A stretch of DNA of 64,000 bases from Halosimplex litoreum (GTDB taxonomy: Archaea; Halobacteriota; Halobacteria; Halobacteriales; Haloarculaceae), in assembly GCF_016065055.1 (NCBI RefSeq), contig NZ_CP065856.1, forward strand, positions 2,231,836 to 2,295,835, read 5' to 3'. The notes under the pieces were generated by a model that made no database searches, was not told the DNA's origin, and saw only the letters and a program-made list of their open reading frames with translations. Numbering within the stretch: position 1 is the stretch's first letter; each line of letters begins with the position of its first letter. Shown here in pieces: positions 1-64,000 of the stretch. The translations under genes and the position numbers were made by a program.

Positions 1-777
1 GTCACGCACTGCCACGGCGACCACGTCCTCGGTATCCCCGGCCTCGTCCAGACCTTCGACTTCAACGACCGCGAACGACCGCTCGCCATCCACGCCCCCC
101 ACGGTACTCGCGGCCAGGTCGAAGACCTGGTCCACGCCGCCGGCAACGACCCCTCGTTCCCCGTCCGGATCAACCAGGTCGGCCCCGACGAGGTCGTCCT
201 CGACCGCTCGGAGTACGAGGTGCGAGCGGTTCGCACCGACCATCGCACCAACGCCGTCGGCTACGCGATCGTCGAGGACGACCGCAAGGGCCGCTTCGAC
301 CGCGAGAAAGCCGAGGAGGAACTGGGACTGCCGCCCGGGCCGGAGTACTCGAAACTCCACCGCGGCGAGCCCGTCGAGCATCAGGGCCGGACCATCGAAC
401 CCGAGGAGGTCGTCGGCCCGCCGCGACCCGGCCGACGCTTCGTCTACACGGGCGACACCCGCCCCACCGACGCCGTCGCCGCCGCCGCCGAGGACGCCGA
501 TCTGCTCGTCCACGACGCCACCTTCGCGAGCGACTGGGCCGACCGCGCGAAGGAGACCGCCCACTCCACGGCGCGGGAGGCCGCCGCTATCGCCGACCGC
601 GCCGGCGCCAAGCGGCTCGCGCTCACCCACATCTCCACGCGCTACGCCGGCGACTCCTCCCCTATCGAACGCGAGGCTCGCGAGCACTTCGACGGCGACG
701 CCTGGATCCCCGACGACGGCGAACGGTTCGACGTCCCGTTCCCCGACGGCGGGTCCGAGGGCGATTCCGACGAGTGA
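1..777 (+). CDS. rnz: Ribonuclease Z, C-terminal 258 residues (5' end outside window)
   Basis: This zinc endonuclease removes the 3' trailer from pre-tRNAs in the cytoplasm. The frame is open from base 1 and the N-terminus (roughly 50-60 residues by family length) lies outside the window. The metallo-beta-lactamase signature HCHGDH is at visible codons 3-8, where most relatives have HLHGDH. Later family motifs follow in order: a TGDT block, HDATF and a final LTHIS histidine block. The acidic C-terminal tail is typical of halophiles. Family assignment is firm because the motif order matches RNase Z rather than generic MBL hydrolases. Confidence 0.93.
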   Translation, partial: VTHCHGDHVLGIPGLVQTFDFNDRERPLAIHAPHGTRGQVEDLVHAAGNDPSFPVRINQVGPDEVVLDRSEYEVRAVRTDHRTNAVGYAIVEDDRKGRFDREKAEEELGLPPGPEYSKLHRGEPVEHQGRTIEPEEVVGPPRPGRRFVYTGDTRPTDAVAAAAEDADLLVHDATFASDWADRAKETAHSTAREAAAIADRAGAKRLALTHISTRYAGDSSPIEREAREHFDGDAWIPDDGERFDVPFPDGGSEGDSDE

Positions 778-905
778 CGCGCCGAGCCGACGCCGCGGAT
801 TGACGCACCGAGGCGCGCTCGCGGTCGAGGGCGTTCATCGCTCACCGTCGAGTGTGGTCGCTGTCTCGTCACTTCCGTTCGAGCAAATCCGGTCAGAAAC
901 CGCTC

Positions 906-2054
906 CTAGTCGCCGCCTTCGCGGCCGTGGGCGAACTCCTGTTCGACGGTCGCCCCGCTGAAGTAGGCGGCGAAGCGGACGCCGGCGAGGCTCACGAGGA
1001 CGCCGGCGAGGATGAACAGTGCGAGGCGAGTGCCGGGCGGTTCGAGGGTGGCTCCTTCGAAAGCGATGGGGCCGGCGTCGATGGGTCGGATCCGGTAGGG
1101 TCTGAACACGTCGGCGAGTTCGAGGAAGTACGCGGAGAACCCGCGGACCACGAGGCCGACGGCGACGGCGCCGAACGGGAGGTTGAGGTAGGCGCTGCGG
1201 ACGCCCTCGTGGCGGATGAGTTCGTCGAGCAAGCGACCGGTGCTCGCGGCCAGCGCGGCGCCGGTGAGCCAGGGGATGGCGTCGAAGGCGAAGCGGCTGG
1301 CGAGGATGAGCGGGCCCTCCGAGCCGAGTTCGGAGACGCCGATGGCGCCGGCGAAGACGCCGACGAGCGACAGGCCGGCGGCCACGACGTAGGTGACCAG
1401 CGCGACCTGGCCCGAGTAGAGGGCCTGTTGGACCTGGCCGGGGAGGGAAGCGAGGTAGGCGTCGACGCCGAGGCCCTTGTAGAGGAAAAAGAGCCCGACG
1501 ACGGCGACGATGGCGCCGGTCGCGACGCCGGGGCCGGCGAGCCACCAGAGGACGGGGTAGGCGATCAGCGCGACGCCGATGGGGACGAGGACGGTCTTGC
1601 GCAGTTCCTCGTCGGCGAGGAACTGCTTGAGCAGGTAGTAGGTCGACTCGATGTCGCGGGCCTGACGGACGACGACGCGGTCGACGGCGTCGACGGTGAG
1701 TCGCGACTCGACGATGGGGACGAGGCGCTCGTCCTCGGCGCTGTCGACGACGACCACGGCCGAGTCGGGGTCGTGGTCGTCGATGAGTCCCTCGACCTGG
1801 CGGGCGATGGCGCGGTCGGCGCTGATGGTGTCGTCGGTCCCCGCGAGGACGGCGACGACGGTCTCGTCACCGCCCTCGGCGAGATCCCGCGAGACGCGGA
1901 GGGCTTCGAGCAGACAGTTGACCTGGCTGTCCTCCGGGTCCTCGACGCCGACGTCGACGACGAGCGACTCGACGGCCTCCCGTCCCACGACCGGCGGGTC
2001 CGTCTCCGCCACGAGGTCGCCCGCGCGGTCGATACAGACGACCAGCGTTGTCAC
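906..2054 (-). CDS. DUF373 family membrane protein
   Basis: This is a 382-residue protein of the archaeal DUF373 family, whose biochemical role is unknown. Residues 1 to about 150 form a soluble alpha/beta region with conserved acidic stretches. The remainder holds about six hydrophobic segments starting near KTVLVPIGVALIAYP, so the soluble part is probably cytoplasmic and the rest membrane-embedded. A T-rich TATA-like stretch (TTTTTATC read on the minus strand, about 2079-2086) sits 25-32 bases upstream of the ATG, which suggests a short or absent leader. It is the last of three minus-strand genes (srp54, sppA, this gene) but has its own spacer of about 165 bases. Confidence 0.85.
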   Translation of the reverse strand: MTTLVVCIDRAGDLVAETDPPVVGREAVESLVVDVGVEDPEDSQVNCLLEALRVSRDLAEGGDETVVAVLAGTDDTISADRAIARQVEGLIDDHDPDSAVVVVDSAEDERLVPIVESRLTVDAVDRVVVRQARDIESTYYLLKQFLADEELRKTVLVPIGVALIAYPVLWWLAGPGVATGAIVAVVGLFFLYKGLGVDAYLASLPGQVQQALYSGQVALVTYVVAAGLSLVGVFAGAIGVSELGSEGPLILASRFAFDAIPWLTGAALAASTGRLLDELIRHEGVRSAYLNLPFGAVAVGLVVRGFSAYFLELADVFRPYRIRPIDAGPIAFEGATLEPPGTRLALFILAGVLVSLAGVRFAAYFSGATVEQEFAHGREGGD

Positions 2055-2219
2055 GGATCGACGGAGGCGGTCACGGGATAAAAACCCTCGCGACCGTTTC
2101 GGCCCGCGCGAGCGCCGAATCGCCCGAACGCGGCGCTCCGAACGGACCGTCCGATGCGGTGACCGGGCGGACCCGTGGAACGCGGGCCCGAGGCGGTGGG
2201 GCCGAACGGACCCCGAATC

Positions 2220-3248
2220 CTACCGGCGGAAACGCAGCCCCTCCACGTCGCCGTCGAGAGCGCTCGCCAGTCCCGCGCCGAAGGCGTAGGTGGCTCGCTG
2301 GGCGCCGAGGCTGACCCGCTCGCGCAGCGAGTGGGCGGGCTCGAACTCGCGGACCGCGACGGACTCGCCCAGTCGGTCTTCGAGGGCGTCGGTCACCGCC
2401 CGGCGGGTGCCCAGTTCGTCGACGAGACCACGCTCGTGGGCTTCGCTCCCGAGGAACACGCGGGCTTCGGTCGCCTCGACGGCGTCGGGCGCCATGTCGC
2501 GGCCCTCGGCGACGGTCTCGACGAACTGGTCGTAGTAGTCGTCGACGATGCCCTGGAGGTAGGCCCGTTCGTCCGGGCGCAACTCCTTCAGCGGCGTCCC
2601 GGCGTCCTTGTACTCGCCGGCGGTGAACCCCTCGTAGGACAGGCCCAGCCGCTCGGCCAGGTCGTTGGCGTTGACGCGCGAGCCGATGACGCCGATGGAG
2701 CCGACCAGCGACCCCTCGCGGGCCCAGATCTCGTCGCAGCCGCTGGCGATGTCGTAGCCACCGCTGGCGCAGACGTCGGTGGCGTAGGCGACGGTCGGCC
2801 CGTCGAAGCGCTCGGCGGCGATGCGGATGTCCTCGCTGGGGACGATCTCCCCGCCGGGCGTGTTGAGTTTCACCAGCAGCGCCTCGGCCGCGGGGTCGGC
2901 GTCGGCGAGTTCGATCTGCTCGACCACGTCGTCGGCGCCGACGCCGGTCGCCGAGCCGGGCACGCCGCCCGCCCGCTCGCGTGCGATCGGCCCGTCGACC
3001 GCGACCTCGGCGACGTTGTACGGCGAGACGAGCGACCCGGCGACGCGACTCCCGACCCACAGCGCGAGGAGCCCGACCCCGGTGACGACCAGGAACCCGA
3101 GGAGGTCGACCAGCGAGTCGGCACTGCGGACGAACACGTACCAGGCGCCGGCGAGGCCGGCCAGGCCGACCAGGACAGTGACGACGAGCGGGAGGACGGT
3201 CCCTCTGAGGGTGCCGACCACGTCGCCGTCGGACGACGAACTGCTCAT
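2220..3248 (-). CDS. sppA: Signal peptide peptidase SppA (S49 family)
   Basis: This 342-residue membrane protease degrades cleaved signal peptides or other membrane peptides. Two hydrophobic segments (about 15-40 and 49-66) anchor the N-terminus and the S49 domain follows. The Ser/Lys dyad can be placed: Ser162 in CASGGYD and Lys214 in AGEYKD, with the conserved LNTPGG loop at about 129-133. The length matches single-domain archaeal SppA rather than the duplicated bacterial enzyme. It lies 78 bases downstream of srp54 on the same strand, which links it loosely to protein targeting. Substrates cannot be read from sequence. Confidence 0.9.
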   Translation of the reverse strand: MSSSSSDGDVVGTLRGTVLPLVVTVLVGLAGLAGAWYVFVRSADSLVDLLGFLVVTGVGLLALWVGSRVAGSLVSPYNVAEVAVDGPIARERAGGVPGSATGVGADDVVEQIELADADPAAEALLVKLNTPGGEIVPSEDIRIAAERFDGPTVAYATDVCASGGYDIASGCDEIWAREGSLVGSIGVIGSRVNANDLAERLGLSYEGFTAGEYKDAGTPLKELRPDERAYLQGIVDDYYDQFVETVAEGRDMAPDAVEATEARVFLGSEAHERGLVDELGTRRAVTDALEDRLGESVAVREFEPAHSLRERVSLGAQRATYAFGAGLASALDGDVEGLRFRR

Positions 3249-3326
3249 GGCTCACTAGGGGTGCGGTCGGCGGGAAAAACTGTCGGCGACGCGTCGGTCC
3301 GGCGACCGACAGAGCGAGGTCGAAAA

Positions 3327-4733
3327 TCAGCCGAACGGGCCGCCACCGCCGCCCATGCCACCCATGCCACCCATGCCGCCGCCACCGCCGCCGCCCTGCA
3401 TCTGCTTCATCATCCGCTCCATGTCGGCGTCGCCCATACCCTGGAACTGGTCGAGCATCTGACGCATCGCGTTGTACTGTTCGAGCAGTTCGCGGATCCG
3501 CTCTTCGGGCTTGCCCGACCCGCGGGCGATGCGCTCGATGCGGCTCTTGCCGACGGTGCGCGGATTCTCCAGTTCCTCGTCGGTCATCGAGTCCATGACG
3601 ACCTCGAAGTCCTGCAGACGCTCCTGGGTCACGTCCATCGCGTCGTCGGGCAGCTGGTCCATGAGCCCGCCGCCCATCCCCGGGATCATGTCCATGACCT
3701 GATCCAGCGGCCCCATCTTGTTCATCGTCTCCATCTGCTTGCGCATGTCGTAGAGGGTGAACTTCCCCTCCATCATGTCCTCGGGGTCCCAGTCGTCTTC
3801 CTCCTCGCCCGTCTCCTCCATCGCCCGCTCGACGCGCTCGGTGAGCTGCTTGAGATCGCCCATGCCGAGCAGCCGCGAGATGAACCCCGACGGCTCGAAG
3901 CGCTCGATGTCGCCGACGGTCTCGCCGGTCCCGAGGAAGGCGATCGACGAGCCCGTCTCGTTGACCGCGGCCAGCGCCCCCCCACCTTTCGCTGTCCCGT
4001 CGAGCTTCGTGATAACGACGCCGTCGATGCCGATCGACTCCTCGAACTCCTGGGCCTGGTCCTTCGCCGACTGGCCCATCGCCGCGTCGAGGACGAGCAG
4101 GTCCCGATCCGGCTGGACCTCGGCCTCGATGTCCTCGATCTGGTCGATGAGCTCCTCGTTGAGCCCGTCGCGGCCCGCGGTGTCGACGATGCGGATGTCG
4201 GCGTCCTCGGTCGCGTCCAGCCCCTCGCGAGCGATCCGGACTGGGTCGTCGGCGTCGGGGTCGCCGTAGAAGTCCACCTCGGCGCGCTCGGCCATCTCCT
4301 TGGACTGGTCGTAGGCGCCGGGGCGGTCGGTGTCGGTCTGGATGATCGCCGGACGAAGGCCCTTCTTCGAGAACCACCAGGCCATCTTGGCGGCCGTGGT
4401 CGTCTTCCCCGACCCGTAGAGACCGGCGAGCATGATCGTCTGCGATTCGAGCGGGAGGTCCGTCGAGTCGCCGACGAGACCGACGAGTTCGTCGTAGACG
4501 ACCCGCAGCACCCAGTCGTGGGCGGAGGTGCCGGCGGGCGGTTCCTCCTCCAGGGCCCGGGTCTTGATGGAGTCCGACAGCTCCATCACCAGGTCCACGT
4601 CCACGTCGGCCTGCAACAGCGACCGCTGGATGTCCTTGACGACCTCCTCGACGTCTTCCTCGGAGATGCGGGATTGGCCCCGGAGGTCGTCGAGGGTGCT
4701 CCGGAGCGACGTTCCCAGATCGTCGAGTACCAT
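3327..4733 (-). CDS. srp54: Signal recognition particle GTPase SRP54
   Basis: This is the 468-residue GTPase that binds 7S RNA and nascent signal sequences and docks with FtsY for co-translational targeting. Domains are N (1-90), G (about 95-295) and M (about 300-440). Visible motifs are G1 GLYGSGKTT (104-112), DTAGRDG (G3) and [10 protein letters not shown] (G4). The M domain is methionine-rich and ends in a Gly/Met tail. The ATG at 4733 starts the family N-terminus MVLDDLG; the frame stays open upstream to 4916, but those 61 codons are basic and overlap the divergent ABC promoter, so the longer start was not used. Confidence 0.97.
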
Positions 4734-4841
4734 TTGCCGCGGAGTACGCGGCCGGCCGGGTAAAGGCTTCGCCCTCGGCGGCGCCGACGATCCGTCGGCG
4801 TCTGACCGGTCGGTCGGACTTTCGGATCGATACGTAATTGG

Positions 4842-4884
4842 TTTAATATATCTTCGTAAATACCACTCCGATCGGTACGTACCG
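4842..4884 (+). promoter_or_regulatory. Promoter with 12-bp palindrome before the ABC operon
   Basis: An archaeal TATA-like TTTAATATA lies at 4842-4850, about 35 bases before the ATG at 4885, so the transcript should have a very short leader. A perfect palindrome CGGTACGTACCG fills 4873-4884 and touches the start codon. A related sequence, CGATACGTAATT, lies just upstream of the TATA box (about 4827-4838). Two similar sites bracketing the core promoter suggest a repressor-type operator. The regulator is not identifiable, and no regulator gene sits next to it. Confidence 0.55.
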
Positions 4885-5844
4885 ATGGCTGTCATCAACT
4901 TAGACCGAGTGACCAAGGAGTACGGTAGAACGACGGCGGTCGACGGGCTCGATCTCGAAGTCGAATCGGGTGAGGCCTACGGCTTCCTCGGGCCGAACGG
5001 TGCGGGCAAGTCGACGACGATCAACGTCCTGCTCGGGTTCTCGAAAGCGACCGGCGGCCGCGCCGAGGTCTTCGGCCGCGACGCTTGGGGCGAATCGACG
5101 GCCGTGCGGGAGCGAACGGGGATCCTCCCGGAAGGGTACGCCCTCTACGACCGGCTCACCGGTCGCGAACACATCGAGCTGGCGAACGACCTCCAGGGTG
5201 CCGACGACGACCCCGACGCGATTCTCGAACGGGTCGGCCTCGACCCCGAGGACCGCGATCGGCGCGCCGGTGGCTACTCGACGGGGATGACACAACGAAC
5301 GGCCCTCGGCATGGCGCTGGTCGGCGACCCGGACCTGCTTGTGCTCGACGAGCCCTCGTCGGGCCTGGACCCCAACGGCATGGCCGACCTGCGTGGGATC
5401 GTCCGCGAGGAACTGGACCGGGGGACGACCGTCTTCTTCTCCAGTCACATCCTCGACCAGGTCGAGGGCGTCTGCGACTGGGTGGGCATCCTCCGGGACG
5501 GCGAACTCATCGCCGAGGACACCGTCGGCGGCCTGCGGCGTTCGATGAGTGCCGAGTCGCGGATCGAGGTCCGTGTCGACGAACCTCGATCCGTCGCGTT
5601 CGACGGTATCGGTGGAGTCACCGGTCACAGCGTGGACGGAACGACGCTTCGGGTGCGCTGTCGAGACCCAGGCGCGAAGGGCGACGTGATCCGCCGGATC
5701 GAGGACAGCGGGATGGAAATGCGGGACATCAAGATTCAGGACGCCTCGCTGGAGGACCTGTTTGCGGCGTACACCGACTACGAGTCTGGCGAGAGTGAGA
5801 ACCGGATCACCGGTGAGAAGCGAACCGCGGAGGGACCGGCGTGA
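4885..5844 (+). CDS. ABC transporter ATP-binding protein (ABC-2 type exporter)
   Basis: This 319-residue ATPase would drive the permeases that follow. Walker [10 protein letters not shown] is at 36-44, the signature region [10 protein letters not shown] follows, then Walker B with [12 protein letters not shown] and the H-loop SSHIL. The last 90 residues form the accessory domain common in drug or antibiotic exporter ATPases of the CcmA/NatA type. Its stop overlaps the GTG of the next gene by four bases (GTGA), so the pair is translationally coupled. Substrate is unknown. A truncated relative of this gene lies at 7660. Confidence 0.93.
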
Positions 5845-7574
5845 ACGTACTGACCGTCACCCGCAAGGAACTCACGGCGCTGCGTCGCTCGCCGCTCGTA
5901 TGGGCGCTGGCGGCGCTAATCGGGTTCATCGCCGCCCCCGGCATCGTGCGGCTGCCGTCGACGTTCGTCGGGGCGGACACGCCGGACCGGATGGCGGTCA
6001 TCATGCTGGCGAGCTTCGCCGAGCGGCCGATCGCCTTCGCGGCGATACTCGTCGGCAGTCTCGCCGTCGCCGGCGAGCGCGAGACCGGCAGTCTCCGTGT
6101 CCTCTCTGGGTTTCCGCTCCCGCGTCGAGACCTCCTACTGGGCAAAGTCGCCGGTCGCGGGCTCGTCCTGCTCGCGACGGTCGTCGCGGGGCAACTCCTG
6201 ATCGTCGCCGCCGTCCGCTACCGGCTCGACGGCGTCTCTGCGTCCGCGCTCGCGTTCGGGGTCGGACTGACCGCCCTGTTCGCGCTGGCGTACTTCGGGA
6301 TCGGGGTCGGCGTCTCCGCGGTCGCGGGAACGCGCCTGGGGGCGCTCGCCGCCTCGCTCGGTCTGTATATTTTCTTCCGGAACTACTGGGAGGGGGTCGT
6401 CGTCCGACCGGTCTTCGGACTCCTGGCGGGACGGTCGCCGATCGATGCGGAGCTCCGGTTCACGATCGTGACCCACCTGGGAACCGGTACGTACCTGCAA
6501 CTGCTCAACCCGAACAACGCCTTCTCGGGCGCAGTCACCTTCGACGCCGGTGTCGACTGGTTCAGTATCACGGTGTTGGCCGGCTGGTTCGTCGTCCCGG
6601 TCACGGTCGGCTACGTCCGGTTCCGCGGTCGGGACCTCGACGGCTCCCGATGGCGTCCGCTCGCGCCCGTCCGTCGACGCCTCGGCGGCGTCTCGCTCCC
6701 TCGACCGAAGCTTCCCACGGCCGGATTTCTCGACCGGCCGTCCCTCCGCCATCCGGTACTCACGTACGCCCGGACGGACCTACGGTCGCTGCGACGGTCC
6801 TGGCTGATCGTCGGGCTGCTGGTCGCGCTGGTCGGCCAGTTCGTCGCGGCGGCGCTGCGCGTGCCGGTGGGCGGTCCCGAAGCCGACGGAGTCACGCCAC
6901 TGCCGGGCGTCGGCACTCACTTCGGACCGCTGTTCTCGGAGTTCGGAGCGGGCCTGCTCGTCCCCGTGGTGACGATCCTGCTGGGCGCGCTGGCGGTCGT
7001 CGACGAGGTCGAGACCGGTCGTTACAGGGCTATCGCGAGCTATCCCGTCGCCCGCCGGGACGTGCTCGTCGGGAAGGTCCTCGGTCGAGGACTCCTGTTC
7101 GTCGGCGCGATGGCCGTCGGGCTCCTCGCGGCCGTCGGCGTCCTGTGGGTCCGGCCGACGACGGTCGACCTCGGGACGGTCGCGCTGGGTGGCGGAGCCA
7201 CGATCGGGCGCGGGCTGGCGTTTTTCGGCATCGCGGTCGGCGCCTCCGCGTTCGCCCGCCGGCGGGTCACCGCGCTGGGCGCATCGTTCGCCGCGGTGGT
7301 CCTGTTCACCAGCGCGTGGCGCACCCTCGCCGTCGGCATCCCGTACCTGCTCGCCAGGGGGTCGTTCCCGAGCACGAGGGACCTCGCGTACTCGGCCGGG
7401 TCGCCGCCGGAGTGGTTCCACTACCTGCTGTGGGCGAACCCGACCGAGTCGTTCGTCGCGCTCGGGTGGGTGTCCGGGCCGATCCAGTGGCTGTTCGTCG
7501 CCGTCCTCGTCTTCTGGACGGTCGTCCCCGCCACCGTCGGATATCGGCGCTTCCGGTCGCGGGATATCGCCTGA
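5841..7574 (+). CDS. ABC-2 type permease, two units fused in one chain
   Basis: This 577-residue membrane protein has a GTG start inside the stop of the ATPase gene. It consists of two permease units joined by an arginine-rich linker. Unit 1 (about 1-270) begins [17 protein letters not shown]; unit 2 (about 303-577) begins HPVLTYARTDLRSLRRS and ends FRSRDIA. Each unit has about six hydrophobic segments and an ERETGSLR or EVETGRYR motif after the second or third one, typical of ABC-2 membrane proteins. The fusion can supply both halves of the membrane channel. Unit 1 resembles the separate gene at 7749 and unit 2 the gene at 8549, so the locus was duplicated. Confidence 0.88.
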   Translation: MNVLTVTRKELTALRRSPLVWALAALIGFIAAPGIVRLPSTFVGADTPDRMAVIMLASFAERPIAFAAILVGSLAVAGERETGSLRVLSGFPLPRRDLLLGKVAGRGLVLLATVVAGQLLIVAAVRYRLDGVSASALAFGVGLTALFALAYFGIGVGVSAVAGTRLGALAASLGLYIFFRNYWEGVVVRPVFGLLAGRSPIDAELRFTIVTHLGTGTYLQLLNPNNAFSGAVTFDAGVDWFSITVLAGWFVVPVTVGYVRFRGRDLDGSRWRPLAPVRRRLGGVSLPRPKLPTAGFLDRPSLRHPVLTYARTDLRSLRRSWLIVGLLVALVGQFVAAALRVPVGGPEADGVTPLPGVGTHFGPLFSEFGAGLLVPVVTILLGALAVVDEVETGRYRAIASYPVARRDVLVGKVLGRGLLFVGAMAVGLLAAVGVLWVRPTTVDLGTVALGGGATIGRGLAFFGIAVGASAFARRRVTALGASFAAVVLFTSAWRTLAVGIPYLLARGSFPSTRDLAYSAGSPPEWFHYLLWANPTESFVALGWVSGPIQWLFVAVLVFWTVVPATVGYRRFRSRDIA

Positions 7575-7659
7575 CCGGCGCCATCGCCGGCGATCCCGTT
7601 CGAAACCGAGCGGCCACGGGAATTATGTACTCATGGGAAAATGTAGACAGCAGCACAAG

Positions 7660-7752
7660 ATGGCGGTCGTCACGATCGACGGGGTGGCCAGGGAGTACGG
7701 GACGACGGCGGAGGACGGCCCCAGCTCGGGGGTCGCGGGAGGACGGACGTGA
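7660..7752 (+). pseudogene. Remnant of a second ABC ATPase gene (internal deletion)
   Basis: A 30-codon frame starts at an ATG and its first about 20 residues match the start of the intact ATPase: MAVVTIDGVAREYG-TTAEDG against [21 protein letters not shown]. It then jumps to a short tail (PSSGVAGGRT) and a stop that overlaps the GTG of the next permease by four bases, exactly as in the intact operon. Walker A, the signature and Walker B are all missing, so it cannot hydrolyse ATP. The simplest reading is a large in-frame deletion that preserved the translational start and coupling. It may still act as a translation leader. Confidence 0.72.
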
Positions 7753-8552
7753 ACGCGCTGACGGTCGCCCGCAAGGAACTGGTCGACAGCCGGCGGTCGG
7801 CACTGTTCTGGGTGCTGGCGGCGGTCGTCGCTCTCTACGCCGTCCCGACGACGGTGCGATTCCCGCTCCGTGTCTTCGGGGAAGCGTCGCTCGAACGACG
7901 GACCACCGTGCTGTTGCTGACCGCCTCCCGAGCAGTCGCGTTCGCGGCGCTGCTGGTCGGGTCGCTGACCGTCGTCGGCGAACGGGAGTCGGGGAGTCTT
8001 CGCGTCCTTCTCGGCTCTGGTGCGCGCCGTCGGGACGTGATCGTCGGCAAAACACTCGGCCGCGGGTCGCTGCTCGCGGGCGTCGTCGTCCTCGGTCTCG
8101 CGCCGCTCGTCGCCGCGACCTACTACCGACTCGGCGCCATCTCGGTCCCGAAAGCCGTTCACGTGACGACGCTGACGGTGTTGCTCGGGCTCGCGTACTT
8201 CGGCATCGCGGTCGGGTTCTCGACGGCCCTCTCGACGCGACTCCGGGCCGTCGCCGCCTCGTTCGGCGCGTTCGTGCTGTTCACGGAGTTCTGGGAGCGA
8301 CTCGCCGTCCGTCCCGCCTATCGGCTGGTCTTCGGGCGGGAACCGATGGACAGCGAACTCCAGTTCGCCCTCACACAGCGGCCCCACTTTCAGGACTACG
8401 TGCAGGTCGTCAGTCCGAGCAACGCCTACGACTCGGCCAACTACTTCTACGGAACCCTCGACTGGTTCGCCGTCGGGATGTTGCTGTTCTGGTTCGTGGC
8501 ACCGATCGCGGCGAGTTACGCGTACTTCCGACGACAGGACATCGAACGATGA
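7749..8552 (+). CDS. ABC-2 type permease (homologous to unit 1 of the fused permease)
   Basis: This 267-residue protein has about six transmembrane segments. It starts at GTG inside the stop of the ATPase remnant and begins MNALTVARKELVDSRRS, close to the start of the fused permease. The ERESGSLR motif near residue 78 and the PSNAYDSANYFYGTLDWF block near 220 align with unit 1 of that protein (PNNAFSGAVTFDAGVDWF). Its stop overlaps the next ATG by four bases. With no intact ATPase beside it, it may borrow the ATPase encoded at 4885. Confidence 0.86.
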   Translation: MNALTVARKELVDSRRSALFWVLAAVVALYAVPTTVRFPLRVFGEASLERRTTVLLLTASRAVAFAALLVGSLTVVGERESGSLRVLLGSGARRRDVIVGKTLGRGSLLAGVVVLGLAPLVAATYYRLGAISVPKAVHVTTLTVLLGLAYFGIAVGFSTALSTRLRAVAASFGAFVLFTEFWERLAVRPAYRLVFGREPMDSELQFALTQRPHFQDYVQVVSPSNAYDSANYFYGTLDWFAVGMLLFWFVAPIAASYAYFRRQDIER

Positions 8553-9337
8553 CCACGTACACGCTCTTCCGACGGGAGATCACGGATCTCCGTCGGTCAC
8601 GGCTACTCGTCGCACTCGTCGGCTGCTTCGCCGCCCTGCTCGCCGTCGCCGCGCTGGCCTATCCGCCGGACGACCCGGTCGATCTGACCTCGTTGCTCGG
8701 GGGGGAGTTGAACGGGCTGGCGGTCCCGACCGTCGGAATCCTGCTCGGAGCGTTCGCGCTCGTCGACGAGGTCGAGACCGGCCGACTCGGAGTCTTGCTC
8801 GGGGTTCCGGTCACGCGCCGCGACGTGTTCGTCGGGACCGTCCTCGGGCGTGCCGTGGTGCTGGTCGGGGCCGTCGCGGTCGGGTTCCTCGTGGCCGGCG
8901 CCGTGCTCTGGGTTCGTCCCACCGCGCTCGACCCCGTGGCCCTGGCACGGGTAGCGTGTGCGACCGCGGGGCTGGGGCTGGCGTTCCTCGGGATCGCCGT
9001 CGGGTGGTCGGCGTTCGCGGCCGACCGGATGCGCGCGCTCGGGGCCTCCTTCGCCGCACTGCTTTCGTTCGGGGCGCCCTGGGAGCTGTTCGTCGTCGCG
9101 CCGGCGTCGCTGCTCGCGCGCGGCAGCGTCCAACTCAGCAGTAGCCTCGAACCCGCGATCGCCACCGATCCGGCGTGGTACTCCCTGCTCTACTGGGGGA
9201 GTCCGACCAACGCCTTCCGGGCAGCGATCTCGGTCTCGGAACCGGTCGTCTGGATGCCCGTTACCGTCCTCGTGTTCTGGACCGTCGTCCCCGCCACCGT
9301 CGGCTACTGGCGGTTCCGGTCGCGGGATATCGCCTGA
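8549..9337 (+). CDS. ABC-2 type permease (homologous to unit 2 of the fused permease)
   Basis: This 262-residue membrane protein starts at an ATG that overlaps the previous stop (ATGA). It shares with unit 2 of the fused permease an EVETGR motif, the VLGR block and a nearly identical C-terminus (VFWTVVPATVGY followed by RFRSRDIA). It is therefore the separate counterpart of unit 2, and with the gene before it forms a two-chain version of the fused transporter. Six hydrophobic segments are visible. Transport substrate is unknown. Confidence 0.86.
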   Translation: MTTYTLFRREITDLRRSRLLVALVGCFAALLAVAALAYPPDDPVDLTSLLGGELNGLAVPTVGILLGAFALVDEVETGRLGVLLGVPVTRRDVFVGTVLGRAVVLVGAVAVGFLVAGAVLWVRPTALDPVALARVACATAGLGLAFLGIAVGWSAFAADRMRALGASFAALLSFGAPWELFVVAPASLLARGSVQLSSSLEPAIATDPAWYSLLYWGSPTNAFRAAISVSEPVVWMPVTVLVFWTVVPATVGYWRFRSRDIA

Positions 9338-9473
9338 TCGCGGCCCCACCGGATGGCTCCGACGGCCGGCGTCGGGTCGCCGATGCGGCCTCGCCTCCGG
9401 GCCGCCCGATGGACTAAGGGCTCGCCGCGCGTCCCACCACCATGACCAGCAGCCGACGGAGATGGGGAGACCG

Positions 9474-10736
9474 ATGACGCCCGACGACCCCCCCGACGAC
9501 CGCCACCCCGCTGACCGCGTCGAGTACGAGCCGGTCAGCGTCGTGGAGCTACTCGGCGAGATGAAAGACATCGCCGAGCTGCTCGTCGATCTGTCCTACT
9601 CGTCCGTCCTCTTCGACGACCCCGCCCTCGCGGCGGAGGTGCTCGAACTGGAGTCGCAGATGGACGTGCTCCAGTTGCGCGCGCGAATGAGCCTCGTGAT
9701 GGCCGGTCGCTCCCCGGACGAGGCCGAGGAGCTGGCGCCCATCTTCGGGATCGTCGGCGCCGCCGAGAAGATCAGCGACGCCGCGGGCGACATCGCGAAG
9801 GTCGTCCTCGACGACGTGGGGCTGCCGGCGTCGCTGCGGGCGGCGCTGCCCGACCCCGTCGAGACGCTCGCCCGGGCGAAACTCGACGAGGGCTCGCCGT
9901 ACGCGGACCGGACGCTCGGCGACATCAACCTGGAGACCGAGACGGGCGTGCGCGTCCTCGCAGTCCGGCGCGGCGGCGAGTGGCTGCTCGACCCCGGCCG
10001 CGAGACGACGCTGCGGGCCGGCGACGTGCTGTTCTGTCGCGGCCCCGACGACGGCGTCCAGGGCGTCTTCGAGACGATGACGGGCGAGCCCTACGAGCGA
10101 CCCGCGCCGGCGGAATCGGACATCGCGGACCTCGACCGGGCGGTCGAGACGGTCGTGCTGATGCGCAACGTGAGCGAACTCGCGGTCGACCTGGCCTACG
10201 GGAGCGTGCTGTTCGACGACCCCGAACTCGCCCGCGAGGTGAGCGAACTGGAGGTCGAGGTCGACGCGCTCAAGGAGCGCTTCGAGGCGTGGGCGCTCCG
10301 GGCGGCCGGCGAACTCGCCGAGCCGGTGACCATCCGCGGGCTGCTCCACATCGCGACCAGCACGGAGGTGATCAGCGACGCGGCCCTGGAGATAAGCGAG
10401 GGCGTCCTCCGCGGGCTCGGGAGTCACCCAGTCGTCCAGGCCGCCGTCGAGGCGTCGGACGAGATTCTCGTCAGCGTCCCCGTGGCGGCCGGCAGCGACC
10501 TCGCGGGCACCACCATCGGCGAGCAGGCGCTGCGAACCACCACGGGAACGCTCGTCATCGCGATCAGACGGGACGGCGCCGAGAACGGGACCGACTGGGT
10601 CCTGACGCCGTCGCCGGAGACGCGGCTGCGCGCCGACGATACCCTCATCGCGAAGGGAACCAGAGCCGGCGCCGAGCGCCTGCGGGCGCTGGCCGGCGTC
10701 GAGGAGGGAGCCGGAACCGGAACCAGGTCGGGGTGA
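9474..10736 (+). CDS. Duplicated PhoU-like/TrkA-C regulatory protein
   Basis: This 420-residue soluble protein is built as two repeats of about 200 residues. Each has a helical PhoU-like part (about 20-115 and 222-315) followed by a TrkA-C/RCK-C domain (about 138-203 and 335-408). The repeat is visible directly: LVDLSYSSVLFDDP at 37-50 and AVDLAYGSVLFDDP at 237-250. TrkA-C domains usually bind nucleotides or ions and gate cation channels. The next two genes are MgtE-type membrane proteins, so a gating role on them is inferred. The ATG at 9474 has a GGGGAG element just upstream; another in-frame ATG lies at 9462. Confidence 0.82.
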   Translation: MTPDDPPDDRHPADRVEYEPVSVVELLGEMKDIAELLVDLSYSSVLFDDPALAAEVLELESQMDVLQLRARMSLVMAGRSPDEAEELAPIFGIVGAAEKISDAAGDIAKVVLDDVGLPASLRAALPDPVETLARAKLDEGSPYADRTLGDINLETETGVRVLAVRRGGEWLLDPGRETTLRAGDVLFCRGPDDGVQGVFETMTGEPYERPAPAESDIADLDRAVETVVLMRNVSELAVDLAYGSVLFDDPELAREVSELEVEVDALKERFEAWALRAAGELAEPVTIRGLLHIATSTEVISDAALEISEGVLRGLGSHPVVQAAVEASDEILVSVPVAAGSDLAGTTIGEQALRTTTGTLVIAIRRDGAENGTDWVLTPSPETRLRADDTLIAKGTRAGAERLRALAGVEEGAGTGTRSG

Positions 10737-10738
10737 CG

Positions 10739-11299
10739 ATGGCCGGCGACTGGTCGGTCCGCGGGATCACCCGTCGGCTCTTTCCGCTGTTGGTCGCGCT
10801 CACACTGTTGGAGCTGCTCGGCGGACTCACCCTCGGCAGCTTCGAGGCGACGCTGACTCGCTACCCCTCCCTGCTCGTGCTCGTCCCGGTCACTATCGGG
10901 ACGGCGGGCAATCTCGGAAGCGTCCTCTCTGCGCGGCTCTCGACGGCCTTTCACCTCGGGCTGCTCACCTTCGAGCCGACCGACGAGCGCCTCGGTGGCA
11001 ACGCCCTCGCGACACTCCTGCTCGCGGTGACGGTGTTCCCCCTGCTCGGCGCGGGCGCCTGGGCCGTCACCTGGGCGACTGGAACGGCGACGCTACCGGT
11101 CGGAACCGTCCTCGCGGTCGCGCTCCTGAGCGGCGTGGTGCTCTCGGTCCTCGCCGTCGCCGTGACCGTCGTCACCGCGTACGGCGCCTACCGCTTCGAG
11201 GCCGACCCCGACGACGTGGTCATCCCCGTCGTCACGAACGTCTGCGACGTGCTCGGCGTCCTCGTCCTCTTCGGGGCCGTCAGGGTGGTGGTCGGGTGA
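10739..11299 (+). CDS. MgtE-type cation transporter membrane domain, half-size protein 1
   Basis: This 186-residue protein consists only of the integral-membrane MgtE/SLC41 domain, with about five hydrophobic segments. The family loop VPVTIGTAGNLGSVLSARLSTAFHLG is present at about 42-67 and the late polar motif VVIPVVTNVCDVLG near 160-173. It lacks the CBS and N domains of bacterial MgtE. The start lies two bases after the stop of the PhoU/TrkA-C gene, and a second half-size protein follows, so the likely functional unit is a heteromer with the soluble partner as regulator. Mg2+ is the family substrate; here it is inferred. Confidence 0.82.
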   Translation: MAGDWSVRGITRRLFPLLVALTLLELLGGLTLGSFEATLTRYPSLLVLVPVTIGTAGNLGSVLSARLSTAFHLGLLTFEPTDERLGGNALATLLLAVTVFPLLGAGAWAVTWATGTATLPVGTVLAVALLSGVVLSVLAVAVTVVTAYGAYRFEADPDDVVIPVVTNVCDVLGVLVLFGAVRVVVG

Positions 11300-11339
11300 T
11301 CCGTCCCCTCGCTCCCGCCCGCGGTGGGGGTGTCGCCCG

Positions 11340-11909
11340 GTGACGGTCCGCTCGGTCGCCGTCGAGACCTACCGGAGCGCGCTCCCGGCCTTGCTGGTCA
11401 GCGCTCTCGGCGGCCTGCTCGCGGGCGCGATCCTCGGCGGAATGGAGGGCGAACTCGCCGCCGTCCCGGGCCTCCTCGTGGTGGTTCCCGCCTTCCTGGC
11501 GATCCGCGGGAGCGTCTACGGGTCGCTGGGATCGCGGCTGTCCAGCGCGCTCCACCAGGGGCTCGTCGAGCCGCGCCTGGCCTACGACGACCGGCTGGCA
11601 CGTGCCGTCGCCGCCGCGCTGCTCAACGGCCTGGCGGCGAGCCTCGTCGCCGCCACGCTGGCCGTCGGACTGCTTCGCCTACTCGGGCGGCCGGTCGCGC
11701 CGTGGTCGACGCTCGCCCTGATCGCGCTCGCCGGGGCGGCGATGGCGGGGATTGCCCTCGTGGGAACGATCCTGATCGTCGTCTTCGTCGGCTACCGCCG
11801 CGGCGCCAACCCCGACGATCTGGTGGGCCCGGCCGTGACGACCGCCGGCGACGTGTTCGGCATGGCCGCGCTCTTTCTGGCGACCCGACTCGCGCTGGCC
11901 GTGAGTTGA
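11340..11909 (+). CDS. MgtE-type cation transporter membrane domain, half-size protein 2
   Basis: This 189-residue membrane protein has a GTG start and the same architecture as the preceding one. Its loop reads VVVPAFLAIRGSVYGSLGSRLSSALHQG and its late motif is DDLVGPAVTTAGDVFG, aligning with VVIPVVTNVCDVLG of the neighbour. SLC41-type carriers often carry two such repeats in one chain; here they are on two polypeptides in one operon. No upstream ATG in frame was seen; the spacer of 40 bases holds no other gene. Confidence 0.8.
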   Translation: MTVRSVAVETYRSALPALLVSALGGLLAGAILGGMEGELAAVPGLLVVVPAFLAIRGSVYGSLGSRLSSALHQGLVEPRLAYDDRLARAVAAALLNGLAASLVAATLAVGLLRLLGRPVAPWSTLALIALAGAAMAGIALVGTILIVVFVGYRRGANPDDLVGPAVTTAGDVFGMAALFLATRLALAVS

Positions 11910-11975
11910 TCGGTGGGTGTCGTGGGTGAAACCGCCAGATCCGTCGGAGCGACCGGCGACACAGGGACCGTGACC

Positions 11976-12029
11976 GCCGATGCAGCAACAGCCACCGCGA
12001 TCGCCGATGCAGCAACCGCCACCGCGACC
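11976..12029 (+). repeat. Two tandem 27-bp repeats
   Basis: The unit at 11976-12002 is repeated at 12003-12029 with two changes (GCCGATGCAGCAACAGCC against GCCGATGCAGCAACCGCC, then ACCGCGATC/ACCGCGACC). It lies in the 594-base gene-free stretch after the MgtE-type genes. A unit of 27 could encode nine residues, but no supported gene covers it. There are no spacers, so it is not CRISPR-like. Confidence 0.8.
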
Positions 12030-12056
12030 ACGGACTCGATCGTGATCACAGACAGC

Positions 12057-12178
12057 GTGAAAGCCCCCACGTGCTCCGGTCGAGGGGTTCGCTGCGCTCC
12101 TCGCCTCGCTTCGCTCGGCTGTGGTGCTTGCATCACCCGTCTTCCCGGAGCACGTGGCCCCTTTCATTCCCACCCGCG
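12057..12178 (+). repeat. Structured intergenic repeat, copy A
   Basis: The copy starts GTGAAAGCCCC (12057-12067), has a 12-bp arm CACGTGCTCCGG (12068-12079), a GC-rich loop of 65 bases and the exact complementary arm CCGGAGCACGTG (12145-12156), and ends GCCCCTTTCATTCCCACCCG (from 12157). The outer blocks are shared with copy B. The loop contains CTTCGCTCG and GTGCTTGC. I do not recognise a named family; it could be a non-autonomous mobile element or a structured RNA. Confidence 0.78.
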
Positions 12179-12200
12179 TCGGCTGATCGGTCCGTCTGTG

Positions 12201-12373
12201 CGGGCGGGAATGAAAGGGGCAGCCTGCTTCGGGAAGCCCGACGCAGCAAGCACTGGAGCGAACGGAGTGAGCGAAGGGCGTGGTTCGAGAGAGCGAAGCT
12301 CTCTCGTCATCTCGAAAATCTTCGATTTTCGGCGACAGCAAGGCGCGCGACCGAAGCAGGCTGGGGCTTTCAC
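12201..12373 (-). repeat. Structured intergenic repeat, copy B (inverted)
   Basis: Read on the minus strand it has the same outer blocks as copy A: GTGAAAGCCCC (12373 to 12363) and GCCCCTTTCATTCCCGCCCG (12220 to 12201). Its 12-bp arms are AGCCTGCTTCGG (plus strand 12221-12232) and CCGAAGCAGGCT (12351-12362), fully complementary but different from those of copy A at four positions. The loop is longer (118 bases) and contains further small palindromes, for example CGAAAATCTTCGATTTTCG near 12313-12331. The remaining gene-free DNA to 12503 holds only a possible TATA (GTATATCAC, about 12418). Confidence 0.78.
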
Positions 12374-12503
12374 GCTGTTTGCGGTTCATGCGGTCGTGAC
12401 AGTCGCGATACCAGCGGTGTATATCACAGGTCGCCCAAATCACACACGTCGCCAGCCACCCGCACACGAAACCTCGAAGTAGGACGGATGCAAAGCCCCG
12501 CGC

Positions 12504-12725
12504 ATGGTAACTCTCGCAGAGTCGGCGACGGAACTCGTCGACAGTATCGTCCAGATGCCGGGCGAGTTCGCCGAAGTGGCGGCGCACGACCCGCTGAACT
12601 ACGTTCTGATCGCCTTCGGCGCCCTGTTCGTCGCCGGTGCCTCGGCGGTGTTCGGCTACCTCTCGTTGGGTGCCGCCCTCTCGTTGTTGAACATCGACAG
12701 CTCGCCACCGCCGGAAGCGCGGTAG
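12504..12725 (+). CDS. Small membrane protein, 73 residues
   Basis: The protein has an amphipathic N-terminus (MVTLAESATELVDSIVQMPG) and one long hydrophobic segment at about 32-62, ending in a polar SSPPPEAR tail. The base composition and codon use look coding and it stands alone, between the repeat region and the convergent mer gene. I do not recognise the family; small single-span proteins of this kind are common in haloarchaea. Function unknown. Confidence 0.65.
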   Translation: MVTLAESATELVDSIVQMPGEFAEVAAHDPLNYVLIAFGALFVAGASAVFGYLSLGAALSLLNIDSSPPPEAR

Positions 12726-12761
12726 ACCGATAGCGTCACGACCGCCCGAGACGTCTCCCCG

Positions 12762-13724
12762 TCACCCCATCTCGCCGAGCAGCTCGATGGCTCGCTCCAC
12801 GTCGGGGCCGAGCGGCGACGCGGCGACGAAGCTGTCGGCGTACTCCAGCACCGCGTCGATCTCCGATTCGACTTCCTCCGGTGAGCCCGCGATACAGAAC
12901 GCGTCGAGCATCGCGTCGGTCACCTGGCCGGCGGCTTCGCGGAACTCCCCGGCCGACACCGCCGACCCCACCGCTTCCGCGGCTTCGCGGTCGATGTCGT
13001 GGCGCTCGAGCACCGGCGGCGGCGCGCCGCCGGCGACGAACGCGACCGGAAATCGGGCTTCCTCGCGGGCCGCGTCGCCGTCGTCGGCCACGCTGACCGA
13101 CGCGTAGGCACCGAAGTCGAAGTCGCCGCGCTCGTCGGGTCGCTCGCCGAGCCCTTCGGCGACGCGGTCGCTGGCCCACGCGTAGTCGCGGGGGTGGGCG
13201 CCGTTGTAGAGGACGCCGTCGGCGTGTTTGGCGGCCATGCGGGTCATGTGGGGGCCCTGGGCGCCGACGTAGACCGGGATGGAGCCGGCGTCGTAGTTGA
13301 GGCCGGCGCCGTCGGCTTCGAAGGTGCCGTCGTGGTCGACGCGCTCGCCGTCCCAGAGGCGCTGGGCGACTTTGAACGTCTCCAGCACTCTGCGGAGGGG
13401 GCTGTCGGGGTCGATACCGAGGTTCGCGAGCGTCGAGGCGTCGCCGGGGCCGACACCGAAGACGCCGCGACCGCCGCTGTACTCGTCGAGGGTGGCCATC
13501 CGGGAGGCCAGCGTGACGGGGTGGGTCTCGTAGGGGTTCGCGACGCCCGGCCCGACGTCGATCTCGTCGGTTTCGCCGGCGATCGCCGTGAGCGCGGAAA
13601 ACTGGTCGCGGTTGTTGTAGTGGTGGCTGACGAACGCGGCGTCGAAACCGACCGACTCCGCGGTCGCGCCCAGCTGTGCCATCGTCGAGACCGGCTGCTC
13701 CGGCGTGAGTTCGATTGCTCTCAT
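12762..13724 (-). CDS. mer: F420-dependent methylenetetrahydromethanopterin reductase-like protein (LLM family)
   Basis: This 320-residue (beta/alpha)8 enzyme of the luciferase-like monooxygenase superfamily matches Mer, which reduces methylene- to methyl-tetrahydropterin with F420H2. Visible blocks are the N-terminal MRAIELTPEQPVS, the FVSHHYNNRDQ segment, GPGVANPYETHPV near residue 60 and the GRGVFGVGPGD loop. Haloarchaea do not make methane, so Mer is thought to serve one-carbon metabolism. Its ATG overlaps the stop of cofE by four bases, tying it to F420 synthesis. The ATG at 13724 was preferred to an upstream start at 13787 because the extra 21 codons are arginine-rich and overlap cofE. 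Confidence 0.88.
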   Translation of the reverse strand: MRAIELTPEQPVSTMAQLGATAESVGFDAAFVSHHYNNRDQFSALTAIAGETDEIDVGPGVANPYETHPVTLASRMATLDEYSGGRGVFGVGPGDASTLANLGIDPDSPLRRVLETFKVAQRLWDGERVDHDGTFEADGAGLNYDAGSIPVYVGAQGPHMTRMAAKHADGVLYNGAHPRDYAWASDRVAEGLGERPDERGDFDFGAYASVSVADDGDAAREEARFPVAFVAGGAPPPVLERHDIDREAAEAVGSAVSAGEFREAAGQVTDAMLDAFCIAGSPEEVESEIDAVLEYADSFVAASPLGPDVERAIELLGEMG

Positions 13725-14521
13725 TGGTGGTCTCCGTCGGACTCGTCTTCGTCGCTGTCTCGCAGCCGCTGCTTGTCGTACTCCCACTCCCGCAGCGCGT
13801 CGCGGACGTAGTCGCCTCCCGAAGAGCGAAAGAGGCCGTCGTGGGGCTCGTGGTCGCCGAACTCGAAGTCCCGGACGACCACGACGGGGAGGCCGTCGTC
13901 GCCCTCGCCGGTGAGGAGGTTCGCGGCGGCGGCGAGTTCGTCGACGACGGCCTCGACGGTGACGCCGAGTTCGCGGCCGTCGCGGTCCGACTCGCCGCGC
14001 CAGTCGCGGGCGGCGGGCACGCCCGCCCAGCCGAGAGCGACGCCGCGCTGGCCCTGGCGGAACGGGCGCCCGGAGGTGTCGGTGACGACGACCGGCGCGT
14101 CCAGCGTCTCCGAGATCCGTTCGGCGCTGGCGGAGGGCTCCTCGGGGAGCAGGAGGAGTTCCGAGTCGGGGACGTTCGAGCGGTCGATGCCCGCGTTGAC
14201 CGTGATGTGGCCGAACCGGGTCACGGCGAGCATGAGCGGCTCCTCGGTGAGTAGCTCCTCGCTTTCGTCGAGGACGGCCTGTGCGAAGCGGGGGTCTTTC
14301 TCCTCGCCGGCGAGTTCGCCGATGCGCTCGGCGATGGCTCGCGCCCGCGGGCCGGGGTCGAACTCGGACAGGTCGACCCCGCGACCTTCGGCCTTCGAGA
14401 CGATAGAGTGGGAGACACAGACCACGTCGCCCTCCTCGAGGTCGACGCGCTCGGCGACGAGCTCGCCCACGTCGTCGCCGGGGCGGACCTCCGGCAGGCC
14501 CTCGACCGCGAACAGTTCCAT
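13721..14521 (-). CDS. cofE: Coenzyme F420-0:L-glutamate ligase
   Basis: This 266-residue enzyme adds glutamates to F420-0 using GTP. Family blocks are visible: the start MELFAVEGLPEVRPGDD, VSHSIVSKAEGR near residues 37-48, an ITVNAGID region, and VVVTDTSGRPFRQGQRGVALG around 143-164. A highly acidic tail ends the protein. It forms a two-gene unit with mer through an ATGA overlap, so the cofactor-making enzyme and a cofactor-using enzyme are co-translated. Confidence 0.94.
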   Translation of the reverse strand: MELFAVEGLPEVRPGDDVGELVAERVDLEEGDVVCVSHSIVSKAEGRGVDLSEFDPGPRARAIAERIGELAGEEKDPRFAQAVLDESEELLTEEPLMLAVTRFGHITVNAGIDRSNVPDSELLLLPEEPSASAERISETLDAPVVVTDTSGRPFRQGQRGVALGWAGVPAARDWRGESDRDGRELGVTVEAVVDELAAAANLLTGEGDDGLPVVVVRDFEFGDHEPHDGLFRSSGGDYVRDALREWEYDKQRLRDSDEDESDGDHQ

Positions 14522-14674
14522 AGTCGGATTGAGTGGTGACCGGTCAAAAGCGCCCCGCTATGAGCAGGTGTCGCCCGGGTCGGCGACGCACGCCGGCGTG
14601 ACGGCGCGGCCGACGCCGACGTCGACGGACGCCGATCCGAAACCCTGGTAGCCCGCCGCTGCACAGACCAATCT

Positions 14675-15529
14675 ATGCCCGACGACTCTGCAGGCGCCGA
14701 CACCGGCGCGACCGATGCCGACGTCGCCGCTATCGGCGCCGACGCGCTCGCCGACACCGCCGTCCGGGCGGTCGAGGCCGGCGGCGACTACCTCCGCGAG
14801 GCGTTCGCGGACGGCGCGACGCCCGCCGACTACACCGCCACGGACGTGAAAGCCGAGGCCGACCGCGAGGCCGAGCGGCGTGTCCTCGACGCCATCGCAG
14901 ACGCCCATCCCGACCACCGTGTCTCCGCCGAGGAATCGGGCGACCACGACGGCGACGGCGACTACCGCTGGGTGGTCGACGCGCTCGACGGCACGAACAA
15001 CTTCGCCGCCGGCATCCCGACTTTCGGCGTCGCCGCGACGGCCTGTGAGCGGTCCGGCCCGGGCGGTCCGGAGAACGAACCGGTCGCCACTGCGGTCCAC
15101 GTCCCGATGCTCGGCGACACCTACGTGGCCGAGCGCGGCAACGGCGTCCGACACGACGGCGACCCGGTCGAAGTGACCGACGGAGCGACGCTCCCGCCGG
15201 CGAAGGCGACGGTCGCGACGATCGTCGGCCCCGAAGTGGTCTCGGGCGGCGCCGAGCGTCGCGAGTGGGACGCGGTCGTCGACGCCGTCGCCGAGGTCCC
15301 CAAGCGTGTCGTCGAGACGTGGGCTCCCGTCGTCTACTGGGGACTGCTCGCCCGCGGGAAGCTGGAGGGGTTCGTCTGTTACTACCCGGCCGAGCGCGAG
15401 CAGGTCGCCGGGTCGCTGCTCGCGCTGGAGGCCGGCGCCGTCGCCCGCGCCGAGGGGCCGCTGACCGTCTTCGGTGCCGATCGCGAGATCAGAGACGCGC
15501 TGTTCGATGCCGCGACCGACGCGCTCTGA
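14675..15529 (+). CDS. Inositol monophosphatase-family phosphatase
   Basis: This 284-residue Mg2+-dependent sugar phosphatase belongs to the IMPase/FBPase superfamily. The metal-binding motifs SAEESG (about 88-93) and VVDALDGTNNF (about 102-112) are present. The later WD motif of classical IMPases is replaced here by YYPAEREQVAGSLL, a variant also seen in archaeal relatives. The ATG at 14675 is preceded by a 153-base spacer shared with the divergent cofE. Substrate could be inositol-1-phosphate, fructose-1,6-bisphosphate or another sugar phosphate; sequence alone does not decide. Confidence 0.85.
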   Translation: MPDDSAGADTGATDADVAAIGADALADTAVRAVEAGGDYLREAFADGATPADYTATDVKAEADREAERRVLDAIADAHPDHRVSAEESGDHDGDGDYRWVVDALDGTNNFAAGIPTFGVAATACERSGPGGPENEPVATAVHVPMLGDTYVAERGNGVRHDGDPVEVTDGATLPPAKATVATIVGPEVVSGGAERREWDAVVDAVAEVPKRVVETWAPVVYWGLLARGKLEGFVCYYPAEREQVAGSLLALEAGAVARAEGPLTVFGADREIRDALFDAATDAL

Positions 15530-15560
15530 GGTCCTCCTCCGCTCCGAACGGCCTCCTCGC

Positions 15561-16049
15561 TCAGCCTTCGTGGACGGTCACGTCGAGCTCGCCGTCGGCC
15601 GCCTCGACGGTCAGCATCGTCGCCCGGTCGGCGGGGGCAGCGCCGGTCGCGCTCCCGGGATTCAGCACGCGCACACCGTGGACCTCACTGTCGAACACCC
15701 GATGAGTGTGGCCGGCGACGCCGAGGCGTGGCTCGTCGGCCTCCTCGCGGACGGCCGTCGCGACCCGGTCCGCCCAACCGCGCTTGGAGCCGGTACCGTG
15801 GAGGACGACGAACGTGACGCCGCCGAACTCGACGGTGACTCGCTCGGGGAGACCGATCGACGGATCCGTGTTGCCGGCCACCGCGGTCAGTTCGGGAGCC
15901 AGATCCTGTACGTCGGCCAGCGTCCCCTCCGAGTCGAAGTCGCCGGCGTGGATCACGTGGTCGGCCGCGCGGATCCGCTCGCGGAACGCCTCGGGGATCC
16001 GCCGGGCCCGCGAGGGGATGTGCGTATCGCTGATAACGGCGAGTTCCAT
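15561..16049 (-). CDS. YfcE/MJ0936-type metallophosphoesterase
   Basis: This 162-residue enzyme has the full calcineurin-like metal-site series: SDTHI at 7-11, HAGDFD near 34-39, GNTDP near 59, and GHTHR near 117-121, followed by NPGSAT. It probably hydrolyses phosphodiesters. The size is the usual one for the family. It faces the IMPase-like gene (convergent, 31 bases apart) and is divergent from the Nudix fusion gene. Confidence 0.92.
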   Translation of the reverse strand: MELAVISDTHIPSRARRIPEAFRERIRAADHVIHAGDFDSEGTLADVQDLAPELTAVAGNTDPSIGLPERVTVEFGGVTFVVLHGTGSKRGWADRVATAVREEADEPRLGVAGHTHRVFDSEVHGVRVLNPGSATGAAPADRATMLTVEAADGELDVTVHEG

Positions 16050-16175
16050 GGAAACGGATACGGTCGGGACGCCAAAGTCGGTTCCCTTCGGAGCGCCGTC
16101 TCGTTCCGGCTCGACGCCGCCTCCGCGTTCGGTCGACCCCGTGGCTGATACGGCCGGCGGACGTACCTCTCAGCG

Positions 16176-17606
16176 ATGACCGGTGACAGCGATCCGGGGA
16201 CGGACGCCGACGCCGCAGGCCAGGACGGTCTCGACGAGATCCACGTCGTGACGGTGTTCCTCCGCAACGAAGGGGCGATCCTCCTCCTCCGCCGGAGCGA
16301 CGCGGTCGGCTCCTACAGCGGGCACTGGGGCGCCGTCGCGGGCCACGCAGAGTGCGAGGCGCGACCACGGGGAGCGTCTCGGATACGCGAGCGGGGAGTG
16401 AGCGACGCGGAGCGACTCGCGAGCGAGGGCGATCCGGACGCCGCAGCGTACGAAGAGATACGGGAGGAGACGGGGCTCGACCCCGACGCCGACACCGCGC
16501 TGGTTCGGCGGGGAGACCCCTTCGCAGTCGTCGACGACGACCTCGGCAAGCGCTGGGTCGTCCACCCGTCCCTCTTCGACTCCGCGACTCGATCGGTCGA
16601 CCCGAACGAGGAGACCGACCAGTTCGAGTGGGTGGCGCCGACGGCGATCCTGCGCCGGAAGACGGTCCCCGATCTGTGGCGCTCCTACGACCGCGTGCGG
16701 CCGACGATCGAAACCGTCGCCGCCGACGCCGACCACGGGTCGGCCTGGCTCTCGCTGCGAGCGCTCGAGGTGCTCCGCGACGAGGCGGCGCTGGCGGCCG
16801 AGCGAGCCGACCACGTCGACTCGTGGTCGCAGCTCACGACACTCGCTCGCGACCTGCTCGACGCCCGCCCGTCGATGGCCGTCGTCGCCAACCGAGTCAA
16901 CCGAGCGATGGACGCCGCCGCCGAGGCGGCCACACCGGCGGCCCTCGAAGCGGCTGCCTTCGAAGGTACCGAACTATCGAAGGCCGCAGACGCCGATGCA
17001 GCCGCTTTCGCGGCCGATCGGGTCCCGGACCGAATCGCCACGCTGTCGCGGTCGGGGACGGTCGCGACGGCGGTCGAGCGGGCGGACCCGGAGGCGGTAC
17101 TGGTCGCCGAGTCGCGGCCCGGCCGGGAGGGTGTCGGGACCGCCGAGCGGCTCGCCGAGCGGACGGACGCGACGGTGACGCTCACGACCGACGCGGCGCT
17201 GGCCGACCGGCTGGCGGCGACGGATGTCGGGGCGGTCGTCGTCGGCGCCGACACGGTGCTTCCGGACGGTCGGGTCCTCAACAAGGTCGGGACGCGAGCG
17301 GCTGCCGCCGTCGCCGCGGCCGAGGGGATCGACTGCTACGTCGTCGCCGCGAGCGACAAGATCGCGGCGGCCGAAGCGCACGTCGACGGCGCCGACCCCG
17401 CAGAGGCCGACGGCGTCGACCGCGAGGAGCGCGACCCAGTTGAACTGTACGACGGCGACGCGTCCGTCGCCGTCGCGAATCCGACCTTCGACGTGACGCC
17501 TCCCGACCTGATCGACGCGGTCGTCACCGAGCGCGGCGCGCTGGACCCGGTCGGGACCCGCGAGGTCGCAGAGGAACACCGCGCGCTGGCCGCGTGGGAC
17601 GAGTAG
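16176..17606 (+). CDS. Nudix hydrolase fused to an eIF2B-alpha-like domain
   Basis: This 476-residue protein has an N-terminal Nudix domain (about 20-165) and a C-terminal initiation-factor-2B/ribose-1,5-bisphosphate-isomerase-type domain (about 215-470). The Nudix box end AAYEEIREETGL is at 90-101. The C-terminal domain has VVGADTVLPDGRVLNKVGT, the family ligand loop, but the cysteine found in isomerases is replaced by serine (LSRSGTV), so isomerase activity is doubtful. Residues about 60-84, in the loop just before the Nudix helix, are an inserted repeat (see 16356-16430). The role is unknown; a regulator or house-cleaning enzyme of sugar-nucleotide metabolism is a guess. Confidence 0.85.
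   Translation: MTGDSDPGTDADAAGQDGLDEIHVVTVFLRNEGAILLLRRSDAVGSYSGHWGAVAGHAECEARPRGASRIRERGVSDAERLASEGDPDAAAYEEIREETGLDPDADTALVRRGDPFAVVDDDLGKRWVVHPSLFDSATRSVDPNEETDQFEWVAPTAILRRKTVPDLWRSYDRVRPTIETVAADADHGSAWLSLRALEVLRDEAALAAERADHVDSWSQLTTLARDLLDARPSMAVVANRVNRAMDAAAEAATPAALEAAAFEGTELSKAADADAAAFAADRVPDRIATLSRSGTVATAVERADPEAVLVAESRPGREGVGTAERLAERTDATVTLTTDAALADRLAATDVGAVVVGADTVLPDGRVLNKVGTRAAAAVAAAEGIDCYVVAASDKIAAAEAHVDGADPAEADGVDREERDPVELYDGDASVAVANPTFDVTPPDLIDAVVTERGALDPVGTREVAEEHRALAAWDE
16356..16430 (+). repeat. In-frame palindromic repeat inside the Nudix gene
   Basis: This block of about 75 bases interrupts the Nudix domain and closely matches DNA at 24910-24977 in an unrelated gene. Shared blocks are GAGGCGCGACC, GAGCG-CTCGGA, GCGAGCGGGGAG and CGCGAGCGAGGGCGA. 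It contains inverted arms: GAGGCGC with GCGTCTC (one G-T pair) and CGCGAG with CTCGCG. Both copies are read in the same frame and give similar peptides (EARPxGAxRxxERG then ASEG). It resembles in concept the coding palindromic elements known from Rickettsia. Confidence 0.75.
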
Positions 17607-17686
17607 GAGCACCCGTGCTCGCCGCTCCGCATGCCTCGCGCCACACCGCACAACGGTTTTCACCGCGGCTCGCGTCCGATCGACCA

Positions 17687-18001
17687 GTGACAGCCGACGC
17701 CACCGCCGACGGAGTCGCAGAGTGCGTCGTCGTCCGGTACGCCCCGGTCACCGACCGGATCACCGAGGAACTGGAAACCTCGCGATACGGCACCTACCTC
17801 CGCCGCACCGAGGCGGGACCGGTCGCGACCGGAGACGAGTGGGAGGGCTTCGTGAGCCGCGGCTGCGGCGCCACCGTGGACGTGACGCTTTCCGTCGGAG
17901 CAGTCGAAGGCGGCGACCGCGTCGGCGAGACGACCGAGTTCGAGTTCGCGCCCACGATCGAGGGCGACGAGGACGAGGCAGCGACCGGAGACGACGACTG
18001 A
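17687..18001 (+). CDS. Hypothetical haloarchaeal protein, 104 residues
   Basis: The likely start is the GTG at 17687, which begins VTADATADGVAECVVVRYAPV; the frame is open further upstream but that part is basic and not halophile-like. The protein is soluble and acidic, with an all-beta-looking central part (VDVTLSVGAVEGG) and a strongly acidic tail. It lies 80 bases after the Nudix fusion gene and converges with the MBL-fold gene. I do not recognise a family. Confidence 0.6.
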   Translation: MTADATADGVAECVVVRYAPVTDRITEELETSRYGTYLRRTEAGPVATGDEWEGFVSRGCGATVDVTLSVGAVEGGDRVGETTEFEFAPTIEGDEDEAATGDDD

Positions 18002-18013
18002 CCGGCTCGCCGC

Positions 18014-18760
18014 TCAGCGCTCGTCGAGGGCGACGGGGACGCCGGCCTCGGCCACGTCGGCGGCGAACTCCCGGGAGTCGGTTTCGAGGGTGGAGAAGGT
18101 GTTGTAGTGGACGGGGACGACGAGCTCGGGCTGCATGCGAGCGGCGAGGACGGCGGCCTCGTGGCGGTCCATCGTGAACCGCGGACCGATGGGCGGGCAG
18201 AACACCGACACCTCGACGTTCTGGTGGGGGCCGAGCGCGTCCGTGTCGCCGGGGTAGAGCACTCGCTTGCCCTCGACGTCGACGAGGAAGCCACAGCCGA
18301 AGCCTTCGGGGTGGAACGGCGTGCCGTCGGGGCGGGTGTGTGGCCCGTCCTCCTCGTTGTACGCCGGCACCGTCCAGAGCTGGACGTCGTCGACGTTCAC
18401 CACCTCTTTGTCACCGACCGTCACGACCTCGCAGGACAGTGAATCCAGCGGCGGGAGTTGGCGATCTTCGACTCCCGCTTCGATACCTTCGAAGGCGACG
18501 ACCGTCGTGTCCTCGTTCGCGACGCGTTCGACGCCCTCGGGGTCGTAGTGGTGGACGTGCGTGAGACACACCACGTCGGCGTCTTCCGGGCGGTAGTTCC
18601 GCGCCGGCGGGTGGCCGATCCCTTCGGTGTCGGGTTCCCACTCGCCCGTGAGGACGCCGTATCGCCCGGGATCGGTGTAGACGACGGTGTCCTCGCCGGC
18701 GAACCGCAACGTGGCGTAGCCCAGCCACTCGACGGTGATCCCGTCGTGGCGCACGGTCAT
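18014..18760 (-). CDS. MBL-fold metal-dependent hydrolase
   Basis: This 248-residue protein belongs to the UlaG-like branch of the metallo-beta-lactamase fold. The first metal motif reads THVHHYD (about residues 67-73), a variant of HxHxDH. The GDTD block near 168-171 and the late PVHYNTFS histidine follow. The domain starts with the typical TVEWLGYATLRF strand pair. The ATG at 18760 was chosen over an upstream start at 18913 because the intervening codons cross promoter-like, poorly coding sequence. Substrate unknown. Confidence 0.87.
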   Translation of the reverse strand: MTVRHDGITVEWLGYATLRFAGEDTVVYTDPGRYGVLTGEWEPDTEGIGHPPARNYRPEDADVVCLTHVHHYDPEGVERVANEDTTVVAFEGIEAGVEDRQLPPLDSLSCEVVTVGDKEVVNVDDVQLWTVPAYNEEDGPHTRPDGTPFHPEGFGCGFLVDVEGKRVLYPGDTDALGPHQNVEVSVFCPPIGPRFTMDRHEAAVLAARMQPELVVPVHYNTFSTLETDSREFAADVAEAGVPVALDER

Positions 18761-18891
18761 TGCTCGCCCTACGCGTCTCGGCGCACATAAGTCGGGTGCC
18801 TTTCCGCCGAGCGTGTGTGTGTATACGATGTAGTGCACTGGATACGTGCCGACTACGTGAACTTTTGAGAGGCGACGGCGAACCCCTCGGT

Positions 18892-18922
18892 GGTGGCGAT
18901 GACGAGCGGTCACGCCACTGAG
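18892..18922 (+). repeat. Diverged direct repeat, copy 1 (C/D'-like)
   Basis: The first 16 bases (GGTGGCGATGACGAGC) are identical to 20692-20707, and the rest to CACTGAG matches with three changes and one gap. With its flank it can fold as CCTCGGTGG (18885-18893, partly outside the repeat) against CCACTGAGG (18915-18923), enclosing the conserved loop. It contains GCGATGA and CTGA, which resemble box C and box D'. The downstream half present in copy 2 is absent here. Confidence 0.6.
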
Positions 18923-18950
18923 GCTCGGTCTCTGTTACAGCGGTTCAAGG

Positions 18951-19210
18951 AGAAAGCCCACGGATTCAGCCGTGGGATGAATCCGACAACAGCCGAAATA
19001 ACTACCACGATTCATATCGTAGACTGTGCTACCGAGCCTCGGGTAAGGATATGCACGCCAGCGGGGTGGTAAATGAAGCCCGCTATCCGAGTCGGGGGCC
19101 GCACTGGCACGGCCCACAACCCCACCGAACGACCCGAGTGGGGAACCTCCCCCTCGTGGGCACGGTCTGTGACCGTGGAACCCCACGACTTCACTCGTGG
19201 GAGGATGTCA
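18951..19210 (+). mobile_element. IS200/IS605-type end or non-autonomous derivative, no transposase
   Basis: A hairpin CCCACGG-ATTCAG-CCGTGGG lies at 18957-18976 and a second, CCCACGA-CTTCAC-TCGTGGG, near the right edge at 19182-19201, followed by AGGATGTCA, which matches the right ends I know of haloarchaeal IS200/IS605 elements. Between them are about 200 bases that are GC-rich in the last 150 and rich in small hairpins, similar in position to the TnpB guide RNA region. No tnpA or tnpB coding sequence is present; the short open frame at 19051-19239 has no recognisable domain. It sits directly beside the Fic gene's 3' end. Confidence 0.5.
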
Positions 19211-19239
19211 GTGGCTCCATCGTCGCGCCGGTCGGGTAG

Positions 19240-20505
19240 CTATCGCTCGGGGAGCTTCCACGCCTGCTGGATGTCCACGAGTTCGTCCGGGTTCGGGAGC
19301 GTGTTCGCGGGTCGTTCGACGATGTCCATGATCTCTGCCGCTCTGAAAACCCGGTTCTGTTCGTTGCCCGTTATCTCCTCGACGGCGCCGTCCGCTTCGA
19401 GTTCGTCGACGGCGTTGTTCGCGGTCTGGTAGACGACGCCGATCCGCTCGCTGGCTTCCCGGACCGTGAAGTACGGGTCTTCGAACAGTGCCAGCGACAG
19501 TCGGCGAACGGACTTGGCCGCGTCGGCGTATCGTCGCTCGTACTCCGTTCGCCTCTCGACGAGCAGCCTCGCACGGACGAACGCCTCCTCGGCCTGCTCG
19601 CGGATACCCCGTAAGAAGAACTGAAGCCACTCGTCCCACGCGCCTTCCTCGCTCACGGCGAGCAACCGATCGGCGTACTCGGTCCGGTAGCGTTCGATGT
19701 AGGAACTCAGGTAGAGCATCGGGTAGTGGAGCAAGCCGCTGGCGACGAGCATGAGGACGACGAGCAGTCGGCCGACCCGTCCGTTGCCGTCTTTGAACGG
19801 GTGTATCGTCTCGAACTGGTAGTGTGCGACCGCGATGTCGACTAGGTCCGGCCAGTCGGAGCCCTGCTGGACGAACCGTTCGAGGTCGTCCATCAGTCGC
19901 TCGACCCCATCGGGTTTCGGTGGGACGAACCGGATTCGCTTCCCCAACCCCTGCGGACTCTCCTCCTCGATCACGGCGTACCCCGGCCGGTACTCCCCCG
20001 GAAGCGGGTCGTCATCTTTCGATCGACCCTCCACGAGGAGCTGCTCGTGGAGCGACTTGACGAGTTCCGTCGTGATGCTCTCCCGTTCGATACCGGCGGT
20101 CCGGAGAAACGAGATCGCGTCGTCGAGCGCCCCGATGTAATTCCGGGCCTCTCTGACATCGGCCTCGTGACCGGTCTCGATCGGCTCTCGTATCTCGAGT
20201 TCGTCGACATCGTAGCGATAGATGTCCGAGACCGTGACGGCCGTCCCCTCGACCCGAGAGGACTGTTCGGCTTCTTTGTAGACGAACGAACTGAACACCG
20301 CGCCGGGATTGTCGATCTCGCTCCCGAGCCCTTCGAGCCGCCCGAGGGCCCACATCGCTCTCGAGACCTCGTTTACAATATCGTCAGAGAGTTCTACTGC
20401 TGGCGGCAACCTGTCCGGGAAGTACGCCTTCGGGAGCCGTTCGCTGGTCCGCAGCGGCATGTATTGACCGGGTGCACTCGACGGGAGATCGTATCCGTCT
20501 TTCAT
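19240..20505 (-). CDS. Fic-domain protein with internal inhibitory helix and C-terminal winged helix
   Basis: This 421-residue protein is a probable AMP-transferase (or deAMPylase). The Fic motif HPFKDGNGRVGR is complete at 235-246. The class II inhibitory motif SSRVEG is at 82-87 within the same chain, so no separate antitoxin is required. The N-terminal domain (about 15-110) is the usual Fic N-terminal helical part and residues about 335-400 look like a winged helix that could bind DNA. Its promoter region is distinctly AT-rich, with TTTTTAATG (minus strand) at 20529-20537. Together with the nearby IS-like ends this suggests acquisition by transfer. Targets are unknown. Confidence 0.92.
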   Translation of the reverse strand: MKDGYDLPSSAPGQYMPLRTSERLPKAYFPDRLPPAVELSDDIVNEVSRAMWALGRLEGLGSEIDNPGAVFSSFVYKEAEQSSRVEGTAVTVSDIYRYDVDELEIREPIETGHEADVREARNYIGALDDAISFLRTAGIERESITTELVKSLHEQLLVEGRSKDDDPLPGEYRPGYAVIEEESPQGLGKRIRFVPPKPDGVERLMDDLERFVQQGSDWPDLVDIAVAHYQFETIHPFKDGNGRVGRLLVVLMLVASGLLHYPMLYLSSYIERYRTEYADRLLAVSEEGAWDEWLQFFLRGIREQAEEAFVRARLLVERRTEYERRYADAAKSVRRLSLALFEDPYFTVREASERIGVVYQTANNAVDELEADGAVEEITGNEQNRVFRAAEIMDIVERPANTLPNPDELVDIQQAWKLPER

Positions 20506-20690
20506 TGTCTACCGTTGGACGGCGCTTCATTAAAAATTCCTCCGCAATTCTAAAATCAATTCTCCATTGGCGTAGTGCATTTCAATTTTTCGCGCAACCT
20601 CAGTATTGGAGACGATCTCCGTAGCCACTATCGAATTCCGTCCGGATATAGATTGAATATCCTTTTCAGCGACGCCGGAGTATCCACGTA
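20506..20690 (-). promoter_or_regulatory. AT-rich promoter region of the Fic gene
   Basis: This gene-free stretch is strikingly AT-rich for the window (runs such as TTAAAAATTCC and TTCAATTTTTCG). A TATA-like TTTTTAATG on the minus strand lies about 24-32 bases before the Fic ATG, so the transcript should be nearly leaderless. The low GC differs from neighbouring intergenic DNA and supports foreign origin. Nothing else was recognised before the repeat at 20691. Confidence 0.5.
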
Positions 20691-20758
20691 CGGTGGCGAT
20701 GACGAGCAGTTACCCCCACTGAGCCCCTTGTGACGAGGACTTTCACCGAGCCACCGTC
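20689..20758 (+). ncRNA. Candidate C/D-box-like small RNA (repeat copy 2)
   Basis: The segment has a perfect 7-bp terminal stem, CGGTGGC (20691-20697) with GCCACCG (20750-20756). Inside it are GCGATGA (20696-20702, one change from box C RUGAUGA), CTGA (20719-20722), GTGACGA (20730-20736, C'-like) and CCGA (20746-20749, weak box D). The order C-D'-C'-D is that of archaeal 2'-O-methylation guides. Two boxes are imperfect and the guide targets could not be checked, so this is a hypothesis. The remaining bases to 20822 show nothing else. Confidence 0.3.
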
Positions 20759-20822
20759 TCACGCCCGCGAGCGGCGGCGCTGTAGCGGATCGACGAGCAA
20801 CCGAAAACAGCGACCGCGCCCG

Positions 20823-21194
20823 TCAGAACGGCGACGCAGGCCCTTCGTCGCTGTCGGTCGTCTCGGCGGCGTCGAGCGGCCCGTCCCAGTCGTTGAGTCC
20901 GCCGTGGAGGCTCTCGACGGGACCGTCGACGCCCTCGTAGGAGCCGACCAGGCGGGCGGCCTGGACGCTGGATTTACCCATCGGGCAGACCGTCACGACG
21001 CGGTCGGCGCCGTCGAGTTCCTCGACGCGGTCGGTGAGTTGGTTCGCCGGGATGTTCTCGCTGCCGGGGATGTGCCCGCGCTGGAACGAGCCCGGGTTCC
21101 GGATGTCGACGATCCGGAGGTCGTCGGCGGGATCGCCGTCGCCGTTCGTGTCCAGTAGCTCCTGCAGTTCCTCGCCGGAGATCTCGCCGTCCAT
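20823..21194 (-). CDS. Rhodanese-like domain protein
   Basis: This 123-residue single-domain rhodanese has the active loop VCPMGKSS with the cysteine near residue 75, the entry motif IVDIRNPGSFQRGHIPGS and a C-terminal GGLNDW block. Such proteins carry sulfane sulfur or act as small phosphatase-like folds. The start at 21194 gives the acidic N-terminus MDGEISGEELQ; the open frame further upstream is arginine-rich and non-coding in character. It lies 70 bases downstream of the Nudix trio on the same strand. Confidence 0.88.
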   Translation of the reverse strand: MDGEISGEELQELLDTNGDGDPADDLRIVDIRNPGSFQRGHIPGSENIPANQLTDRVEELDGADRVVTVCPMGKSSVQAARLVGSYEGVDGPVESLHGGLNDWDGPLDAAETTDSDEGPASPF

Positions 21195-21264
21195 CGTTGG
21201 CGGCGATCGGTGGCCGGACGGCATATGTTCGTCGGAGTTCGGCGAGCGAACCCCCCGGTACGAC

Positions 21265-21870
21265 CTACAGCAGCCCCTCGTCGCGGGCGACCAGCAGAGA
21301 GGTGAGTGGGGCGGCGAACGGAACGTCGCGGGACCGAACGGCGGCCACGGCCTCCTCGGCGGGGACGGCGAACACCTCGATGTCCTCGCCGCCCTCGCGG
21401 TCGACGGCCCCGGGTACCAGGTCGGTCGCGTAGACGACGGCCTGCCGCATCCGGGTCCACGCCGTGGGTTCGAACACCTCCAGCAGTTCGGCCTCACCGG
21501 CCCGGAAGCCGGTCTCCTCGCGTAACTCGCGGACGCCCGCGTCGACGAACGACTCGCCGTCGTCGACCGCGCCGCCGGGGACCGTGAGCAGCGACCGATC
21601 GAGCCGGGCGTCGTACTGTTCGAGCAGGAGGAGATCGCCGCCGGCCGTCTCGGCGACGACGGCCACGAAGTCGCCGGGGTCGATCCAGTAGTAGCGGCTC
21701 ACCGCGCCGTCGGGCTGGCGGTACTCGTCGTAGCCGGCGCTGAAGTAGGGGTTCTCCCAGACGACCTCGGTGTCGAGGAGCGCCCAGTCGGCGCCGGCGT
21801 CGGCGGGCGGGTCGGCGAGGTCGGCTGCGCTCGCTGGCGTCGGTTCGGCGGGTTCGCCGTCGTCGGTCAC
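21265..21870 (-). CDS. Nudix hydrolase, third of a tandem trio
   Basis: This 201-residue protein has an intact Nudix box (G-x5-E-x7-RELREETGF, about residues 102-124) and the ADP-ribose-pyrophosphatase-like layout with an LEQYD strand before the box. Its GTG start overlaps the stop of the preceding Nudix gene (GTGA). All three members share a tyrosine/tryptophan motif such as YYWIDPGD or YYWLASAD near residue 60. Likely substrates are nucleoside diphosphate derivatives such as ADP-ribose; specificity cannot be read. Confidence 0.9.
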   Translation of the reverse strand: MTDDGEPAEPTPASAADLADPPADAGADWALLDTEVVWENPYFSAGYDEYRQPDGAVSRYYWIDPGDFVAVVAETAGGDLLLLEQYDARLDRSLLTVPGGAVDDGESFVDAGVRELREETGFRAGEAELLEVFEPTAWTRMRQAVVYATDLVPGAVDREGGEDIEVFAVPAEEAVAAVRSRDVPFAAPLTSLLVARDEGLL

Positions 21871-22433
21871 AGATACCCCTCCTCGCGAGCGAGCAACAAT
21901 CCGGTGAGCGTGATCCCCTTCGACGGACCCTCGCGGTCGCGGAGTCGGTCGATAGCTTCGTCGGCGGGGACCGTCTGCACGTCGATGTACTCGCCGTCGT
22001 CGAGGTCGCGCTCGCCGCGGTCGAGGTCGGTGGCGACGTACACGTGGCGGACGTACCGCGTCCACGGCGACAGCGTGTGCGTTTCGAGGTGCGACAGATC
22101 GTCGGCGACGAATCCGGTCTCCTCGCGCAGTTCGCGCGCGGCCGCCGCCGCCGGGTCCTCGCCGTCTTCGACGAACCCGCCCGGAAGGCCGAGCGATCGC
22201 TGGCGGTAGCGCGGTCGGTACTGCTCGACCATAACGAGCTCGTCGTCGTCGGTGAGCGCGAGGACGGCCGCCGCGTCGGCGGAGGCGAGCCAGTAGTACT
22301 CGCCCTCAGTTCCGTCCGGTCGCCTGACCACGTCGTAGCCCGCCTCGCAAAACGGCGTCTCCCAGGCGACGACCGCTTCGCGGACCGGCCACTCGGGGTC
22401 GTCGTCCGCCCAGGGCGGGTCCGGCGGACTCAC
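21867..22433 (-). CDS. Nudix hydrolase, second of a tandem trio
   Basis: This 188-residue protein has the intact box G-FVEDG-E-x7-RELREETGF and the MVEQYRPRYRQRSLGLPGG strand that precedes it. GTG start and stop codons overlap its neighbours by four bases on each side, so the three genes are read as one translationally coupled unit. It ends in LLLAREEGYL, comparable to LLVARDEGLL and ILLAKEDGLL in the other two, which shows common ancestry by duplication. Confidence 0.9.
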   Translation of the reverse strand: MSPPDPPWADDDPEWPVREAVVAWETPFCEAGYDVVRRPDGTEGEYYWLASADAAAVLALTDDDELVMVEQYRPRYRQRSLGLPGGFVEDGEDPAAAAARELREETGFVADDLSHLETHTLSPWTRYVRHVYVATDLDRGERDLDDGEYIDVQTVPADEAIDRLRDREGPSKGITLTGLLLAREEGYL

Positions 22434-23047
22434 AGCAGTCCGTCTTCCTTGGCGAGCAGGATCCCCTCGATGGTGGCGTCGTTGGCGGGTTCGCGCCGGG
22501 CCACGTCGAGCGCGTCGTCGATGGGGACCGTCGTCACCGAGAGGAACTCGTTGCCGTCGAGCTTGCGTTCGACCGGTTCGAGTCCCTCGGCGAAGACGAT
22601 CCCCCGGCGGTGGCGCAACACTCCGGTCGAACACCAGAAGTCCTCGATCAGGGAGATCCCGGCGGGGTCGAAGCCGGTCTCCTCGCGCAGTTCGCGGGCG
22701 CCGGCGGTCGTGAACGACTCGCCGTCCTCGACGATGCCGGCGGGGAGTTCGAGACACTGCTCGCCGATGACGGGGCGGTACTGGTCGACGAGGACGAGCT
22801 CGTCGCCGGACCGCGCGACGACGACGACGGCGTCGGGGAGTTCGGCCCAGTAGTAGGACTTCTCGCTGCCGTCGGGCTGCTCGACGCGGTCGTAGCCGCC
22901 GGTGTACCAGCCGGTCTCGTACTCGGTCGCGCGGTCGGTGACCGGCCAGTCGTGGTCGGGTTCGCGGACCGGTTCACCGGCGGCGGGGGCAACCGTCTCC
23001 CCGTCTTCGTGGCCCGCACCGTGATCTGCGTCCTCGGGGTCGTTCAT
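22430..23047 (-). CDS. Nudix hydrolase, first of a tandem trio
   Basis: This 205-residue protein has the box G-IVEDG-E-x7-RELREETGF and the LVDQYRPVIGEQCLELPAG strand typical of ADP-ribose pyrophosphatases. After the box it has EDFWCSTGVLRHRRGIVFA, where the other two read TAWTRMRQAVVYA or SPWTRYVRHVYVA, so substrate pockets have diverged. Its ATG overlaps the stop of the upstream membrane-protein gene. The acidic 30-residue N-terminal extension is unique to this member. Confidence 0.9.
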   Translation of the reverse strand: MNDPEDADHGAGHEDGETVAPAAGEPVREPDHDWPVTDRATEYETGWYTGGYDRVEQPDGSEKSYYWAELPDAVVVVARSGDELVLVDQYRPVIGEQCLELPAGIVEDGESFTTAGARELREETGFDPAGISLIEDFWCSTGVLRHRRGIVFAEGLEPVERKLDGNEFLSVTTVPIDDALDVARREPANDATIEGILLAKEDGLL

Positions 23048-23466
23048 GGTCGCTGTGAGACCGCGACCCGGTAAAGCGTGCCGTTGTACGAGACGAGGAC
23101 GCCCGACTCGGAGACGGCGGTCGCGTTGCGCGCCGACAGCGCCGACCGCTCGTCGAACGGCGAGTGGGTGAACGACTCCTTGAACCCCCACGGCCCCTCC
23201 CGGTAGGGGTCGGAGGTGCCGTTGCGGAGCGCCTGCGTGGTGTAGGGGTACTGTCGCTCCGAGAGCGCCGACCCGTTGACTGCGGCGCTTTCGTTGATCG
23301 ATGCCGTTCCGTTCGCCGACGCGTTCGCCGCGTCGACGGGCTCGGCGGTGACGTAGTAGGGGTCGCCGCTCGCGAGCAGCGACGGCAGGGCACCGAGCGC
23401 GAGCAGCGCGACCATCACTCCGAGGATCAACAGCACGGCGTTGCGAGTGACCCGGCGCATACCCAT
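23044..23466 (-). CDS. Membrane-anchored exported protein, sequon-rich
   Basis: This 140-residue protein has a basic start (MGMRRVTRN) and one hydrophobic helix at about 10-32, then an outside domain rich in N-glycosylation sequons (NAS, NGT, NES, NGS, NGT, NAT, NGT). It is the first gene of the unit with the three Nudix genes, joined by an ATGA overlap. No cysteine lipobox is present, so it is a signal-anchored protein. A second in-frame ATG at 23460 is possible. Family not recognised. Confidence 0.72.
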   Translation of the reverse strand: MGMRRVTRNAVLLILGVMVALLALGALPSLLASGDPYYVTAEPVDAANASANGTASINESAAVNGSALSERQYPYTTQALRNGTSDPYREGPWGFKESFTHSPFDERSALSARNATAVSESGVLVSYNGTLYRVAVSQRP

Positions 23467-23523
23467 CGCTACGGCAGAGCGCGTGAAAACGACACGGATA
23501 CGCGACCGCGACGGGCGAACGCG

Positions 23524-24003
23524 CTACTCGTCGCCCGCTTCGTCCGTGGCACCACCGGACTCGTCGGATCCGGCCCCGTCGCCGTCGACGACCATCTCGC
23601 GATAGATTCGACCGAACGCCTGCCGGCGGAGTGTGCCGACGGCGGCCTCCCGTTCCTGGTGAAACGTGGCGGCGACGACCGTCTCGGCGGCCGGCGCGGC
23701 GTGCCAGACGACGCTGTCGACGTTCTCGCTACCGACCTCGCGGACTTCGTAGTCGTCGTTCTCGGCGACCCAGTCGTCGAATGTCTCGCGCGAGCCGACG
23801 CGGACCTCCAGCATGGAGGCGAACAGTGCGTCGCGGGCGGTCTCGACGACATCGCTCGTCACGCGGTCGCGGTACTCCTCGGCGTCCATCTCCATGGCTT
23901 TCGCGGTCTCCTTGACGACGACCTGCGCCGTCGACCCGAGCGCTTCGTAGCGCTCGCGGGCCGCGGCGGCGGTCGCCGGCGCGATCGTCCCCTCGGTGTC
24001 CAT
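23524..24003 (-). CDS. Haloarchaeal protein, probably DUF5809
   Basis: This 159-residue acidic soluble protein has a helical first half (ARERYEALGSTAQVVVKETAKAM) and a mixed second half with VVWHAAPAAETVVAATFHQER. I recall this type as the haloarchaeal DUF5809 family, usually next to DUF5810, and the next gene upstream fits DUF5810; this naming is from memory. A disordered acidic tail ends it. Function unknown. Upstream and downstream gaps are short, so it is probably co-transcribed with the gene before it. Confidence 0.7.
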   Translation of the reverse strand: MDTEGTIAPATAAAARERYEALGSTAQVVVKETAKAMEMDAEEYRDRVTSDVVETARDALFASMLEVRVGSRETFDDWVAENDDYEVREVGSENVDSVVWHAAPAAETVVAATFHQEREAAVGTLRRQAFGRIYREMVVDGDGAGSDESGGATDEAGDE

Positions 24004-24027
24004 ACGACACGGTTCGGCCGCCGTGCC

Positions 24028-24555
24028 TTAGGAATTCCCGGTTTCGTCGCCGTCGGCCCCGGTCTCGGTCGCGTCTTCGGCGTCTCCGTCGTCGGTGCCA
24101 CCGTCGCCGCCGGCGTTCTCCCGACGCCTGCGCGTCAGCTCCTTCGCCTCGGCGAGCACGTCGTCGGTCTCGCCCTCGAAGTCGTCGAGGTCGGCGACGC
24201 CGCCCGGCGCCGCGCTCTCGACGGCGTCGGGGGTACCGGAGGCTCGACCGCCGCCGTATTGGTGGCCGTGGCCGTCGCCGTGCTGGTGGCCGCTCCCGTG
24301 GTCGTGCTGGTGACCGCCACCGTGGTCGTGGCCGCCGGTCGTGTCCTCGAAGACCTGCGGGAACTCCGCCTCCTCGGCGTGGTCGACGACGTGTTCGGCG
24401 AGTTCCGGCGGGTCCATCGCCGCCCAGCCGTCGATGCGGTCGTCGAGCCACGCCTCGTGGTCGCCCCCGCGGAGCATGGCCGTGAACGCGAGGTGGTTGG
24501 CGAGGTGCTCGGCGTCGGTCTGAGGGTCGCCGCAGACGGGACACGCGTAGCCCAT
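24028..24555 (-). CDS. Zinc-finger and His-rich haloarchaeal protein, probably DUF5810
   Basis: This 175-residue protein starts MGYACPVCGDPQ and carries HLANHLAFTAM soon after, giving a CxxC...HxxxH zinc site. A middle stretch (about 75-110) alternates His, Gly and Asp (HDHGGGHQHDHG), likely a metal-binding or flexible segment. The C-terminus is basic, then acidic and disordered. An in-frame start nine codons upstream (24582) exists, but the family N-terminus begins at the zinc finger. It precedes the DUF5809-like gene by 24 bases. Confidence 0.75.
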   Translation of the reverse strand: MGYACPVCGDPQTDAEHLANHLAFTAMLRGGDHEAWLDDRIDGWAAMDPPELAEHVVDHAEEAEFPQVFEDTTGGHDHGGGHQHDHGSGHQHGDGHGHQYGGGRASGTPDAVESAAPGGVADLDDFEGETDDVLAEAKELTRRRRENAGGDGGTDDGDAEDATETGADGDETGNS

Positions 24556-24654
24556 ACCCGACCCGACGACCGCGAGGCGCATATGCCTTTCAGGACCGGG
24601 CGCGCGTCGGGGGAGCCGACACACGTAAGGACCGGACGCTCGTCCTGTCGGGTG

Positions 24655-25290
24655 ATGTGGCCCTGGGGACACCTGGCGATGGCGTACCTCGTCTACAGCT
24701 GTTACTCGCGACTCCGGCGGGGTCACCGCCCGACCGCCGCGACCGCGCTGGTCGTCGTCTTCGCCTCGCAGTTCCCCGACCTGGTCGACAAGCCGCTCGC
24801 GTGGACGCTGTCGGTCCTGCCCTCCGGGCGGTCGCTCGCCCACTCGCTGCTCGTGTTGGTGCCGCTGGTCGCGCTGTTGTACTCGGTCGCCCGGGTCCGC
24901 GAGGAGGGCGAGGCGCGACCGGCGGGAGCGCCTCGGAACAGCGAGCGGGGAGGAGGACGACCCGCGAGCGAGGGCGAGGAGCCGCTGGCGGTCGCGTTCG
25001 GGATCGGCGCGCTCGTCCACACGTTCGGCGACGCGTTCTACTCGCTGGTCGCACTGGAGCTCCGCGAGGCCGGGTTCGTGCTGTGGCCCGCGGTGCCGCC
25101 GCTGGAGTACGAGGTCGAGCAGAGCTTCGCCGCGCACTTCGCGCTGGTCGAGGCCTCGCCGGAGCTGTACTTCGAGTTCCTGCTCGTCGCCGTCGCCGCC
25201 GTCGTCTGGCGCGCCGACGGCTATCCCGGTCTCGCGACCGTCCTCGCGCTGCCCGCCCGTGCCTGGCGCGGTGTCACCGGCGCCGAGTGA
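24655..25290 (+). CDS. YdjM-type membrane-bound metal-dependent hydrolase
   Basis: This 211-residue membrane protein belongs to the family annotated as inner-membrane metal-dependent hydrolases. Its conserved polar residues are visible: WPWGHLAMAY at 2-11, FPDLVDKP at 40-47, AHSLL at 62-66 and HTFGDAFYS at 122-130. Residues about 83-109 are a hydrophilic, arginine-rich insertion in the loop between two hydrophobic helices; it is the second copy of the repeat found at 16356. The molecular role of the family is not established. Confidence 0.82.
   Translation: MWPWGHLAMAYLVYSCYSRLRRGHRPTAATALVVVFASQFPDLVDKPLAWTLSVLPSGRSLAHSLLVLVPLVALLYSVARVREEGEARPAGAPRNSERGGGRPASEGEEPLAVAFGIGALVHTFGDAFYSLVALELREAGFVLWPAVPPLEYEVEQSFAAHFALVEASPELYFEFLLVAVAAVVWRADGYPGLATVLALPARAWRGVTGAE
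24910..24977 (+). repeat. In-frame palindromic repeat inside the membrane hydrolase gene
   Basis: This is the second copy of the element at 16356-16430. The first hairpin is perfect here: GAGGCGC (24910-24916) with GCGCCTC (24928-24934). A second pairing is GCGGG with CCCGC. Compared with the other copy it lacks about nine bases (a multiple of three), so the reading frame is kept. It encodes EARPAGAPRNSERGG and ASEGE, in the same frame as the Nudix copy. Confidence 0.75.
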
Positions 25291-25364
25291 GTCAGCCGAT
25301 CGCCAGCCTGGTGGTGCTACGTATTGCCAAAAGACGATAGCGGAGGCCTGTGAAGATCGCTCCC

Positions 25365-26138
25365 ATGAGCGAGACGACTCCCGACGGCTGGAACCTCCGG
25401 CGATTCAACGCGGTGATGGGCGTCCTGCACTTCGTCCAGGGCGCGTTGATGCTCTACTTGAGCTCTTCGCGGGAGTGGACGATCACCGCGACGTATCTCG
25501 CGTTCGATACCGACAGCCAGCGACTCGCACCCGTCATGGAGTCGATCGGGACGATCGAGTTGGCCTATCTGGCGGTCGCGTTCCTGTTCATCTCGGCGAT
25601 CGCTCACGCACTGATCGCGACGGTTCTCTACGACCGCTACGTCGCCTATCTCGGACGAGGGATGAACCCCTACCGGTGGTACGAGTACGCGATCAGCGCG
25701 TCGGTGATGATCGTCCTGATCGCCATGCTCGCGGGCGTCTGGGACCTGGGAACGCTGATCGCGCTGTTCGGACTCGTCGCAGTGATGAATCTCTGCGGAC
25801 TGGTGATGGAGCGCCACAACCGTCTGACCGAGGAGACCGACTGGAGCTCGTTCGTCGTCGGTTCGATCGCCGGCGTCGTCCCCTGGATCGTCATCGCCGT
25901 CTCGATCGTCGGCACGTTCGACAGTGGCGGGAGCCCACCGGACTTCGTGGTCGTCATCTACGTCTCGCTGTTCGTCCTGTTCAACCTCTTCGCGATCAAC
26001 ATGCTGTTGCAGTACCGCGGGATCTGGAAGTGGCGGGACTACCTGTACGGTGAGCGGGCGTACGTCGTGTTGAGCCTCGTGGCGAAGTCGCTACTGGCCT
26101 GGCAAGTCTACTTCGGCGCGCTGAACTCTCCGGTGTAG
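25365..26138 (+). CDS. Heliorhodopsin
   Basis: This 257-residue protein has seven hydrophobic segments and the heliorhodopsin hallmarks. The retinal-binding lysine is Lys241 in LSLVAKSLLAWQV, and the probable Schiff-base counterion is Glu107 in RWYEYAISAS, the same numbering as in the characterised heliorhodopsin 48C12. Histidines at 22 and 81 are close to the two histidines near the retinal pocket in that protein. Type 1 rhodopsin motifs such as RYxDW are absent. Heliorhodopsins sit inverted in the membrane and have sensory or enzyme-modulating roles rather than strong pumping. The ATG at 25365 starts MSETT; a GTG five codons upstream is possible. No retinal-synthesis gene is in the window. 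Confidence 0.94.
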   Translation: MSETTPDGWNLRRFNAVMGVLHFVQGALMLYLSSSREWTITATYLAFDTDSQRLAPVMESIGTIELAYLAVAFLFISAIAHALIATVLYDRYVAYLGRGMNPYRWYEYAISASVMIVLIAMLAGVWDLGTLIALFGLVAVMNLCGLVMERHNRLTEETDWSSFVVGSIAGVVPWIVIAVSIVGTFDSGGSPPDFVVVIYVSLFVLFNLFAINMLLQYRGIWKWRDYLYGERAYVVLSLVAKSLLAWQVYFGALNSPV

Positions 26139-26234
26139 CGGCCTCGCTTCTGGGAGACCGAGACGGGCGCCGAGGACACTCGCGAGGGGTCCGTCGCGGC
26201 GGTCCGAGAGACGGTCGCGGCGGTCGGCGAGTAG
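26139..26234 (+). pseudogene. In-frame tail after the heliorhodopsin stop, possible gene remnant
   Basis: Directly after the TAG of the heliorhodopsin gene the same frame stays open for 31 more codons (RPRFWETETGAEDTREG, then a helical SVAAVRETVAAVGE) and ends at TAG 26232-26234. Composition is haloarchaeal-coding in type. Heliorhodopsins normally end where the first stop is, so the tail is more likely the end of a lost neighbouring gene than a readthrough product. It cannot be assigned. Confidence 0.3.
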
Positions 26235-26325
26235 CCTCGGGTGTCGGTGTGGCGCGCGCCGACCCTGGTTCAGTTCCGCCGCGCGTGCCGAACGTTGATA
26301 CCGGCGGAGGCGATATCACCCAGTG

Positions 26326-26847
26326 ATGTACGCCGTCGTGGGCTGTAGCGACTGTTCGATGCTCTGGGTCGTCGAGGGGCGGCCGGAGACCAGCCAGTGT
26401 CCCCGTTGCGGGACGACCCGCCAGTACGCCAAGCGCAAGAAGTTCGTCTCCACCGAGCAGGAGGACCACGCCCGCGAGGTGCGCGCGTCGATGCTCGCCA
26501 ACCGGCAGGGCCACGGCGAGGCCTTCGCCGAACTCGATTCGTTCACCGAGATGGAACGGCAGATCGACGACGTGGGGCCCTCCGACGAGGAGTATCTGGA
26601 GGGGTCGGGGCTGGACGCCGACGCGGTCGCCGAGGCGGGCGAACGGGCGATGGAGGCGAGCGGGTCCACGAGTCGCAAAGAGCGCGTCCGGCGAGCGGTC
26701 CGCGAGTGCGACGAGGCGACCGCGGACGCGGTCGTCAGCCACGCGGCCGAGCGGGGCGTCGACCCCGAGTACACCCGCAAGACGCTCCAAAAGCTCGTTC
26801 GAGCGGGCGAGGCGACCGAGAACCGCGGCGTCTATCGGCTGCTGTAG
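26326..26847 (+). CDS. Zinc-ribbon plus winged-helix protein (DUF5817-like)
   Basis: This 173-residue protein begins with a zinc ribbon (GCSDCSML at 6-13 and CPRCGTT near 27-33) followed by basic residues RQYAKRKKF. The middle is acidic and helical and the last 60 residues (KERVRRAVRECDEATADAVVSHA and onward) look like a winged helix. This arrangement fits a DNA- or RNA-binding protein known across haloarchaea; I recall it as DUF5817 but could not check. ATG 26326 was chosen; a GTG lies one codon upstream. Confidence 0.75.
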   Translation: MYAVVGCSDCSMLWVVEGRPETSQCPRCGTTRQYAKRKKFVSTEQEDHAREVRASMLANRQGHGEAFAELDSFTEMERQIDDVGPSDEEYLEGSGLDADAVAEAGERAMEASGSTSRKERVRRAVRECDEATADAVVSHAAERGVDPEYTRKTLQKLVRAGEATENRGVYRLL

Positions 26848-26910
26848 GCCGGTCGCGGACCTGTCGGCCAGACAGAAGACACTTGCGGCGACCGCTCGAA
26901 CCGTCGCTCG

Positions 26911-27285
26911 ATGGATCCCGAATCGTTGCGGGCACTCGGCGGACGGTTCTGGTACGCGTGGGCGGCGGCGATGGTCGCGAGCGCCGCGACGGTCGTCGCG
27001 GGGACGGCGGTCGTCGCACCCCCCGACGCGTGGCTGGTCGCGACGTCCGAACTGCTGGCGCTGGTCTTCGTCGGGTTCGGCGTCGTCTCGGCGCCACAGG
27101 GCGAGCGCCTCGACGCGGCTGGGATGGCGGTGGCGGGCGTCGGGACGGCCCTCGTGGCGGTCAGCGCGGCGACGGGGTACCCCGGCGGGGTCGTGTGGAC
27201 CGGGTTCGGGCTGGGCGCGCTCGGGAGCGCCATCGGGATACGGGCCGACCACGGCGACCGCGTCCGGGCGGCGGTCGGCGGTTGA
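26911..27285 (+). CDS. Four-helix membrane protein, unknown
   Basis: This 124-residue protein has four hydrophobic segments (about 14-36, 42-62, 70-88, 93-112) separated by short loops. Arginine-rich ends suggest both termini are cytoplasmic. It lies 63 bases after the zinc-ribbon gene on the same strand. Family not recognised. Confidence 0.65.
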   Translation: MDPESLRALGGRFWYAWAAAMVASAATVVAGTAVVAPPDAWLVATSELLALVFVGFGVVSAPQGERLDAAGMAVAGVGTALVAVSAATGYPGGVVWTGFGLGALGSAIGIRADHGDRVRAAVGG

Positions 27286-27306
27286 CTCCCGGAGCGACCG
27301 GCGGAC

Positions 27307-27690
27307 TCAGAGGATGAACACGACCGTGAATATCGGAACGCCGACGAGGTAGACGAGGCCGTAGACGAACAGGTTCGTGGGTATCTTCCCCTCTTCTTTC
27401 ACCTCGTCCAGCGTCTCGTTGTTCATGGCGTCGTGGAACTGCGCGGGGATGTCCTCGCGGACGGTGGCCCGCGAGCGGAATCGGTCGAGCGGGTCCCAGT
27501 CGGTCAGCCCGAGCTTCCAGGCCGCCGAGACGATCCAGACGCCCCCGAGGACGGGACCGAGAAAGAGGACGACGAGGCCGACGATCGGGTCGAGGACGCC
27601 GGCGTCGACCGCGCCGCCGACGAGGCGGACGGTTGTCACCGGCGCGATGACTCCCGCGGCAGCCGCGTAGATCGGGGCCTTCTCGTCCAT
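27307..27690 (-). CDS. Membrane protein with cytoplasmic loop, unknown
   Basis: This 127-residue protein has hydrophobic segments at about 8-30, 33-58 and 104-126 with a polar central loop (DRFRSRATVREDIPAQFHDAMNN and a DEVKEEGKIPTN stretch). It converges with the four-helix protein gene. The polar loop is conserved-looking and could be the functional part. No known family recognised. Confidence 0.65.
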   Translation of the reverse strand: MDEKAPIYAAAAGVIAPVTTVRLVGGAVDAGVLDPIVGLVVLFLGPVLGGVWIVSAAWKLGLTDWDPLDRFRSRATVREDIPAQFHDAMNNETLDEVKEEGKIPTNLFVYGLVYLVGVPIFTVVFIL

Positions 27691-27739
27691 GTTCGGGACC
27701 GAAGGAGGCGACCGTCAAAGGCGTTTCTCCGGCGTTCGC

Positions 27740-27937
27740 TCAGACCAGGCCGAGCGCCTTCGCGGCGCCAGTGAGGGCGGCCAGCGTCGTCGCCACGAGC
27801 TTCAGGAGCCGCATGATCTGGGTCGCGCGGCGCACCGATAGGTCGTCGTCGCCGCGCTCGTCGCGGTCACCGTCGCTCGCGGGGCAGCTGCTGTCGGTCG
27901 TGCGGACGCTGCGGTCCGCGGTGCTGTTCGAAGGCAT
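27740..27937 (-). CDS. Small protein with C-terminal hydrophobic helix, 65 residues
   Basis: The first half is polar and acidic (SDGDRDERGDDDLSVRRATQ) and the second half is one hydrophobic segment (MRLLKLVATTLAALTGAAKALGLV). That is typical of a tail-anchored small protein. It is preceded by about 160 bases without a gene upstream of the hmgA end. Coding status rests on composition only. Confidence 0.45.
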   Translation of the reverse strand: MPSNSTADRSVRTTDSSCPASDGDRDERGDDDLSVRRATQIMRLLKLVATTLAALTGAAKALGLV

Positions 27938-28096
27938 GGGTGTGGGCGCGTCCGCCGGGGCTCCCGGGCGGACGCACTCGAACTACCGGGGGGCGATACG
28001 TAAACGCCAGCCGTCACCGGAGCGGAAGTGAAACTCGGACTGAAAAGATCTTCGTCAGTCAGGGACCGACTCGCGGCCGAGACCGTCGCGGGTCGG

Positions 28097-29359
28097 TCAC
28101 CGGCCCAGTTCCTCGTGGGCGCTGGAGAGGTGCCGGGAGGCCAGCGCCGAGACCAGCGAGAGTTCGCCCGCGAGCGCGCCGGCGGCGATGACTTCCGCGA
28201 GCCCGTCGCTGTTCGAGCCGACCGGGTCGCCGCCGCCGGCGAAGCCGATCACGTCGAGCATCTCCGACTGGGTCGCGAGATCCGTGCCGCCGCCGACGGT
28301 CCCGACCTGCAGGCTGGCGAGGTTGACGCTGGCGTACAGCTCGTCGTCGCGGGCCTCGACGGTCGTAATACAGTTGCTCCCTTCGACGACGTGGGCCTCG
28401 TCCTGGCCGGTGGCGAGGAAGACGCCGGCGACGACGTTGGCCGCCTGGGCGTTGAACCCCAGGCTCCCGGCCTTGGCGCTGCCGATCAGGTTCTTGCGGG
28501 TGTTGGCTTCCTCGATGGCCTCCGGCGTCGTACCGAACCGCTCCTCGACGACCTCGCGCGGGATGGTCACGTCGGCCGTCACGGTGTGACCCCGTCCTTC
28601 GACGGAATTGATCGCGGCGGGCTTCTTGTCCGTGCAGAGGTTGCCCGACAGCGCGACGAGCGAGGCGGGCGTCTCCGCTTCGACCAGTTCCGCGGCGGCG
28701 CGGGTCGCGATGGTCGCCATGTTCATCCCGTTGGCGTCGCCCGTGTCGTAGGAGAAGCGCAGGAAGACGGAGTCGCCGACGACGTAGGGCGTTACCGACT
28801 GGAGCCGCCCGTGGCTCGTCGTCTCCTCGGCGGCGTCGGCGAGTCGCTCCTCGTTGTCCGCGACCCACTGGGCGACCTCGGCGCCCTCGGCCACCCCGTC
28901 GACGCGGAAGACGGGCGCGCGGGTCATCCCGCGTTTGGTGACTCGAACGGTCGCGCCCCCGGCGGCAGAGATGGCAGAACAGCCGCGATTCACGCTCGCG
29001 ACGAGCGCGCCTTCGGTGGTGGCGATCGGGAGGTAGAAGTCGCCGTCGGCGGCGTCGCCGTGGACCGCTACCGGCCCCGCGACGCCCACTGGCAGTTGGG
29101 TCCCGCCGACGAGGTTCTCGACGTTCGAGTCGGCCGATTCGGCGGCGAAGGTGTAGTCGCCGGTCGACGTGAGGTCGACGCCGGTGTCGCGTTCGACGAC
29201 CAGCCGCCGGGCGGTCGCCGCGGTTTCGGCGTCGGCGTGCTCGTCGAGTTCGTAGAGCCGTAGGTCGCCGTCGACGACGCGGTCGGCCAGCGTTTCGGGG
29301 TCGGCGCCGTCCCCGTCGGTGACCGTCTCGCCAGCGTCGGCGTCGGTGTCGTCGGTCAT
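28097..29359 (-). CDS. hmgA: HMG-CoA reductase (class I type)
   Basis: This 420-residue NADPH enzyme makes mevalonate, the committed step toward archaeal isoprenoid lipids. Catalytic features are visible: ENLVGGT at 81-87 leading into PVGVAGP, the catalytic glutamate in TTEGAL (Glu116), SYDTGDANGMNM at 203-214, the catalytic lysine in TDKKPAAIN (243-251), the aspartate in GQDEAH (about Asp320), GTVGGGT at 353-359 and the C-terminal catalytic histidine in SSAHEEL (His415). There is no membrane anchor, as in other archaea. ATG 29359 starts the acidic N-terminus; the open frame further upstream overlaps the divergent amidohydrolase. Mevinolin resistance in haloarchaea maps to this gene family. 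Confidence 0.97.
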   Translation of the reverse strand: MTDDTDADAGETVTDGDGADPETLADRVVDGDLRLYELDEHADAETAATARRLVVERDTGVDLTSTGDYTFAAESADSNVENLVGGTQLPVGVAGPVAVHGDAADGDFYLPIATTEGALVASVNRGCSAISAAGGATVRVTKRGMTRAPVFRVDGVAEGAEVAQWVADNEERLADAAEETTSHGRLQSVTPYVVGDSVFLRFSYDTGDANGMNMATIATRAAAELVEAETPASLVALSGNLCTDKKPAAINSVEGRGHTVTADVTIPREVVEERFGTTPEAIEEANTRKNLIGSAKAGSLGFNAQAANVVAGVFLATGQDEAHVVEGSNCITTVEARDDELYASVNLASLQVGTVGGGTDLATQSEMLDVIGFAGGGDPVGSNSDGLAEVIAAGALAGELSLVSALASRHLSSAHEELGR

Positions 29360-29447
29360 GCCCGGAGCCTCGCGGTCGACGTTCCTAAGGGTTGCTGTCC
29401 GGTTCCCGCCCGAACGCTTAGGGGCGCGCCGGTCGCCAGTTCTCACC

Positions 29448-31046
29448 ATGACAGCGGCCGCCGATCTCGTCCTCACGAACGCGGAGGTACACACGCTCAC
29501 CGAACCGGACGAGACCGCCGAGGCCCTCGCCGTCCGCGACGGTCGGATCGTCGCGGTCGGGTCGGCCTTCGACGTGGACCACCTCGCAGGCGTCGAGACG
29601 CGGGTCCGCGACTGCGAGGGCCGGGTCGTCCTCCCCGGCTTCGTCGACGCCCACACGCACCTGCCGATGGTCGGGCGCCGGCTCGTCGACGCCGACCTCT
29701 CGACGGCCGATTCGCCCGCCGAGGCGGTCGAGTTGCTCGCGGCCCGCGCGGCCGAACTCGAAGCCGACGAGGGACCGGACCGGGAGTGGGTGCTGGGCTT
29801 CGGGTACGACGAGAGCGCGTGGGACGACGACCGCTACCTGACCGCGACGGACCTCGACGAGGTGAGCGCGGACCGTCCCGTCGCCGCCATCCGGGAGGAC
29901 ATGCACCTCGCGTCGCTCGATTCGGTCGGCCTCGACCGCCTGCGCGGCGAGATGCCCGACGCCGACGTACGCACCCGGGCGGGCGAACCGACCGGCGTGG
30001 TCGTCGAGGACGCCCTCGACGCGCTGTGGGACGCCGTCGAACCCGACCGGCCGGCGATGCGGCAGGCGATTCACGCCGCCACCGAACGGGCGACCGAACT
30101 CGGCGTCGTCGGCGTCCACGACATGGTCCGTCGCTCGGAGGCGCCCGCCGTCTATCGCGAACTCGACCGGGTGGGCGAGCTTCCGATCCGCGTTCGACTG
30201 AACTACTGGAGCGACCACCTCGACGCGGTCGAAGAGCTGGGCCTCCGGACCAACCACGGGAGCGACCGCGTCCGGACGGGCGCGATCAAGACCTACACCG
30301 ACGGCTCCATCGGCGGCCACACCGCCAAGCTCTCCGAACCGTACGCCGACGCCGACTCGAACGGCGGAAACGACGGGGACGGCGCCGACAGCGGAGGCGG
30401 TGACCGCGGCCAGTGGGTCGTCGACCCCGAGGAACTCCGGGCTCTGGTCACCCGTGCCGACGCGGCGGATCTGCAGGTCGCCGTCCACGCCATCGGCGAC
30501 GAGGCGGTCCGGGAGACGCTGGACGCCCTGGAAACCGCCGACGGCGCCCGCCACCGGATCGAACACGCCGAGGTGCTGACCGACGACCTGGTCGAGCGCA
30601 TCGCCGAGAGCGAGGTCGTCGCGTCGATGCAGCCGAACTTTCTGAAGTGGGCGCGGGCGGACGGCCTCTACGCGACCCGACTCGGCGAGCAGCGTCGACT
30701 GGCCTCGAACCGCTTTTCGGACCTGCTCGACGCGGGCGCGGACCTGGCGTTCGGGAGCGACTGCATGCCGCTGGACCCGCTGTTCGGCATCCAGCAGGCG
30801 GCGACCGCCCCCGACGAGCGCCAGCGCCTCTCGGTGACCGAAGCGCTGCGGGCGTACACCGGTGGCGCCGCGTACGCGGGCTTCGACGAGGACCGCCTCG
30901 GTACCGTCGAGACGGGCAAACTCGCCGACCTAGTCGTCCTCGACCGGTCGCCGTGGGCCGTCGACCCCACCGCGATCGCCGATATCGACGTGCGAACGAC
31001 GCTCGTCGGCGGCGAAGTCGTCTTCGACCGTGACGGCGTGCGGTGA
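29448..31046 (+). CDS. Amidohydrolase family protein (YtcJ-like)
   Basis: This 532-residue metal-dependent hydrolase has the superfamily series DAHTHLPM (about 65-72), the lysine in AIKTYTDGSIGGHT, HAIGDEA, HRIEHAE and a late GSDCMPLDP aspartate. The composite N- and C-terminal beta-sandwich is typical of the amidohydrolase-3 group. Residues about 303-324 (Asn/Gly/Asp-rich) are a low-complexity insertion after YADAD, between the lysine motif and the next metal histidine. It is divergent from hmgA with an 88-base spacer. The substrate (amide, carbamate or cyclic imide) is not deducible. Confidence 0.87.
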   Translation: MTAAADLVLTNAEVHTLTEPDETAEALAVRDGRIVAVGSAFDVDHLAGVETRVRDCEGRVVLPGFVDAHTHLPMVGRRLVDADLSTADSPAEAVELLAARAAELEADEGPDREWVLGFGYDESAWDDDRYLTATDLDEVSADRPVAAIREDMHLASLDSVGLDRLRGEMPDADVRTRAGEPTGVVVEDALDALWDAVEPDRPAMRQAIHAATERATELGVVGVHDMVRRSEAPAVYRELDRVGELPIRVRLNYWSDHLDAVEELGLRTNHGSDRVRTGAIKTYTDGSIGGHTAKLSEPYADADSNGGNDGDGADSGGGDRGQWVVDPEELRALVTRADAADLQVAVHAIGDEAVRETLDALETADGARHRIEHAEVLTDDLVERIAESEVVASMQPNFLKWARADGLYATRLGEQRRLASNRFSDLLDAGADLAFGSDCMPLDPLFGIQQAATAPDERQRLSVTEALRAYTGGAAYAGFDEDRLGTVETGKLADLVVLDRSPWAVDPTAIADIDVRTTLVGGEVVFDRDGVR

Positions 31047-31123
31047 GTGCTGGAGGGGCCGACGTTGCCCCGCCGTTCCGGTACCCGAAGGTAGAGGGGT
31101 GGCCAGCCCCTCCGAACTGACAG

Positions 31124-32590
31124 ATGGCCGTCCGACGACGGATCCGGAACGCCCTCTTCGCCTTTCCCGCGCTACTGGACAGGCTCGGGATCGCCGACCG
31201 CGAGAAAGCGGGCGAGGCGTTCGACCTGGCGCTGCCGGTGATGGTCACGGGGGCGCTGCGCGTGCTCTTGCGCGTCGCCGACTTCCTGATGGTCGGGATC
31301 GCGCTGGGCGACGCCGCCATCGCCGGCCTCGAACTCGGCTTCCAGTACTACTTCGTCGGGTTCGGCCTCTCGCTGGCGGTCTCCTCGGGGACCATCAGTG
31401 TCGTCTCGCGCTTGCAGGGCGCCGACCGGCCCGACCGGGCGAACCTGGCGGTCAAGCAGTCGCTGTGGCTGGCGCTCGCGATATCGCTGCCGCTGACGGC
31501 GGTCGCGTGGGTGTACGCCGAACCGCTGGTCGGGCTGTTGACGAGCGACGCCGCCGCCGTCGACTACGGGGCGACCTACCTGTCGATCGTCATGCTGTCG
31601 ATGGCGCCGCGGTTCTGGTCGATGGTCGCCTCGCGGGCGCTCGCGGGCAGCGCCGACACCCGGACGCCGATGTACGTCCGGCTGACGACGCTGCCGACGA
31701 ACGTCGCCCTCAACGCCGCGCTCATCTTCGGCCTCGGCCCCGCGCCGGCACTGGGCATCGCCGGCGCGGCCATCGGCACCGCCGCCGCCAACACGCTCGC
31801 CGCCGCGGTCTTCCTCGCGCTGTTGGTCTCGGGCCGCTACGCCGTGACGCTCGATCTCGCCGGGCGACAGCTCGACCTCGGGCTCGTACGAGAGATCCTC
31901 CGCGTCGGCGTCCCGCTGTCGGGGATGCGACTGCTGCAGACGTTCGGCCGGTTCCCGTTCCTGTTCGTCCTCGGCCAGCTCGGCGTCGGCGCGGTCGCCG
32001 CATACGCCATCGGGCGCCGGGTCATCCTCCTGGCGCTGATGCCCGCGTGGGGCTACTCGACGGCGGCGTCGACGCTCGTCGGCCAGTATCTCGGGTCGGG
32101 TGACGAGCGAGACGCCGCCGACTACGGCTGGCAGACACTGCGGATCGCCCTCGCCACACAGCTGATCGTCGCCGTCGCGCTCGTCGTCGCGGCCCGGCCG
32201 GTCGCCGCCGCCTTCGGTACCGACGAGATCGACCTGACGGTGCGGTTCATCCGGGTGTTCGGGCTCTCGGTCGCCGGCTTCTCGATATCGCGGACGATGC
32301 GGGGCAGCCTCCGGGGCGCCGGCGACACCCGCTGGCCGCTGTACGGGACGATACTGGGAACGTACGTCGTTCGGCTCCCCGTGGCGTCGCTGGCGCTCCC
32401 CGCGGGGTTCGCCGTCACCGTCCTCGGTGTGTCGGTCCCGCTCGGAGCGGATCTGGGCTACACGGCCGTGTTCGTCGCTATCGTCGCCGACTTCTACGTG
32501 AAGGCGGCGGTCAACACCGGCCGATTCTGGTCCGGCAAGTGGCGCGACGTGGCCCGCGCGTCCGGTGTCGGCGCCAGTGCCGACGACTGA
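31124..32590 (+). CDS. MATE-family efflux transporter
   Basis: This 488-residue membrane protein has about twelve hydrophobic segments in two homologous halves, as in Na+- or H+-coupled multidrug exporters of the MATE family. Family-like features include ALPVMVTGALRVLLRVADFLMVG in helix 1, a second-half counterpart at VGVPLSGMRLLQTFGRFPFLFV, and the MRGSLRGAGDTRWPL loop. The sequence is closest to the archaeal/DinF-type branch by eye. It converges with a PGF-CTERM protein gene 29 bases away. Confidence 0.92.
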   Translation: MAVRRRIRNALFAFPALLDRLGIADREKAGEAFDLALPVMVTGALRVLLRVADFLMVGIALGDAAIAGLELGFQYYFVGFGLSLAVSSGTISVVSRLQGADRPDRANLAVKQSLWLALAISLPLTAVAWVYAEPLVGLLTSDAAAVDYGATYLSIVMLSMAPRFWSMVASRALAGSADTRTPMYVRLTTLPTNVALNAALIFGLGPAPALGIAGAAIGTAAANTLAAAVFLALLVSGRYAVTLDLAGRQLDLGLVREILRVGVPLSGMRLLQTFGRFPFLFVLGQLGVGAVAAYAIGRRVILLALMPAWGYSTAASTLVGQYLGSGDERDAADYGWQTLRIALATQLIVAVALVVAARPVAAAFGTDEIDLTVRFIRVFGLSVAGFSISRTMRGSLRGAGDTRWPLYGTILGTYVVRLPVASLALPAGFAVTVLGVSVPLGADLGYTAVFVAIVADFYVKAAVNTGRFWSGKWRDVARASGVGASADD

Positions 32591-32619
32591 TCACGCGCCA
32601 GGGCCTCTGCTCGCCGCGA

Positions 32620-34164
32620 TCAGTCCTCGTCGCGAACCCGCTCGTACAGCGCCGTCCCGCCGAGCGCGGCCAGCGCCGCGCCGACGCCGAAGCCCGGACC
32701 GTCGCCGGCGGTCGTCTCGGTCGGGTCGGGGCCCGCGGTCTCGGGGACGGTGGCCGTCGGCGTCGCGGTCGCCGTCGCGTCGTCGGTCGGTTCGGGCGTC
32801 GGCGAGGGCGTCGCCGTCGGCGTCGGTGAGGGTGTCGCCGTCGCTGTCGGGGAGGGCGTCGCGGTCGACGACGTGTCGGTTCCGGGCGCCGTCGCCGTGA
32901 CCTGTGGCGCGTCGTCGCCGCCGAGTTTGACCAGCCACGCCTCGCTCCGCGGGTCCGCGCTCTGGGATTGGTACTGCGTGATGCCCGCGAGGGCGACCCC
33001 GCCGTCGGCGGTCCCGATCACGTCGCGGACGTTGTTCGTCGCGCCGACCGAGACCGTCCTGCTCCAGTTCGCTTCGAGCCCGTCGCCGAGTTCGCCGACC
33101 ACGCCGACCCCCGTCTGCGCGGTCGCCGACTCGCCGCCCTGGCCCGCGACGACGGTCCCGTCCGCGGTGTCCGCGACGGCCGAAAAGCGCGTCGCGGGCT
33201 GGGGGGACAGCCGCCGGGTCGCCCGCTGGCTCCCCGAGGCGTCGACCGAGAGCACCCACCCGTCGAACGTGTCCAGCGAGCGGCTGGCCGCGAATCCTGC
33301 CGCGACGTAGCCCTCGCCGGCGGGAGCGATATCGACCAGCTGGTTCTGCGCGAGCGCGTTCCCGTCGTTCGGTGCTGTGAACGTCTCCTGCCACTGTATC
33401 TCGTCGTTCGCGTCGGCTCGAAAGACGACCGACCGGACGCTGGTCTGCCCGCCCGAGGACACCTGCACGGCTGCGGTACCGACGTAGCCGTCACCGTCGG
33501 AGACGACGCTCAGCAGCTCCGACTGCTGGTCGGCGAACAGCCGCGTCCGCGACCGCTCGTCACCCTCGGGTCCGACTCTGACGACGAGCCCGCTCGCGGA
33601 TCCGCTCCGTACCTCGGCCCCGGCGATCACGTAGCCGTCGCCCGACGCGATCACGTCGCGAGCGAGCAGCGCCCCGGACCCGTCCTGGGCGTCCGACTCG
33701 TAGGTCTGCCACCACTGGATAGCCCCGTCGGCGTCCGTGCGGACGAACGCCACCGTCCCCGACTGCGCAGCCATCCCGAGCAGTGCGTACCCGTCGCCGT
33801 CGACGGCGGGGACGTGGTCCTGAAAGGTGGGTCGACGCTGGCTCTCCTCGTTCGCGATCGTCTCCATCCACTCCCCGTCCCCGCTCGTCGCGTCGGCCCC
33901 GAACAACCAGCCGGGGATCCCCGTCGGCTGGCCGCCCGACTGGCCCAGCACGACGAGCCCGTCGTCGCCCTCGACGACCGACGTCGCGCCGTTGTACGTG
34001 GCGTCCGAGTACGTCCGGTTCCAGCGGAGCGGCAACTCGTCGACTGCGTCGGCGTCGTTCGCATCCGCTCCTCGGGACGCCCCCGCGACCCCACCGAGGG
34101 CCACGCCGGACGCGAGGACTCCGGCACCGGCCAGCAACCGCCGTCTCGAGAGATCGTCTATCAT
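32620..34164 (-). CDS. Tat-exported surface protein with PGF-CTERM anchor, beta-propeller type (1)
   Basis: This 514-residue protein starts MIDDLSRRRLLAGAGVL, a Tat signal with SRRRLL. The mature part consists of repeats with a VVxGDGYVxxG or DGDGYALLG pattern, consistent with a beta-propeller. A Thr/Pro/Ser-rich stalk (TATATPSPTPTATPSPT) follows at about 430-490, likely glycosylated, and the end DGPGFGVGAALAALGG plus an arginine-containing tail is the PGF-CTERM archaeosortase signal. A paralogue lies at 34434. Export in folded form by Tat and lipid attachment after archaeosortase cleavage are family knowledge. Ligand unknown. Confidence 0.85.
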   Translation of the reverse strand: MIDDLSRRRLLAGAGVLASGVALGGVAGASRGADANDADAVDELPLRWNRTYSDATYNGATSVVEGDDGLVVLGQSGGQPTGIPGWLFGADATSGDGEWMETIANEESQRRPTFQDHVPAVDGDGYALLGMAAQSGTVAFVRTDADGAIQWWQTYESDAQDGSGALLARDVIASGDGYVIAGAEVRSGSASGLVVRVGPEGDERSRTRLFADQQSELLSVVSDGDGYVGTAAVQVSSGGQTSVRSVVFRADANDEIQWQETFTAPNDGNALAQNQLVDIAPAGEGYVAAGFAASRSLDTFDGWVLSVDASGSQRATRRLSPQPATRFSAVADTADGTVVAGQGGESATAQTGVGVVGELGDGLEANWSRTVSVGATNNVRDVIGTADGGVALAGITQYQSQSADPRSEAWLVKLGGDDAPQVTATAPGTDTSSTATPSPTATATPSPTPTATPSPTPEPTDDATATATPTATVPETAGPDPTETTAGDGPGFGVGAALAALGGTALYERVRDED

Positions 34165-34313
34165 ACGACCGTCAGTAACCGTGTCGTCCTGATAAATCGC
34201 ACACATTCGGACGCGAAAGCCGTGCGATCGCGGTGGTCCGAAGCGGACTCCAGCGGCCGATTCGCTCGCGCGGGAACGGGGGCTTTAGGTCGCTGGCCCC
34301 GGAACCGCCGAGT

Positions 34314-34400
34314 ATGAGCTACGCGACGAAGTTCACGCTCGGAACGATCGGCATCGCTGCACTGCTGGCGCTCGCGCTCGTCGTCGTCTTCCTGTCGTAG
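34314..34400 (+). CDS. 28-residue single-span microprotein
   Basis: The ORF encodes MSYATKFTLGTIGIAALLALALVVVFLS, one hydrophobic helix with a short polar start. A TATA-like CTTTAGG lies about 30 bases upstream (around 34283), consistent with leaderless expression. It lies alone between two paralogous surface-protein genes on the opposite strand. Its form resembles small membrane subunits such as KdpF-like or secretion-associated peptides, but no specific family is claimed. Confidence 0.5.
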   Translation: MSYATKFTLGTIGIAALLALALVVVFLS

Positions 34401-34433
34401 GCGCCCCCCGGTGGAACCCGGACCGCGACGTGG

Positions 34434-35939
34434 TCACCCCTCGTCCCTCGACCCGCCTCGCAACCGGGCCAGCAGCGTGCTCCCGCCCAGCGCCGCCAAC
34501 GTCCCGGCGAGGCCGAATCCGGGGCCGTCGGCGGAGGTAGTGGTCGATCGCTTCTCCGACGCCGACTCGGCCGTCGCGGTCGATACCGACGTCGCGGTCG
34601 ACTCGGGTGTCGGTGTCCCGGTGGGCTCGGCGGTCGGGGTCGGGGTCAGGGTCGGCCAGGGGGTCGACGTCGGCGTCGGGACCTCGGCGGCGTCCCCGCC
34701 GAGTTTGGCGACGAGCGGCGTCGACCACCCGTCCCCGGTGTCGTGGTTCCCGACGATCGCGAACCCGCCGTCGGTCGTCGCCGCCGCGTCCGTGAGCGTC
34801 GACGGCTGGTCGAGCGGGTCTAACAGCTCCCACTCCGTGGAGAGCGACGCGTCGACGCCGCGGAGCCAGGCGAACTCGACTTCGGCGTCGGCCGTCGGGA
34901 GGACGTTCCCGACCAACACGTAGTGGTCGTCGTACGGGACGACCGCGCGGAACTCGCCGGCGCCGTCGCCACCCGGCCGTCGGAGCGCGCTGTACAACCG
35001 GTCGCCGTTCGCGTCGGTCGAGAACGCCCACGCGCGTCCCGCCGCCTCCTCGGTCGCGGGTGAGACGAACCCTCCGAACAGGTATCCGTCCCCCGTCTCG
35101 ACCGCGTCCTCGACGTAGTGGTACTCGCTCGCTTCGCCCGCCGAGCGCTGCCGGTAGAGTCTGGACCACTGGGTGTCACCCCCAGCGCCGACCTTCGCGA
35201 CCCAGCCGTCCTGCCGGCTGGCGTCGCGAGCCGACCCCCGGCGAGCGCCGCCGTACACGAGATATCCCTCATCGCCGACTCGCAGGACGCCGTACGCGTA
35301 GGTGGCGAAGTACTCGTCGAGGCGCCGTTCCCAGCGGAGCGACCCGTCCGCGTCGACGGCCACCAACCACGTGTTCGGGTTGTCGCTGTCGACCGAGAAC
35401 CCGACGAAGACCGCGCCGCCTCCGGCACTCGAGGCGAGGTCTCGCACTTCGAACATCTCGAACGGCGGCTCGTAGGTCCGGCGCCACTCGACCTCGCCGT
35501 CGTCGGTCGTCCTGACGACCGTCGGGCTCGCTGCCGCGTCGTCGGCGTCCGGGTCCGCCGTGTGCCGTCCGAGGAACAGGCGACCGCCGTCGACCGCCGG
35601 GACCGACGTCTGTGTCAGGAACCGGCCCTCGACGGACGCGGTCGTTCCGTCGTGGTCCGTCCCCCGAACCGCGTCGATCCCGAACTGCCAGGGGGCCGCG
35701 TCGTCGTATTCGTCCCCGGAGAATCCCCCGACGAGAACGCGGTCGTCGCGGGCCCACACCGACGTCGGCCGGGTCATCGCATCGTCGTTGTCTACGAACC
35801 GCTGCCACCGGACCGCCGGTCCCTCCTCGTGCCCGGACCGAGCAGTGACCGAACGGGTTCCCAACTTCGCCGCGATACCCCCCGACAGCGCGGCGCCCCC
35901 TGCCAGCAGGACGCCTCGCCGCGAAACGTCGTCGACCAT
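34434..35939 (-). CDS. Tat-exported surface protein with PGF-CTERM anchor, beta-propeller type (2)
   Basis: This 501-residue paralogue of the gene at 32620 has the Tat start MVDDVSRRGVLLAGGAA, repeated propeller-like blocks (DGGRLFLGRHT, DEGYLVYGGARRG, GDGYLFGGFV), the linker LVAKLGGDAAEV that matches LVKLGGDDAPQV in the other protein, a Thr/Pro/Ser stalk, and the ending DGPGFGLAGTLAALGG with a basic tail. The two proteins share the same domain order, so they arose by duplication, separated now by a microprotein gene. Confidence 0.85.
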   Translation of the reverse strand: MVDDVSRRGVLLAGGAALSGGIAAKLGTRSVTARSGHEEGPAVRWQRFVDNDDAMTRPTSVWARDDRVLVGGFSGDEYDDAAPWQFGIDAVRGTDHDGTTASVEGRFLTQTSVPAVDGGRLFLGRHTADPDADDAAASPTVVRTTDDGEVEWRRTYEPPFEMFEVRDLASSAGGGAVFVGFSVDSDNPNTWLVAVDADGSLRWERRLDEYFATYAYGVLRVGDEGYLVYGGARRGSARDASRQDGWVAKVGAGGDTQWSRLYRQRSAGEASEYHYVEDAVETGDGYLFGGFVSPATEEAAGRAWAFSTDANGDRLYSALRRPGGDGAGEFRAVVPYDDHYVLVGNVLPTADAEVEFAWLRGVDASLSTEWELLDPLDQPSTLTDAAATTDGGFAIVGNHDTGDGWSTPLVAKLGGDAAEVPTPTSTPWPTLTPTPTAEPTGTPTPESTATSVSTATAESASEKRSTTTSADGPGFGLAGTLAALGGSTLLARLRGGSRDEG

Positions 35940-36057
35940 ACGGTCTCGCTTGCCCCCGTCATCTGATTTAAACGTTCGCGTCGGTGGCCAGTCTCGACGG
36001 TCGAACACTCGGGGTGGAACCGATGGGGTTTACTCCGGATGGACCCTGTCGACGGAC

Positions 36058-36138
36058 ATGACCACGCCGTCGAGCGCCCGCTCGGTACGTGATCGATCCC
36101 GCGATCTATGGGACCGATTCGAGGGAGGTGACGGCTGA
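36058..36138 (+). CDS. 26-codon upstream ORF coupled to the next gene
   Basis: The frame reads MTTPSSARSVRDRSRDLWDRFEGGDG and its TGA overlaps the ATG of the following gene by one base (TGATG), a translational-coupling arrangement. A GGAGG sequence just before that junction could serve the downstream start. It may be a leader peptide controlling the next gene, or merely an open frame. It is not homologous to anything I recognise. Confidence 0.35.
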   Translation: MTTPSSARSVRDRSRDLWDRFEGGDG

Positions 36139-36923
36139 TGTTCACCGACCGCGACCTCTCGGCGGACATCGCCGCCGTCCGTGACGAGCACGCGCCCGAC
36201 GCGCTCGTGCTCGATTGCGCGCGCGACTTCGAGACGCTGCCGGCCGCCCAGGCGGAGGACCTCGCGCTGGTCACCGACGCGCTCGACCCGCGCTCGTACC
36301 CCGACGAGTGGGTGCCGGTCGACGCCCCCGAACTGCTCCGGCGGTACGCGAGCGACGAGCTGACCGTCGGCGCACCCGGCGACGGCGGCGTCGCCTGGAC
36401 GCACCAGACCCGGCCGCCGACCGTTCTCGTCAAGCCCCGCCTGGCGGGGTCACCCGACGCCTTCGTGGAGTTCCTGGTCGCCGAGGCGCTCGTCCAGGTC
36501 GGTCTCGACCGACCGGAGCACTTCCTCGGCTGCTTCGGCGAGCGCTACCGCGACCTCGCCGAAGCAGCCGAGGGGCGGCTGGACCCGTCGGGTACCTATC
36601 AGCTCGCCGCAGCGCTGTACGACGCCTATCTGGGCCTCCACACCCGTGAGGTGTTCGCCGACTGGACCGACGACCACCCCGACCTCTCCGACGCGTGGGT
36701 CGACGCCGGCGAGCGACTCGAACCCCGACTCGCCGACCTCTCGACGGAACTCGCACGCGGCGAGACGGGCTTCGGCGACGCCGCCGAGCTGGCTTGCGCC
36801 GCGGTCAAACACGGGCGGGAACCCCCCACGCCGTTCGGCGCGCTCGAGACCGAGGCGTACCGCGAGTACGGCGCCGACTACGCCGTTCGGTGGGCCGAGA
36901 AAACTTTCGAACGACTGGACTGA
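36138..36923 (+). CDS. Hypothetical haloarchaeal protein, 261 residues
   Basis: This is an all-helical, acidic, soluble protein starting MFTDRDLSADIAAVRDEHAPD. It contains short conserved-looking blocks (VLDCARDFETLP, SYPDEWVPVDAPELL, ECF-less LGCFGERY) but no catalytic motif I can name. No signal or membrane segment is present. The upstream 26-codon ORF is coupled to it, and the 294 bases downstream to the aldo/keto reductase gene show no gene. Confidence 0.68.
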   Translation: MFTDRDLSADIAAVRDEHAPDALVLDCARDFETLPAAQAEDLALVTDALDPRSYPDEWVPVDAPELLRRYASDELTVGAPGDGGVAWTHQTRPPTVLVKPRLAGSPDAFVEFLVAEALVQVGLDRPEHFLGCFGERYRDLAEAAEGRLDPSGTYQLAAALYDAYLGLHTREVFADWTDDHPDLSDAWVDAGERLEPRLADLSTELARGETGFGDAAELACAAVKHGREPPTPFGALETEAYREYGADYAVRWAEKTFERLD

Positions 36924-37217
36924 CCGCCCCGCCATCTCGCCGTCCCCGAACACCCGTCGTTTCGTGTGGAACTACCACACGAGGACCGACGAACCGAAAC
37001 CGCACGACTGCGACCGTGTGACGTGCGTCTGACGGGGCGGAGTGAAAGTGAAATTCGTGCCAGCGAATCGCAAGACGTGAGTGGGGTTCGACTCGAAACG
37101 AAGGGGTTCGCGAAAAATCGCGGGATAGCGCCGGTTTGAGGTGAAACGAGGGGGTCGGCGATCTGGTGTCGAAAGCGTGGTTCGTCGGGGTCGGTGGTGT
37201 GGCGGTCCCGTCGGCGG

Positions 37218-38282
37218 TCAGTCCCCGGCAGCCTGCTTGTCGAGACCCTCGAGGTCGGTGCCGCCGACCGACGAGCGCAGCGCGTCCATGCCGTCGTCGC
37301 GGTCGACGCCGAAGTTCGACTGGTACAGCTCCTCGACGCGGTCCATCTCCTCGTCGGAGAGCGGCGGTACGTCGGCGGCACCGGCCCACTCGTCGATGTC
37401 GTCGGTCGTGCGGAAGGTTGGGGTGACCGTCGCAACCTCGTCGTGACCGAGGAGCCAGCGGATCGACGCCTGGGCCATCGTCCGCACCCCTTCGACGCCC
37501 TCCGGGTCTTCGAGGAAGCGCAGCGCTTCGACCTTCTCCCAGCCCGTCTCGTACCACTCGTCGGGTCGGTGGGCGCGGTGGTCGCCTTTGCCGAGTTCCG
37601 TCTCGGGCGTGACCTGCTCGTTCAACAGCCCCGACGAGTGGGGCACCCGCGGGATGACGCTCGTCTCGGCGTCCAGCTCGCGGATGGTTTCGAGCGTGTG
37701 GCGGCCGGGCGTCTGCTCGAAGACGTTGAACACCAGTTGTACCGCGTCGAAGCCCTCCTCGACCGCGTTCTCCGCTTCGGCGAGCCAGCCGATCGAGGGA
37801 CCGAGCGCCCAGCCGACGGAGTCGACGCGACCGGACTCCTCGAGCGCGTCGAGGGTCTCCAGCACCTCGGCGTCGACCTCGTCGACGTCGGCGTTGTGCA
37901 GCATCAGGTGGTCGACGTACTCCATGTCGAGCCGGTCGAGCGAGCGGTCCAGAGCCGTCTCGACCCACTCGGGGTCGACGCGCTTGGGAAGTTCCCCGTG
38001 GCCGGCCTGGGGGTTGTTGTAGAAGTCGTAGCCGACTTTCGTCGAAATCGTGACCTCCTCGCGGTACTCGCCGAGTGCCTCGCCGACGAGTTCCTCGCTG
38101 TCGCCGTGACCGTACACGTCGCCGGTGTCGAAGTACGTGATCCCGCGGTCGACGGCGTGGTGGAGCATGTCGACGGCTTGCTCGCGCGTGCGGTCGCCCC
38201 ACCAGTCGGTGCCGACGACCCACGCCCCGAAGCCGACCTCGCTGACTTCGACGCCCGAATCGCCGAGTTCGCGCTGGTTCAT
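37218..38282 (-). CDS. Aldo/keto reductase
   Basis: This 354-residue NAD(P)H-dependent oxidoreductase has the catalytic tetrad in family order: Asp and Tyr in YFDTGDVYGHG (about 50-60), Lys in ISTKVGYDF and His in DHLMLHNADV. The C-terminal cofactor loop is represented by VTPTFRTTDDIDEW. It belongs to the general reductase subset rather than to the K+ channel beta type. Substrate is not deducible. The ATG at 38282 begins the conserved MNQRELGDSGVEVSEVGFG. Confidence 0.93.
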   Translation of the reverse strand: MNQRELGDSGVEVSEVGFGAWVVGTDWWGDRTREQAVDMLHHAVDRGITYFDTGDVYGHGDSEELVGEALGEYREEVTISTKVGYDFYNNPQAGHGELPKRVDPEWVETALDRSLDRLDMEYVDHLMLHNADVDEVDAEVLETLDALEESGRVDSVGWALGPSIGWLAEAENAVEEGFDAVQLVFNVFEQTPGRHTLETIRELDAETSVIPRVPHSSGLLNEQVTPETELGKGDHRAHRPDEWYETGWEKVEALRFLEDPEGVEGVRTMAQASIRWLLGHDEVATVTPTFRTTDDIDEWAGAADVPPLSDEEMDRVEELYQSNFGVDRDDGMDALRSSVGGTDLEGLDKQAAGD

Positions 38283-38347
38283 GCGCGGCAGTTGGGCGTC
38301 GTCGCACTTAGCCGCCGCGGTTGCGCGCTGGTCGGTCGGCGACGCGC

Positions 38348-38602
38348 TCAGTCGCTCGCGGTCTGGGGCTGGACCGCCGCCGCCTCGGCCTGCCGGTAGT
38401 AGGTCGAGCCGGGCTCGTCCGCCCCGACCGACTGGATGTAGCCGTCGTCTTCGAGCTGGTCGAGGTGGGGCACCAGCGCGTCGTAGGTCACGCTCACGTC
38501 TGCGGTGTACGCGAGCTGTCGGCGGATCGCGGTCGTGTCCGCGCTGGCTCGGTCGTCCAGGAACTCGAGGATGTCGCGCTGGATCGCGTACAGGTGCGTC
38601 AT
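38348..38602 (-). CDS. Small winged-helix DNA-binding protein
   Basis: This 84-residue protein is a complete winged helix: MTHLYAIQRDILEFLDD, a TAIRRQLAYTADVSVTYDALVPHLDQL recognition region and a GYIQSV wing with STYYRQ. It resembles PadR-like or PhiH1-type small haloarchaeal regulators. It stands 65 bases upstream of the aldo/keto reductase on the same strand, so autoregulation or control of that gene is possible. Confidence 0.78.
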   Translation of the reverse strand: MTHLYAIQRDILEFLDDRASADTTAIRRQLAYTADVSVTYDALVPHLDQLEDDGYIQSVGADEPGSTYYRQAEAAAVQPQTASD

Positions 38603-38770
38603 TACCAGTTAGATGGGGGTACGGACATATAATCCCCCTCTGAGTCGGGTTCGAGTAAAGAATTGGATCGCCGACGAGCGAACTCGACGACGGCGCGCGG
38701 ATCGTCCGTTCGCGACAGCCGAGTGCGAGCCCCTCGGCGACACGACCCGCCCGACCACCTCGGGGTCGCG

Positions 38771-39739
38771 TCACCGGAGTGCGTCGAGCCGTCGCTCCAT
38801 CTCGCGTTCGAGCCACTCGGCTGCCTCCGCGGGCGACTCCTCGACGTGCTCGACGTGTTTGTCGAAGAAGCCGGCCGTCCCGAGCAGTCGGACCGCGTCG
38901 TACACCGACGCGCGTTCTCCACGGCCCGACGGCAACGATCCGGCACGGCGGCGGTACCCCTCGCGAAACGCGGCCAACAAGCGGTCGGGATCGGCGACGT
39001 CGCCCGCGTCGGTCAGCCGGTCTTCGACCCGATAGAGCTCGCGAGCGGGGTCGCCGACGTGTGCGATCTCCCAGTCGATGAACCCGATCGTGTCGTCGGT
39101 CCGGAACGCGTTCGGCATCGCGGGGTCGCCGTGGACGAGCGCGGCCGGTGCGGGGTCGAGCACCCCGGCGTTCGCTCGGACCGCCTCGACCACCGCATCG
39201 AAGTAGTGGTCGTAGCGGTCGGTCGAGGCCAGCGCTCGCTCCCGCTCGATCTCCGCGACCAGCGTCTCCGTCCACGAGTCGGTCTCGACCGTGAGTCCCC
39301 CCGCGCCGCCACCGACGATCCGCCCATGGCGGTCGAACTCACGGGCGTGTACCCCCGCGAGCGCCGCGCCGACGCGCTCGATCTCGCGTTCGCGCTCGTC
39401 GGTCGACCAGTCGGCCCAGGGCCGGTGGAAGTTCGCGCCGTCCATCGGTGCGGTGGCGAGATACGGCGTCGACCCCGCGTCCCCCGTCGCGAGTACCGTC
39501 GGAACCGTCACGTCGCAGCGACCGTCCACGTACGGGATCACCGCGCGCTCGGTGGCGATCCGCGACCCGTCGCCGTCGACGGCGACTTTCAGGAAAGCCG
39601 TCTCGCCGTCGGCGAAGTCGACCCGAACCGTCCGGTTCGCGTCGTTCCAGGAGGGACCGACTCCGGACAGCTCCTCGACCCGACGGGTCGGGAACGCGTC
39701 CGCCAGCGCCGTCTCGACCGCCTCGTCTCCGTCGACCAT
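38771..39739 (-). CDS. Phosphotransferase family protein (APH/choline-kinase fold)
   Basis: This 322-residue kinase-like protein has the Brenner motif HGDPAMPNAF (about 204-213) and the metal-binding aspartate in GFIDWEIAHVGDPARE. Its N-terminal lobe begins with acidic MVDGDEAVETALADAFP. Such proteins phosphorylate small molecules (sugars, choline, aminoglycosides); substrate unknown. ATG 39739 was chosen; a GTG three codons upstream (39748) is possible. Downstream is the winged-helix gene, 168 bases away. Confidence 0.86.
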   Translation of the reverse strand: MVDGDEAVETALADAFPTRRVEELSGVGPSWNDANRTVRVDFADGETAFLKVAVDGDGSRIATERAVIPYVDGRCDVTVPTVLATGDAGSTPYLATAPMDGANFHRPWADWSTDEREREIERVGAALAGVHAREFDRHGRIVGGGAGGLTVETDSWTETLVAEIERERALASTDRYDHYFDAVVEAVRANAGVLDPAPAALVHGDPAMPNAFRTDDTIGFIDWEIAHVGDPARELYRVEDRLTDAGDVADPDRLLAAFREGYRRRAGSLPSGRGERASVYDAVRLLGTAGFFDKHVEHVEESPAEAAEWLEREMERRLDALR

Positions 39740-39811
39740 CGTCGTCACCGTTCCCGCGGACCGGTTTTGAGCGTTGCCGTCGTGTGCGGTCGAGTAGCAC
39801 GCCCCGGTCGG

Positions 39812-42040
39812 TCAGTCCTCGCCGTTCGAACCGCGCCGTACCAGCCCGCCCAGCCCGCCGAGGGCGGCCAGCGCGGCGCCGACACCGAAACCCGGACCGT
39901 CGCCGCTCGTGGTCCCCTCCGTCGTCGCGTCACCGCCCGGACTCACGGTGGACGCGGCCGTCCCGTCGATGGTCCCGTTCCGCCGCTCCGTGGGGACGGT
40001 CGCGGTCGGCGAGTCGATGCCTGTCGTCGTCTCGGCCGGCGATCCGGTCGCCGTCGCGGTCGCGGTGTCCGTCGCTTCGTCGGCGAACGCGCCGGCGAGC
40101 GCCGACTCCCCACCGGCGACGGGCAACTCGACGGCGCTGTCGGCCAGCGACACCTCGACCGTCGGGTTCCCGGGCGGGTGGAGCGTGAACTCGCTGTCGC
40201 TCCCGTAGACGACCAGGCCGATCCGCGAGTCGGCCTCGAAGACGTGGTCGGTCGCCTGGAGCGGGAACTCGGCCCGAACGCGCCCGTCGTCGGGCAGCGG
40301 GGCGGACTCCCGGAGCGACTGGCGGTAGGCGAGCGGCGTGTCGTAGTCGCGGTAGGACGGCCGGTTCAGCGGGTCCGCCCAGCCGCGCGTCACGATGTCG
40401 GCCGAGTACGGGCCGTATTCGACGAGCGCGACGCTGACGACGGTCGGGTCGTCGAGCGACAGCGACAGCGACGGGACGACTCGACCGCTGACGTGGACCG
40501 ACTCGGTGAGCGGCGGCGTCTCGTAGCGCAGGCGGTGGGGCGACTCGTCGGCGGCGACCAGGTCCGCCGCCGCGGTCGAGGGGTCGTCGACCAGCGATTC
40601 GAACCCGGCGCCCGGCTCACCCGTCGTCGCGGCGCCGGTCGTCCCACCGCCGGACCCCAACCGGACGGTCGCGGGCTCGGCTGCCGGGACCGGCCACTCG
40701 GCGTAGGTCTCCATCGTCCCCTCGGCGGCCGACCGACCGCCGCGGACGACGGTGACCGGGTCGTCGTCCATCACGCCGGTGTCCTCGTCTTTGAGCCAGT
40801 GGGCCCACCAGCGGTCGAGGGTCCGCTCCCACGCCTCGCCGGCGGGGCCCCTGTGGCCGCCCTCGTAGAGCCAGAGCTTCAGCGCCAGGTCGCGGGCCGC
40901 GAGCGTCTCGTACCAGTCGGCGGCGTTGTTCGGCTTGACGATCGGGTCGTCGACCGCGTGGGCGATCAGGACCGAACAGTCGACCGCGTCGGCGTCGGCG
41001 AGGTAGGTTCGCTCGTGCCAGAAGTCGTTGTAGTCGCCGGTCGCCAGATCCTGTCCGGCCTCGGCGCGGTCGGTCCAGCGGTCGCAGTCGTCGCGCAGCG
41101 CGTTGCTGGCCTGGATCCACGTGCCGATGTCGGTCATCCCCTCGGTGGCGTCGGGGACGACCGAGATCGGCGTCCCGTTCGAGCGGAACAGGCCGTACTG
41201 GCCGACGTTGGCCGATTGGGGGACGATCGTCTCGAGGCCCTCGACGCCGGTCGTCGCCGTGCCGTTTGCGAGTTCGCCCAGTGCCGACGCGCCGATCATC
41301 CCCGTCCGGCCGTTGGTCCACTCGGCCGCGACTCGCTTCCCGCCCTCCGGCGCGTCGTAGGCGGTCGCGCGGCCGTTGAACCAGTCGACCACGGATTCGA
41401 GCGCGGCGACCGTCGGCGGCCCCGCGGCGGTGTAACAGCCGGTCGAGCGGGCCGTCCCGAGCGAGGACACCCGCGCGACGGCGTACCCCTGGGGGAGGTA
41501 CCGCCGTTCGGTCCGCCGGTGAGGGTTCGCCGCGTCACCGAGAGGCGAGTGAGCGGGGCTCGGCCCACCGGCGGCCGTCGGGTCGCCGAGCGTCGCCGCC
41601 TCGCTCGTGGCCGTCGCCGTACCGCCGTCGGTGCCGCTGGCGTCGTCCGGTGTGGGCGCGACCGACCGGTCGTAGTACATCGCCGTGGTCGCGTCGCCGT
41701 GGGTCTGCTCGCCGTGATACGGGCTCGCGACCGCGATCACGGGCGGTCGATCGCCGTCGGTCGCCCCCTCGGGGTACGACACCCTGACGTGGATCCGGTC
41801 GGGGGTCCCGTCGCCGTCCGTGTCGACGCCCGTCTCGACCCAGGCCTCTTCGCGGATCGCCGCGCCGGTGTCGGCGGTCCCGTCGGCGCCGCCGACCGGC
41901 GTCGCGTACGCACGCCCGGCGACCGCGCTCGCGCCGACCGCCGTCGTCACCGACGCCAGCAGCCGTCGTCTGGACACCGATCCCGTCGACGCCGTCCCGG
42001 CGGCGCCCTCGCCGTCGCTCGCGTTCGACTGGTCCGTCAT
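39812..42040 (-). CDS. Tat-exported CocE/X-Pro dipeptidyl-peptidase-type hydrolase with PGF-CTERM anchor
   Basis: This 742-residue surface hydrolase starts with a Tat signal (SVSRRRLLASVTTAVG, 21-36). The alpha/beta-hydrolase domain shows the nucleophile Ser252 in IGASALGE, the acid in HAVDDPIV (Asp364 or 365) and His396 in EGGHRG. The C-terminal jelly-roll of S15 peptidases follows (LRYETPPLTESVHVSG through FTLHPPGNP). A Thr-rich stalk and the PGF-CTERM signal DGPGFGVGAALAALGG end the protein. Substrate may be peptides or esters. It is the third PGF-CTERM protein of the window. Confidence 0.88.
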   Translation of the reverse strand: MTDQSNASDGEGAAGTASTGSVSRRRLLASVTTAVGASAVAGRAYATPVGGADGTADTGAAIREEAWVETGVDTDGDGTPDRIHVRVSYPEGATDGDRPPVIAVASPYHGEQTHGDATTAMYYDRSVAPTPDDASGTDGGTATATSEAATLGDPTAAGGPSPAHSPLGDAANPHRRTERRYLPQGYAVARVSSLGTARSTGCYTAAGPPTVAALESVVDWFNGRATAYDAPEGGKRVAAEWTNGRTGMIGASALGELANGTATTGVEGLETIVPQSANVGQYGLFRSNGTPISVVPDATEGMTDIGTWIQASNALRDDCDRWTDRAEAGQDLATGDYNDFWHERTYLADADAVDCSVLIAHAVDDPIVKPNNAADWYETLAARDLALKLWLYEGGHRGPAGEAWERTLDRWWAHWLKDEDTGVMDDDPVTVVRGGRSAAEGTMETYAEWPVPAAEPATVRLGSGGGTTGAATTGEPGAGFESLVDDPSTAAADLVAADESPHRLRYETPPLTESVHVSGRVVPSLSLSLDDPTVVSVALVEYGPYSADIVTRGWADPLNRPSYRDYDTPLAYRQSLRESAPLPDDGRVRAEFPLQATDHVFEADSRIGLVVYGSDSEFTLHPPGNPTVEVSLADSAVELPVAGGESALAGAFADEATDTATATATGSPAETTTGIDSPTATVPTERRNGTIDGTAASTVSPGGDATTEGTTSGDGPGFGVGAALAALGGLGGLVRRGSNGED

Positions 42041-42147
42041 ACCTCGTGGTAGCGAGCCCCCACGCATCGCCGTTTCGAAGGGTGAAACGCGTCTTTTCGT
42101 TACCGGTGGTGGGCCGCTCCGCGGGCGACGACGCGGGTGACGGTCGG

Positions 42148-43218
42148 CTACTCGGTCGCCGACTCGTCGGTGGGTTCGGGGTCGTCCCGGGTCGTGGTCG
42201 CTATATCGTCGCCCGCAGCGCCCCGCAGCGCCGGCCGGGCGACCGACTCGTGCCACCGCAGTTCGCCCTCGCGCCACCGGACCCAGCCGGCCAGCGCGCC
42301 GAATCCGACGACGAGCGCACCGAGCGCGACGAGGCCGCCCTCGGGGCCGAACGAGCCGCCGGTCAGGACCGTCGGGCCGGACTGCTCGACGGCGACGACG
42401 GTCACGGGCGTCGTGAAGCCGCTGACCGGAAAGCCGAACACGGAAGCGATCGAGACGTTCCAGGTGACGTGGAGGCCGATAGCGGTCGCGATGCGACCGG
42501 TCAGGAGGTAGCTCGCGGCGAACAGGCCGCCGAACAGCGCGATGTTGACCAGCGCGAGGGCGGTGACGTTCGGGTTCGCCCCGTGGCCGACGCCGAAGGC
42601 GAGGCCGGAGACGACCGTCGCGCCGGCGAAGGCGCCGCCGAGACCGATCCCGCGCCAGCCGGCGAGTCCCTCGGCGACGTTCGTCAGGAGGTACCCGCGG
42701 AAGAGCAACTCCTCGAAGACGCCGACGCCGACGAAGTAGACGGAGACGAGCGCGAACGCCAGCGCCGGCGCGACGCTCGGCCCGATAGCCACCGAGGGGT
42801 CTGCCCTGGTGACGACGGTCCCGGTCACCCGGAGCAAGCCGGCTGCGAGTTCGACCGCGAACACCAGCCCGGGGAGTGCGACGCCGAGCGCGAGCCCGAA
42901 AGCCAGATCCGCCCACCACGCGGGCGAGCGACCGAGCCCCAGATCCGAGAGCCGGCGCCGGTCGACCAGCCGGGCGGCGGCGAGGATGCCCGCGACGAAG
43001 CCGGCGATCTGGAGCGTGCGAGCGGCGACGGAGACGAGCGCGGTCAGCGTCGCCCCGGCGGTACTCGGCGCGAGTGCGACCAGCGCCGACGACGCGAGCG
43101 CGCCCCCGACGCCGCCGACTACGAAGAGAAAGAGCGCGAGGCCGAGCCGCGGGAGCGCCCGGGGGCGGCGCTCGCGGTCGTTCCAGAACAGGCCGCGGAG
43201 ACCGGTGCCGTCCGTCAT
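42148..43218 (-). CDS. CPBP-family intramembrane metalloprotease
   Basis: This 356-residue membrane protein belongs to the CAAX-protease and bacteriocin-processing family. Motif 1 EELLFRGYLL, motif 2 with GVGHGAN and motif 3 IGLHVTWN supply the glutamates, histidines and asparagine of the active site. About eight hydrophobic segments are visible. Archaeal members have unknown substrates; CAAX processing is inferred from family only. The C-terminal tail is acidic and cytoplasmic-looking. Confidence 0.9.
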   Translation of the reverse strand: MTDGTGLRGLFWNDRERRPRALPRLGLALFLFVVGGVGGALASSALVALAPSTAGATLTALVSVAARTLQIAGFVAGILAAARLVDRRRLSDLGLGRSPAWWADLAFGLALGVALPGLVFAVELAAGLLRVTGTVVTRADPSVAIGPSVAPALAFALVSVYFVGVGVFEELLFRGYLLTNVAEGLAGWRGIGLGGAFAGATVVSGLAFGVGHGANPNVTALALVNIALFGGLFAASYLLTGRIATAIGLHVTWNVSIASVFGFPVSGFTTPVTVVAVEQSGPTVLTGGSFGPEGGLVALGALVVGFGALAGWVRWREGELRWHESVARPALRGAAGDDIATTTRDDPEPTDESATE

Positions 43219-43351
43219 CGTCCGGGAGTGGGGCCTGCGAGGCTTAAGCCCCGGGGACGGCCGCGCGGTCGCGTCCCGGCGCGGTCGCGGGACTCCGGGC
43301 GGCGCCGCCGGGAAGGAAACCCATATTGCCGGCGCGACCCACGAACGTGGT

Positions 43352-44266
43352 ATGACAAAGCGCCACGTCTCGCTGCCGCCGGGCGGCGAGGAGGGCATCC
43401 ACACGTTCATCGCGGAGGTCGACGACCGACTGTCCGGCGGGGAGGACACCTGTGACGTGGTCGAGGACGTGCTCGTCGACCTCTTCGGCGACCGGGAGGC
43501 CTACGAGCGCTGGCAGTCCGGGGGCGAGGTCACTCCCGCCGAGCGCGTCCGCCTCCAGGGGTACGACCCCTGCAACGTCACCCTCGAGAGCGAGTACTAC
43601 GCCGAGGTCGAATCGATGGACGACGGGGAGTTCGAGCGCACGAAGTACCTCCAGTGGCTCTGGCGGCAGTTCGACGCCACGCCGATGGCCGACAACGTCG
43701 AGTTCGCGCTTCGCTTCCGCCGGATGCTCGCCGACCACCTCTTCGCCGAGGTGGGCGACGACTGCCGCTTCTTCAAGGGGATCACCTTCACCTACGGCCA
43801 CAACATCTCTATCGGCGACAACGTCGTCGTCCACGACGACGTCCATCTCGACGACCGCGGCATGCTCACCGTCGGCGACCGCGTCTCCATCTCCGACGAC
43901 GCCCACGTCTACAGCCACGACCACGACGTCAACGACCAGACCGCCGTCGACAACTACCACACGATCATCGAGGACGACGCTCGCGTCACCTACGACTCGA
44001 TGGTCCGCGCCGGCGTCCGCATGGGCGAAAACTCCGTGCTCGCCGCCAAATCCATCGCCGGCACGGACGTGCCCGCCCACCACATCGCGGCGGGGACGCC
44101 GGCCAAATCGATCGCAGTCAAGGACGGCTGGGAGCCGGTCGCCGACGACCTCGAGGACGCCAACGTCGACCGCCGTGCGGAGCGGAAACTGGCGTACGAG
44201 CTGCCGGAGAATCTCGACGTCTTCGACGAGTTCCAGCGCGAGCGGCAACCGCCGGGTAACTCGTAG
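43352..44266 (+). CDS. Hexapeptide-repeat acetyltransferase (LbH, maltose O-acetyltransferase-like)
   Basis: This 304-residue protein has an N-terminal helical extension of about 130 residues and a left-handed beta helix of hexapeptide turns (GHNISIGDNVVVHDDVHLDDRG, GDRVSISDDAHVYSHDHDV). The catalytic-type histidine is in the VYSHDHD loop. The end IAAGTPAKSIAVKDGW is the usual coenzyme-A-binding turn of this group. It acetylates a sugar or sugar-like acceptor; which one is unknown. A TATA-like CCATATTG lies about 30 bases upstream of the ATG. Confidence 0.88.
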   Translation: MTKRHVSLPPGGEEGIHTFIAEVDDRLSGGEDTCDVVEDVLVDLFGDREAYERWQSGGEVTPAERVRLQGYDPCNVTLESEYYAEVESMDDGEFERTKYLQWLWRQFDATPMADNVEFALRFRRMLADHLFAEVGDDCRFFKGITFTYGHNISIGDNVVVHDDVHLDDRGMLTVGDRVSISDDAHVYSHDHDVNDQTAVDNYHTIIEDDARVTYDSMVRAGVRMGENSVLAAKSIAGTDVPAHHIAAGTPAKSIAVKDGWEPVADDLEDANVDRRAERKLAYELPENLDVFDEFQRERQPPGNS

Positions 44267-44382
44267 CGTCGTCCGGTTCTACAGGCGGGACAGGCCGAGT
44301 GCCTCGGGGTCGTCCGAGAGTCTTCGATTCGCGCGAGGACGAGAGCGCGACGCTCGCTCGAACCACTCGACCCAGAGGCGGT

Positions 44383-45237
44383 TCACTGCTCACGTAGCGT
44401 TACGTCGCCGTTTGTCGACCGGAGTTCGAGCGCGTGCTCGCCCGCGCCTATCGTCCCCTCGACGCGGTGTTCGCCCGACGACTCGATAGTCAACTGCGCG
44501 CCCTCGACGGTGGCGTCGCCGTTGGTCGTCTCCAGCGTCACCGCCGCCGAGAGGTCGTCGGCGACAGCGGCGACCACGTCGCCGTTGCGTGACCGGCAGG
44601 TCGCGTCTTCGCGGAGGGCGGACACGTCGACGGTCACGTCGCCGTTGGTCGTCTCCGCGCCGTCGAGACCGCTTACGTCGCCCGCGGTGAGGTCGCCGTT
44701 GGTCGATTCGACGGTGACGAAGCCGTCGACGCCGGTCACGTCCACATCGCCGTTGGCCGAGCTGTAGGTCCCGTCTCCCGCGACGCCCTCGGCCTCGATA
44801 TCCCCGTTGCTCGACGACGTCTCGACGACGGCGAGCTCCTCCGGGACCGACAGGTCGAGGGTCACGGAGACGTCCGCGTCCGGGTCCAGCGGCCGCGGTG
44901 CGACGGTGAGTCGGCCGTCCTCGACGCGCCCCTCGACAGTCACCTCGTCGAGGGCGTCCTCGCCGGAACTCGACTCCTTTCGGACGGTACCCGAAACCGC
45001 CTCGCCGTCGCCGGGCGAGAGGGTCACGTCGCCGGAGTCGGTCCGGACGGCGAGTTCGTCGGCGCCACTGGGGTCGAACGACCGCTCGACGCGTTCGGTG
45101 TACGGTTCGGTCGAGAGCACGCAGCCCGCGAGGCCGACGGCGCCGACGAGTCCGGCGCCCGCACGGAGGAACCGGCGGCGGGACGGGTCGGGCGACGAGT
45201 CGCCCGGTCGGTCGGAAGGAGAGGCGACGGGGGACAT
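44383..45237 (-). CDS. DUF4097-type beta-helix lipoprotein (Tat, lipobox)
   Basis: This 284-residue protein has SRRRFLRAGAG and a lipobox VGLAGC near residue 39, so it is Tat-exported and lipid-anchored. The rest is a repetitive beta-strand domain with the unit SxNGD or TNGDVTV recurring (SSSNGDIEAEG, SSANGDVDVTG, ESTNGDLTAG, ETTNGDVTVD, RSRNGDVVAA, ETTNGDATVEG, RSTNGDVTLRE), as in the DUF4097 adhesin-like family. Function unknown, probably envelope. A GTG start six codons upstream exists. It lies 43 bases downstream of the sensor kinase gene on the same strand. Confidence 0.88.
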   Translation of the reverse strand: MSPVASPSDRPGDSSPDPSRRRFLRAGAGLVGAVGLAGCVLSTEPYTERVERSFDPSGADELAVRTDSGDVTLSPGDGEAVSGTVRKESSSGEDALDEVTVEGRVEDGRLTVAPRPLDPDADVSVTLDLSVPEELAVVETSSSNGDIEAEGVAGDGTYSSANGDVDVTGVDGFVTVESTNGDLTAGDVSGLDGAETTNGDVTVDVSALREDATCRSRNGDVVAAVADDLSAAVTLETTNGDATVEGAQLTIESSGEHRVEGTIGAGEHALELRSTNGDVTLREQ

Positions 45238-45279
45238 GTTCGTCCGGACCGACACGTCAGATCGGCAAAAACGTGACGA

Positions 45280-46443
45280 TCACAGGGTTAGCTTCCGCTT
45301 CTCGCCGGTTGCGGCGGTCGCGTCGGTGCCGTCGGTGACGAGGGGGAATCGGACGACGAACTCCGTTCCGTCCGGTCCGGTCTCGCCGAGGGCGAGTCGG
45401 CCGCCGTAGACCTGCACGAGGTGGTTCGTGAGGCACAGTCCGTAGCCGTGATCGCCCGATTCGGGTGGGTCGAACAGTGTCTCACGAGCCGTCGGCGGGA
45501 TACCGTCGCCGTCGTCGCGGACCCGCACCGTCGCCCACTCTTCGCCGCTGGCGACCGTCACCGCGATAGATAGGTCGTCTCCGTTGTGTTCGATCGCGTT
45601 CTCGAGGAGGTTGCGGAACACGCGGTTGCAGAGGTCACCGGCGCGGGCGCGAACGCCGTCGGGACCGCGCACGTCGACGCTGACCTCGGGGTTGGTCCGA
45701 CGGGCCTGTTCAGCCTCCGCCTCGACGACCGCTCGGACGTCCACGGGCGTCAGGTCGGGGTCGTAGTCCGAAGCGTCGAGGATCGTCCGAATAGACCCGA
45801 CGAAGGCGGCGATCTCGTCGCTACTGTCACGGATCGTCGCCAGGTGAACGGCGGCCTCGCCGTCCACGTCGACCTCGCGGTCGAGCAGGGACGCGTAGCC
45901 GTTGATCTTCTGGGCCTCGTTGAGCACCTCGTGGCGGAGGTAGTGGTTGAGATACTCCAGTTGACTCCGCTCGCGCTCCGTGCGGCGGGCGACCGCTATG
46001 GACTCGTTGCGCTCGCGTTCGCGCTGTTTCGACCGGATCGAGAAGACGCCCATCACGGTCCCCGACGAGGCGCCGAAGCCGACCGAGAGCAAGAGGATCA
46101 GCCACTGCTCGCCCGGGTCGAACCGCGTCTCGACGACGACGAGCGCGGCGTACATCGCGAGGGCGAAAAACAGCGCCATCCCGACGGTCCACCGGACGAT
46201 CCGCGGACGGAGGTCGGCGTCGACCGTGGTGTCACGGAGCCACACCGTCCCGCCGAGCAGGACGACCGTCGGCACCCCCAAAAGGATCACTTCGAGGTAG
46301 CCGTCCAGGCTCGCGTCGGCGATCTCACGGGCGTCTCGAAATATATAGAAAAACGAGATGTACGATATCGTGAACGATACCCAGAGACACGTCATCCCGA
46401 ACTGTGCGGAATCTCGTCGGAGCGTTCTCAGCACAGCCGACAC
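45280..46443 (-). CDS. Membrane sensor histidine kinase
   Basis: This 387-residue kinase has four hydrophobic N-terminal segments (about 17-35, 48-70, 82-104, 112-130), a coiled-coil-like linker, a dimerisation/phosphoacceptor helix with His in LRHEVLNEAQKINGY, an N box RNLLENAIEHN, and G boxes VRDDGDGI and DHGYGLCL. It has no response-regulator partner nearby, a frequent orphan arrangement in haloarchaea. The DUF4097 lipoprotein gene follows 43 bases downstream. Signal unknown. Confidence 0.92.
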   Translation of the reverse strand: MSAVLRTLRRDSAQFGMTCLWVSFTISYISFFYIFRDAREIADASLDGYLEVILLGVPTVVLLGGTVWLRDTTVDADLRPRIVRWTVGMALFFALAMYAALVVVETRFDPGEQWLILLLSVGFGASSGTVMGVFSIRSKQRERERNESIAVARRTERERSQLEYLNHYLRHEVLNEAQKINGYASLLDREVDVDGEAAVHLATIRDSSDEIAAFVGSIRTILDASDYDPDLTPVDVRAVVEAEAEQARRTNPEVSVDVRGPDGVRARAGDLCNRVFRNLLENAIEHNGDDLSIAVTVASGEEWATVRVRDDGDGIPPTARETLFDPPESGDHGYGLCLTNHLVQVYGGRLALGETGPDGTEFVVRFPLVTDGTDATAATGEKRKLTL

Positions 46444-46561
46444 TGTCGGTGCGATCGACGCATTTGGATTTCAACGTTGGTATGTGGACTATATACTTCG
46501 CTGTATCGGGGCGCCGATCTCATAGCAGCGGTTTTGCGGTGCGGGGTGGGACCCGGAAACG

Positions 46562-47278
46562 ATGGGAACGGAGGGCGACCAACCGGCGGGCGACGGCGGC
46601 GCCGATGGGTACGGGCGCGGACCGAGCGGGGACGGACCGAGCGCAACCGGACTGGACGCCGGACCCGGCGTAACCGGACTGGACGCCGGAGTTGGACGCG
46701 ACGTCCGAGTCGAATCGGGCGATGCCGGGTCGGATCCGGGACCCGGGTCGCTGGAGCGCAACGTGGCGTTCGCCGCGGCGAGCGCGGTGCTGTTCGCGCT
46801 CGGACTGCTGTTCACCGAGTCGTTCGGCGAAGTCGCCGTCGACGTGGACCTCAAGCCCTTCTTCATTCCGTACCTCCTGATAGTCGCCGCACGCGCCGCC
46901 ATCCCCACGATGGCCGTCGGGCTCGGTGCGGCGCTCGGCGAGGGCGTCCTCGACGTGTTCGAGGGGTACGAACTGGACGACCCGATCGGGTTCATCGGGT
47001 ACGTCGTCGGGTTCTCCGCGTTCGGGTGGTACCTCCACGACGTGGCCGAGGACCCGACCCGACCTCGGTCGCTGGCCGTCGGCGCGACGCTCGGGGCGTT
47101 CGTCCAGGCGGTCTTCGAGGGCGTCGCGTACCTCACCGTCGAGGAGACCGCGACCGCCGCCGACGCCGCGGTCAGCACGCTCGGGAACACGGTCACGCAC
47201 GGCCTGGTCCTGGGCGCGATCCCGCTGGTCGTCCTCCTCCCGCGAGTGCGAGCGCCCCTGCGACGACTCGCCGACTGA
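46562..47278 (+). CDS. Multispan membrane protein with disordered N-terminus
   Basis: This 238-residue protein has a Gly/Asp-rich disordered first 62 residues with an internal near-repeat (SATGLDAGPGV and VTGLDAGVGRD) and then about five hydrophobic segments. The block GLGAALGEGVLDVFEGYELDDPIG followed by FIGYVVGFSAFGWYL resembles substrate-binding subunits of ECF importers, but this is only a visual impression. Function unknown. It is divergent from the histidine kinase. Confidence 0.7.
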   Translation: MGTEGDQPAGDGGADGYGRGPSGDGPSATGLDAGPGVTGLDAGVGRDVRVESGDAGSDPGPGSLERNVAFAAASAVLFALGLLFTESFGEVAVDVDLKPFFIPYLLIVAARAAIPTMAVGLGAALGEGVLDVFEGYELDDPIGFIGYVVGFSAFGWYLHDVAEDPTRPRSLAVGATLGAFVQAVFEGVAYLTVEETATAADAAVSTLGNTVTHGLVLGAIPLVVLLPRVRAPLRRLAD

Positions 47279-47372
47279 CGCCCACCGCCCCGCGGTCGCG
47301 GGACGCTCCCCGACCCGCTGGGTTTCACCTCCCGGCCAAACACCCAAGTGCAGTGGCAACGTATCTCATGGT

Positions 47373-47666
47373 ATGGAACCGTGGGGCTGGATCCTCGTCT
47401 ACCTCGCCGGGTTCACCCTCCTGCAGCTGTTGCTGGTCCGGTACTTCTCCGAAGACCGGTCGCTGGGCGGCGTCTCGCTGGAGTCGAACGAGGCCTCGCC
47501 ACCGCAGTCGGGGGAACGCGGCCGGTCGGTCGGTGAGGGCGACGCCCGGTCGCACGAGGGAGCCGACGAGGGCGGCGACGGCGTCCGCTGTCACCAGTGT
47601 GGGACCGAAAACGCCGACGAGGGGGCCTACACCTACTGCCACGAGTGTCTGGCGCAGCTCCGGTGA
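47373..47666 (+). CDS. Membrane-anchored zinc-ribbon protein 1
   Basis: This 97-residue protein has one N-terminal hydrophobic helix (WGWILVYLAGFTLLQLLLVRYF), a disordered acidic linker and a C-terminal zinc ribbon CHQCGTENADEGAYTYCHECL with two CxxC pairs. The next gene has the same architecture. Such proteins are common in haloarchaea and unassigned. Confidence 0.75.
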   Translation: MEPWGWILVYLAGFTLLQLLLVRYFSEDRSLGGVSLESNEASPPQSGERGRSVGEGDARSHEGADEGGDGVRCHQCGTENADEGAYTYCHECLAQLR

Positions 47667-47739
47667 GTCGTCCCGGTTCGGTATCATCGTCGATACTCGC
47701 GGCCGAACCCTGAAGTCGGGTCCGTCGGAACCTCCGGGC

Positions 47740-48051
47740 ATGGACGGCTGGGCGTTCGCGGCACTCGCGCTCGGGGTCGTGCTCTGTTTCGAGTTCGTCC
47801 TCTTTCGCTACTTCGCGCCCGATCGGTCGGCACCGGCGGGAGTCGACGGTGCGGGCGAACAGCCAGAATCCGGTGCGAGTAACGTGACGGGCGGCCCCGT
47901 GAGCGGTCGCGGTGCGTACACCGAGTGCGATCGCGGGGCCGACTCCGCTCCGACGCCCGGTCACACCGTCGTCTGCGGGCACTGCGGGGCGGCCAACACG
48001 GACGCACCGGCGGTCGTCTTCTGCCGCTCGTGTCTCGGCCGACTGGGCTGA
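47740..48051 (+). CDS. Membrane-anchored zinc-ribbon protein 2
   Basis: This 103-residue paralogue of the preceding gene has the helix WAFAALALGVVLCFEFVLFRYFAPDRS (compare LLLVRYFSEDRS) and a zinc ribbon CGHCGAANTDAPAVVFCRSCLGRL. Tandem duplication is clear from the shared RYFxxDRS junction. Function unknown. Confidence 0.75.
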   Translation: MDGWAFAALALGVVLCFEFVLFRYFAPDRSAPAGVDGAGEQPESGASNVTGGPVSGRGAYTECDRGADSAPTPGHTVVCGHCGAANTDAPAVVFCRSCLGRLG

Positions 48052-48158
48052 ACGGACCCCGTCGACGACCGCACCCGACCGCGACCGACCGACGAGACCA
48101 CGACGGAGCGGCGATCCGGCGCGTACTGTTATCAGCGGTGAAAAACGAGGGGCAAAGG

Positions 48159-48166
48159 TCTATATC
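48159..48166 (+). promoter_or_regulatory. TATA box of the RAD55-like gene
   Basis: TCTATATC lies 21-28 bases before the ATG at 48187. With the usual archaeal spacing, transcription would begin at or very near the ATG, giving a leaderless mRNA. No Shine-Dalgarno sequence is seen before the ATG, which agrees. Confidence 0.55.
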
Positions 48167-48186
48167 GGGAGCGTCGATCCGACGGT

Positions 48187-48873
48187 ATGCGCGTGTCAAG
48201 CGGCGTCCCTGGGTTCGACGAGCTGGTCCAGGGCGGCCTCCTGAAAGACAGGCTCTACGTGGTGAGCGGTCCCCCGGGGAGCGGGAAGACGACCTTCTCC
48301 TCGCAGTTCATCACGCAGGGCGCCAAGGCGGGGGAGAACTGCCTCTACGTGACGATGCACGAGACTAAAGAGGAGCTGATGCAGGACATGTCGGGCTACG
48401 ACTTCGGCTTCGACCAGGTGATGGCCTCCGGGAAGGTGCAGTTCCTCAACCTGATGACCGACGGCGGCAAGCGGACGATCACTCAGTTCGGCACGGAGGG
48501 CGGGCTCACCAATCGCATCGTCGCGTTCCTCGAACAGCAGGACATCGACCGTGCGGTCATCGACTCGACGATGCTGCTCCAGCACTTCTTCAACGACATG
48601 GCCGACGAGATCACCGGCTTTCTCTCGGCGCTGAAACAGACCGGGACGACGATCGTCCTCATCTCGGAGATGACCGACCCGTCCTCCTACGCCGACGAAC
48701 ACTACCTCGCCCACGGCGTCATCTTCTTCCACAACTACTTGGAGAAGGGGGGGATGACCCGCGGGGTTCAGGTGATCAAGATGCGCGGGACGGCCATCGA
48801 CTGCGACATCCGCGCGATCGACTTCTCCGACAGGGGGCTGCGGGTGCGGCCGGAGCAGAAAGTCGAGGCCTGA
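48187..48873 (+). CDS. RAD55/KaiC-like RecA-fold ATPase
   Basis: This 228-residue single-domain ATPase has Walker A GPPGSGKTT at 28-36, and a hydrophobic beta strand before AVIDSTMLL (about 118-126) as Walker B region. It starts MRVSSGVPGFDELVQGG, the KaiC-type entry. Haloarchaea have many such proteins (RAD55 family or circadian-clock-like) with signalling rather than recombination roles. It is followed after three bases by a small acidic gene that is probably its partner. Confidence 0.9.
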   Translation: MRVSSGVPGFDELVQGGLLKDRLYVVSGPPGSGKTTFSSQFITQGAKAGENCLYVTMHETKEELMQDMSGYDFGFDQVMASGKVQFLNLMTDGGKRTITQFGTEGGLTNRIVAFLEQQDIDRAVIDSTMLLQHFFNDMADEITGFLSALKQTGTTIVLISEMTDPSSYADEHYLAHGVIFFHNYLEKGGMTRGVQVIKMRGTAIDCDIRAIDFSDRGLRVRPEQKVEA

Positions 48874-48876
48874 CCC

Positions 48877-49284
48877 ATGGGACTGTACGAACGGAAGTAC
48901 GGCACGTCGTGGACGGCCCTCGACAGGGACGAGGCGACCGAGCGCGCCTACGCTCTCGGCGTCGCCGAGTCCCTCGGCGAGTACGACCGCGAGGAGTTCG
49001 AGGCCGTCCACGACGAGATGGACACCGCCTACACCAAGAGCATCGTCGAGCTCGCCTTCCGCGAGGGGAAAAACGAGGGTCGCGAGGCCGCCCCGGCGGA
49101 CGCCGACGAGGAGCAGGTGTGGGACGAGCTCGTCGAGGGCGAGACGGTCACCGTCGACGAGGACGACCTCCCCACTGGCGGGCGCGACGGGCTCCCCGAA
49201 GCCGTCGACAAGTTCGAGGGCCTCGAGAAGCCCGACCCCGACGAGATCGACGCGACCGACCGGCCGGACTTCCTCGACAAGTAG
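48877..49284 (+). CDS. Small acidic protein in operon with the RAD55-like ATPase
   Basis: This 135-residue protein has a helical first half (DEATERAYALGVAESLGEYDREEFEAVHDEM) and an acidic disordered second half. It starts three bases after the ATPase stop, with no room for a promoter, so the two are made together. No domain recognised; by context it is an accessory or signalling partner of the ATPase. Confidence 0.72.
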   Translation: MGLYERKYGTSWTALDRDEATERAYALGVAESLGEYDREEFEAVHDEMDTAYTKSIVELAFREGKNEGREAAPADADEEQVWDELVEGETVTVDEDDLPTGGRDGLPEAVDKFEGLEKPDPDEIDATDRPDFLDK

Positions 49285-49343
49285 GCGGCCGTCGGACTCG
49301 CGTCGACCGCAACCGGCTTGACCGCCCGGTCCCACAGAGGGGT

Positions 49344-50156
49344 ATGGTCGCCGCGGATCTCCACGTTCACACCGACAACTCCGACGGAACCTTCCGTCTC
49401 TCCGAGGTGCCGCCCGCGGCGCGAGCGGCCGGGCTCGACGCCGTCGCGATCACCGACCACGACCGCGTTCACCCCGACCTGGACGCGCCCGTCGTCGAAC
49501 GCGACGGGGTCACCGTGGTCCACGGCATCGAACTCCGCGTCGAGGCGGACGACCAGCGCGTCGACGTGCTGGGCTACGGCGTCACCCCGACCGACGCGCT
49601 CGTCGCCGAGATCGACCGCCTCCAGCGCGACCGCGTCGAGCGCGGCCGCACGATCGTCGACCGCGTCGAGGAGCGGCTCGGCCACGCGATCCCGGCCGAG
49701 CCCGAGCCGGGACTGGGCCGGCCGGACATCGCGCGGGCGGTGATCGAGAGCGACGACGACTACGACTCGATCCCCGACGTCTTCGGCGGCCTCATCGGCG
49801 AGGGCGACCCCTGTTACGTCGCCCGCGACGTCCCCTCGTTCGAGCACGGCCGCGAGCTCCTGAGCGACGCGTGCGCCCTCGTCAGCCTCGCACACCCGCT
49901 GCGCTACCCGGAACCCGAGGCGGCGCTGGAACTCGCCCCTCGGCTCGACGCCGTCGAAGTCGCGTACCCCTACGGCGCCCGGGCCCACACCGGCGCGAAC
50001 GGTGAGCTGGCCGTCGAAGACGTACGCACGGTCGCCGAGCGAAACGACCTGACCGTCACGGGCGGGAGCGACGCGCACGACCGCTCGCTCGGCGAGACCG
50101 GCCTGTCGACCGACGAGTACGAGCGGGTCCGCGACGCCCTCGGCGTCGCCCCGTGA
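49344..50156 (+). CDS. PHP-domain metal-dependent phosphoesterase
   Basis: This 270-residue PHP protein has the four motif blocks DLHVHTDNSDGT (5-16), ITDHDRV (about 38-44), SLAHPLRYP and GGSDAHD near the C-terminus. It is similar in size to the TrpH/YciV group, which hydrolyse nucleoside 3',5'-bisphosphates or small RNA ends. Exact substrate is not determined by sequence. It stands 59 bases after the RAD55 partner and may share its transcript. Confidence 0.9.
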   Translation: MVAADLHVHTDNSDGTFRLSEVPPAARAAGLDAVAITDHDRVHPDLDAPVVERDGVTVVHGIELRVEADDQRVDVLGYGVTPTDALVAEIDRLQRDRVERGRTIVDRVEERLGHAIPAEPEPGLGRPDIARAVIESDDDYDSIPDVFGGLIGEGDPCYVARDVPSFEHGRELLSDACALVSLAHPLRYPEPEAALELAPRLDAVEVAYPYGARAHTGANGELAVEDVRTVAERNDLTVTGGSDAHDRSLGETGLSTDEYERVRDALGVAP

Positions 50157-50300
50157 CCGGCCACGTCTCGTCGTGACCGGTCGGCTGGTCCCCCGCCCGA
50201 CCGATCCGTCGTGGGTATGCCGCCCGAGCGCTACGTCAGCGGCCGCCGCGTCGGTCTCCGCGGCCGCAGGGTTCAATGCCCCTCGGATCCAAGCACGGGT

Positions 50301-50465
50301 ATGCAGTGCCACTACTGCGACCGCGAGGCCGAGATCGCCGTCGAGAAAGACGGCGTCAAGGTCGGGGTCTGCAAGACGCACTTCCGCGAGCAGATGGAGG
50401 AGATCGCCGACTCGGACTGGCTCGACGGGATCGAAGAGGACCTCGACATCGACCGCGCCGAGTGA
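50301..50465 (+). CDS. Small zinc-binding protein (probably DUF6757)
   Basis: This 54-residue protein starts MQCHYCDREAEIAVEKDG and has CKTHFREQ, giving a CxxC...CxxH zinc site. The remainder is acidic and helical. The short haloarchaeal family of this form is, as far as I recall, DUF6757. An upstream in-frame start at 50211 exists, but the zinc site at the very N-terminus favours the ATG at 50301. Confidence 0.78.
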   Translation: MQCHYCDREAEIAVEKDGVKVGVCKTHFREQMEEIADSDWLDGIEEDLDIDRAE

Positions 50466-50603
50466 GCGCCCGGGCCGCATACGCCACCGCTCAGTGGACC
50501 GCTCGCCGTCGCCCTGTTCGCCGCCCTCCCGCCCGCTCGTGCCCCGCTCGGTTCGCGCTCGCCCCACACGAGGCTTTACTGACTCGCCGCCGTAGCCGCC
50601 GCT

Positions 50604-51071
50604 ATGGACCACGTCGACCGCGAGGACGTCGAACGGCGGATGGGACCGGCCGCCGACAAGCGCGCGCTCGCCGCCGCGCTCGGGACGGCGGAACTGGCGC
50701 TGAACTACTACGAACTCGACCCCGGCGACAGCTTCGGCTTCGGTTACCACCGCCACCCCGACCAGGAGGAGGTCTTCTACGTGATCGAGGGGACGGCGAC
50801 CTTCGAGACCGAGGACGGCGACGTGGCCGTTTCCGCGGGCGAGGCCGTCCGCTTCGCCCCCGGCGAGTGGCAGCTGGGCCGCAACGCCGGCGACGAGCGC
50901 GTGGTCGCGCTCGCGATGGGCGCCCCGAAAGACGCCGGACGGACCGAGATGCTCCGGGAGTGCCCCGACTGCGGCGGCCGCACCGAGGGGACCGTCGAGA
51001 TGGCCGACGACCGCGAGGCGCTCGTGACTCGCTGCACGGACTGCGGCGCCGAGACCGGGCGGTTCACCTGA
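50604..51071 (+). CDS. Cupin plus zinc-ribbon protein
   Basis: This 155-residue protein has a single-domain cupin with motif 1 HRHPDQEEVFYVIEGTATF and motif 2 AGEAVRFAPGEWQLGRN, followed by a zinc ribbon CPDCGG ... CTDCGAETG. The combination suggests a metal-binding regulatory or binding protein rather than a known enzyme. Its last eight bases overlap the 3' end of the convergent membrane-protein gene. Confidence 0.86.
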   Translation: MDHVDREDVERRMGPAADKRALAAALGTAELALNYYELDPGDSFGFGYHRHPDQEEVFYVIEGTATFETEDGDVAVSAGEAVRFAPGEWQLGRNAGDERVVALAMGAPKDAGRTEMLRECPDCGGRTEGTVEMADDREALVTRCTDCGAETGRFT

Positions 51072-51618
51072 GTCCGCTCCTCGCGCTGCGACCGCGCGCG
51101 AACCGCTCGACGGCGTTGTACAGCGCCAGCCCGGCGAGCGCCGGGCCGAGCGTGACGACGAGTACGAGCGTCGTCCAGGCGACGGTTGCGGCCAGCCCGT
51201 CGAGGAAGAGGACGTTGTAGCGGGTGAACCCGCCGGGGGCGACGAACAGGACGGCACTCGTGACCATCGCGACAGGCCACCCGAGCGTGGCGTACGCCAG
51301 GGCCTCGTCGGCGTCCAGCAGCGTCCAGCGGCCGAGCAGTTGCCGACCGAACAGCACCGGGACGACCGCGAGGACCAGCGCCGCCCCAGCGGCGACGACG
51401 GCGAACGTCAGCCCCGCGGCCGGATCGACGAGCACCGCCAGCGCGACCGCGCCCGCCGCGAACAGACCCACCGCTCCCGCGAGGACCGTCCCCAGCGCGT
51501 CCCCGAAGTAGTCAGTTCGCGTCGAGAGCGCCCACGCCACTCCTGCGACGACCGGCGACGCGACGACCAGTCCGAATGCGGCCACCAGCGCCATCGCTCC
51601 CACGAACCCGGCTTCCAT
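51064..51618 (-). CDS. Five- or six-span membrane protein, unknown
   Basis: This 184-residue hydrophobic protein has segments at about 7-30, 40-62, 68-87, 108-127 and 136-165 and an arginine-rich C-terminus. There are no catalytic motifs. It is convergent with the cupin gene (8-base overlap) and has a 66-base spacer to the acyl-CoA dehydrogenase stop. Confidence 0.68.
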   Translation of the reverse strand: MEAGFVGAMALVAAFGLVVASPVVAGVAWALSTRTDYFGDALGTVLAGAVGLFAAGAVALAVLVDPAAGLTFAVVAAGAALVLAVVPVLFGRQLLGRWTLLDADEALAYATLGWPVAMVTSAVLFVAPGGFTRYNVLFLDGLAATVAWTTLVLVVTLGPALAGLALYNAVERFARGRSARSGLR

Positions 51619-51684
51619 CGCCGAGTGGTTGGCGCGCCTCCTGATAAGTTCGGGGGTCCGCCTCGCGCAGTTTCGGCGGTCGCG

Positions 51685-52854
51685 TCACTCGAAGGCAGCG
51701 ATGCCGGTCAGGTCCTCGCCCACGATCAGCGTGTGAATATCGTGGGTGCCTTCGTAGGTATACACCGTCTCGACGTTGGCGAGGTGGCGCATCGGCGAGT
51801 AGTCGGTCGTGATGCCGTTGCCGCCCAGCATCTCCCTGGCGGTGCGGGCCGCGTCGCGCCACATCGCGACGTTGTTGCGTTTGGCCATCGACACCTGCTG
51901 GGGTCGCAGGTCGCCTCGTTCTTTCAGATCCGCGAGCCGATAGGCCAGCAACTGGGCGGTCGTGATCTCCGTGGCCATCTCCGCGAGTTTCTCCTGCTGG
52001 AGCTGGAATCGTGCGATCGGGCCACCGAACTGTTCGCGGTCGGTCGCGTACTCGCGGGCGGCCTCGAAGCAGTCCCGCGCCGCGCCGACGGCGCCCCACG
52101 CGATGCCGTAGCGGGCCTGCGTGAGACACGAGAGGGGGCCTTTCATCCCCGACACGTCGGGCAAGACCGCCGACTCGGGGACGTAGCAGTCGTTCAGGCC
52201 GATCTCCCCCGTCACCGAGGCGCGCATCGAGAGCTTGCCGTCGATGTGGTTCGTGGTAATCCCCTCTCGGTCCGTGTCGACGAGAAAGCCGCGGACCGGA
52301 TCGTCGGCCGCCGAGCGGTCCCTGGCCCACACGAGCGCGACGTCGGCGATGGGGGCGTTCGTGATCCACGTCTTCGAGCCGTTGAGGACGTACCCGTCGC
52401 CGTCGTCGCTTCGTTCGGCGCGGGTCTCCATCGCGCTGGGGTTCGAGCCGTGGTCGGGTTCCGTGAGGCCGAAACACCCCACCGCGGAGCCGTCGGCGAG
52501 GGCTGGCAGCCACCGCTCGCGCTGGGCCGCCGAGCCGAAGGCGTGGATCGGGTACATCACCAGCGCCCCCTGAACGGAGGCCATCGAGCGCACGCCCGAG
52601 TCGCCCGCTTCGAGTTCCTGCATCACGAGCCCGTAGGCTCGTTCGCCGAGGTTCGCCGTCGCCTCGTGGTCGAGGTTCGGCGCGTAGAAGCCCAGATCGC
52701 CCATCTCCGCGATCAGCTCCTCGGGGAACGTGCCGGCCTCGAAGTGGTCATCGATGTCGGGGCGGACCCGATCGTCGACGAACTCCCGGGCCGTGTCGCG
52801 GACGAGCCGCTCCTCCTCGTTCAGATCGGCCTCCAGGCCCACGTAGTCGAGCAT
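51685..52854 (-). CDS. Acyl-CoA dehydrogenase, glutaryl-CoA-dehydrogenase-like
   Basis: This 389-residue FAD enzyme oxidises acyl-CoA thioesters. Family blocks are CFGLTEPDHGSNPSAMETRA, the GSKTWITNAPIADVALVWA region, and the catalytic glutamate in VYTYEGTHDIHTLIVG near the C-terminus (YEGT as in glutaryl-CoA dehydrogenases). Electrons would pass to an electron-transferring flavoprotein. No other beta-oxidation gene is adjacent. Confidence 0.93.
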   Translation of the reverse strand: MLDYVGLEADLNEEERLVRDTAREFVDDRVRPDIDDHFEAGTFPEELIAEMGDLGFYAPNLDHEATANLGERAYGLVMQELEAGDSGVRSMASVQGALVMYPIHAFGSAAQRERWLPALADGSAVGCFGLTEPDHGSNPSAMETRAERSDDGDGYVLNGSKTWITNAPIADVALVWARDRSAADDPVRGFLVDTDREGITTNHIDGKLSMRASVTGEIGLNDCYVPESAVLPDVSGMKGPLSCLTQARYGIAWGAVGAARDCFEAAREYATDREQFGGPIARFQLQQEKLAEMATEITTAQLLAYRLADLKERGDLRPQQVSMAKRNNVAMWRDAARTAREMLGGNGITTDYSPMRHLANVETVYTYEGTHDIHTLIVGEDLTGIAAFE

Positions 52855-52922
52855 GCCCGTCCTTGGACGCGAGTCGTGAAAAGCGCTCGCCGGGCCGCCG
52901 GGTCACGCGAGGCCCGTCGATA

Positions 52923-53651
52923 TCAGTCGTCGGAGGCGACGGCGTCGTCGGCGGGCACGGTGTCGGTCGCGTCGACCTCGCGGACGAACGCGATGAAGTT
53001 GTCGAACACCTGTTTGGCCTCGCAGGCGGCGTCGAAGTTCTCGGGCGTGATCCCGTCGAGGACCGACTGGATGCGGTCCTCGGAGAGCTGGCCCTCCTTG
53101 CCGACGGTCACCTCGGCGGCGGTGTCCATGTCGTACTCGGGGTGGAACTGGACGCCGAACACCCGACCCTCGCGGAAGCCGTGGACGCCGTAGTCGTTGC
53201 CGGCCAGCCGTTCGGCGCCCGGCGGGAGTTCGGCCACGTAGTCCGAGTGGGTGGTGAAGACGGTGAAGTCGTCGTCGATCCCCTCGAACAGCACCGAGTC
53301 GCCGGTGTGTTCGACGGTCCGGTAGCCGATCTCGTACTCCCCCATCGGCTCGACGGTCCCGCCGAGCACGTCCGCGAGCAGCTGGTGGCCGTAACACACG
53401 CCCAGGAACGGCAGCCCGCGGTCGATCGCCTCGTCGACCCACTCCTTGGTCGGCGCGATCCACTCCTCGTCCCAGTAGACCGAGGCGCGGGAGCCGGTGA
53501 CCACCGCGCCGTCGAACTCGAAGGTCTCCGGGTACTGTCCCGTCGGGAGGTGAAACTCCGTCAGGTCGGCGTCGAGTTCCCGGCGGAAGTTGCGCCGGTT
53601 GCCCTCGGCCTCGTGGGCTGCGTTCAACAGGGCGATGCGCGGCCGTGTCAT
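52923..53651 (-). CDS. Class I glutamine amidotransferase domain protein
   Basis: This 242-residue stand-alone GATase has the catalytic cysteine in LGVCYGHQLL (Cys86) and His170/Glu172 in VQFHPEYDM. There is no synthetase domain in the chain, so it either acts with a partner or hydrolyses a gamma-glutamyl substrate on its own. It is similar in layout to GMP-synthase-like orphan amidotransferases. ATG 53651 was used; the frame remains open further upstream through unlikely basic sequence. Confidence 0.9.
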   Translation of the reverse strand: MTRPRIALLNAAHEAEGNRRNFRRELDADLTEFHLPTGQYPETFEFDGAVVTGSRASVYWDEEWIAPTKEWVDEAIDRGLPFLGVCYGHQLLADVLGGTVEPMGEYEIGYRTVEHTGDSVLFEGIDDDFTVFTTHSDYVAELPPGAERLAGNDYGVHGFREGRVFGVQFHPEYDMDTAAEVTVGKEGQLSEDRIQSVLDGITPENFDAACEAKQVFDNFIAFVREVDATDTVPADDAVASDD

Positions 53652-53701
53652 CGTCGTACTCCAACGGCTCGGCGAGTAAAAGCCTGTCCACCCTGGCAGT
53701 A

Positions 53702-54259
53702 CTACGTGCCCTGTGATCGATTCTCGCCCGCGTTTTCGCCGTCGCGGTCGGTTTCTTCGCCGCCGCTCTCGGTCCGCGACCGGACCAGCAGCGCCGCGGC
53801 GACCCCGCCGTAGCCCGCCGCGACCGCCAGCAGCCAGAGCGGTCGCGCCGTCAGGAACCACGGGACCGCGACCCCGTATCCCAGTCCCAGGAGCGCGCCC
53901 GAGGCGGTCCGGACCGCGTTCGACCCGCGCCGCGGCGAGAACGTCGTCACCGCCCAGTCGGCCAGCGCCGGCGCCGGGCCGCAGGCGACCAGCCACGGCC
54001 ACGCGGCCGGCGCGGTGTCGGTCAGGACGAGCGCGACGCCCGCGGGGATCCCGGGGTAGACGCCGCTACAGCGGGCACAGAGGTGGACCGTCCGACCGCC
54101 GAGAGCGAGGCGGTGACAGCGATAGTACTCGTCGGGTTCGTGGTGACTGAGGAGATACCGCCGGGTCCGGGCGAGCCCGGCGTGGAGTTCGCGGCCGATG
54201 CGGCCGACGCGGCCGGCGCGGGCGCCCGGCGGACGAGTCGTTCCGTCCGGATTCGCGGG
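53702..54259 (-). CDS. DUF2085 family membrane protein, start not determinable
   Basis: The body of the protein is clear: SHHEPDEYYRCHRL, then VHLCARCSGVYPGIPAG (the family Cys-rich motif), and three or four hydrophobic helices. No ATG, GTG or TTG occurs in frame between the stop of the upstream gene and the conserved part; the only in-frame starts lie far upstream inside the TM2 gene. The coordinates give the frame from just after that gene. A non-standard start, a sequencing indel or a small frameshift near the 5' end are all possible. Function of the family is unknown. Confidence 0.6.
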   Translation of the reverse strand, partial: PANPDGTTRPPGARAGRVGRIGRELHAGLARTRRYLLSHHEPDEYYRCHRLALGGRTVHLCARCSGVYPGIPAGVALVLTDTAPAAWPWLVACGPAPALADWAVTTFSPRRGSNAVRTASGALLGLGYGVAVPWFLTARPLWLLAVAAGYGGVAAALLVRSRTESGGEETDRDGENAGENRSQGT

Positions 54260-54260
54260 C

Positions 54261-54749
54261 TCACTCGTCCACGTACTGGCGGCGAAACTCGTCGTCGTTC
54301 TTGGTGAGGTAGATGACGCCCTCGACGATCCCGATGATGCCGGGGATCCCGGTCCAGAAGAAACAGAGGTACACGATTCCGAGCTTGGTGTTCCCGAGGT
54401 AGAACTTGTGGGCGCCGAAGCTCCCGAGCAGGATGGCGAGCAGCGCCGCGACGATCCGCTCGTCGTTGCCGGACTCCATCCCGGGCTGGCGGACGCCACA
54501 TTCCGGACAGATCTCGGCTTTCTCGTTGATGACCGCACCGCACTCGGCGCAGTACTTCTCGTCCGGACCCTTCTGTCCGCTCGCGCTCGAACTGGCGGTG
54601 GGTCCGCCGGTATCGCGGTCGGCCGTCCCGCCGGCGTCCTCGTCGACGCTATCGCCAACCCAGTTATCGTCGCTCCCGTCGTCGGCGTCGCCGGACTCGG
54701 TATCGCCGGGATCGGCGTCGTCCCGGTCGTCGCGCTCGTCGTTCGACAT
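54261..54749 (-). CDS. Zinc-ribbon/TM2-domain membrane protein
   Basis: This 162-residue protein has an acidic disordered N-terminal half, a zinc ribbon (YCAECGAVINEKAEICPECG) and a TM2 domain with two helices joined by a FLG-type turn (LLGSFGAHKFYLGNTKLGI). TM2 proteins are small membrane proteins of unclear function. The end YVDE overlaps no gene. The DUF2085 frame follows immediately downstream. Confidence 0.85.
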   Translation of the reverse strand: MSNDERDDRDDADPGDTESGDADDGSDDNWVGDSVDEDAGGTADRDTGGPTASSSASGQKGPDEKYCAECGAVINEKAEICPECGVRQPGMESGNDERIVAALLAILLGSFGAHKFYLGNTKLGIVYLCFFWTGIPGIIGIVEGVIYLTKNDDEFRRQYVDE

Positions 54750-54814
54750 ACCCCTGATGACGAGCGTCCGGCGTGTAAACCGCCGGCTTGCGAATTCCTG
54801 CCGGCGAGCGGCTG

Positions 54815-55621
54815 TCACCCGCCGTCCTCGAAGTCGCCGAGCAGCGCGTCGTTGACCGCGGCGCTCTCCTCGACGAAACAGCAATGGCCGCCCTCGACGG
54901 CGGTGAACTCCCCGCGGGGCAGCCCCTCGGCCAGGTCTCGACCGGCCTCGGTCGGGACGACTGCATCGTCCACGCCGTGGTACACCCGCGCGGGCGTCGT
55001 GATCTCGTACAGCGAGTCCGAGCGGTCGAAGGCGGCCATCGCGGCGGCCTGAGCGTCGAAGCCCGCGCGGTCGGCGTCCTCCTCGCGGCGCCAGCCGACG
55101 ATCTCGTCGACCACGTCGGCGTGGGCGTCGATGTCGGCCCCGAAGGCGTTGCGCAGCGACGCCCGGAGCGCTTCGGGGTCGTCGCGGGGCGCGAACAGCG
55201 AGTCGAGCGCGTCGGCGTCGACGCGGTCGCCGGCGGCGGCCGTCCCGAACAGCGTCAGCGAGGCGGCGCGGTCGTAGCGGTGTGCGTACTCCAGCGCGAC
55301 CATCCCGCCGAGGCCGGCGCCGACGACGTGGGCGTCGGCGACGCCGTGGTCCGACAGGACCGCTTCCAGGTCGCCCGCGAGCGTCCGGACCTCGTAGGGG
55401 CCGTCGGGCGCGTCCGAGCGGCCGGTCCCCCGCAGGTCCCAGGTGACCGTCTCGAAGCCCTCGGCCAGGGCGGCGTGTTGCCAGCCCCACACCCACGCGC
55501 CGTAGCCCGCCGGCTCGACGAACACCACCGTGTCTGCGGCGCGGTCGGCGTCCTCGGGCGGCCGCGGGTCGCCCCTGGCCTCGTAGTACAGGTCGACGCC
55601 ACCGTTCGTGACGACTGTCAT
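54815..55621 (-). CDS. Alpha/beta-hydrolase-fold protein lacking the usual nucleophile serine
   Basis: This 268-residue protein has the family fold (VTWDLRGTGRSDAPD, GVDDAVVPTEAGRDLAEG and EGGHCCFVEE), with the acid in GVDDAV and the histidine in GGHC. At the nucleophile elbow the sequence is VVGAGLGGMVAL, so the expected GxSxG serine at about residue 103 is glycine. Either it is a non-hydrolytic member, as in some binding proteins, or another residue acts. Its ATG overlaps the stop of the upstream membrane-protein gene (ATGA). Confidence 0.82.
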   Translation of the reverse strand: MTVVTNGGVDLYYEARGDPRPPEDADRAADTVVFVEPAGYGAWVWGWQHAALAEGFETVTWDLRGTGRSDAPDGPYEVRTLAGDLEAVLSDHGVADAHVVGAGLGGMVALEYAHRYDRAASLTLFGTAAAGDRVDADALDSLFAPRDDPEALRASLRNAFGADIDAHADVVDEIVGWRREEDADRAGFDAQAAAMAAFDRSDSLYEITTPARVYHGVDDAVVPTEAGRDLAEGLPRGEFTAVEGGHCCFVEESAAVNDALLGDFEDGG

Positions 55622-56076
55622 GGGTCGACGTTGGCGGGCTCGTCGTAAGGGCGGCCCGGTTCGCGGGCCTCGGCGTACAGCTCCCGCGCCGCCGCGACGG
55701 TCGTGACGACGCCGCCGAGCACCAGCAGGTACCAGCCGAGCGCCGGGACGTAGAGAGCACCGGTGCCGAAGCGCCACGGCGCGAATGCCGCGAGCGCCCA
55801 TCCCGCGGCGACGATACCGGTCAGAAACGCCAGCGCGTGACCCGGCGGGCGGCGCGGACGGGCGGCGTGGATCGCCCCGACGACGGCGAGCCACGCGAGG
55901 ACGGGGTAGTCGTTCGGGGCGAAGCCGGGCCGGTCGTACCAGAACCGCGGCCCCATCGGGATCCCGGTATCGCTGGGGAGGTTCGGGTTCAGGTGGAACA
56001 GTCGGAGCGAGAGCGCGACGGCGATCGCCGCCAGCCCGAACGCGAGAACGGGGTTCGCTCGCTCGGAGGTACTCAC
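55618..56076 (-). CDS. Four-span membrane protein, unknown
   Basis: This 152-residue protein has hydrophobic segments at about 10-25, 60-72, 80-100 and 115-134 and a periplasmic-side loop with GPRFWYDRPGFAPNDYP. It is translationally coupled to the alpha/beta-hydrolase-fold gene by a four-base overlap, so the two may act together. Family not recognised. Confidence 0.68.
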   Translation of the reverse strand: MSTSERANPVLAFGLAAIAVALSLRLFHLNPNLPSDTGIPMGPRFWYDRPGFAPNDYPVLAWLAVVGAIHAARPRRPPGHALAFLTGIVAAGWALAAFAPWRFGTGALYVPALGWYLLVLGGVVTTVAAARELYAEAREPGRPYDEPANVDP

Positions 56077-56234
56077 ACGAGCGGATGTTCGCCACGTGTC
56101 ATCAACTTTCTGCGAACTCGGGTCGTCCGGGCTCTGAGCGACGGCGCCGACCGTCGAAGGGCGCGCTGAGTGGGGGCGCCGGAGCGACCGTGACCCGTTC
56201 GAATTTATGCCCCGGCCGATCCTACGGCCGGCCG

Positions 56235-56648
56235 ATGGAGTACCGGACGCGACTGGCGGCGAACCTCGCTTCGGAGTCGGAAGCGTACGGCTACACGCTG
56301 ACGATCTGGGGTAGCGGCGCGCTGCTGATCCACAGCTACAGCGTCCCCGGGGTCGCCCGAATCCTCTCGTTCGTGGCGGGCGCGCTCGCGGGGTTCGGGC
56401 TGCTCGCCGCGCTCGCGTTCGAGGGATTCTCCGCGGAGATGCACGTCGAGGAATCGCCCTCGTCGCTGGTGGTCTCGGCGATCCACATCCTCTCGACCGG
56501 CGGGGCGCTGGCGGCCGTCAGTCTCGTCCTCGACGCGACACCGGACGGGGTGGCGCTGGTCACCTTCTTTCTCGTCGGGGCGCTCGCGACCGTGACCTAC
56601 AATCTGCTGTTGCTGCTGGAAGCCGTGGCCGTGCGCGCGATCACCTGA
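56235..56648 (+). CDS. Four-span membrane protein, unknown
   Basis: This 137-residue protein has a soluble start MEYRTRLAANLASESEAYGYTL and four hydrophobic segments, ending VTYNLLLLLEAVAVRAIT. No catalytic motif is visible. A TATA-like GAATTTATG lies about 26-34 bases upstream of the ATG. It is divergent from the preceding membrane-protein gene. Confidence 0.66.
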   Translation: MEYRTRLAANLASESEAYGYTLTIWGSGALLIHSYSVPGVARILSFVAGALAGFGLLAALAFEGFSAEMHVEESPSSLVVSAIHILSTGGALAAVSLVLDATPDGVALVTFFLVGALATVTYNLLLLLEAVAVRAIT

Positions 56649-56677
56649 CGGAGTCGCGAAAACGAGCACAATCGGTC

Positions 56678-56851
56678 CTACAGCGCGGCGTCGTCCGGCA
56701 CTCGGTGGCGGTCGCCGTCGCCGGGCGCGGCGCCGAACAGCTCCGGCGCCACGTCGAAGGCGGCCTCCGAGGCCGCCGTCGTGTCGGTCGGCCCGGTATC
56801 GTCGGCCGCTCGGTCCGCGGCGGCGTCGCGGTCGGTCGCTGGGTCGACCAT
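56678..56851 (-). CDS. Small acidic protein coupled to nirA, 57 residues
   Basis: The ATG of this gene overlaps the TAA of nirA by one base (TAATG), so translation is coupled. The protein is acidic and disordered (MVDPATDRDAAADRAADD) with a central helical SEAAFDVAPELFG. Its position as last gene of the nitrite-reductase unit suggests a small accessory protein. No family recognised. Confidence 0.55.
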   Translation of the reverse strand: MVDPATDRDAAADRAADDTGPTDTTAASEAAFDVAPELFGAAPGDGDRHRVPDDAAL

Positions 56852-58662
56852 TAGTCGTCCGCCGAGAGCGGCTGGCCCTCGGCGTCGGTCGGCGCCGGAC
56901 TCTCGCCGTCGGCGAAGGGGTACCACGACTGTTTCCCGTCGGCGAGACAGGGGTCCTCGTACCCCTCGACCTCTTCGGGCTCGGCGAGTTCGACGATGGT
57001 CTCGTGACCGGTGGCGTCGACCCACTCGCGGAAGGTCTGGCCCTCCTCGCGCAGCGCGGCGTAGGCCTCGACGAGGTTTGCGATCATCCCCGGCACCTCG
57101 TCGGCGGGGACGCGCTGGCGCACCCACTCGATGAACGTCGGCTCCTCGCCGATGCCGCCGCCGACGCCCACGTCCAGCGCCTCGACCATCTCGCCGTTCT
57201 TGCGAGCGCGCATGCCCTGCAGGCCGATGTCGGCGGTCATCGCCTGGCCGCAGTCGGCCGTGCAGCCGGAGTAGTGCATCTTGATGCGGTCCACGTCGTC
57301 GGGCAGTTCGACCTCCTTGGCGAGGTACCGCAGCATCCGAGCCATCCGGGCCTTCGTCTCCGTCAGCGCCAGCGAGCAGAACTCCGTCCCGGTGCAGGCC
57401 ATCGCGCCCTGCTCGAAGGGGTTGGGCTCGGGCCGGTAGGTGTCGAGCAGGTCCTCGTTGAGGAGGTTCGCGAGCTGCCCGTCCGGCACGTCCATGATCA
57501 GCGGGTTCTGGCGCCGGCTCAGCCGGACCTCGCCGGAGCCGTACGCGGAGGCGAGGTCGGCGAGGTCGATGGCGTCCTCGGCGGGCATCCGTCCGACCGG
57601 GACGGAGAGACCGACGTAGTTGCTGCCGTCTTTCTGGTCGTAGACGCCGACGTGGTCGTGGGCGCCCCGCTCGCTGGACTTGCCGGCGTTGTAGGTGTAC
57701 TCGCCGCGGAGGTCCGTGCCCGCGCGTTCGAGCTCGAAGTCGAGCCGCTCGTCCAGTTCCTCGCGGATGGCGTCGGTGCCGTGCTCGTCGACGAAGAAAC
57801 GGGCGCGGTTCTTCGAGCGGTTCTCGCGGTTGCCCGCCTCGTGGTAGTACTCGACGAACGCCCGCACGGTCTCCTTGGCCTGGTCGCGCGTGACGAACAG
57901 ATCCAGCGGGCGGGCCTCGCGCGGTTCGCGGCCGCCGAGGCCGCCGCCGACGCGGACGTTGAAGCCCTTGACTTCCTCCCTTCCGTCAGACTCCGTCTGC
58001 CGACTCTCCGAGTCGAGCTCGGAGACCTCGATGAACTTGTGCGCCGGTTCGAGGCCGATGTCGTTGATCGAGTCCTGGGCGCAGCCCTGGCGACAGCCCG
58101 TCACCGAGATGTTGAACTTCCGGGGCATGTTGGCCAGCTCGTCGTCGCCGCGAATGTCGGCCTGGATCTCGTCGAGCAGTTCCCGGGACTCGACGTACTC
58201 CTCGGCCTTGCCGGCGACCGGGCAGCCGGAGATGTTGCGCATCGTGTCCCCGCCCGCTGAGCGCGAGGAGACGCCGACCGCTTCGAGCTTCTCCCAGATC
58301 TCGGGGACGTCCTCCAGCTTGAGCCAGTGGAGCTGGATCGACTGGCGGGTCGTGAAGTCGATCCACCCGTTGCCGAACTCGGGGTTCTCGACGGGGCCCT
58401 CGGCGTAGTCGCGAGCGACCTCGCCGATGGCCTTCAGCTGCTCGGGTTCGAGCACGCCGCCGCAGTTGGTCAGCCGCATCATGAAATACGACTCCTGGCC
58501 CCCGCGGTGGTGGAATACCCCCCAGAACTTGAACCGGGAGAACCACTCGTCGCGTTCGTCCTCGGGGATGGCGTCCCACCCCTTCTCGGCGAACTCCTCG
58601 ATCTTCTCGCGTACTTCGTCCCCGTACATCTCGTCCTTCCAGGCTTCCTTCTTGTGTGGCAT
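56851..58662 (-). CDS. nirA: Ferredoxin-dependent assimilatory nitrite reductase
   Basis: This 603-residue siroheme and [4Fe-4S] enzyme reduces nitrite to ammonium with six electrons from ferredoxin. The cluster and siroheme ligands are visible: Cys423 and Cys429 (C-x5-C) and Cys467 and Cys471 (C-x3-C). The duplicated NIR/SIR half-domains are evident: FMMRLTNCGGVL in the first half and YVGLSVPVGRMP in the second. Residues about 214-230 (SELDSESRQTESDGREE) form an insertion just before VKGFNVRVGGG and correspond to a palindromic DNA repeat (57972-58024). It has its own promoter upstream and is followed by the coupled 57-residue gene. Confidence 0.96.
   Translation of the reverse strand: MPHKKEAWKDEMYGDEVREKIEEFAEKGWDAIPEDERDEWFSRFKFWGVFHHRGGQESYFMMRLTNCGGVLEPEQLKAIGEVARDYAEGPVENPEFGNGWIDFTTRQSIQLHWLKLEDVPEIWEKLEAVGVSSRSAGGDTMRNISGCPVAGKAEEYVESRELLDEIQADIRGDDELANMPRKFNISVTGCRQGCAQDSINDIGLEPAHKFIEVSELDSESRQTESDGREEVKGFNVRVGGGLGGREPREARPLDLFVTRDQAKETVRAFVEYYHEAGNRENRSKNRARFFVDEHGTDAIREELDERLDFELERAGTDLRGEYTYNAGKSSERGAHDHVGVYDQKDGSNYVGLSVPVGRMPAEDAIDLADLASAYGSGEVRLSRRQNPLIMDVPDGQLANLLNEDLLDTYRPEPNPFEQGAMACTGTEFCSLALTETKARMARMLRYLAKEVELPDDVDRIKMHYSGCTADCGQAMTADIGLQGMRARKNGEMVEALDVGVGGGIGEEPTFIEWVRQRVPADEVPGMIANLVEAYAALREEGQTFREWVDATGHETIVELAEPEEVEGYEDPCLADGKQSWYPFADGESPAPTDAEGQPLSADD
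57972..58024. repeat. Palindromic insertion inside nirA
   Basis: This segment of about 53 bases holds two small perfect hairpins, CAGAC-TCC-GTCTG (57987-57999) and CGACT-CTCCG-AGTCG (58001-58015). On the coding strand it gives a polar Ser/Glu/Asp-rich peptide inserted in a surface loop of NirA. It is a different sequence from the elements at 16356 and 24910 but behaves similarly, keeping the reading frame. Only one copy is seen in the window. Confidence 0.5.
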
Positions 58663-58869
58663 GGATTGTCTCTGTTTAGGTTTGTCCGCAATTTCGGCAA
58701 ATACTCGAACGTTCGTCTTCTTGTTTACGTCTCAGCTAGCCGACTGCGACGCATATAAGAATAATCGTTTAACACTTCGATATACTGTCTCGATATTCGA
58801 ACGAACGCTCGAAATACAATGATCTTAAACGCATTTGGGTGGGATCGGGCGGCAGTTCCGGTCGTGGGG
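58663..58869 (-). promoter_or_regulatory. nirA promoter region with palindromes
   Basis: On the minus strand a TATA-like TTATATG lies at about 58753-58759, about 90 bases before the nirA ATG, so the mRNA has a leader. A perfect palindrome CGAACGTTCG is at 58706-58715, in that leader. Farther upstream, TTCGA-N8-TCGAA (58796-58813) includes the plus-strand GAACGAACGC at 58799-58808, which is shared with the nasA and narK upstream regions. These features suggest nitrogen-dependent control. Confidence 0.5.
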
Positions 58870-59439
58870 TCAGGTGCCGAGTCGGTCCGTGGCCGGCGCG
58901 AGGTCCGCGTGCGAGCCGGCGGTCAGGGGGTGGGCGTCCACGTCGGGCGCTTCGGCGTCGACGACGACGGGGTCGAGCCGCGAGAGCACGTCGTAGAGCC
59001 GGCCGGAGCCGGCCGCGAGCGTGTGATCGCAGGCGACGCGGGCCGCGTCGGCGTCGTAGACGGCGTGGAGCGGGTGGAGCCGGCCGTCGCTGCGGGGCAC
59101 CGCGGCGGTGTCGGCGCAGGCGTCGAAGCAGTCGTCGAGCAGCGACGTGTCGACGGTCGGCACGTCGCCGGCGACGACGGCGACCGCGTCGCCCGTCGTG
59201 ACCCGGACGCCGGTCCGGACGGCTGCGACCGGGCCTTCGTCGGCGATCGGGTCGACCGCGAGCCGGTGGGGGAGGTCACCGAGCGCCTCGGACGCGGCGG
59301 CGCGGTCGTCGGCCGAACAGGTCACCACGACCTCGTCGACCGCGGACGCGACCGCGTCGGCGACCCGACGCAGCGGCGTCGCTTCGGCGTGGGGGTCGAA
59401 CGCGTTCCCGACGCCGGCCAGCAACAGTGCCGACCGCAT
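58870..59439 (-). CDS. mobA: MobA-like nucleotidyltransferase, atypical N-terminal loop
   Basis: This 189-residue GT-A-fold protein is placed between nirA and narK. The fold is recognisable from the N-terminal strand ALLLAG, a VVAGDVPTVD metal-binding region near 88-97 and the PRSDGRLHPLHAVYDA block that matches MobA substrate motifs. The usual GTP-binding loop AGGxSxRMGxDK is missing, replaced by AGVGNAFDPHAEATPLRR. It may still attach GMP to molybdopterin for NasA, or have another nucleotidyltransferase role. It begins one base after the narK stop, so it is co-transcribed with narK. Confidence 0.72.
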   Translation of the reverse strand: MRSALLLAGVGNAFDPHAEATPLRRVADAVASAVDEVVVTCSADDRAAASEALGDLPHRLAVDPIADEGPVAAVRTGVRVTTGDAVAVVAGDVPTVDTSLLDDCFDACADTAAVPRSDGRLHPLHAVYDADAARVACDHTLAAGSGRLYDVLSRLDPVVVDAEAPDVDAHPLTAGSHADLAPATDRLGT

Positions 59440-59440
59440 C

Positions 59441-60763
59441 TCAGTCGTCCCCCGGGGCGGCCGACTCCGAACCACCGCTCGCGCCGACGAAGCCGCTCTC
59501 GGTCGCGATCTCGGCGACGTGGGGCTGGAACACCCACGCCGCCAGCAGGACGATCGGGATCATCGAGACGGCGACGATGGAGTAGCCGATGTGCAGGTTC
59601 GCCAGGAACGGCGCGGAGTAGACGAGCGGGTAGACGATCCCGCCGACCGTCCCGACGCCGCCGACGACGCCCGCGACCGCGCCGGAGCTGTTGGGGAACA
59701 TCGCCGGCACCTGCGCGAAGATGGAGCCCTCCGCGAAGGCGCAGGCCGTTCCGACCAGGAAGCCGGCGGCGACGGCGCCGAGCACGACGCCCGAGAGGCC
59801 CGCCAGCGTCATCCCGAACATCGTCAGAATGACGAAACACAGCGTCACGAACGTCCACTGCTCGCGGTAGCGTCCAGTGAAGACTGGGAGGATGTTCCGC
59901 TCGTTGCGGGCGAGCACGTCGCTGACGTAGCCGCCGATGGGTCGCAGCAGGCCCGCCGCGACAGAGAACGTCGCCGCGAACGTCGACGCGAGCACGAGGT
60001 TGTCCGTCGAGAACCCCTCCCGGTAGTAGGTCGCGAGCCAACCGTTCATCGACAGCTCGAGCCCGAAGGTCATCACGTAGGCGAGCGCGAGGACGACCGT
60101 CCCGTAGCGGGTGGCGGTGTAGAACCAGCCCTTGAAGCTCGCGTTGTCGGCGGTGGCCTGCCGTTTCTCGTCGCTCTTTGCGGCCTCGCCGAGCGCGTAG
60201 TAGACGACCGCCAGCAGGATGGAGACACAGCCCGTGTAAAAGAAGGCAGCGCGCCAGTTCGTCTCGAACAGCGGACCGCTCCAGTTCGAGCCGAACACGC
60301 GCGGGAGGATGAGCGCGCCGCCGGCCGCACCGGCGTTGCCGATGCCGGCGTAGATGCCTTCGGCGGTCCCGAGGTTCTCCTCCTCGAACCACTCGGAGAC
60401 GTGCTGGATCCCGATGACGAAGGTGATCCCCGCCGTCGCGACGATGAGCCGCTCGACGAAGAAGACGGCGTAGCTCTGTGCGAACGCGCTCGCTATCGAG
60501 AACACGCCGACGTACGTGAGCACGATGGCGAAGACGGCGGGCGCCCCGAACTTGTCGGAGAGCCAGCCCGTCAGGATGCGGCCGAACGGCGCCAGCCAGA
60601 TGGCCGCGCTCGCCAGGATCCCGATCTCCGCCAGCGAGAGCCCGAACTCCTCGGCCATCGGCTCCGTGAACGGGGCGAACGAGAACCAGATCAGGAACGA
60701 GAAGTTGAACCCGACCGTGGCGAGCACCAGCGTCCGCCACTTGGTCATCCTGATCAGTCCCAT
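59441..60763 (-). CDS. narK: NarK-type nitrate/nitrite transporter (MFS)
   Basis: This 440-residue major facilitator protein has twelve hydrophobic segments and the nitrate-signature glycine-rich helices: [15 protein letters not shown] in helix 5 and [17 protein letters not shown] in helix 11. The start [23 protein letters not shown] is typical. It would import nitrate for NasA. It is the first gene of a two-gene unit with the MobA-like gene. The frame is open upstream to 60908 but the extra residues are not family-like. Confidence 0.93.
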
Positions 60764-61195
60764 GCCGGCACCTCCCCCTCACCGGCGGCCGCACCGACGA
60801 CCGCTGAACCGTAATTAACGACCATTTCCGTTTGTTCGTCCAGTATTTTATCGAATCCCATATTGAACGTCCACCTTTACACGGATATAATTTGGATACT
60901 CGTAACATATAATCCTAGTCGTTTAGAAGTTCAACACAGTAGCTCGGCATCTGGACGAACGGGAGATATTAGGAGGAATAACGAAGATATAAGGATGTAA
61001 TACGTCGAATCCGCACTCGGAAAACCGGACGGGCGTCGAGTTTCGGACAGGGGTCGCCGAATCATCAATCTTCTATCACTGCGCGAGTGTGCGCGCCGGA
61101 CGCGGCCGGACGTCGCGGGTCAGATCGCGCCCGTTCCGGCCGCTGGGTGTGATGAGCGGCGGTAGCGAGGGTGGCGAGAGATCCGGACGGAGCGG
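60764..61195. promoter_or_regulatory. narK promoter region and nasA 3' spacer
   Basis: This 432-base gap holds no gene. For narK on the minus strand, AAATTATATCC lies at about 60884-60893, giving a leader of about 90-100 bases. CTGGACGAAC occurs at 60951-60960 and its inverted copy GTTCGTCCAG at 60834-60843, flanking the TATA region; the plus-strand GGACGAACGG (60953-60962) matches motifs upstream of nirA and nasA. The half nearest nasA (61020-61195) is GC-rich with no recognised feature. Confidence 0.5.
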
Positions 61196-63355
61196 TCAGT
61201 CGTCGGCGCGCGCGGTCGACGTGGCCGCGGCGGTCGCCCGGTCGGCGGGTGCGACGAGTCGGACGGCGCACTGTTTGAAGTTCGGTTCCTTCGACTGTGG
61301 GTCAAGCGCGTCGACGGTGAGGCGGTTGGTCGCCGGGTGGTGGATCGGGAGCCAGACCAGCCTCTCCGGCACGGCTGGGTCCGGGTCGACCGTCGCGGGG
61401 ACGGCGTCACGGCGTGTCTCGACGACGACCGCGCCCTCGTCGACGGCGTCGCTAGCGGCGACGGTCTCGGGGTTGATTCGCGCGACCACCGGATCGAGGT
61501 CGTCCACGTCCCGCGAGCGGACGCCCGTGTTGTACTGCTCGGACTCGCGGGCGGTCGTCAGCGTCAGCGGGTAGTCGTCGTCGACCGGTTCGGGTAGCCC
61601 TTCCTGACGGGCCGTCGAGAACCCCGCCTTCCCGCTGGGCGTCGGGAACGACCACGATTCCTCGCCCGTGTCCGGTTCTGGCGCGACCCCGTTGTCGCCC
61701 TCGCTCGGGACGTAGCCGCGGTTGCCGTCGTCGCCGTCGTAGTAGCGATAGCCGGCGTCCGTCTGGGCGTCCGGCGCGGGCCAGCGCAGCGCCTTGCGGT
61801 CCTCGAGGCGGTCGTAGGTGATACCTGACATGTCTGCGATACTGCCGGCGGTCATCCCGGCGAACTCGTCGAACAGCCGCTCCGGGTCGGGATTCGGGTC
61901 GTCGAACAGCTCGGGGAACAGCCGCGCGCCGATCGTCGAGACGATCCGCAGGTCGGTCCAGACGCCGCTGGGCGGTTCCGTCGCCGCTCGCACGCGCGAG
62001 ACGGTCCGCTCCATGTTCATCGCCGTCCCCTCGGATTCGCCCCAGGTCGCCGCTGGCAGGACCACGTCGGCGAGGTCGGTCGTCTCGGTCCGGAAGGCGT
62101 CCTGGGCGACGAGGAACGTATCCTCGAGCGCCGCCTTGGCCGCGCTCGCGTCGGGCATCCCCGCGACCGGGTTGGTCGCGACGGTGTAGGCGACCCCGAC
62201 CTCGTCGTCGAACGCGTCGAACGTGCCGACGGGCCCGGGGCCCGCGTCGTCCGGGAGCCGGTCGACGGGCACGCCCCACTCCTCGGCGACGAACGCGCGC
62301 TCGTCGGGGTCCTGGAACGGTCGCTGGCCCGGCCAGCTCCCCTTGCACGAGCACACCCGGGTCCCCATCGAGTTGGCCTGGCCCGTCAGCGAGAACGGGC
62401 CGCTCCCCGGCCGGAGGTTGCCCGTCGCGAGGCAGAGGTCGATCAGCGCCCGGGAGACGTCGGTCCCCTGGACGTGCTGGTTGACGCCCATCCCCCAGTA
62501 ACACAGCGCGTCCCGCGCGAAGGCGTCCGCGAGGCGGTCCACGTCGGCCATCTGGACGCCGGCCCGCTCGGCGGCGGTCTCGCTGTCGGGCAGCGTCTCC
62601 CGGAGGTCGTCGAACCCCTCGGTCGCCTCGGCGACGAACTCTGCGTCGACGCGGTCGGTCTCGACGACTCGGGCGAGCACCGCCCGCGCCAACGCCAGGT
62701 CCTGTCCGGGCTCGGGCGCGACGTGGGCGTCGGCGTGGCCAGCCGTCTCGGTCTCGACGGGGTCGACGGCGATCAGTTCCACCCCGTCCTCGCTGGCCGC
62801 CTGGCGGATCCACCGGAACATGACGGGATGGGCCGCCGCCGGGTTGGCTCCCCAGACGACGTGAGCCTCGGCCTCGGGGATGTCGTCGTAGCTGCAGGGC
62901 GGCGCGTCGCTCCCGAACGCCTGGTAGTAGGCGGTGACGGCGCTGGCCATGCACAGCGTCGTGTTGGCGTCGTAGTACCGGGTCCCGAAGCCACCGCGGG
63001 CCAGCTTACCCAGCGCGTAGGCCGCCTCGTTGGTCTGCTGGCCGCTGCCCAACACCGCTACTTCGCCGTCGGGGTAGTCTTCGATCCCCTGGAAGGCGCT
63101 CAGCGCCTCCGACAGCGCCACGTCCCACGTCGTCGAGACCAGCTCGCCGTCCCGGCGCACCATCGGTCGCGTCAGCCACTCCCCGCCGGGGTCGGCCGTC
63201 TCGCGCACGCCGCGCTGGCAGGCCAGCCCCTGGTTGACCGGATGGGCCGCGTCGCCGCGCACCACGTCGATCCCGTTCCCGATGTCGGCCCCCCGCTGGA
63301 GGTGCCCACAGCCGACCGCACACCGCATGCAGGTCGTCGGCACCCAGTCACTCAT
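61196..63355 (-). CDS. nasA: Assimilatory nitrate reductase (molybdopterin and [4Fe-4S])
   Basis: This 719-residue enzyme reduces nitrate to nitrite, probably with ferredoxin as electron donor. The N-terminal [4Fe-4S] site is C9-x2-C12-x3-C16-x29-C46 (TTCMRCAVGCG then QGLACQRG). The Mo-bis-MGD binding core follows (VVWGANPAAAHPVMFRWI, YWGMGVNQHVQGTD, TGNLRPGSGPFSLTGQANSMG). No Tat signal is present, so it is cytoplasmic, as expected for assimilation. The C-terminal domain ends in an Ala/Thr-rich tail. It is the first gene of the nitrate cluster. Confidence 0.94.
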   Translation of the reverse strand: MSDWVPTTCMRCAVGCGHLQRGADIGNGIDVVRGDAAHPVNQGLACQRGVRETADPGGEWLTRPMVRRDGELVSTTWDVALSEALSAFQGIEDYPDGEVAVLGSGQQTNEAAYALGKLARGGFGTRYYDANTTLCMASAVTAYYQAFGSDAPPCSYDDIPEAEAHVVWGANPAAAHPVMFRWIRQAASEDGVELIAVDPVETETAGHADAHVAPEPGQDLALARAVLARVVETDRVDAEFVAEATEGFDDLRETLPDSETAAERAGVQMADVDRLADAFARDALCYWGMGVNQHVQGTDVSRALIDLCLATGNLRPGSGPFSLTGQANSMGTRVCSCKGSWPGQRPFQDPDERAFVAEEWGVPVDRLPDDAGPGPVGTFDAFDDEVGVAYTVATNPVAGMPDASAAKAALEDTFLVAQDAFRTETTDLADVVLPAATWGESEGTAMNMERTVSRVRAATEPPSGVWTDLRIVSTIGARLFPELFDDPNPDPERLFDEFAGMTAGSIADMSGITYDRLEDRKALRWPAPDAQTDAGYRYYDGDDGNRGYVPSEGDNGVAPEPDTGEESWSFPTPSGKAGFSTARQEGLPEPVDDDYPLTLTTARESEQYNTGVRSRDVDDLDPVVARINPETVAASDAVDEGAVVVETRRDAVPATVDPDPAVPERLVWLPIHHPATNRLTVDALDPQSKEPNFKQCAVRLVAPADRATAAATSTARADD

Positions 63356-63483
63356 GGCCCGATCACCACCGGTCGGCCCCGACTACCGGTTCGTCCCGAT
63401 CTTCCGCTGCAATGTAGACGATCTCGGACCATTCTGTCGTTCACTAGTCTATACGTCCTACACTAAACACTATCCCTTAGAGA

Positions 63484-63518
63484 ATTAAAGTATATTTCGA
63501 AGAAATCGGAACGAACGG
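63484..63518 (-). promoter_or_regulatory. nasA promoter with candidate operator
   Basis: On the minus strand a TATA-like AATATACTTTAAT lies at about 63485-63497, some 130-140 bases before the nasA ATG, so a long leader is expected. Immediately upstream on the gene (63509-63518, plus strand GAACGAACGG) is a match to the motif also found before nirA and narK. Its closeness to the TATA box suggests an activator or repressor site. Confidence 0.45.
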
Positions 63519-63533
63519 TCAGTTCGGTAGCGA

Positions 63534-64000
63534 CTACCCTGGCAGGTAGTCCCTCATCGACGAGGACTCGGGTTCGGGCAGGTCGAGGTCGGCACCGGTA
63601 AGCGTCTCCACCGTGGAGGCGACGGCGACGGCGAACGCGGTCGGTTCGACGGCGGCCGGTGCGTCCGAGAGCGACTCCGTCTCGCCCACCGGAACGACCG
63701 CGTCGGCCGCTTCGACGGTCGGGTCGCCGTCGACACGGTTCGCGACCACGGTGTCGACCGCGGCGTCCACGTCGGCCAGTCGGTCGCACAGCCGCGGGAC
63801 GGCGTCGCTCCCGCGCTCGGCGTCGGGGACGACGAGCGCCACGGCGTCGGCGGCGGTCACGGCCGCGACCGACTGGTTGGCCCCCACGGGCGGCACGTCC
63901 ACGAAGACGGCGTCGTAGCGCTCGGTCGCCGCCGACAGCCGCTCGGCGAGCCTGCGAGCGCACTCGCTGGTCTTCGCGCGCGCCAGGCGCTCGAAGGGCG
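63534..64000 (-). CDS. ParA/MinD-like NTPase, C-terminal part (5' end outside window)
   Basis: The frame runs off the right edge. The visible 155 residues start PFERLARAKTSECARRLAERL and contain RYDAVFVDVPPVGANQSV, the Walker-B-type segment of ParA/MinD/CobQ-family P-loop proteins, then VAAVTAADAVALVVPD and VDTVVANRVDGDP. The P-loop and N-terminal half lie outside the window. The C-terminus ends PESSSMRDYLPG. Such proteins partition DNA or assemble cofactors; a link to nitrate assimilation is not shown. Confidence 0.75.
   Translation of the reverse strand, partial: PFERLARAKTSECARRLAERLSAATERYDAVFVDVPPVGANQSVAAVTAADAVALVVPDAERGSDAVPRLCDRLADVDAAVDTVVANRVDGDPTVEAADAVVPVGETESLSDAPAAVEPTAFAVAVASTVETLTGADLDLPEPESSSMRDYLPG

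What the first reader, a model, noticed from the sequence alone, without database searches (positions are those of the whole stretch)
16356..24977. One palindromic repeat inserted in frame in two unrelated protein genes
DNA at 16356-16430 (inside the Nudix domain of a fusion protein) and at 24910-24977 (inside a loop of a YdjM-type membrane hydrolase) share GAGGCGCGACC, GAGCG-CTCGGA, GCGAGCGGGGAG and CGCGAGCGAGGGCGA. The arms can form hairpins, the copies differ by multiples of three bases and are read in the same frame, giving related peptides (EARPxGAxRxxERG ... ASEG). This resembles the coding palindromic elements of Rickettsia; I do not know of a described archaeal counterpart.
Basis: partly seen in the sequence, partly recalled or inferred. 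Interest (0 to 1): 0.85.

Follow-up and report, generated by a model that had tools for sequence, protein, structure and literature searches.

The report
Palindromic DNA elements inserted inside genes
A salt-loving archaeon carries a dispersed family of short two-hairpin DNA repeats, some of which have landed inside working genes without breaking them, so the repeat is read as about 16-25 extra amino acids; something similar is known in Rickettsia, and here it is seen, gene by gene, in archaea.

Summary
Window 16353-16427 (75 bp) and 24913-24978 (66 bp) are copies of one dispersed element and both are in-frame insertions. The YdjM copy is missing, to the codon, from four congeneric orthologues; the Nudix copy is shared with one congener and missing from three. 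The genome (genus Halosimplex, inferred) has at least 143 hairpin-model matches in 81 places, 72 of them intergenic. Twelve copies lie inside genes, all in sense orientation; seven genes besides the two in the window have empty sites in congeners. The unit is two hairpins whose arms vary but whose cap is fixed, GA-X-C-GNA-G-X'-GA: the known d(C-GNA-G) mini-hairpin plus tandem G.A mismatches. Pairing covaries strongly. The hairpin is in 111 of 116 haloarchaeal genomes sampled and essentially absent elsewhere in the phylum. Copies within 30 bp of a gene's 3' end are 15/15 sense, often starting at a TAG stop codon. I found no paper describing it. It works like Rickettsia palindromic elements and bacterial REP dimers, but the cap, the target (GAG^GGCGA in genes) and the lack of a matching Y1 transposase set it apart. 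How it moves is not settled.

The parts
16353..16427 (+). 75-bp in-frame insert in the Nudix domain of the NUDIX/IF-2B fusion gene (16176-17606); adds 25 aa between GHAE and the GDPDAA segment
   Evidence: codon alignment with empty congeneric orthologues L068, L069, L070 and an occupied one, L067; exact placement within the flanking repeats is by convention
16355..16381 (+). hairpin A of the Nudix copy: CGAGGCGC-GACCACGGGGA-GCGTCTCG (one mismatched arm pair)
   Evidence: R1 model match, 26.5 bits
16387..16424 (+). hairpin B of the Nudix copy, degenerate, with an enlarged loop: GCGAGCGGG...CTCGCGAGC
   Evidence: alignment to other copies
16350..16357 (+). left flanking repeat GAGTGCGA
   Evidence: sequence; native site GAGGGCGA in relatives
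16425..16432 (+). right flanking repeat GAGGGCGA (native sequence of the gene)
   Evidence: sequence
24913..24978 (+). 66-bp in-frame insert in the YdjM gene (24655-25290); adds 22 aa in a loop between membrane segments
   Evidence: absent at the same codon in four congeners and in all other family orthologues aligned
24909..24935 (+). hairpin A of the YdjM copy: CGAGGCGC-GACCGGCGGGA-GCGCCTCG, 8-bp perfect arms
   Evidence: R1 match, 35.9 bits; folds as DNA and RNA
24941..24969 (+). hairpin B of the YdjM copy: GCGAGCGGG-GAGGAGGACGA-CCCGCGAGC (arms kept, cap decayed)
   Evidence: sequence, comparison with other copies; fold
24904..24912 (+). left flanking repeat GAGGGCGAG
   Evidence: sequence; the empty orthologues have this stretch once
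24970..24978 (+). right flanking repeat GAGGGCGAG, identical to the left one
   Evidence: sequence

Best explanation
The two segments are copies of a haloarchaeal family of short, non-autonomous, mobile two-hairpin repeats that add about 48-75 bp when inserted in a gene. Each full unit is hairpin A, a 3-6 nt linker and hairpin B on the same strand. Both hairpins are capped by GA-X-C-GNA-G-X'-GA, a DNA mini-hairpin known to be unusually stable, and their outer arms vary freely but stay complementary. Copies accumulate mainly between genes, and some sit directly behind stop codons. A minority insert inside genes at a preferred site, GAG^GGCGA, leaving GAGGGCGA(G) at both ends. Those that survive are in sense orientation and in the reading frame that gives a polar peptide, in protein loops that tolerate extra residues. 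Shown: dispersal, empty sites, orientation, frame, covariation and clade restriction. Inferred: that mobility uses the hairpin as single-stranded DNA with an enzyme supplied in trans, and that surviving genic copies are near-neutral passengers.
For: Own genome: 44 blastn matches and at least 143 hairpin-model matches in 81 clusters; 45 of the 46 clusters with several hairpins have them all on one strand. Empty sites: YdjM; Nudix; DR2241-type, isochorismatase-fold, MMPL, ECH and three other genes empty in some congeners while others carry the insert; MsrB C-terminal insert in own and G013, empty in three congeners. Genic copies are 12/12 sense (p = 0.0005). This is not stop avoidance: antisense frames of intergenic copies are nearly stop-free (1, 0 and 0 of 16 with a stop) while sense frames are not (6, 13 and 6 of 16). 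Cap: 94 hairpins with loop GA.7.GA against 0-6 for most control loops in the same stretches (CG..CG gave 48); 76 of 94 are C-GNA-G with N free. X:X' pairing was not selected for, yet 32 of 33 pair and 19 differ on both sides. Copies within 30 bp of a gene 3' end are 15/15 sense. Model in 111/116 haloarchaeal genomes; outside the class 7 of about 101 genomes have one marginal hit each.
Against: No transposase is linked to it: the only Y1 transposase found in the genome belongs to an IS605 element whose end hairpins have another loop, TCTTCAGG. No actual movement was observed. Flanking-repeat length varies (about 8-13 bp) and could come from element ends resembling the target rather than from target duplication. 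Several shared inserts do not sort into one consistent tree order, so recombination or loss also acts. Genes were called by codon usage, not annotation.
Confidence: 0.82

Rival explanations
1. No dedicated transposition. The hairpin copies spread by microhomology-guided template switching or gene conversion from the many other copies. The element is bounded by GCGAG at both ends and lands where the target already has GCGA, and hairpin arms are rewritten by fold-back copying at quasi-palindromes.
For: Native sites contain GGCGA/CGCG matching the element's left end; flanking-repeat length varies. Arms differ at the same orthologous site while the cap stays: fumarase 3' site GGAGATTC/GAATCTCC, CGTGGTTC/GAACCACG, GGAGGTAC/GCACCTCC in three species; ECH GGAGGGC/GCCCTCC against CGAGGCGC/GCGCCTCG. 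No matching transposase.
Against: Does not by itself explain the strict sense orientation next to stop codons, the TAG association, or the conserved two-hairpin layout across genera.
Confidence: 0.3
2. The hairpins are primarily functional RNA elements at mRNA 3' ends (terminator or stabiliser), kept by selection; genic copies are accidents.
For: 15/15 sense within 30 bp of a 3' end, no bias farther away; some are followed by T-runs; covarying arms at orthologous 3' sites; strong RNA folding, z = -4.4.
Against: Most copies are not at a 3' end; orthologous genes often lack them; copies occur inside genes; the cap matches a super-stable DNA loop.
Confidence: 0.25
3. They are PATEs, IS605-derived elements with near-terminal palindromes, as described in Haloquadratum.
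For: Size (52-bp terminal-only PATEs), no inverted terminal repeats, two same-strand palindromes (PMC3119063).
Against: PATEs are defined by palindromes like those of IS605 ends; the local IS605 has a different loop and the R1 model finds nothing in it. PATEs leave no target duplication, whereas here 9-11 bp repeats flank the clean genic inserts.
Confidence: 0.12
4. The shared segment is a native, conserved protein loop or a chance product of 70% GC coding sequence.
For: The Nudix loop is variable in length across the family.
Against: Alignment score far above random pairs; empty orthologues at both sites; intergenic copies with the same architecture.
Confidence: 0.02

Closest known systems
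Rickettsia palindromic elements (RPE)
   Same: Short palindromic repeats read in frame inside unrelated functional genes (review PMC10969869)
   Different: RPEs are about 150 bp in that review and known for their genic copies; here most copies are intergenic, genic inserts are 48-75 bp with two hairpins, no sequence relation was tested, and the host is an archaeon
Bacterial REP elements and REP dimers (GTAG/CGTC-tagged)
   Same: Small hairpins in many copies, often dimers, mostly intergenic and near gene 3' ends; some lie in ORFs and encode 20-30 aa (PMC3733652)
   Different: No constant GTAG/CGTC foot (a TAG foot occurs only in the stop-adjacent subset); dimers here are same-strand, not head-to-head; the loop, not the stem, is conserved; no RAYT partner found
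PATEs of Haloquadratum walsbyi
   Same: Transposase-free haloarchaeal repeats without inverted ends, with near-terminal palindromes, down to 52 bp (PMC3119063)
   Different: PATE palindromes resemble IS605 ends, which was not met here; PATEs leave no target duplication, while flanking repeats are seen here
d(GCGNAGC) GNA mini-hairpins
   Same: The cap X-C-GNA-G-X' is this sequence class: GNA loop with N free and two pairs, Tm up to 78 C for GCGAAGC and nuclease resistant (PMC4686876)
   Different: Known there as a structural and engineering motif; here it caps a genomic repeat family and is flanked by tandem G.A mismatches

Membership tests
Rickettsia palindromic elements (as a kind) | in-frame insertion in unrelated protein genes that remain open | tested here: met
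   12 genic copies, ORFs open through the insert
Rickettsia palindromic elements (as a kind) | orthologues without the insert | tested here: met
Rickettsia palindromic elements (as a kind) | sequence relation to an RPE family | not tested
   RPE sequences were not fetched; GC content and host make it unlikely (inference)
Rickettsia palindromic elements (as a kind) | translation of the insert into protein | not testable with these tools
   needs proteomics
REP / REP dimer | high-copy short hairpin repeats, mostly extragenic | tested here: met
   72 of 81 clusters intergenic
REP / REP dimer | GTAG or CGTC tag at the hairpin foot | tested here: not met
   TAG foot only in the stop-adjacent subset; other copies have TGCGAGG, AGCGAGG and so on
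REP / REP dimer | associated RAYT (Y1) transposase (GTAG class) | tested here: not met
   single PF01797 gene, an IS605 tnpA with other hairpins
PATE | no inverted terminal repeats, palindromes near both ends | tested here: met
   hairpins A and B; ends GCGAG...GCGAGC are direct, not inverted
PATE | palindromes like those of IS605-type elements | tested here: not met
   loop TCTTCAGG in the resident IS605
PATE | no target duplication | tested here: inconclusive
   9-11 bp flanking repeats at YdjM, MMPL and ECH (G013), but element ends resemble the target
MITE | terminal inverted repeats matching a resident transposon | tested here: not met
   the ends are direct GCGAG, not inverted; resident transposons were not all compared

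The most novel reading that the evidence does not exclude
A haloarchaea-wide class of mobile DNA whose identity is carried by a hairpin cap (GA-X-C-GNA-G-X'-GA) rather than by a fixed sequence: the arms are exchangeable and are rewritten by fold-back copying, and the same units serve as 3'-end hairpins behind stop codons and as in-frame protein inserts.
Probability: 0.35. Interest if true: 0.87.

Novelty: new variant of a known kind. Interest (0 to 1): 0.74.

Why it matters
In-frame insertion of a palindromic repeat in many unrelated genes was a Rickettsia curiosity with a few bacterial REP parallels. Here it occurs in archaea, with several species at different stages (filled, empty, different arms) for the same genes. 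That makes direct tests possible: how proteins tolerate sudden 16-25 residue inserts, why only one strand and one frame survive, and how a short hairpin without its own enzyme spreads. The common cap is a known super-stable DNA structure, which gives a concrete biochemical handle. Annotation is affected too: these inserts look like native loops in haloarchaeal proteins.

Tried and rejected
IS605 origin: the only Y1 transposase locus has hairpins with a different loop and no R1 match. Stop-codon avoidance as the cause of orientation and frame bias: antisense frames are freer of stops than sense frames, so it predicts the opposite. A wholly target-templated left arm: fits ECH and the DR2241-type gene but not Nudix, where the arm departs from the native sequence after GGCGA. 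A search of the YdjM neighbourhoods in 16 named haloarchaeal loci gave no R1 match, so copies are sparse per region. Short blastn matches of 20-22 bp at 2945234, 3645748 and 2116664 were set aside as chance; two of them would be antisense. Literature: string searches for six cap or arm sequences and several topic searches found no description; the 2025 REP survey PMC12306157 does not contain 'halo' in its text. Subscription journals are mostly not in the library, so an earlier description elsewhere cannot be excluded.

Full report
Observation. The two stretches share the strings named and align with a score of 104, against a best of 62 in about 3000 random window pairs. The gene at 16176-17606 is NUDIX + IF-2B and the one at 24655-25290 is YdjM.

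They are insertions. In YdjM the 22 residues are missing at exactly that point in four same-genus orthologues and in all other family orthologues aligned; the DNA shows a clean 66-bp gap. In the Nudix gene the 25 residues are shared with congener G013, absent from G056, G032 and G043, and a related insert sits at the same place in G008, a different genus. The genus is inferred as Halosimplex from the best named relatives.

The family. Blastn with the 72-bp YdjM copy finds 44 places in the genome. Reading them shows two hairpins per unit with variable arms and one cap. A covariance model (27 nt) gives 143 matches at E <= 1, a lower bound because only 150 of 6046 candidates were scored. They form 81 clusters: 72 intergenic, 7 inside genes, 2 at gene 3' edges. 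Genes were called here by codon usage. The double hairpin A+B recurs in other genera. The model hits 111 of 116 haloarchaeal genomes. Outside the class about 7 of 101 genomes have one marginal hit each, somewhat above the roughly 1 expected from the E-value cut, whose calibration is rough.

The cap. In the stretches held, hairpins with arms of 6 bp or more and loop GA.7.GA number 94; most other flanking dinucleotides give 0-6, CG gives 48, and TC is the same set read on the other strand (these stretches were chosen because they hold hits, so the contrast between loops counts, not the absolute number). Of the 94, 76 have C-GNA-G with N = A 35, G 22, C 17, T 2. X and X' pair as A-T, C-G or G-C. 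In the model alignment the X:X' pair, which was not used for selection, holds in 32 of 33 sequences with 19 double changes. The arm pairs in that alignment were selected for complementarity and so are not independent evidence. d(C-GNA-G) is the mini-hairpin of Hirao and colleagues, Tm 78 C for GCGAAGC (PMC4686876). Folding programs recover the hairpins; the z-score is strong as RNA (-4.4 for the YdjM copy, -1.9 for the Nudix copy) and modest or nil with DNA parameters (-1.5 and 0.0).

Genic copies. Twelve are listed with codons; MsrB at its C-terminus is a further case. All twelve are sense to the gene (two-sided p = 0.0005) and hairpin A is read as (NGC)(GAG)(G..) wherever it has its usual arm. 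Genes hit include a class I tRNA synthetase, an isochorismatase-fold protein, MMPL, GNAT, ECH and a DR2241-type protein. Occupancy among five congeners: DR2241-type own only; isochorismatase own and G056, empty G013; MMPL own and G013, empty three; 3179768 own, G013 and G043, empty two; ECH own, G013 and G043 (other arms), empty two; 3464232 own and G043, empty three; 3811477 own and G013, empty G056 and G043. The GNAT site differs in length between species but its empty state is not clean, and the tRNA synthetase site was not compared because its orthologue loci were not returned. The native sites are GAG^GGCGA in five cases and GAG^CGCG in MMPL. Clean flanking repeats are GAGGGCGAG (YdjM; ECH of G013) and GAGGAGCGCGA (MMPL).

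Orientation. Sense frames of intergenic copies contain stops in 6, 13 and 6 of 16; antisense frames in 1, 0 and 0. Antisense frames are almost free of acidic residues (2%, 3% and 0% D+E) and less polar, so a plausible reason for the bias is protein chemistry in an acidic halophile proteome (inference). Copies within 30 bp of a 3' end are also 15/15 sense, which peptide selection cannot explain. Of the stop-adjacent sites compared, those with a hairpin have TAG 15, TAA 1, TGA 0; those without have TAG 8, TGA 6, TAA 1 (counted by eye). At the fumarase site (own gene name from its sequence, my knowledge) four species carry hairpins with four different arm pairs behind TAG and a fifth has none.

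Mechanism. Shown: copies spread, with target preference, strand and frame bias, and maintained pairing. Not shown: the enzyme. The sole Y1 transposase found belongs to an IS605 with other hairpins. I rank trans-mobilised single-strand hairpins first and template switching or conversion second; both could act.

Known kinds. RPEs (PMC10969869), REP dimers encoding 20-30 aa (PMC3733652) and PATEs (PMC3119063) are the neighbours; each shares behaviour, and for REP and PATE at least one defining feature was tested and not met. I therefore call it a new variant of a known kind.

Noticed in passing
window 12000-12450: Gene-free stretch with two short cap motifs (12103-12119 minus, 12258-12272 plus) and repeated GGAATGAAAGGGGC-type blocks; looks like one of the larger intergenic mosaic repeats.
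   Followed up: partly
L131, L136, L144, L155, L173 (G000 480945, 942934, 1691693, 2325702, 4099158): A second two-hairpin unit (GTCTGCGC...GCGCAGGCTCGGAAGAC...GTCTTCCGGC, about 57 bp) is inserted inside hairpin B of the first element; other copies show B intact (nested insertion).
   Followed up: partly
G000:C1:1870632 (L004): MsrB gene: the insert at the C-terminus has the A:T cap variant, whose TGA becomes the new stop codon; same in congener G013, absent in three others.
   Followed up: yes
L240 (G000:C1:51280): IS605-type element with tnpA and tnpB; two of its hairpins share a loop (TCTTCAGG) while their arms differ, the same 'fixed loop, free arms' pattern.
   Followed up: partly
G000:C1 2318422, 3665056, 297347, 1281225, 3391175: Larger intergenic repeat GTGCTGTCGAGCGGTGCGAGG...GAGCGTGCCCGCCTC...CCGCTCGA of about 120 bp or more with the A+B unit at its centre; nature unknown.
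   Followed up: no
L237: In another haloarchaeal family a copy also lies in sense orientation inside a predicted 506-aa gene.
   Followed up: no
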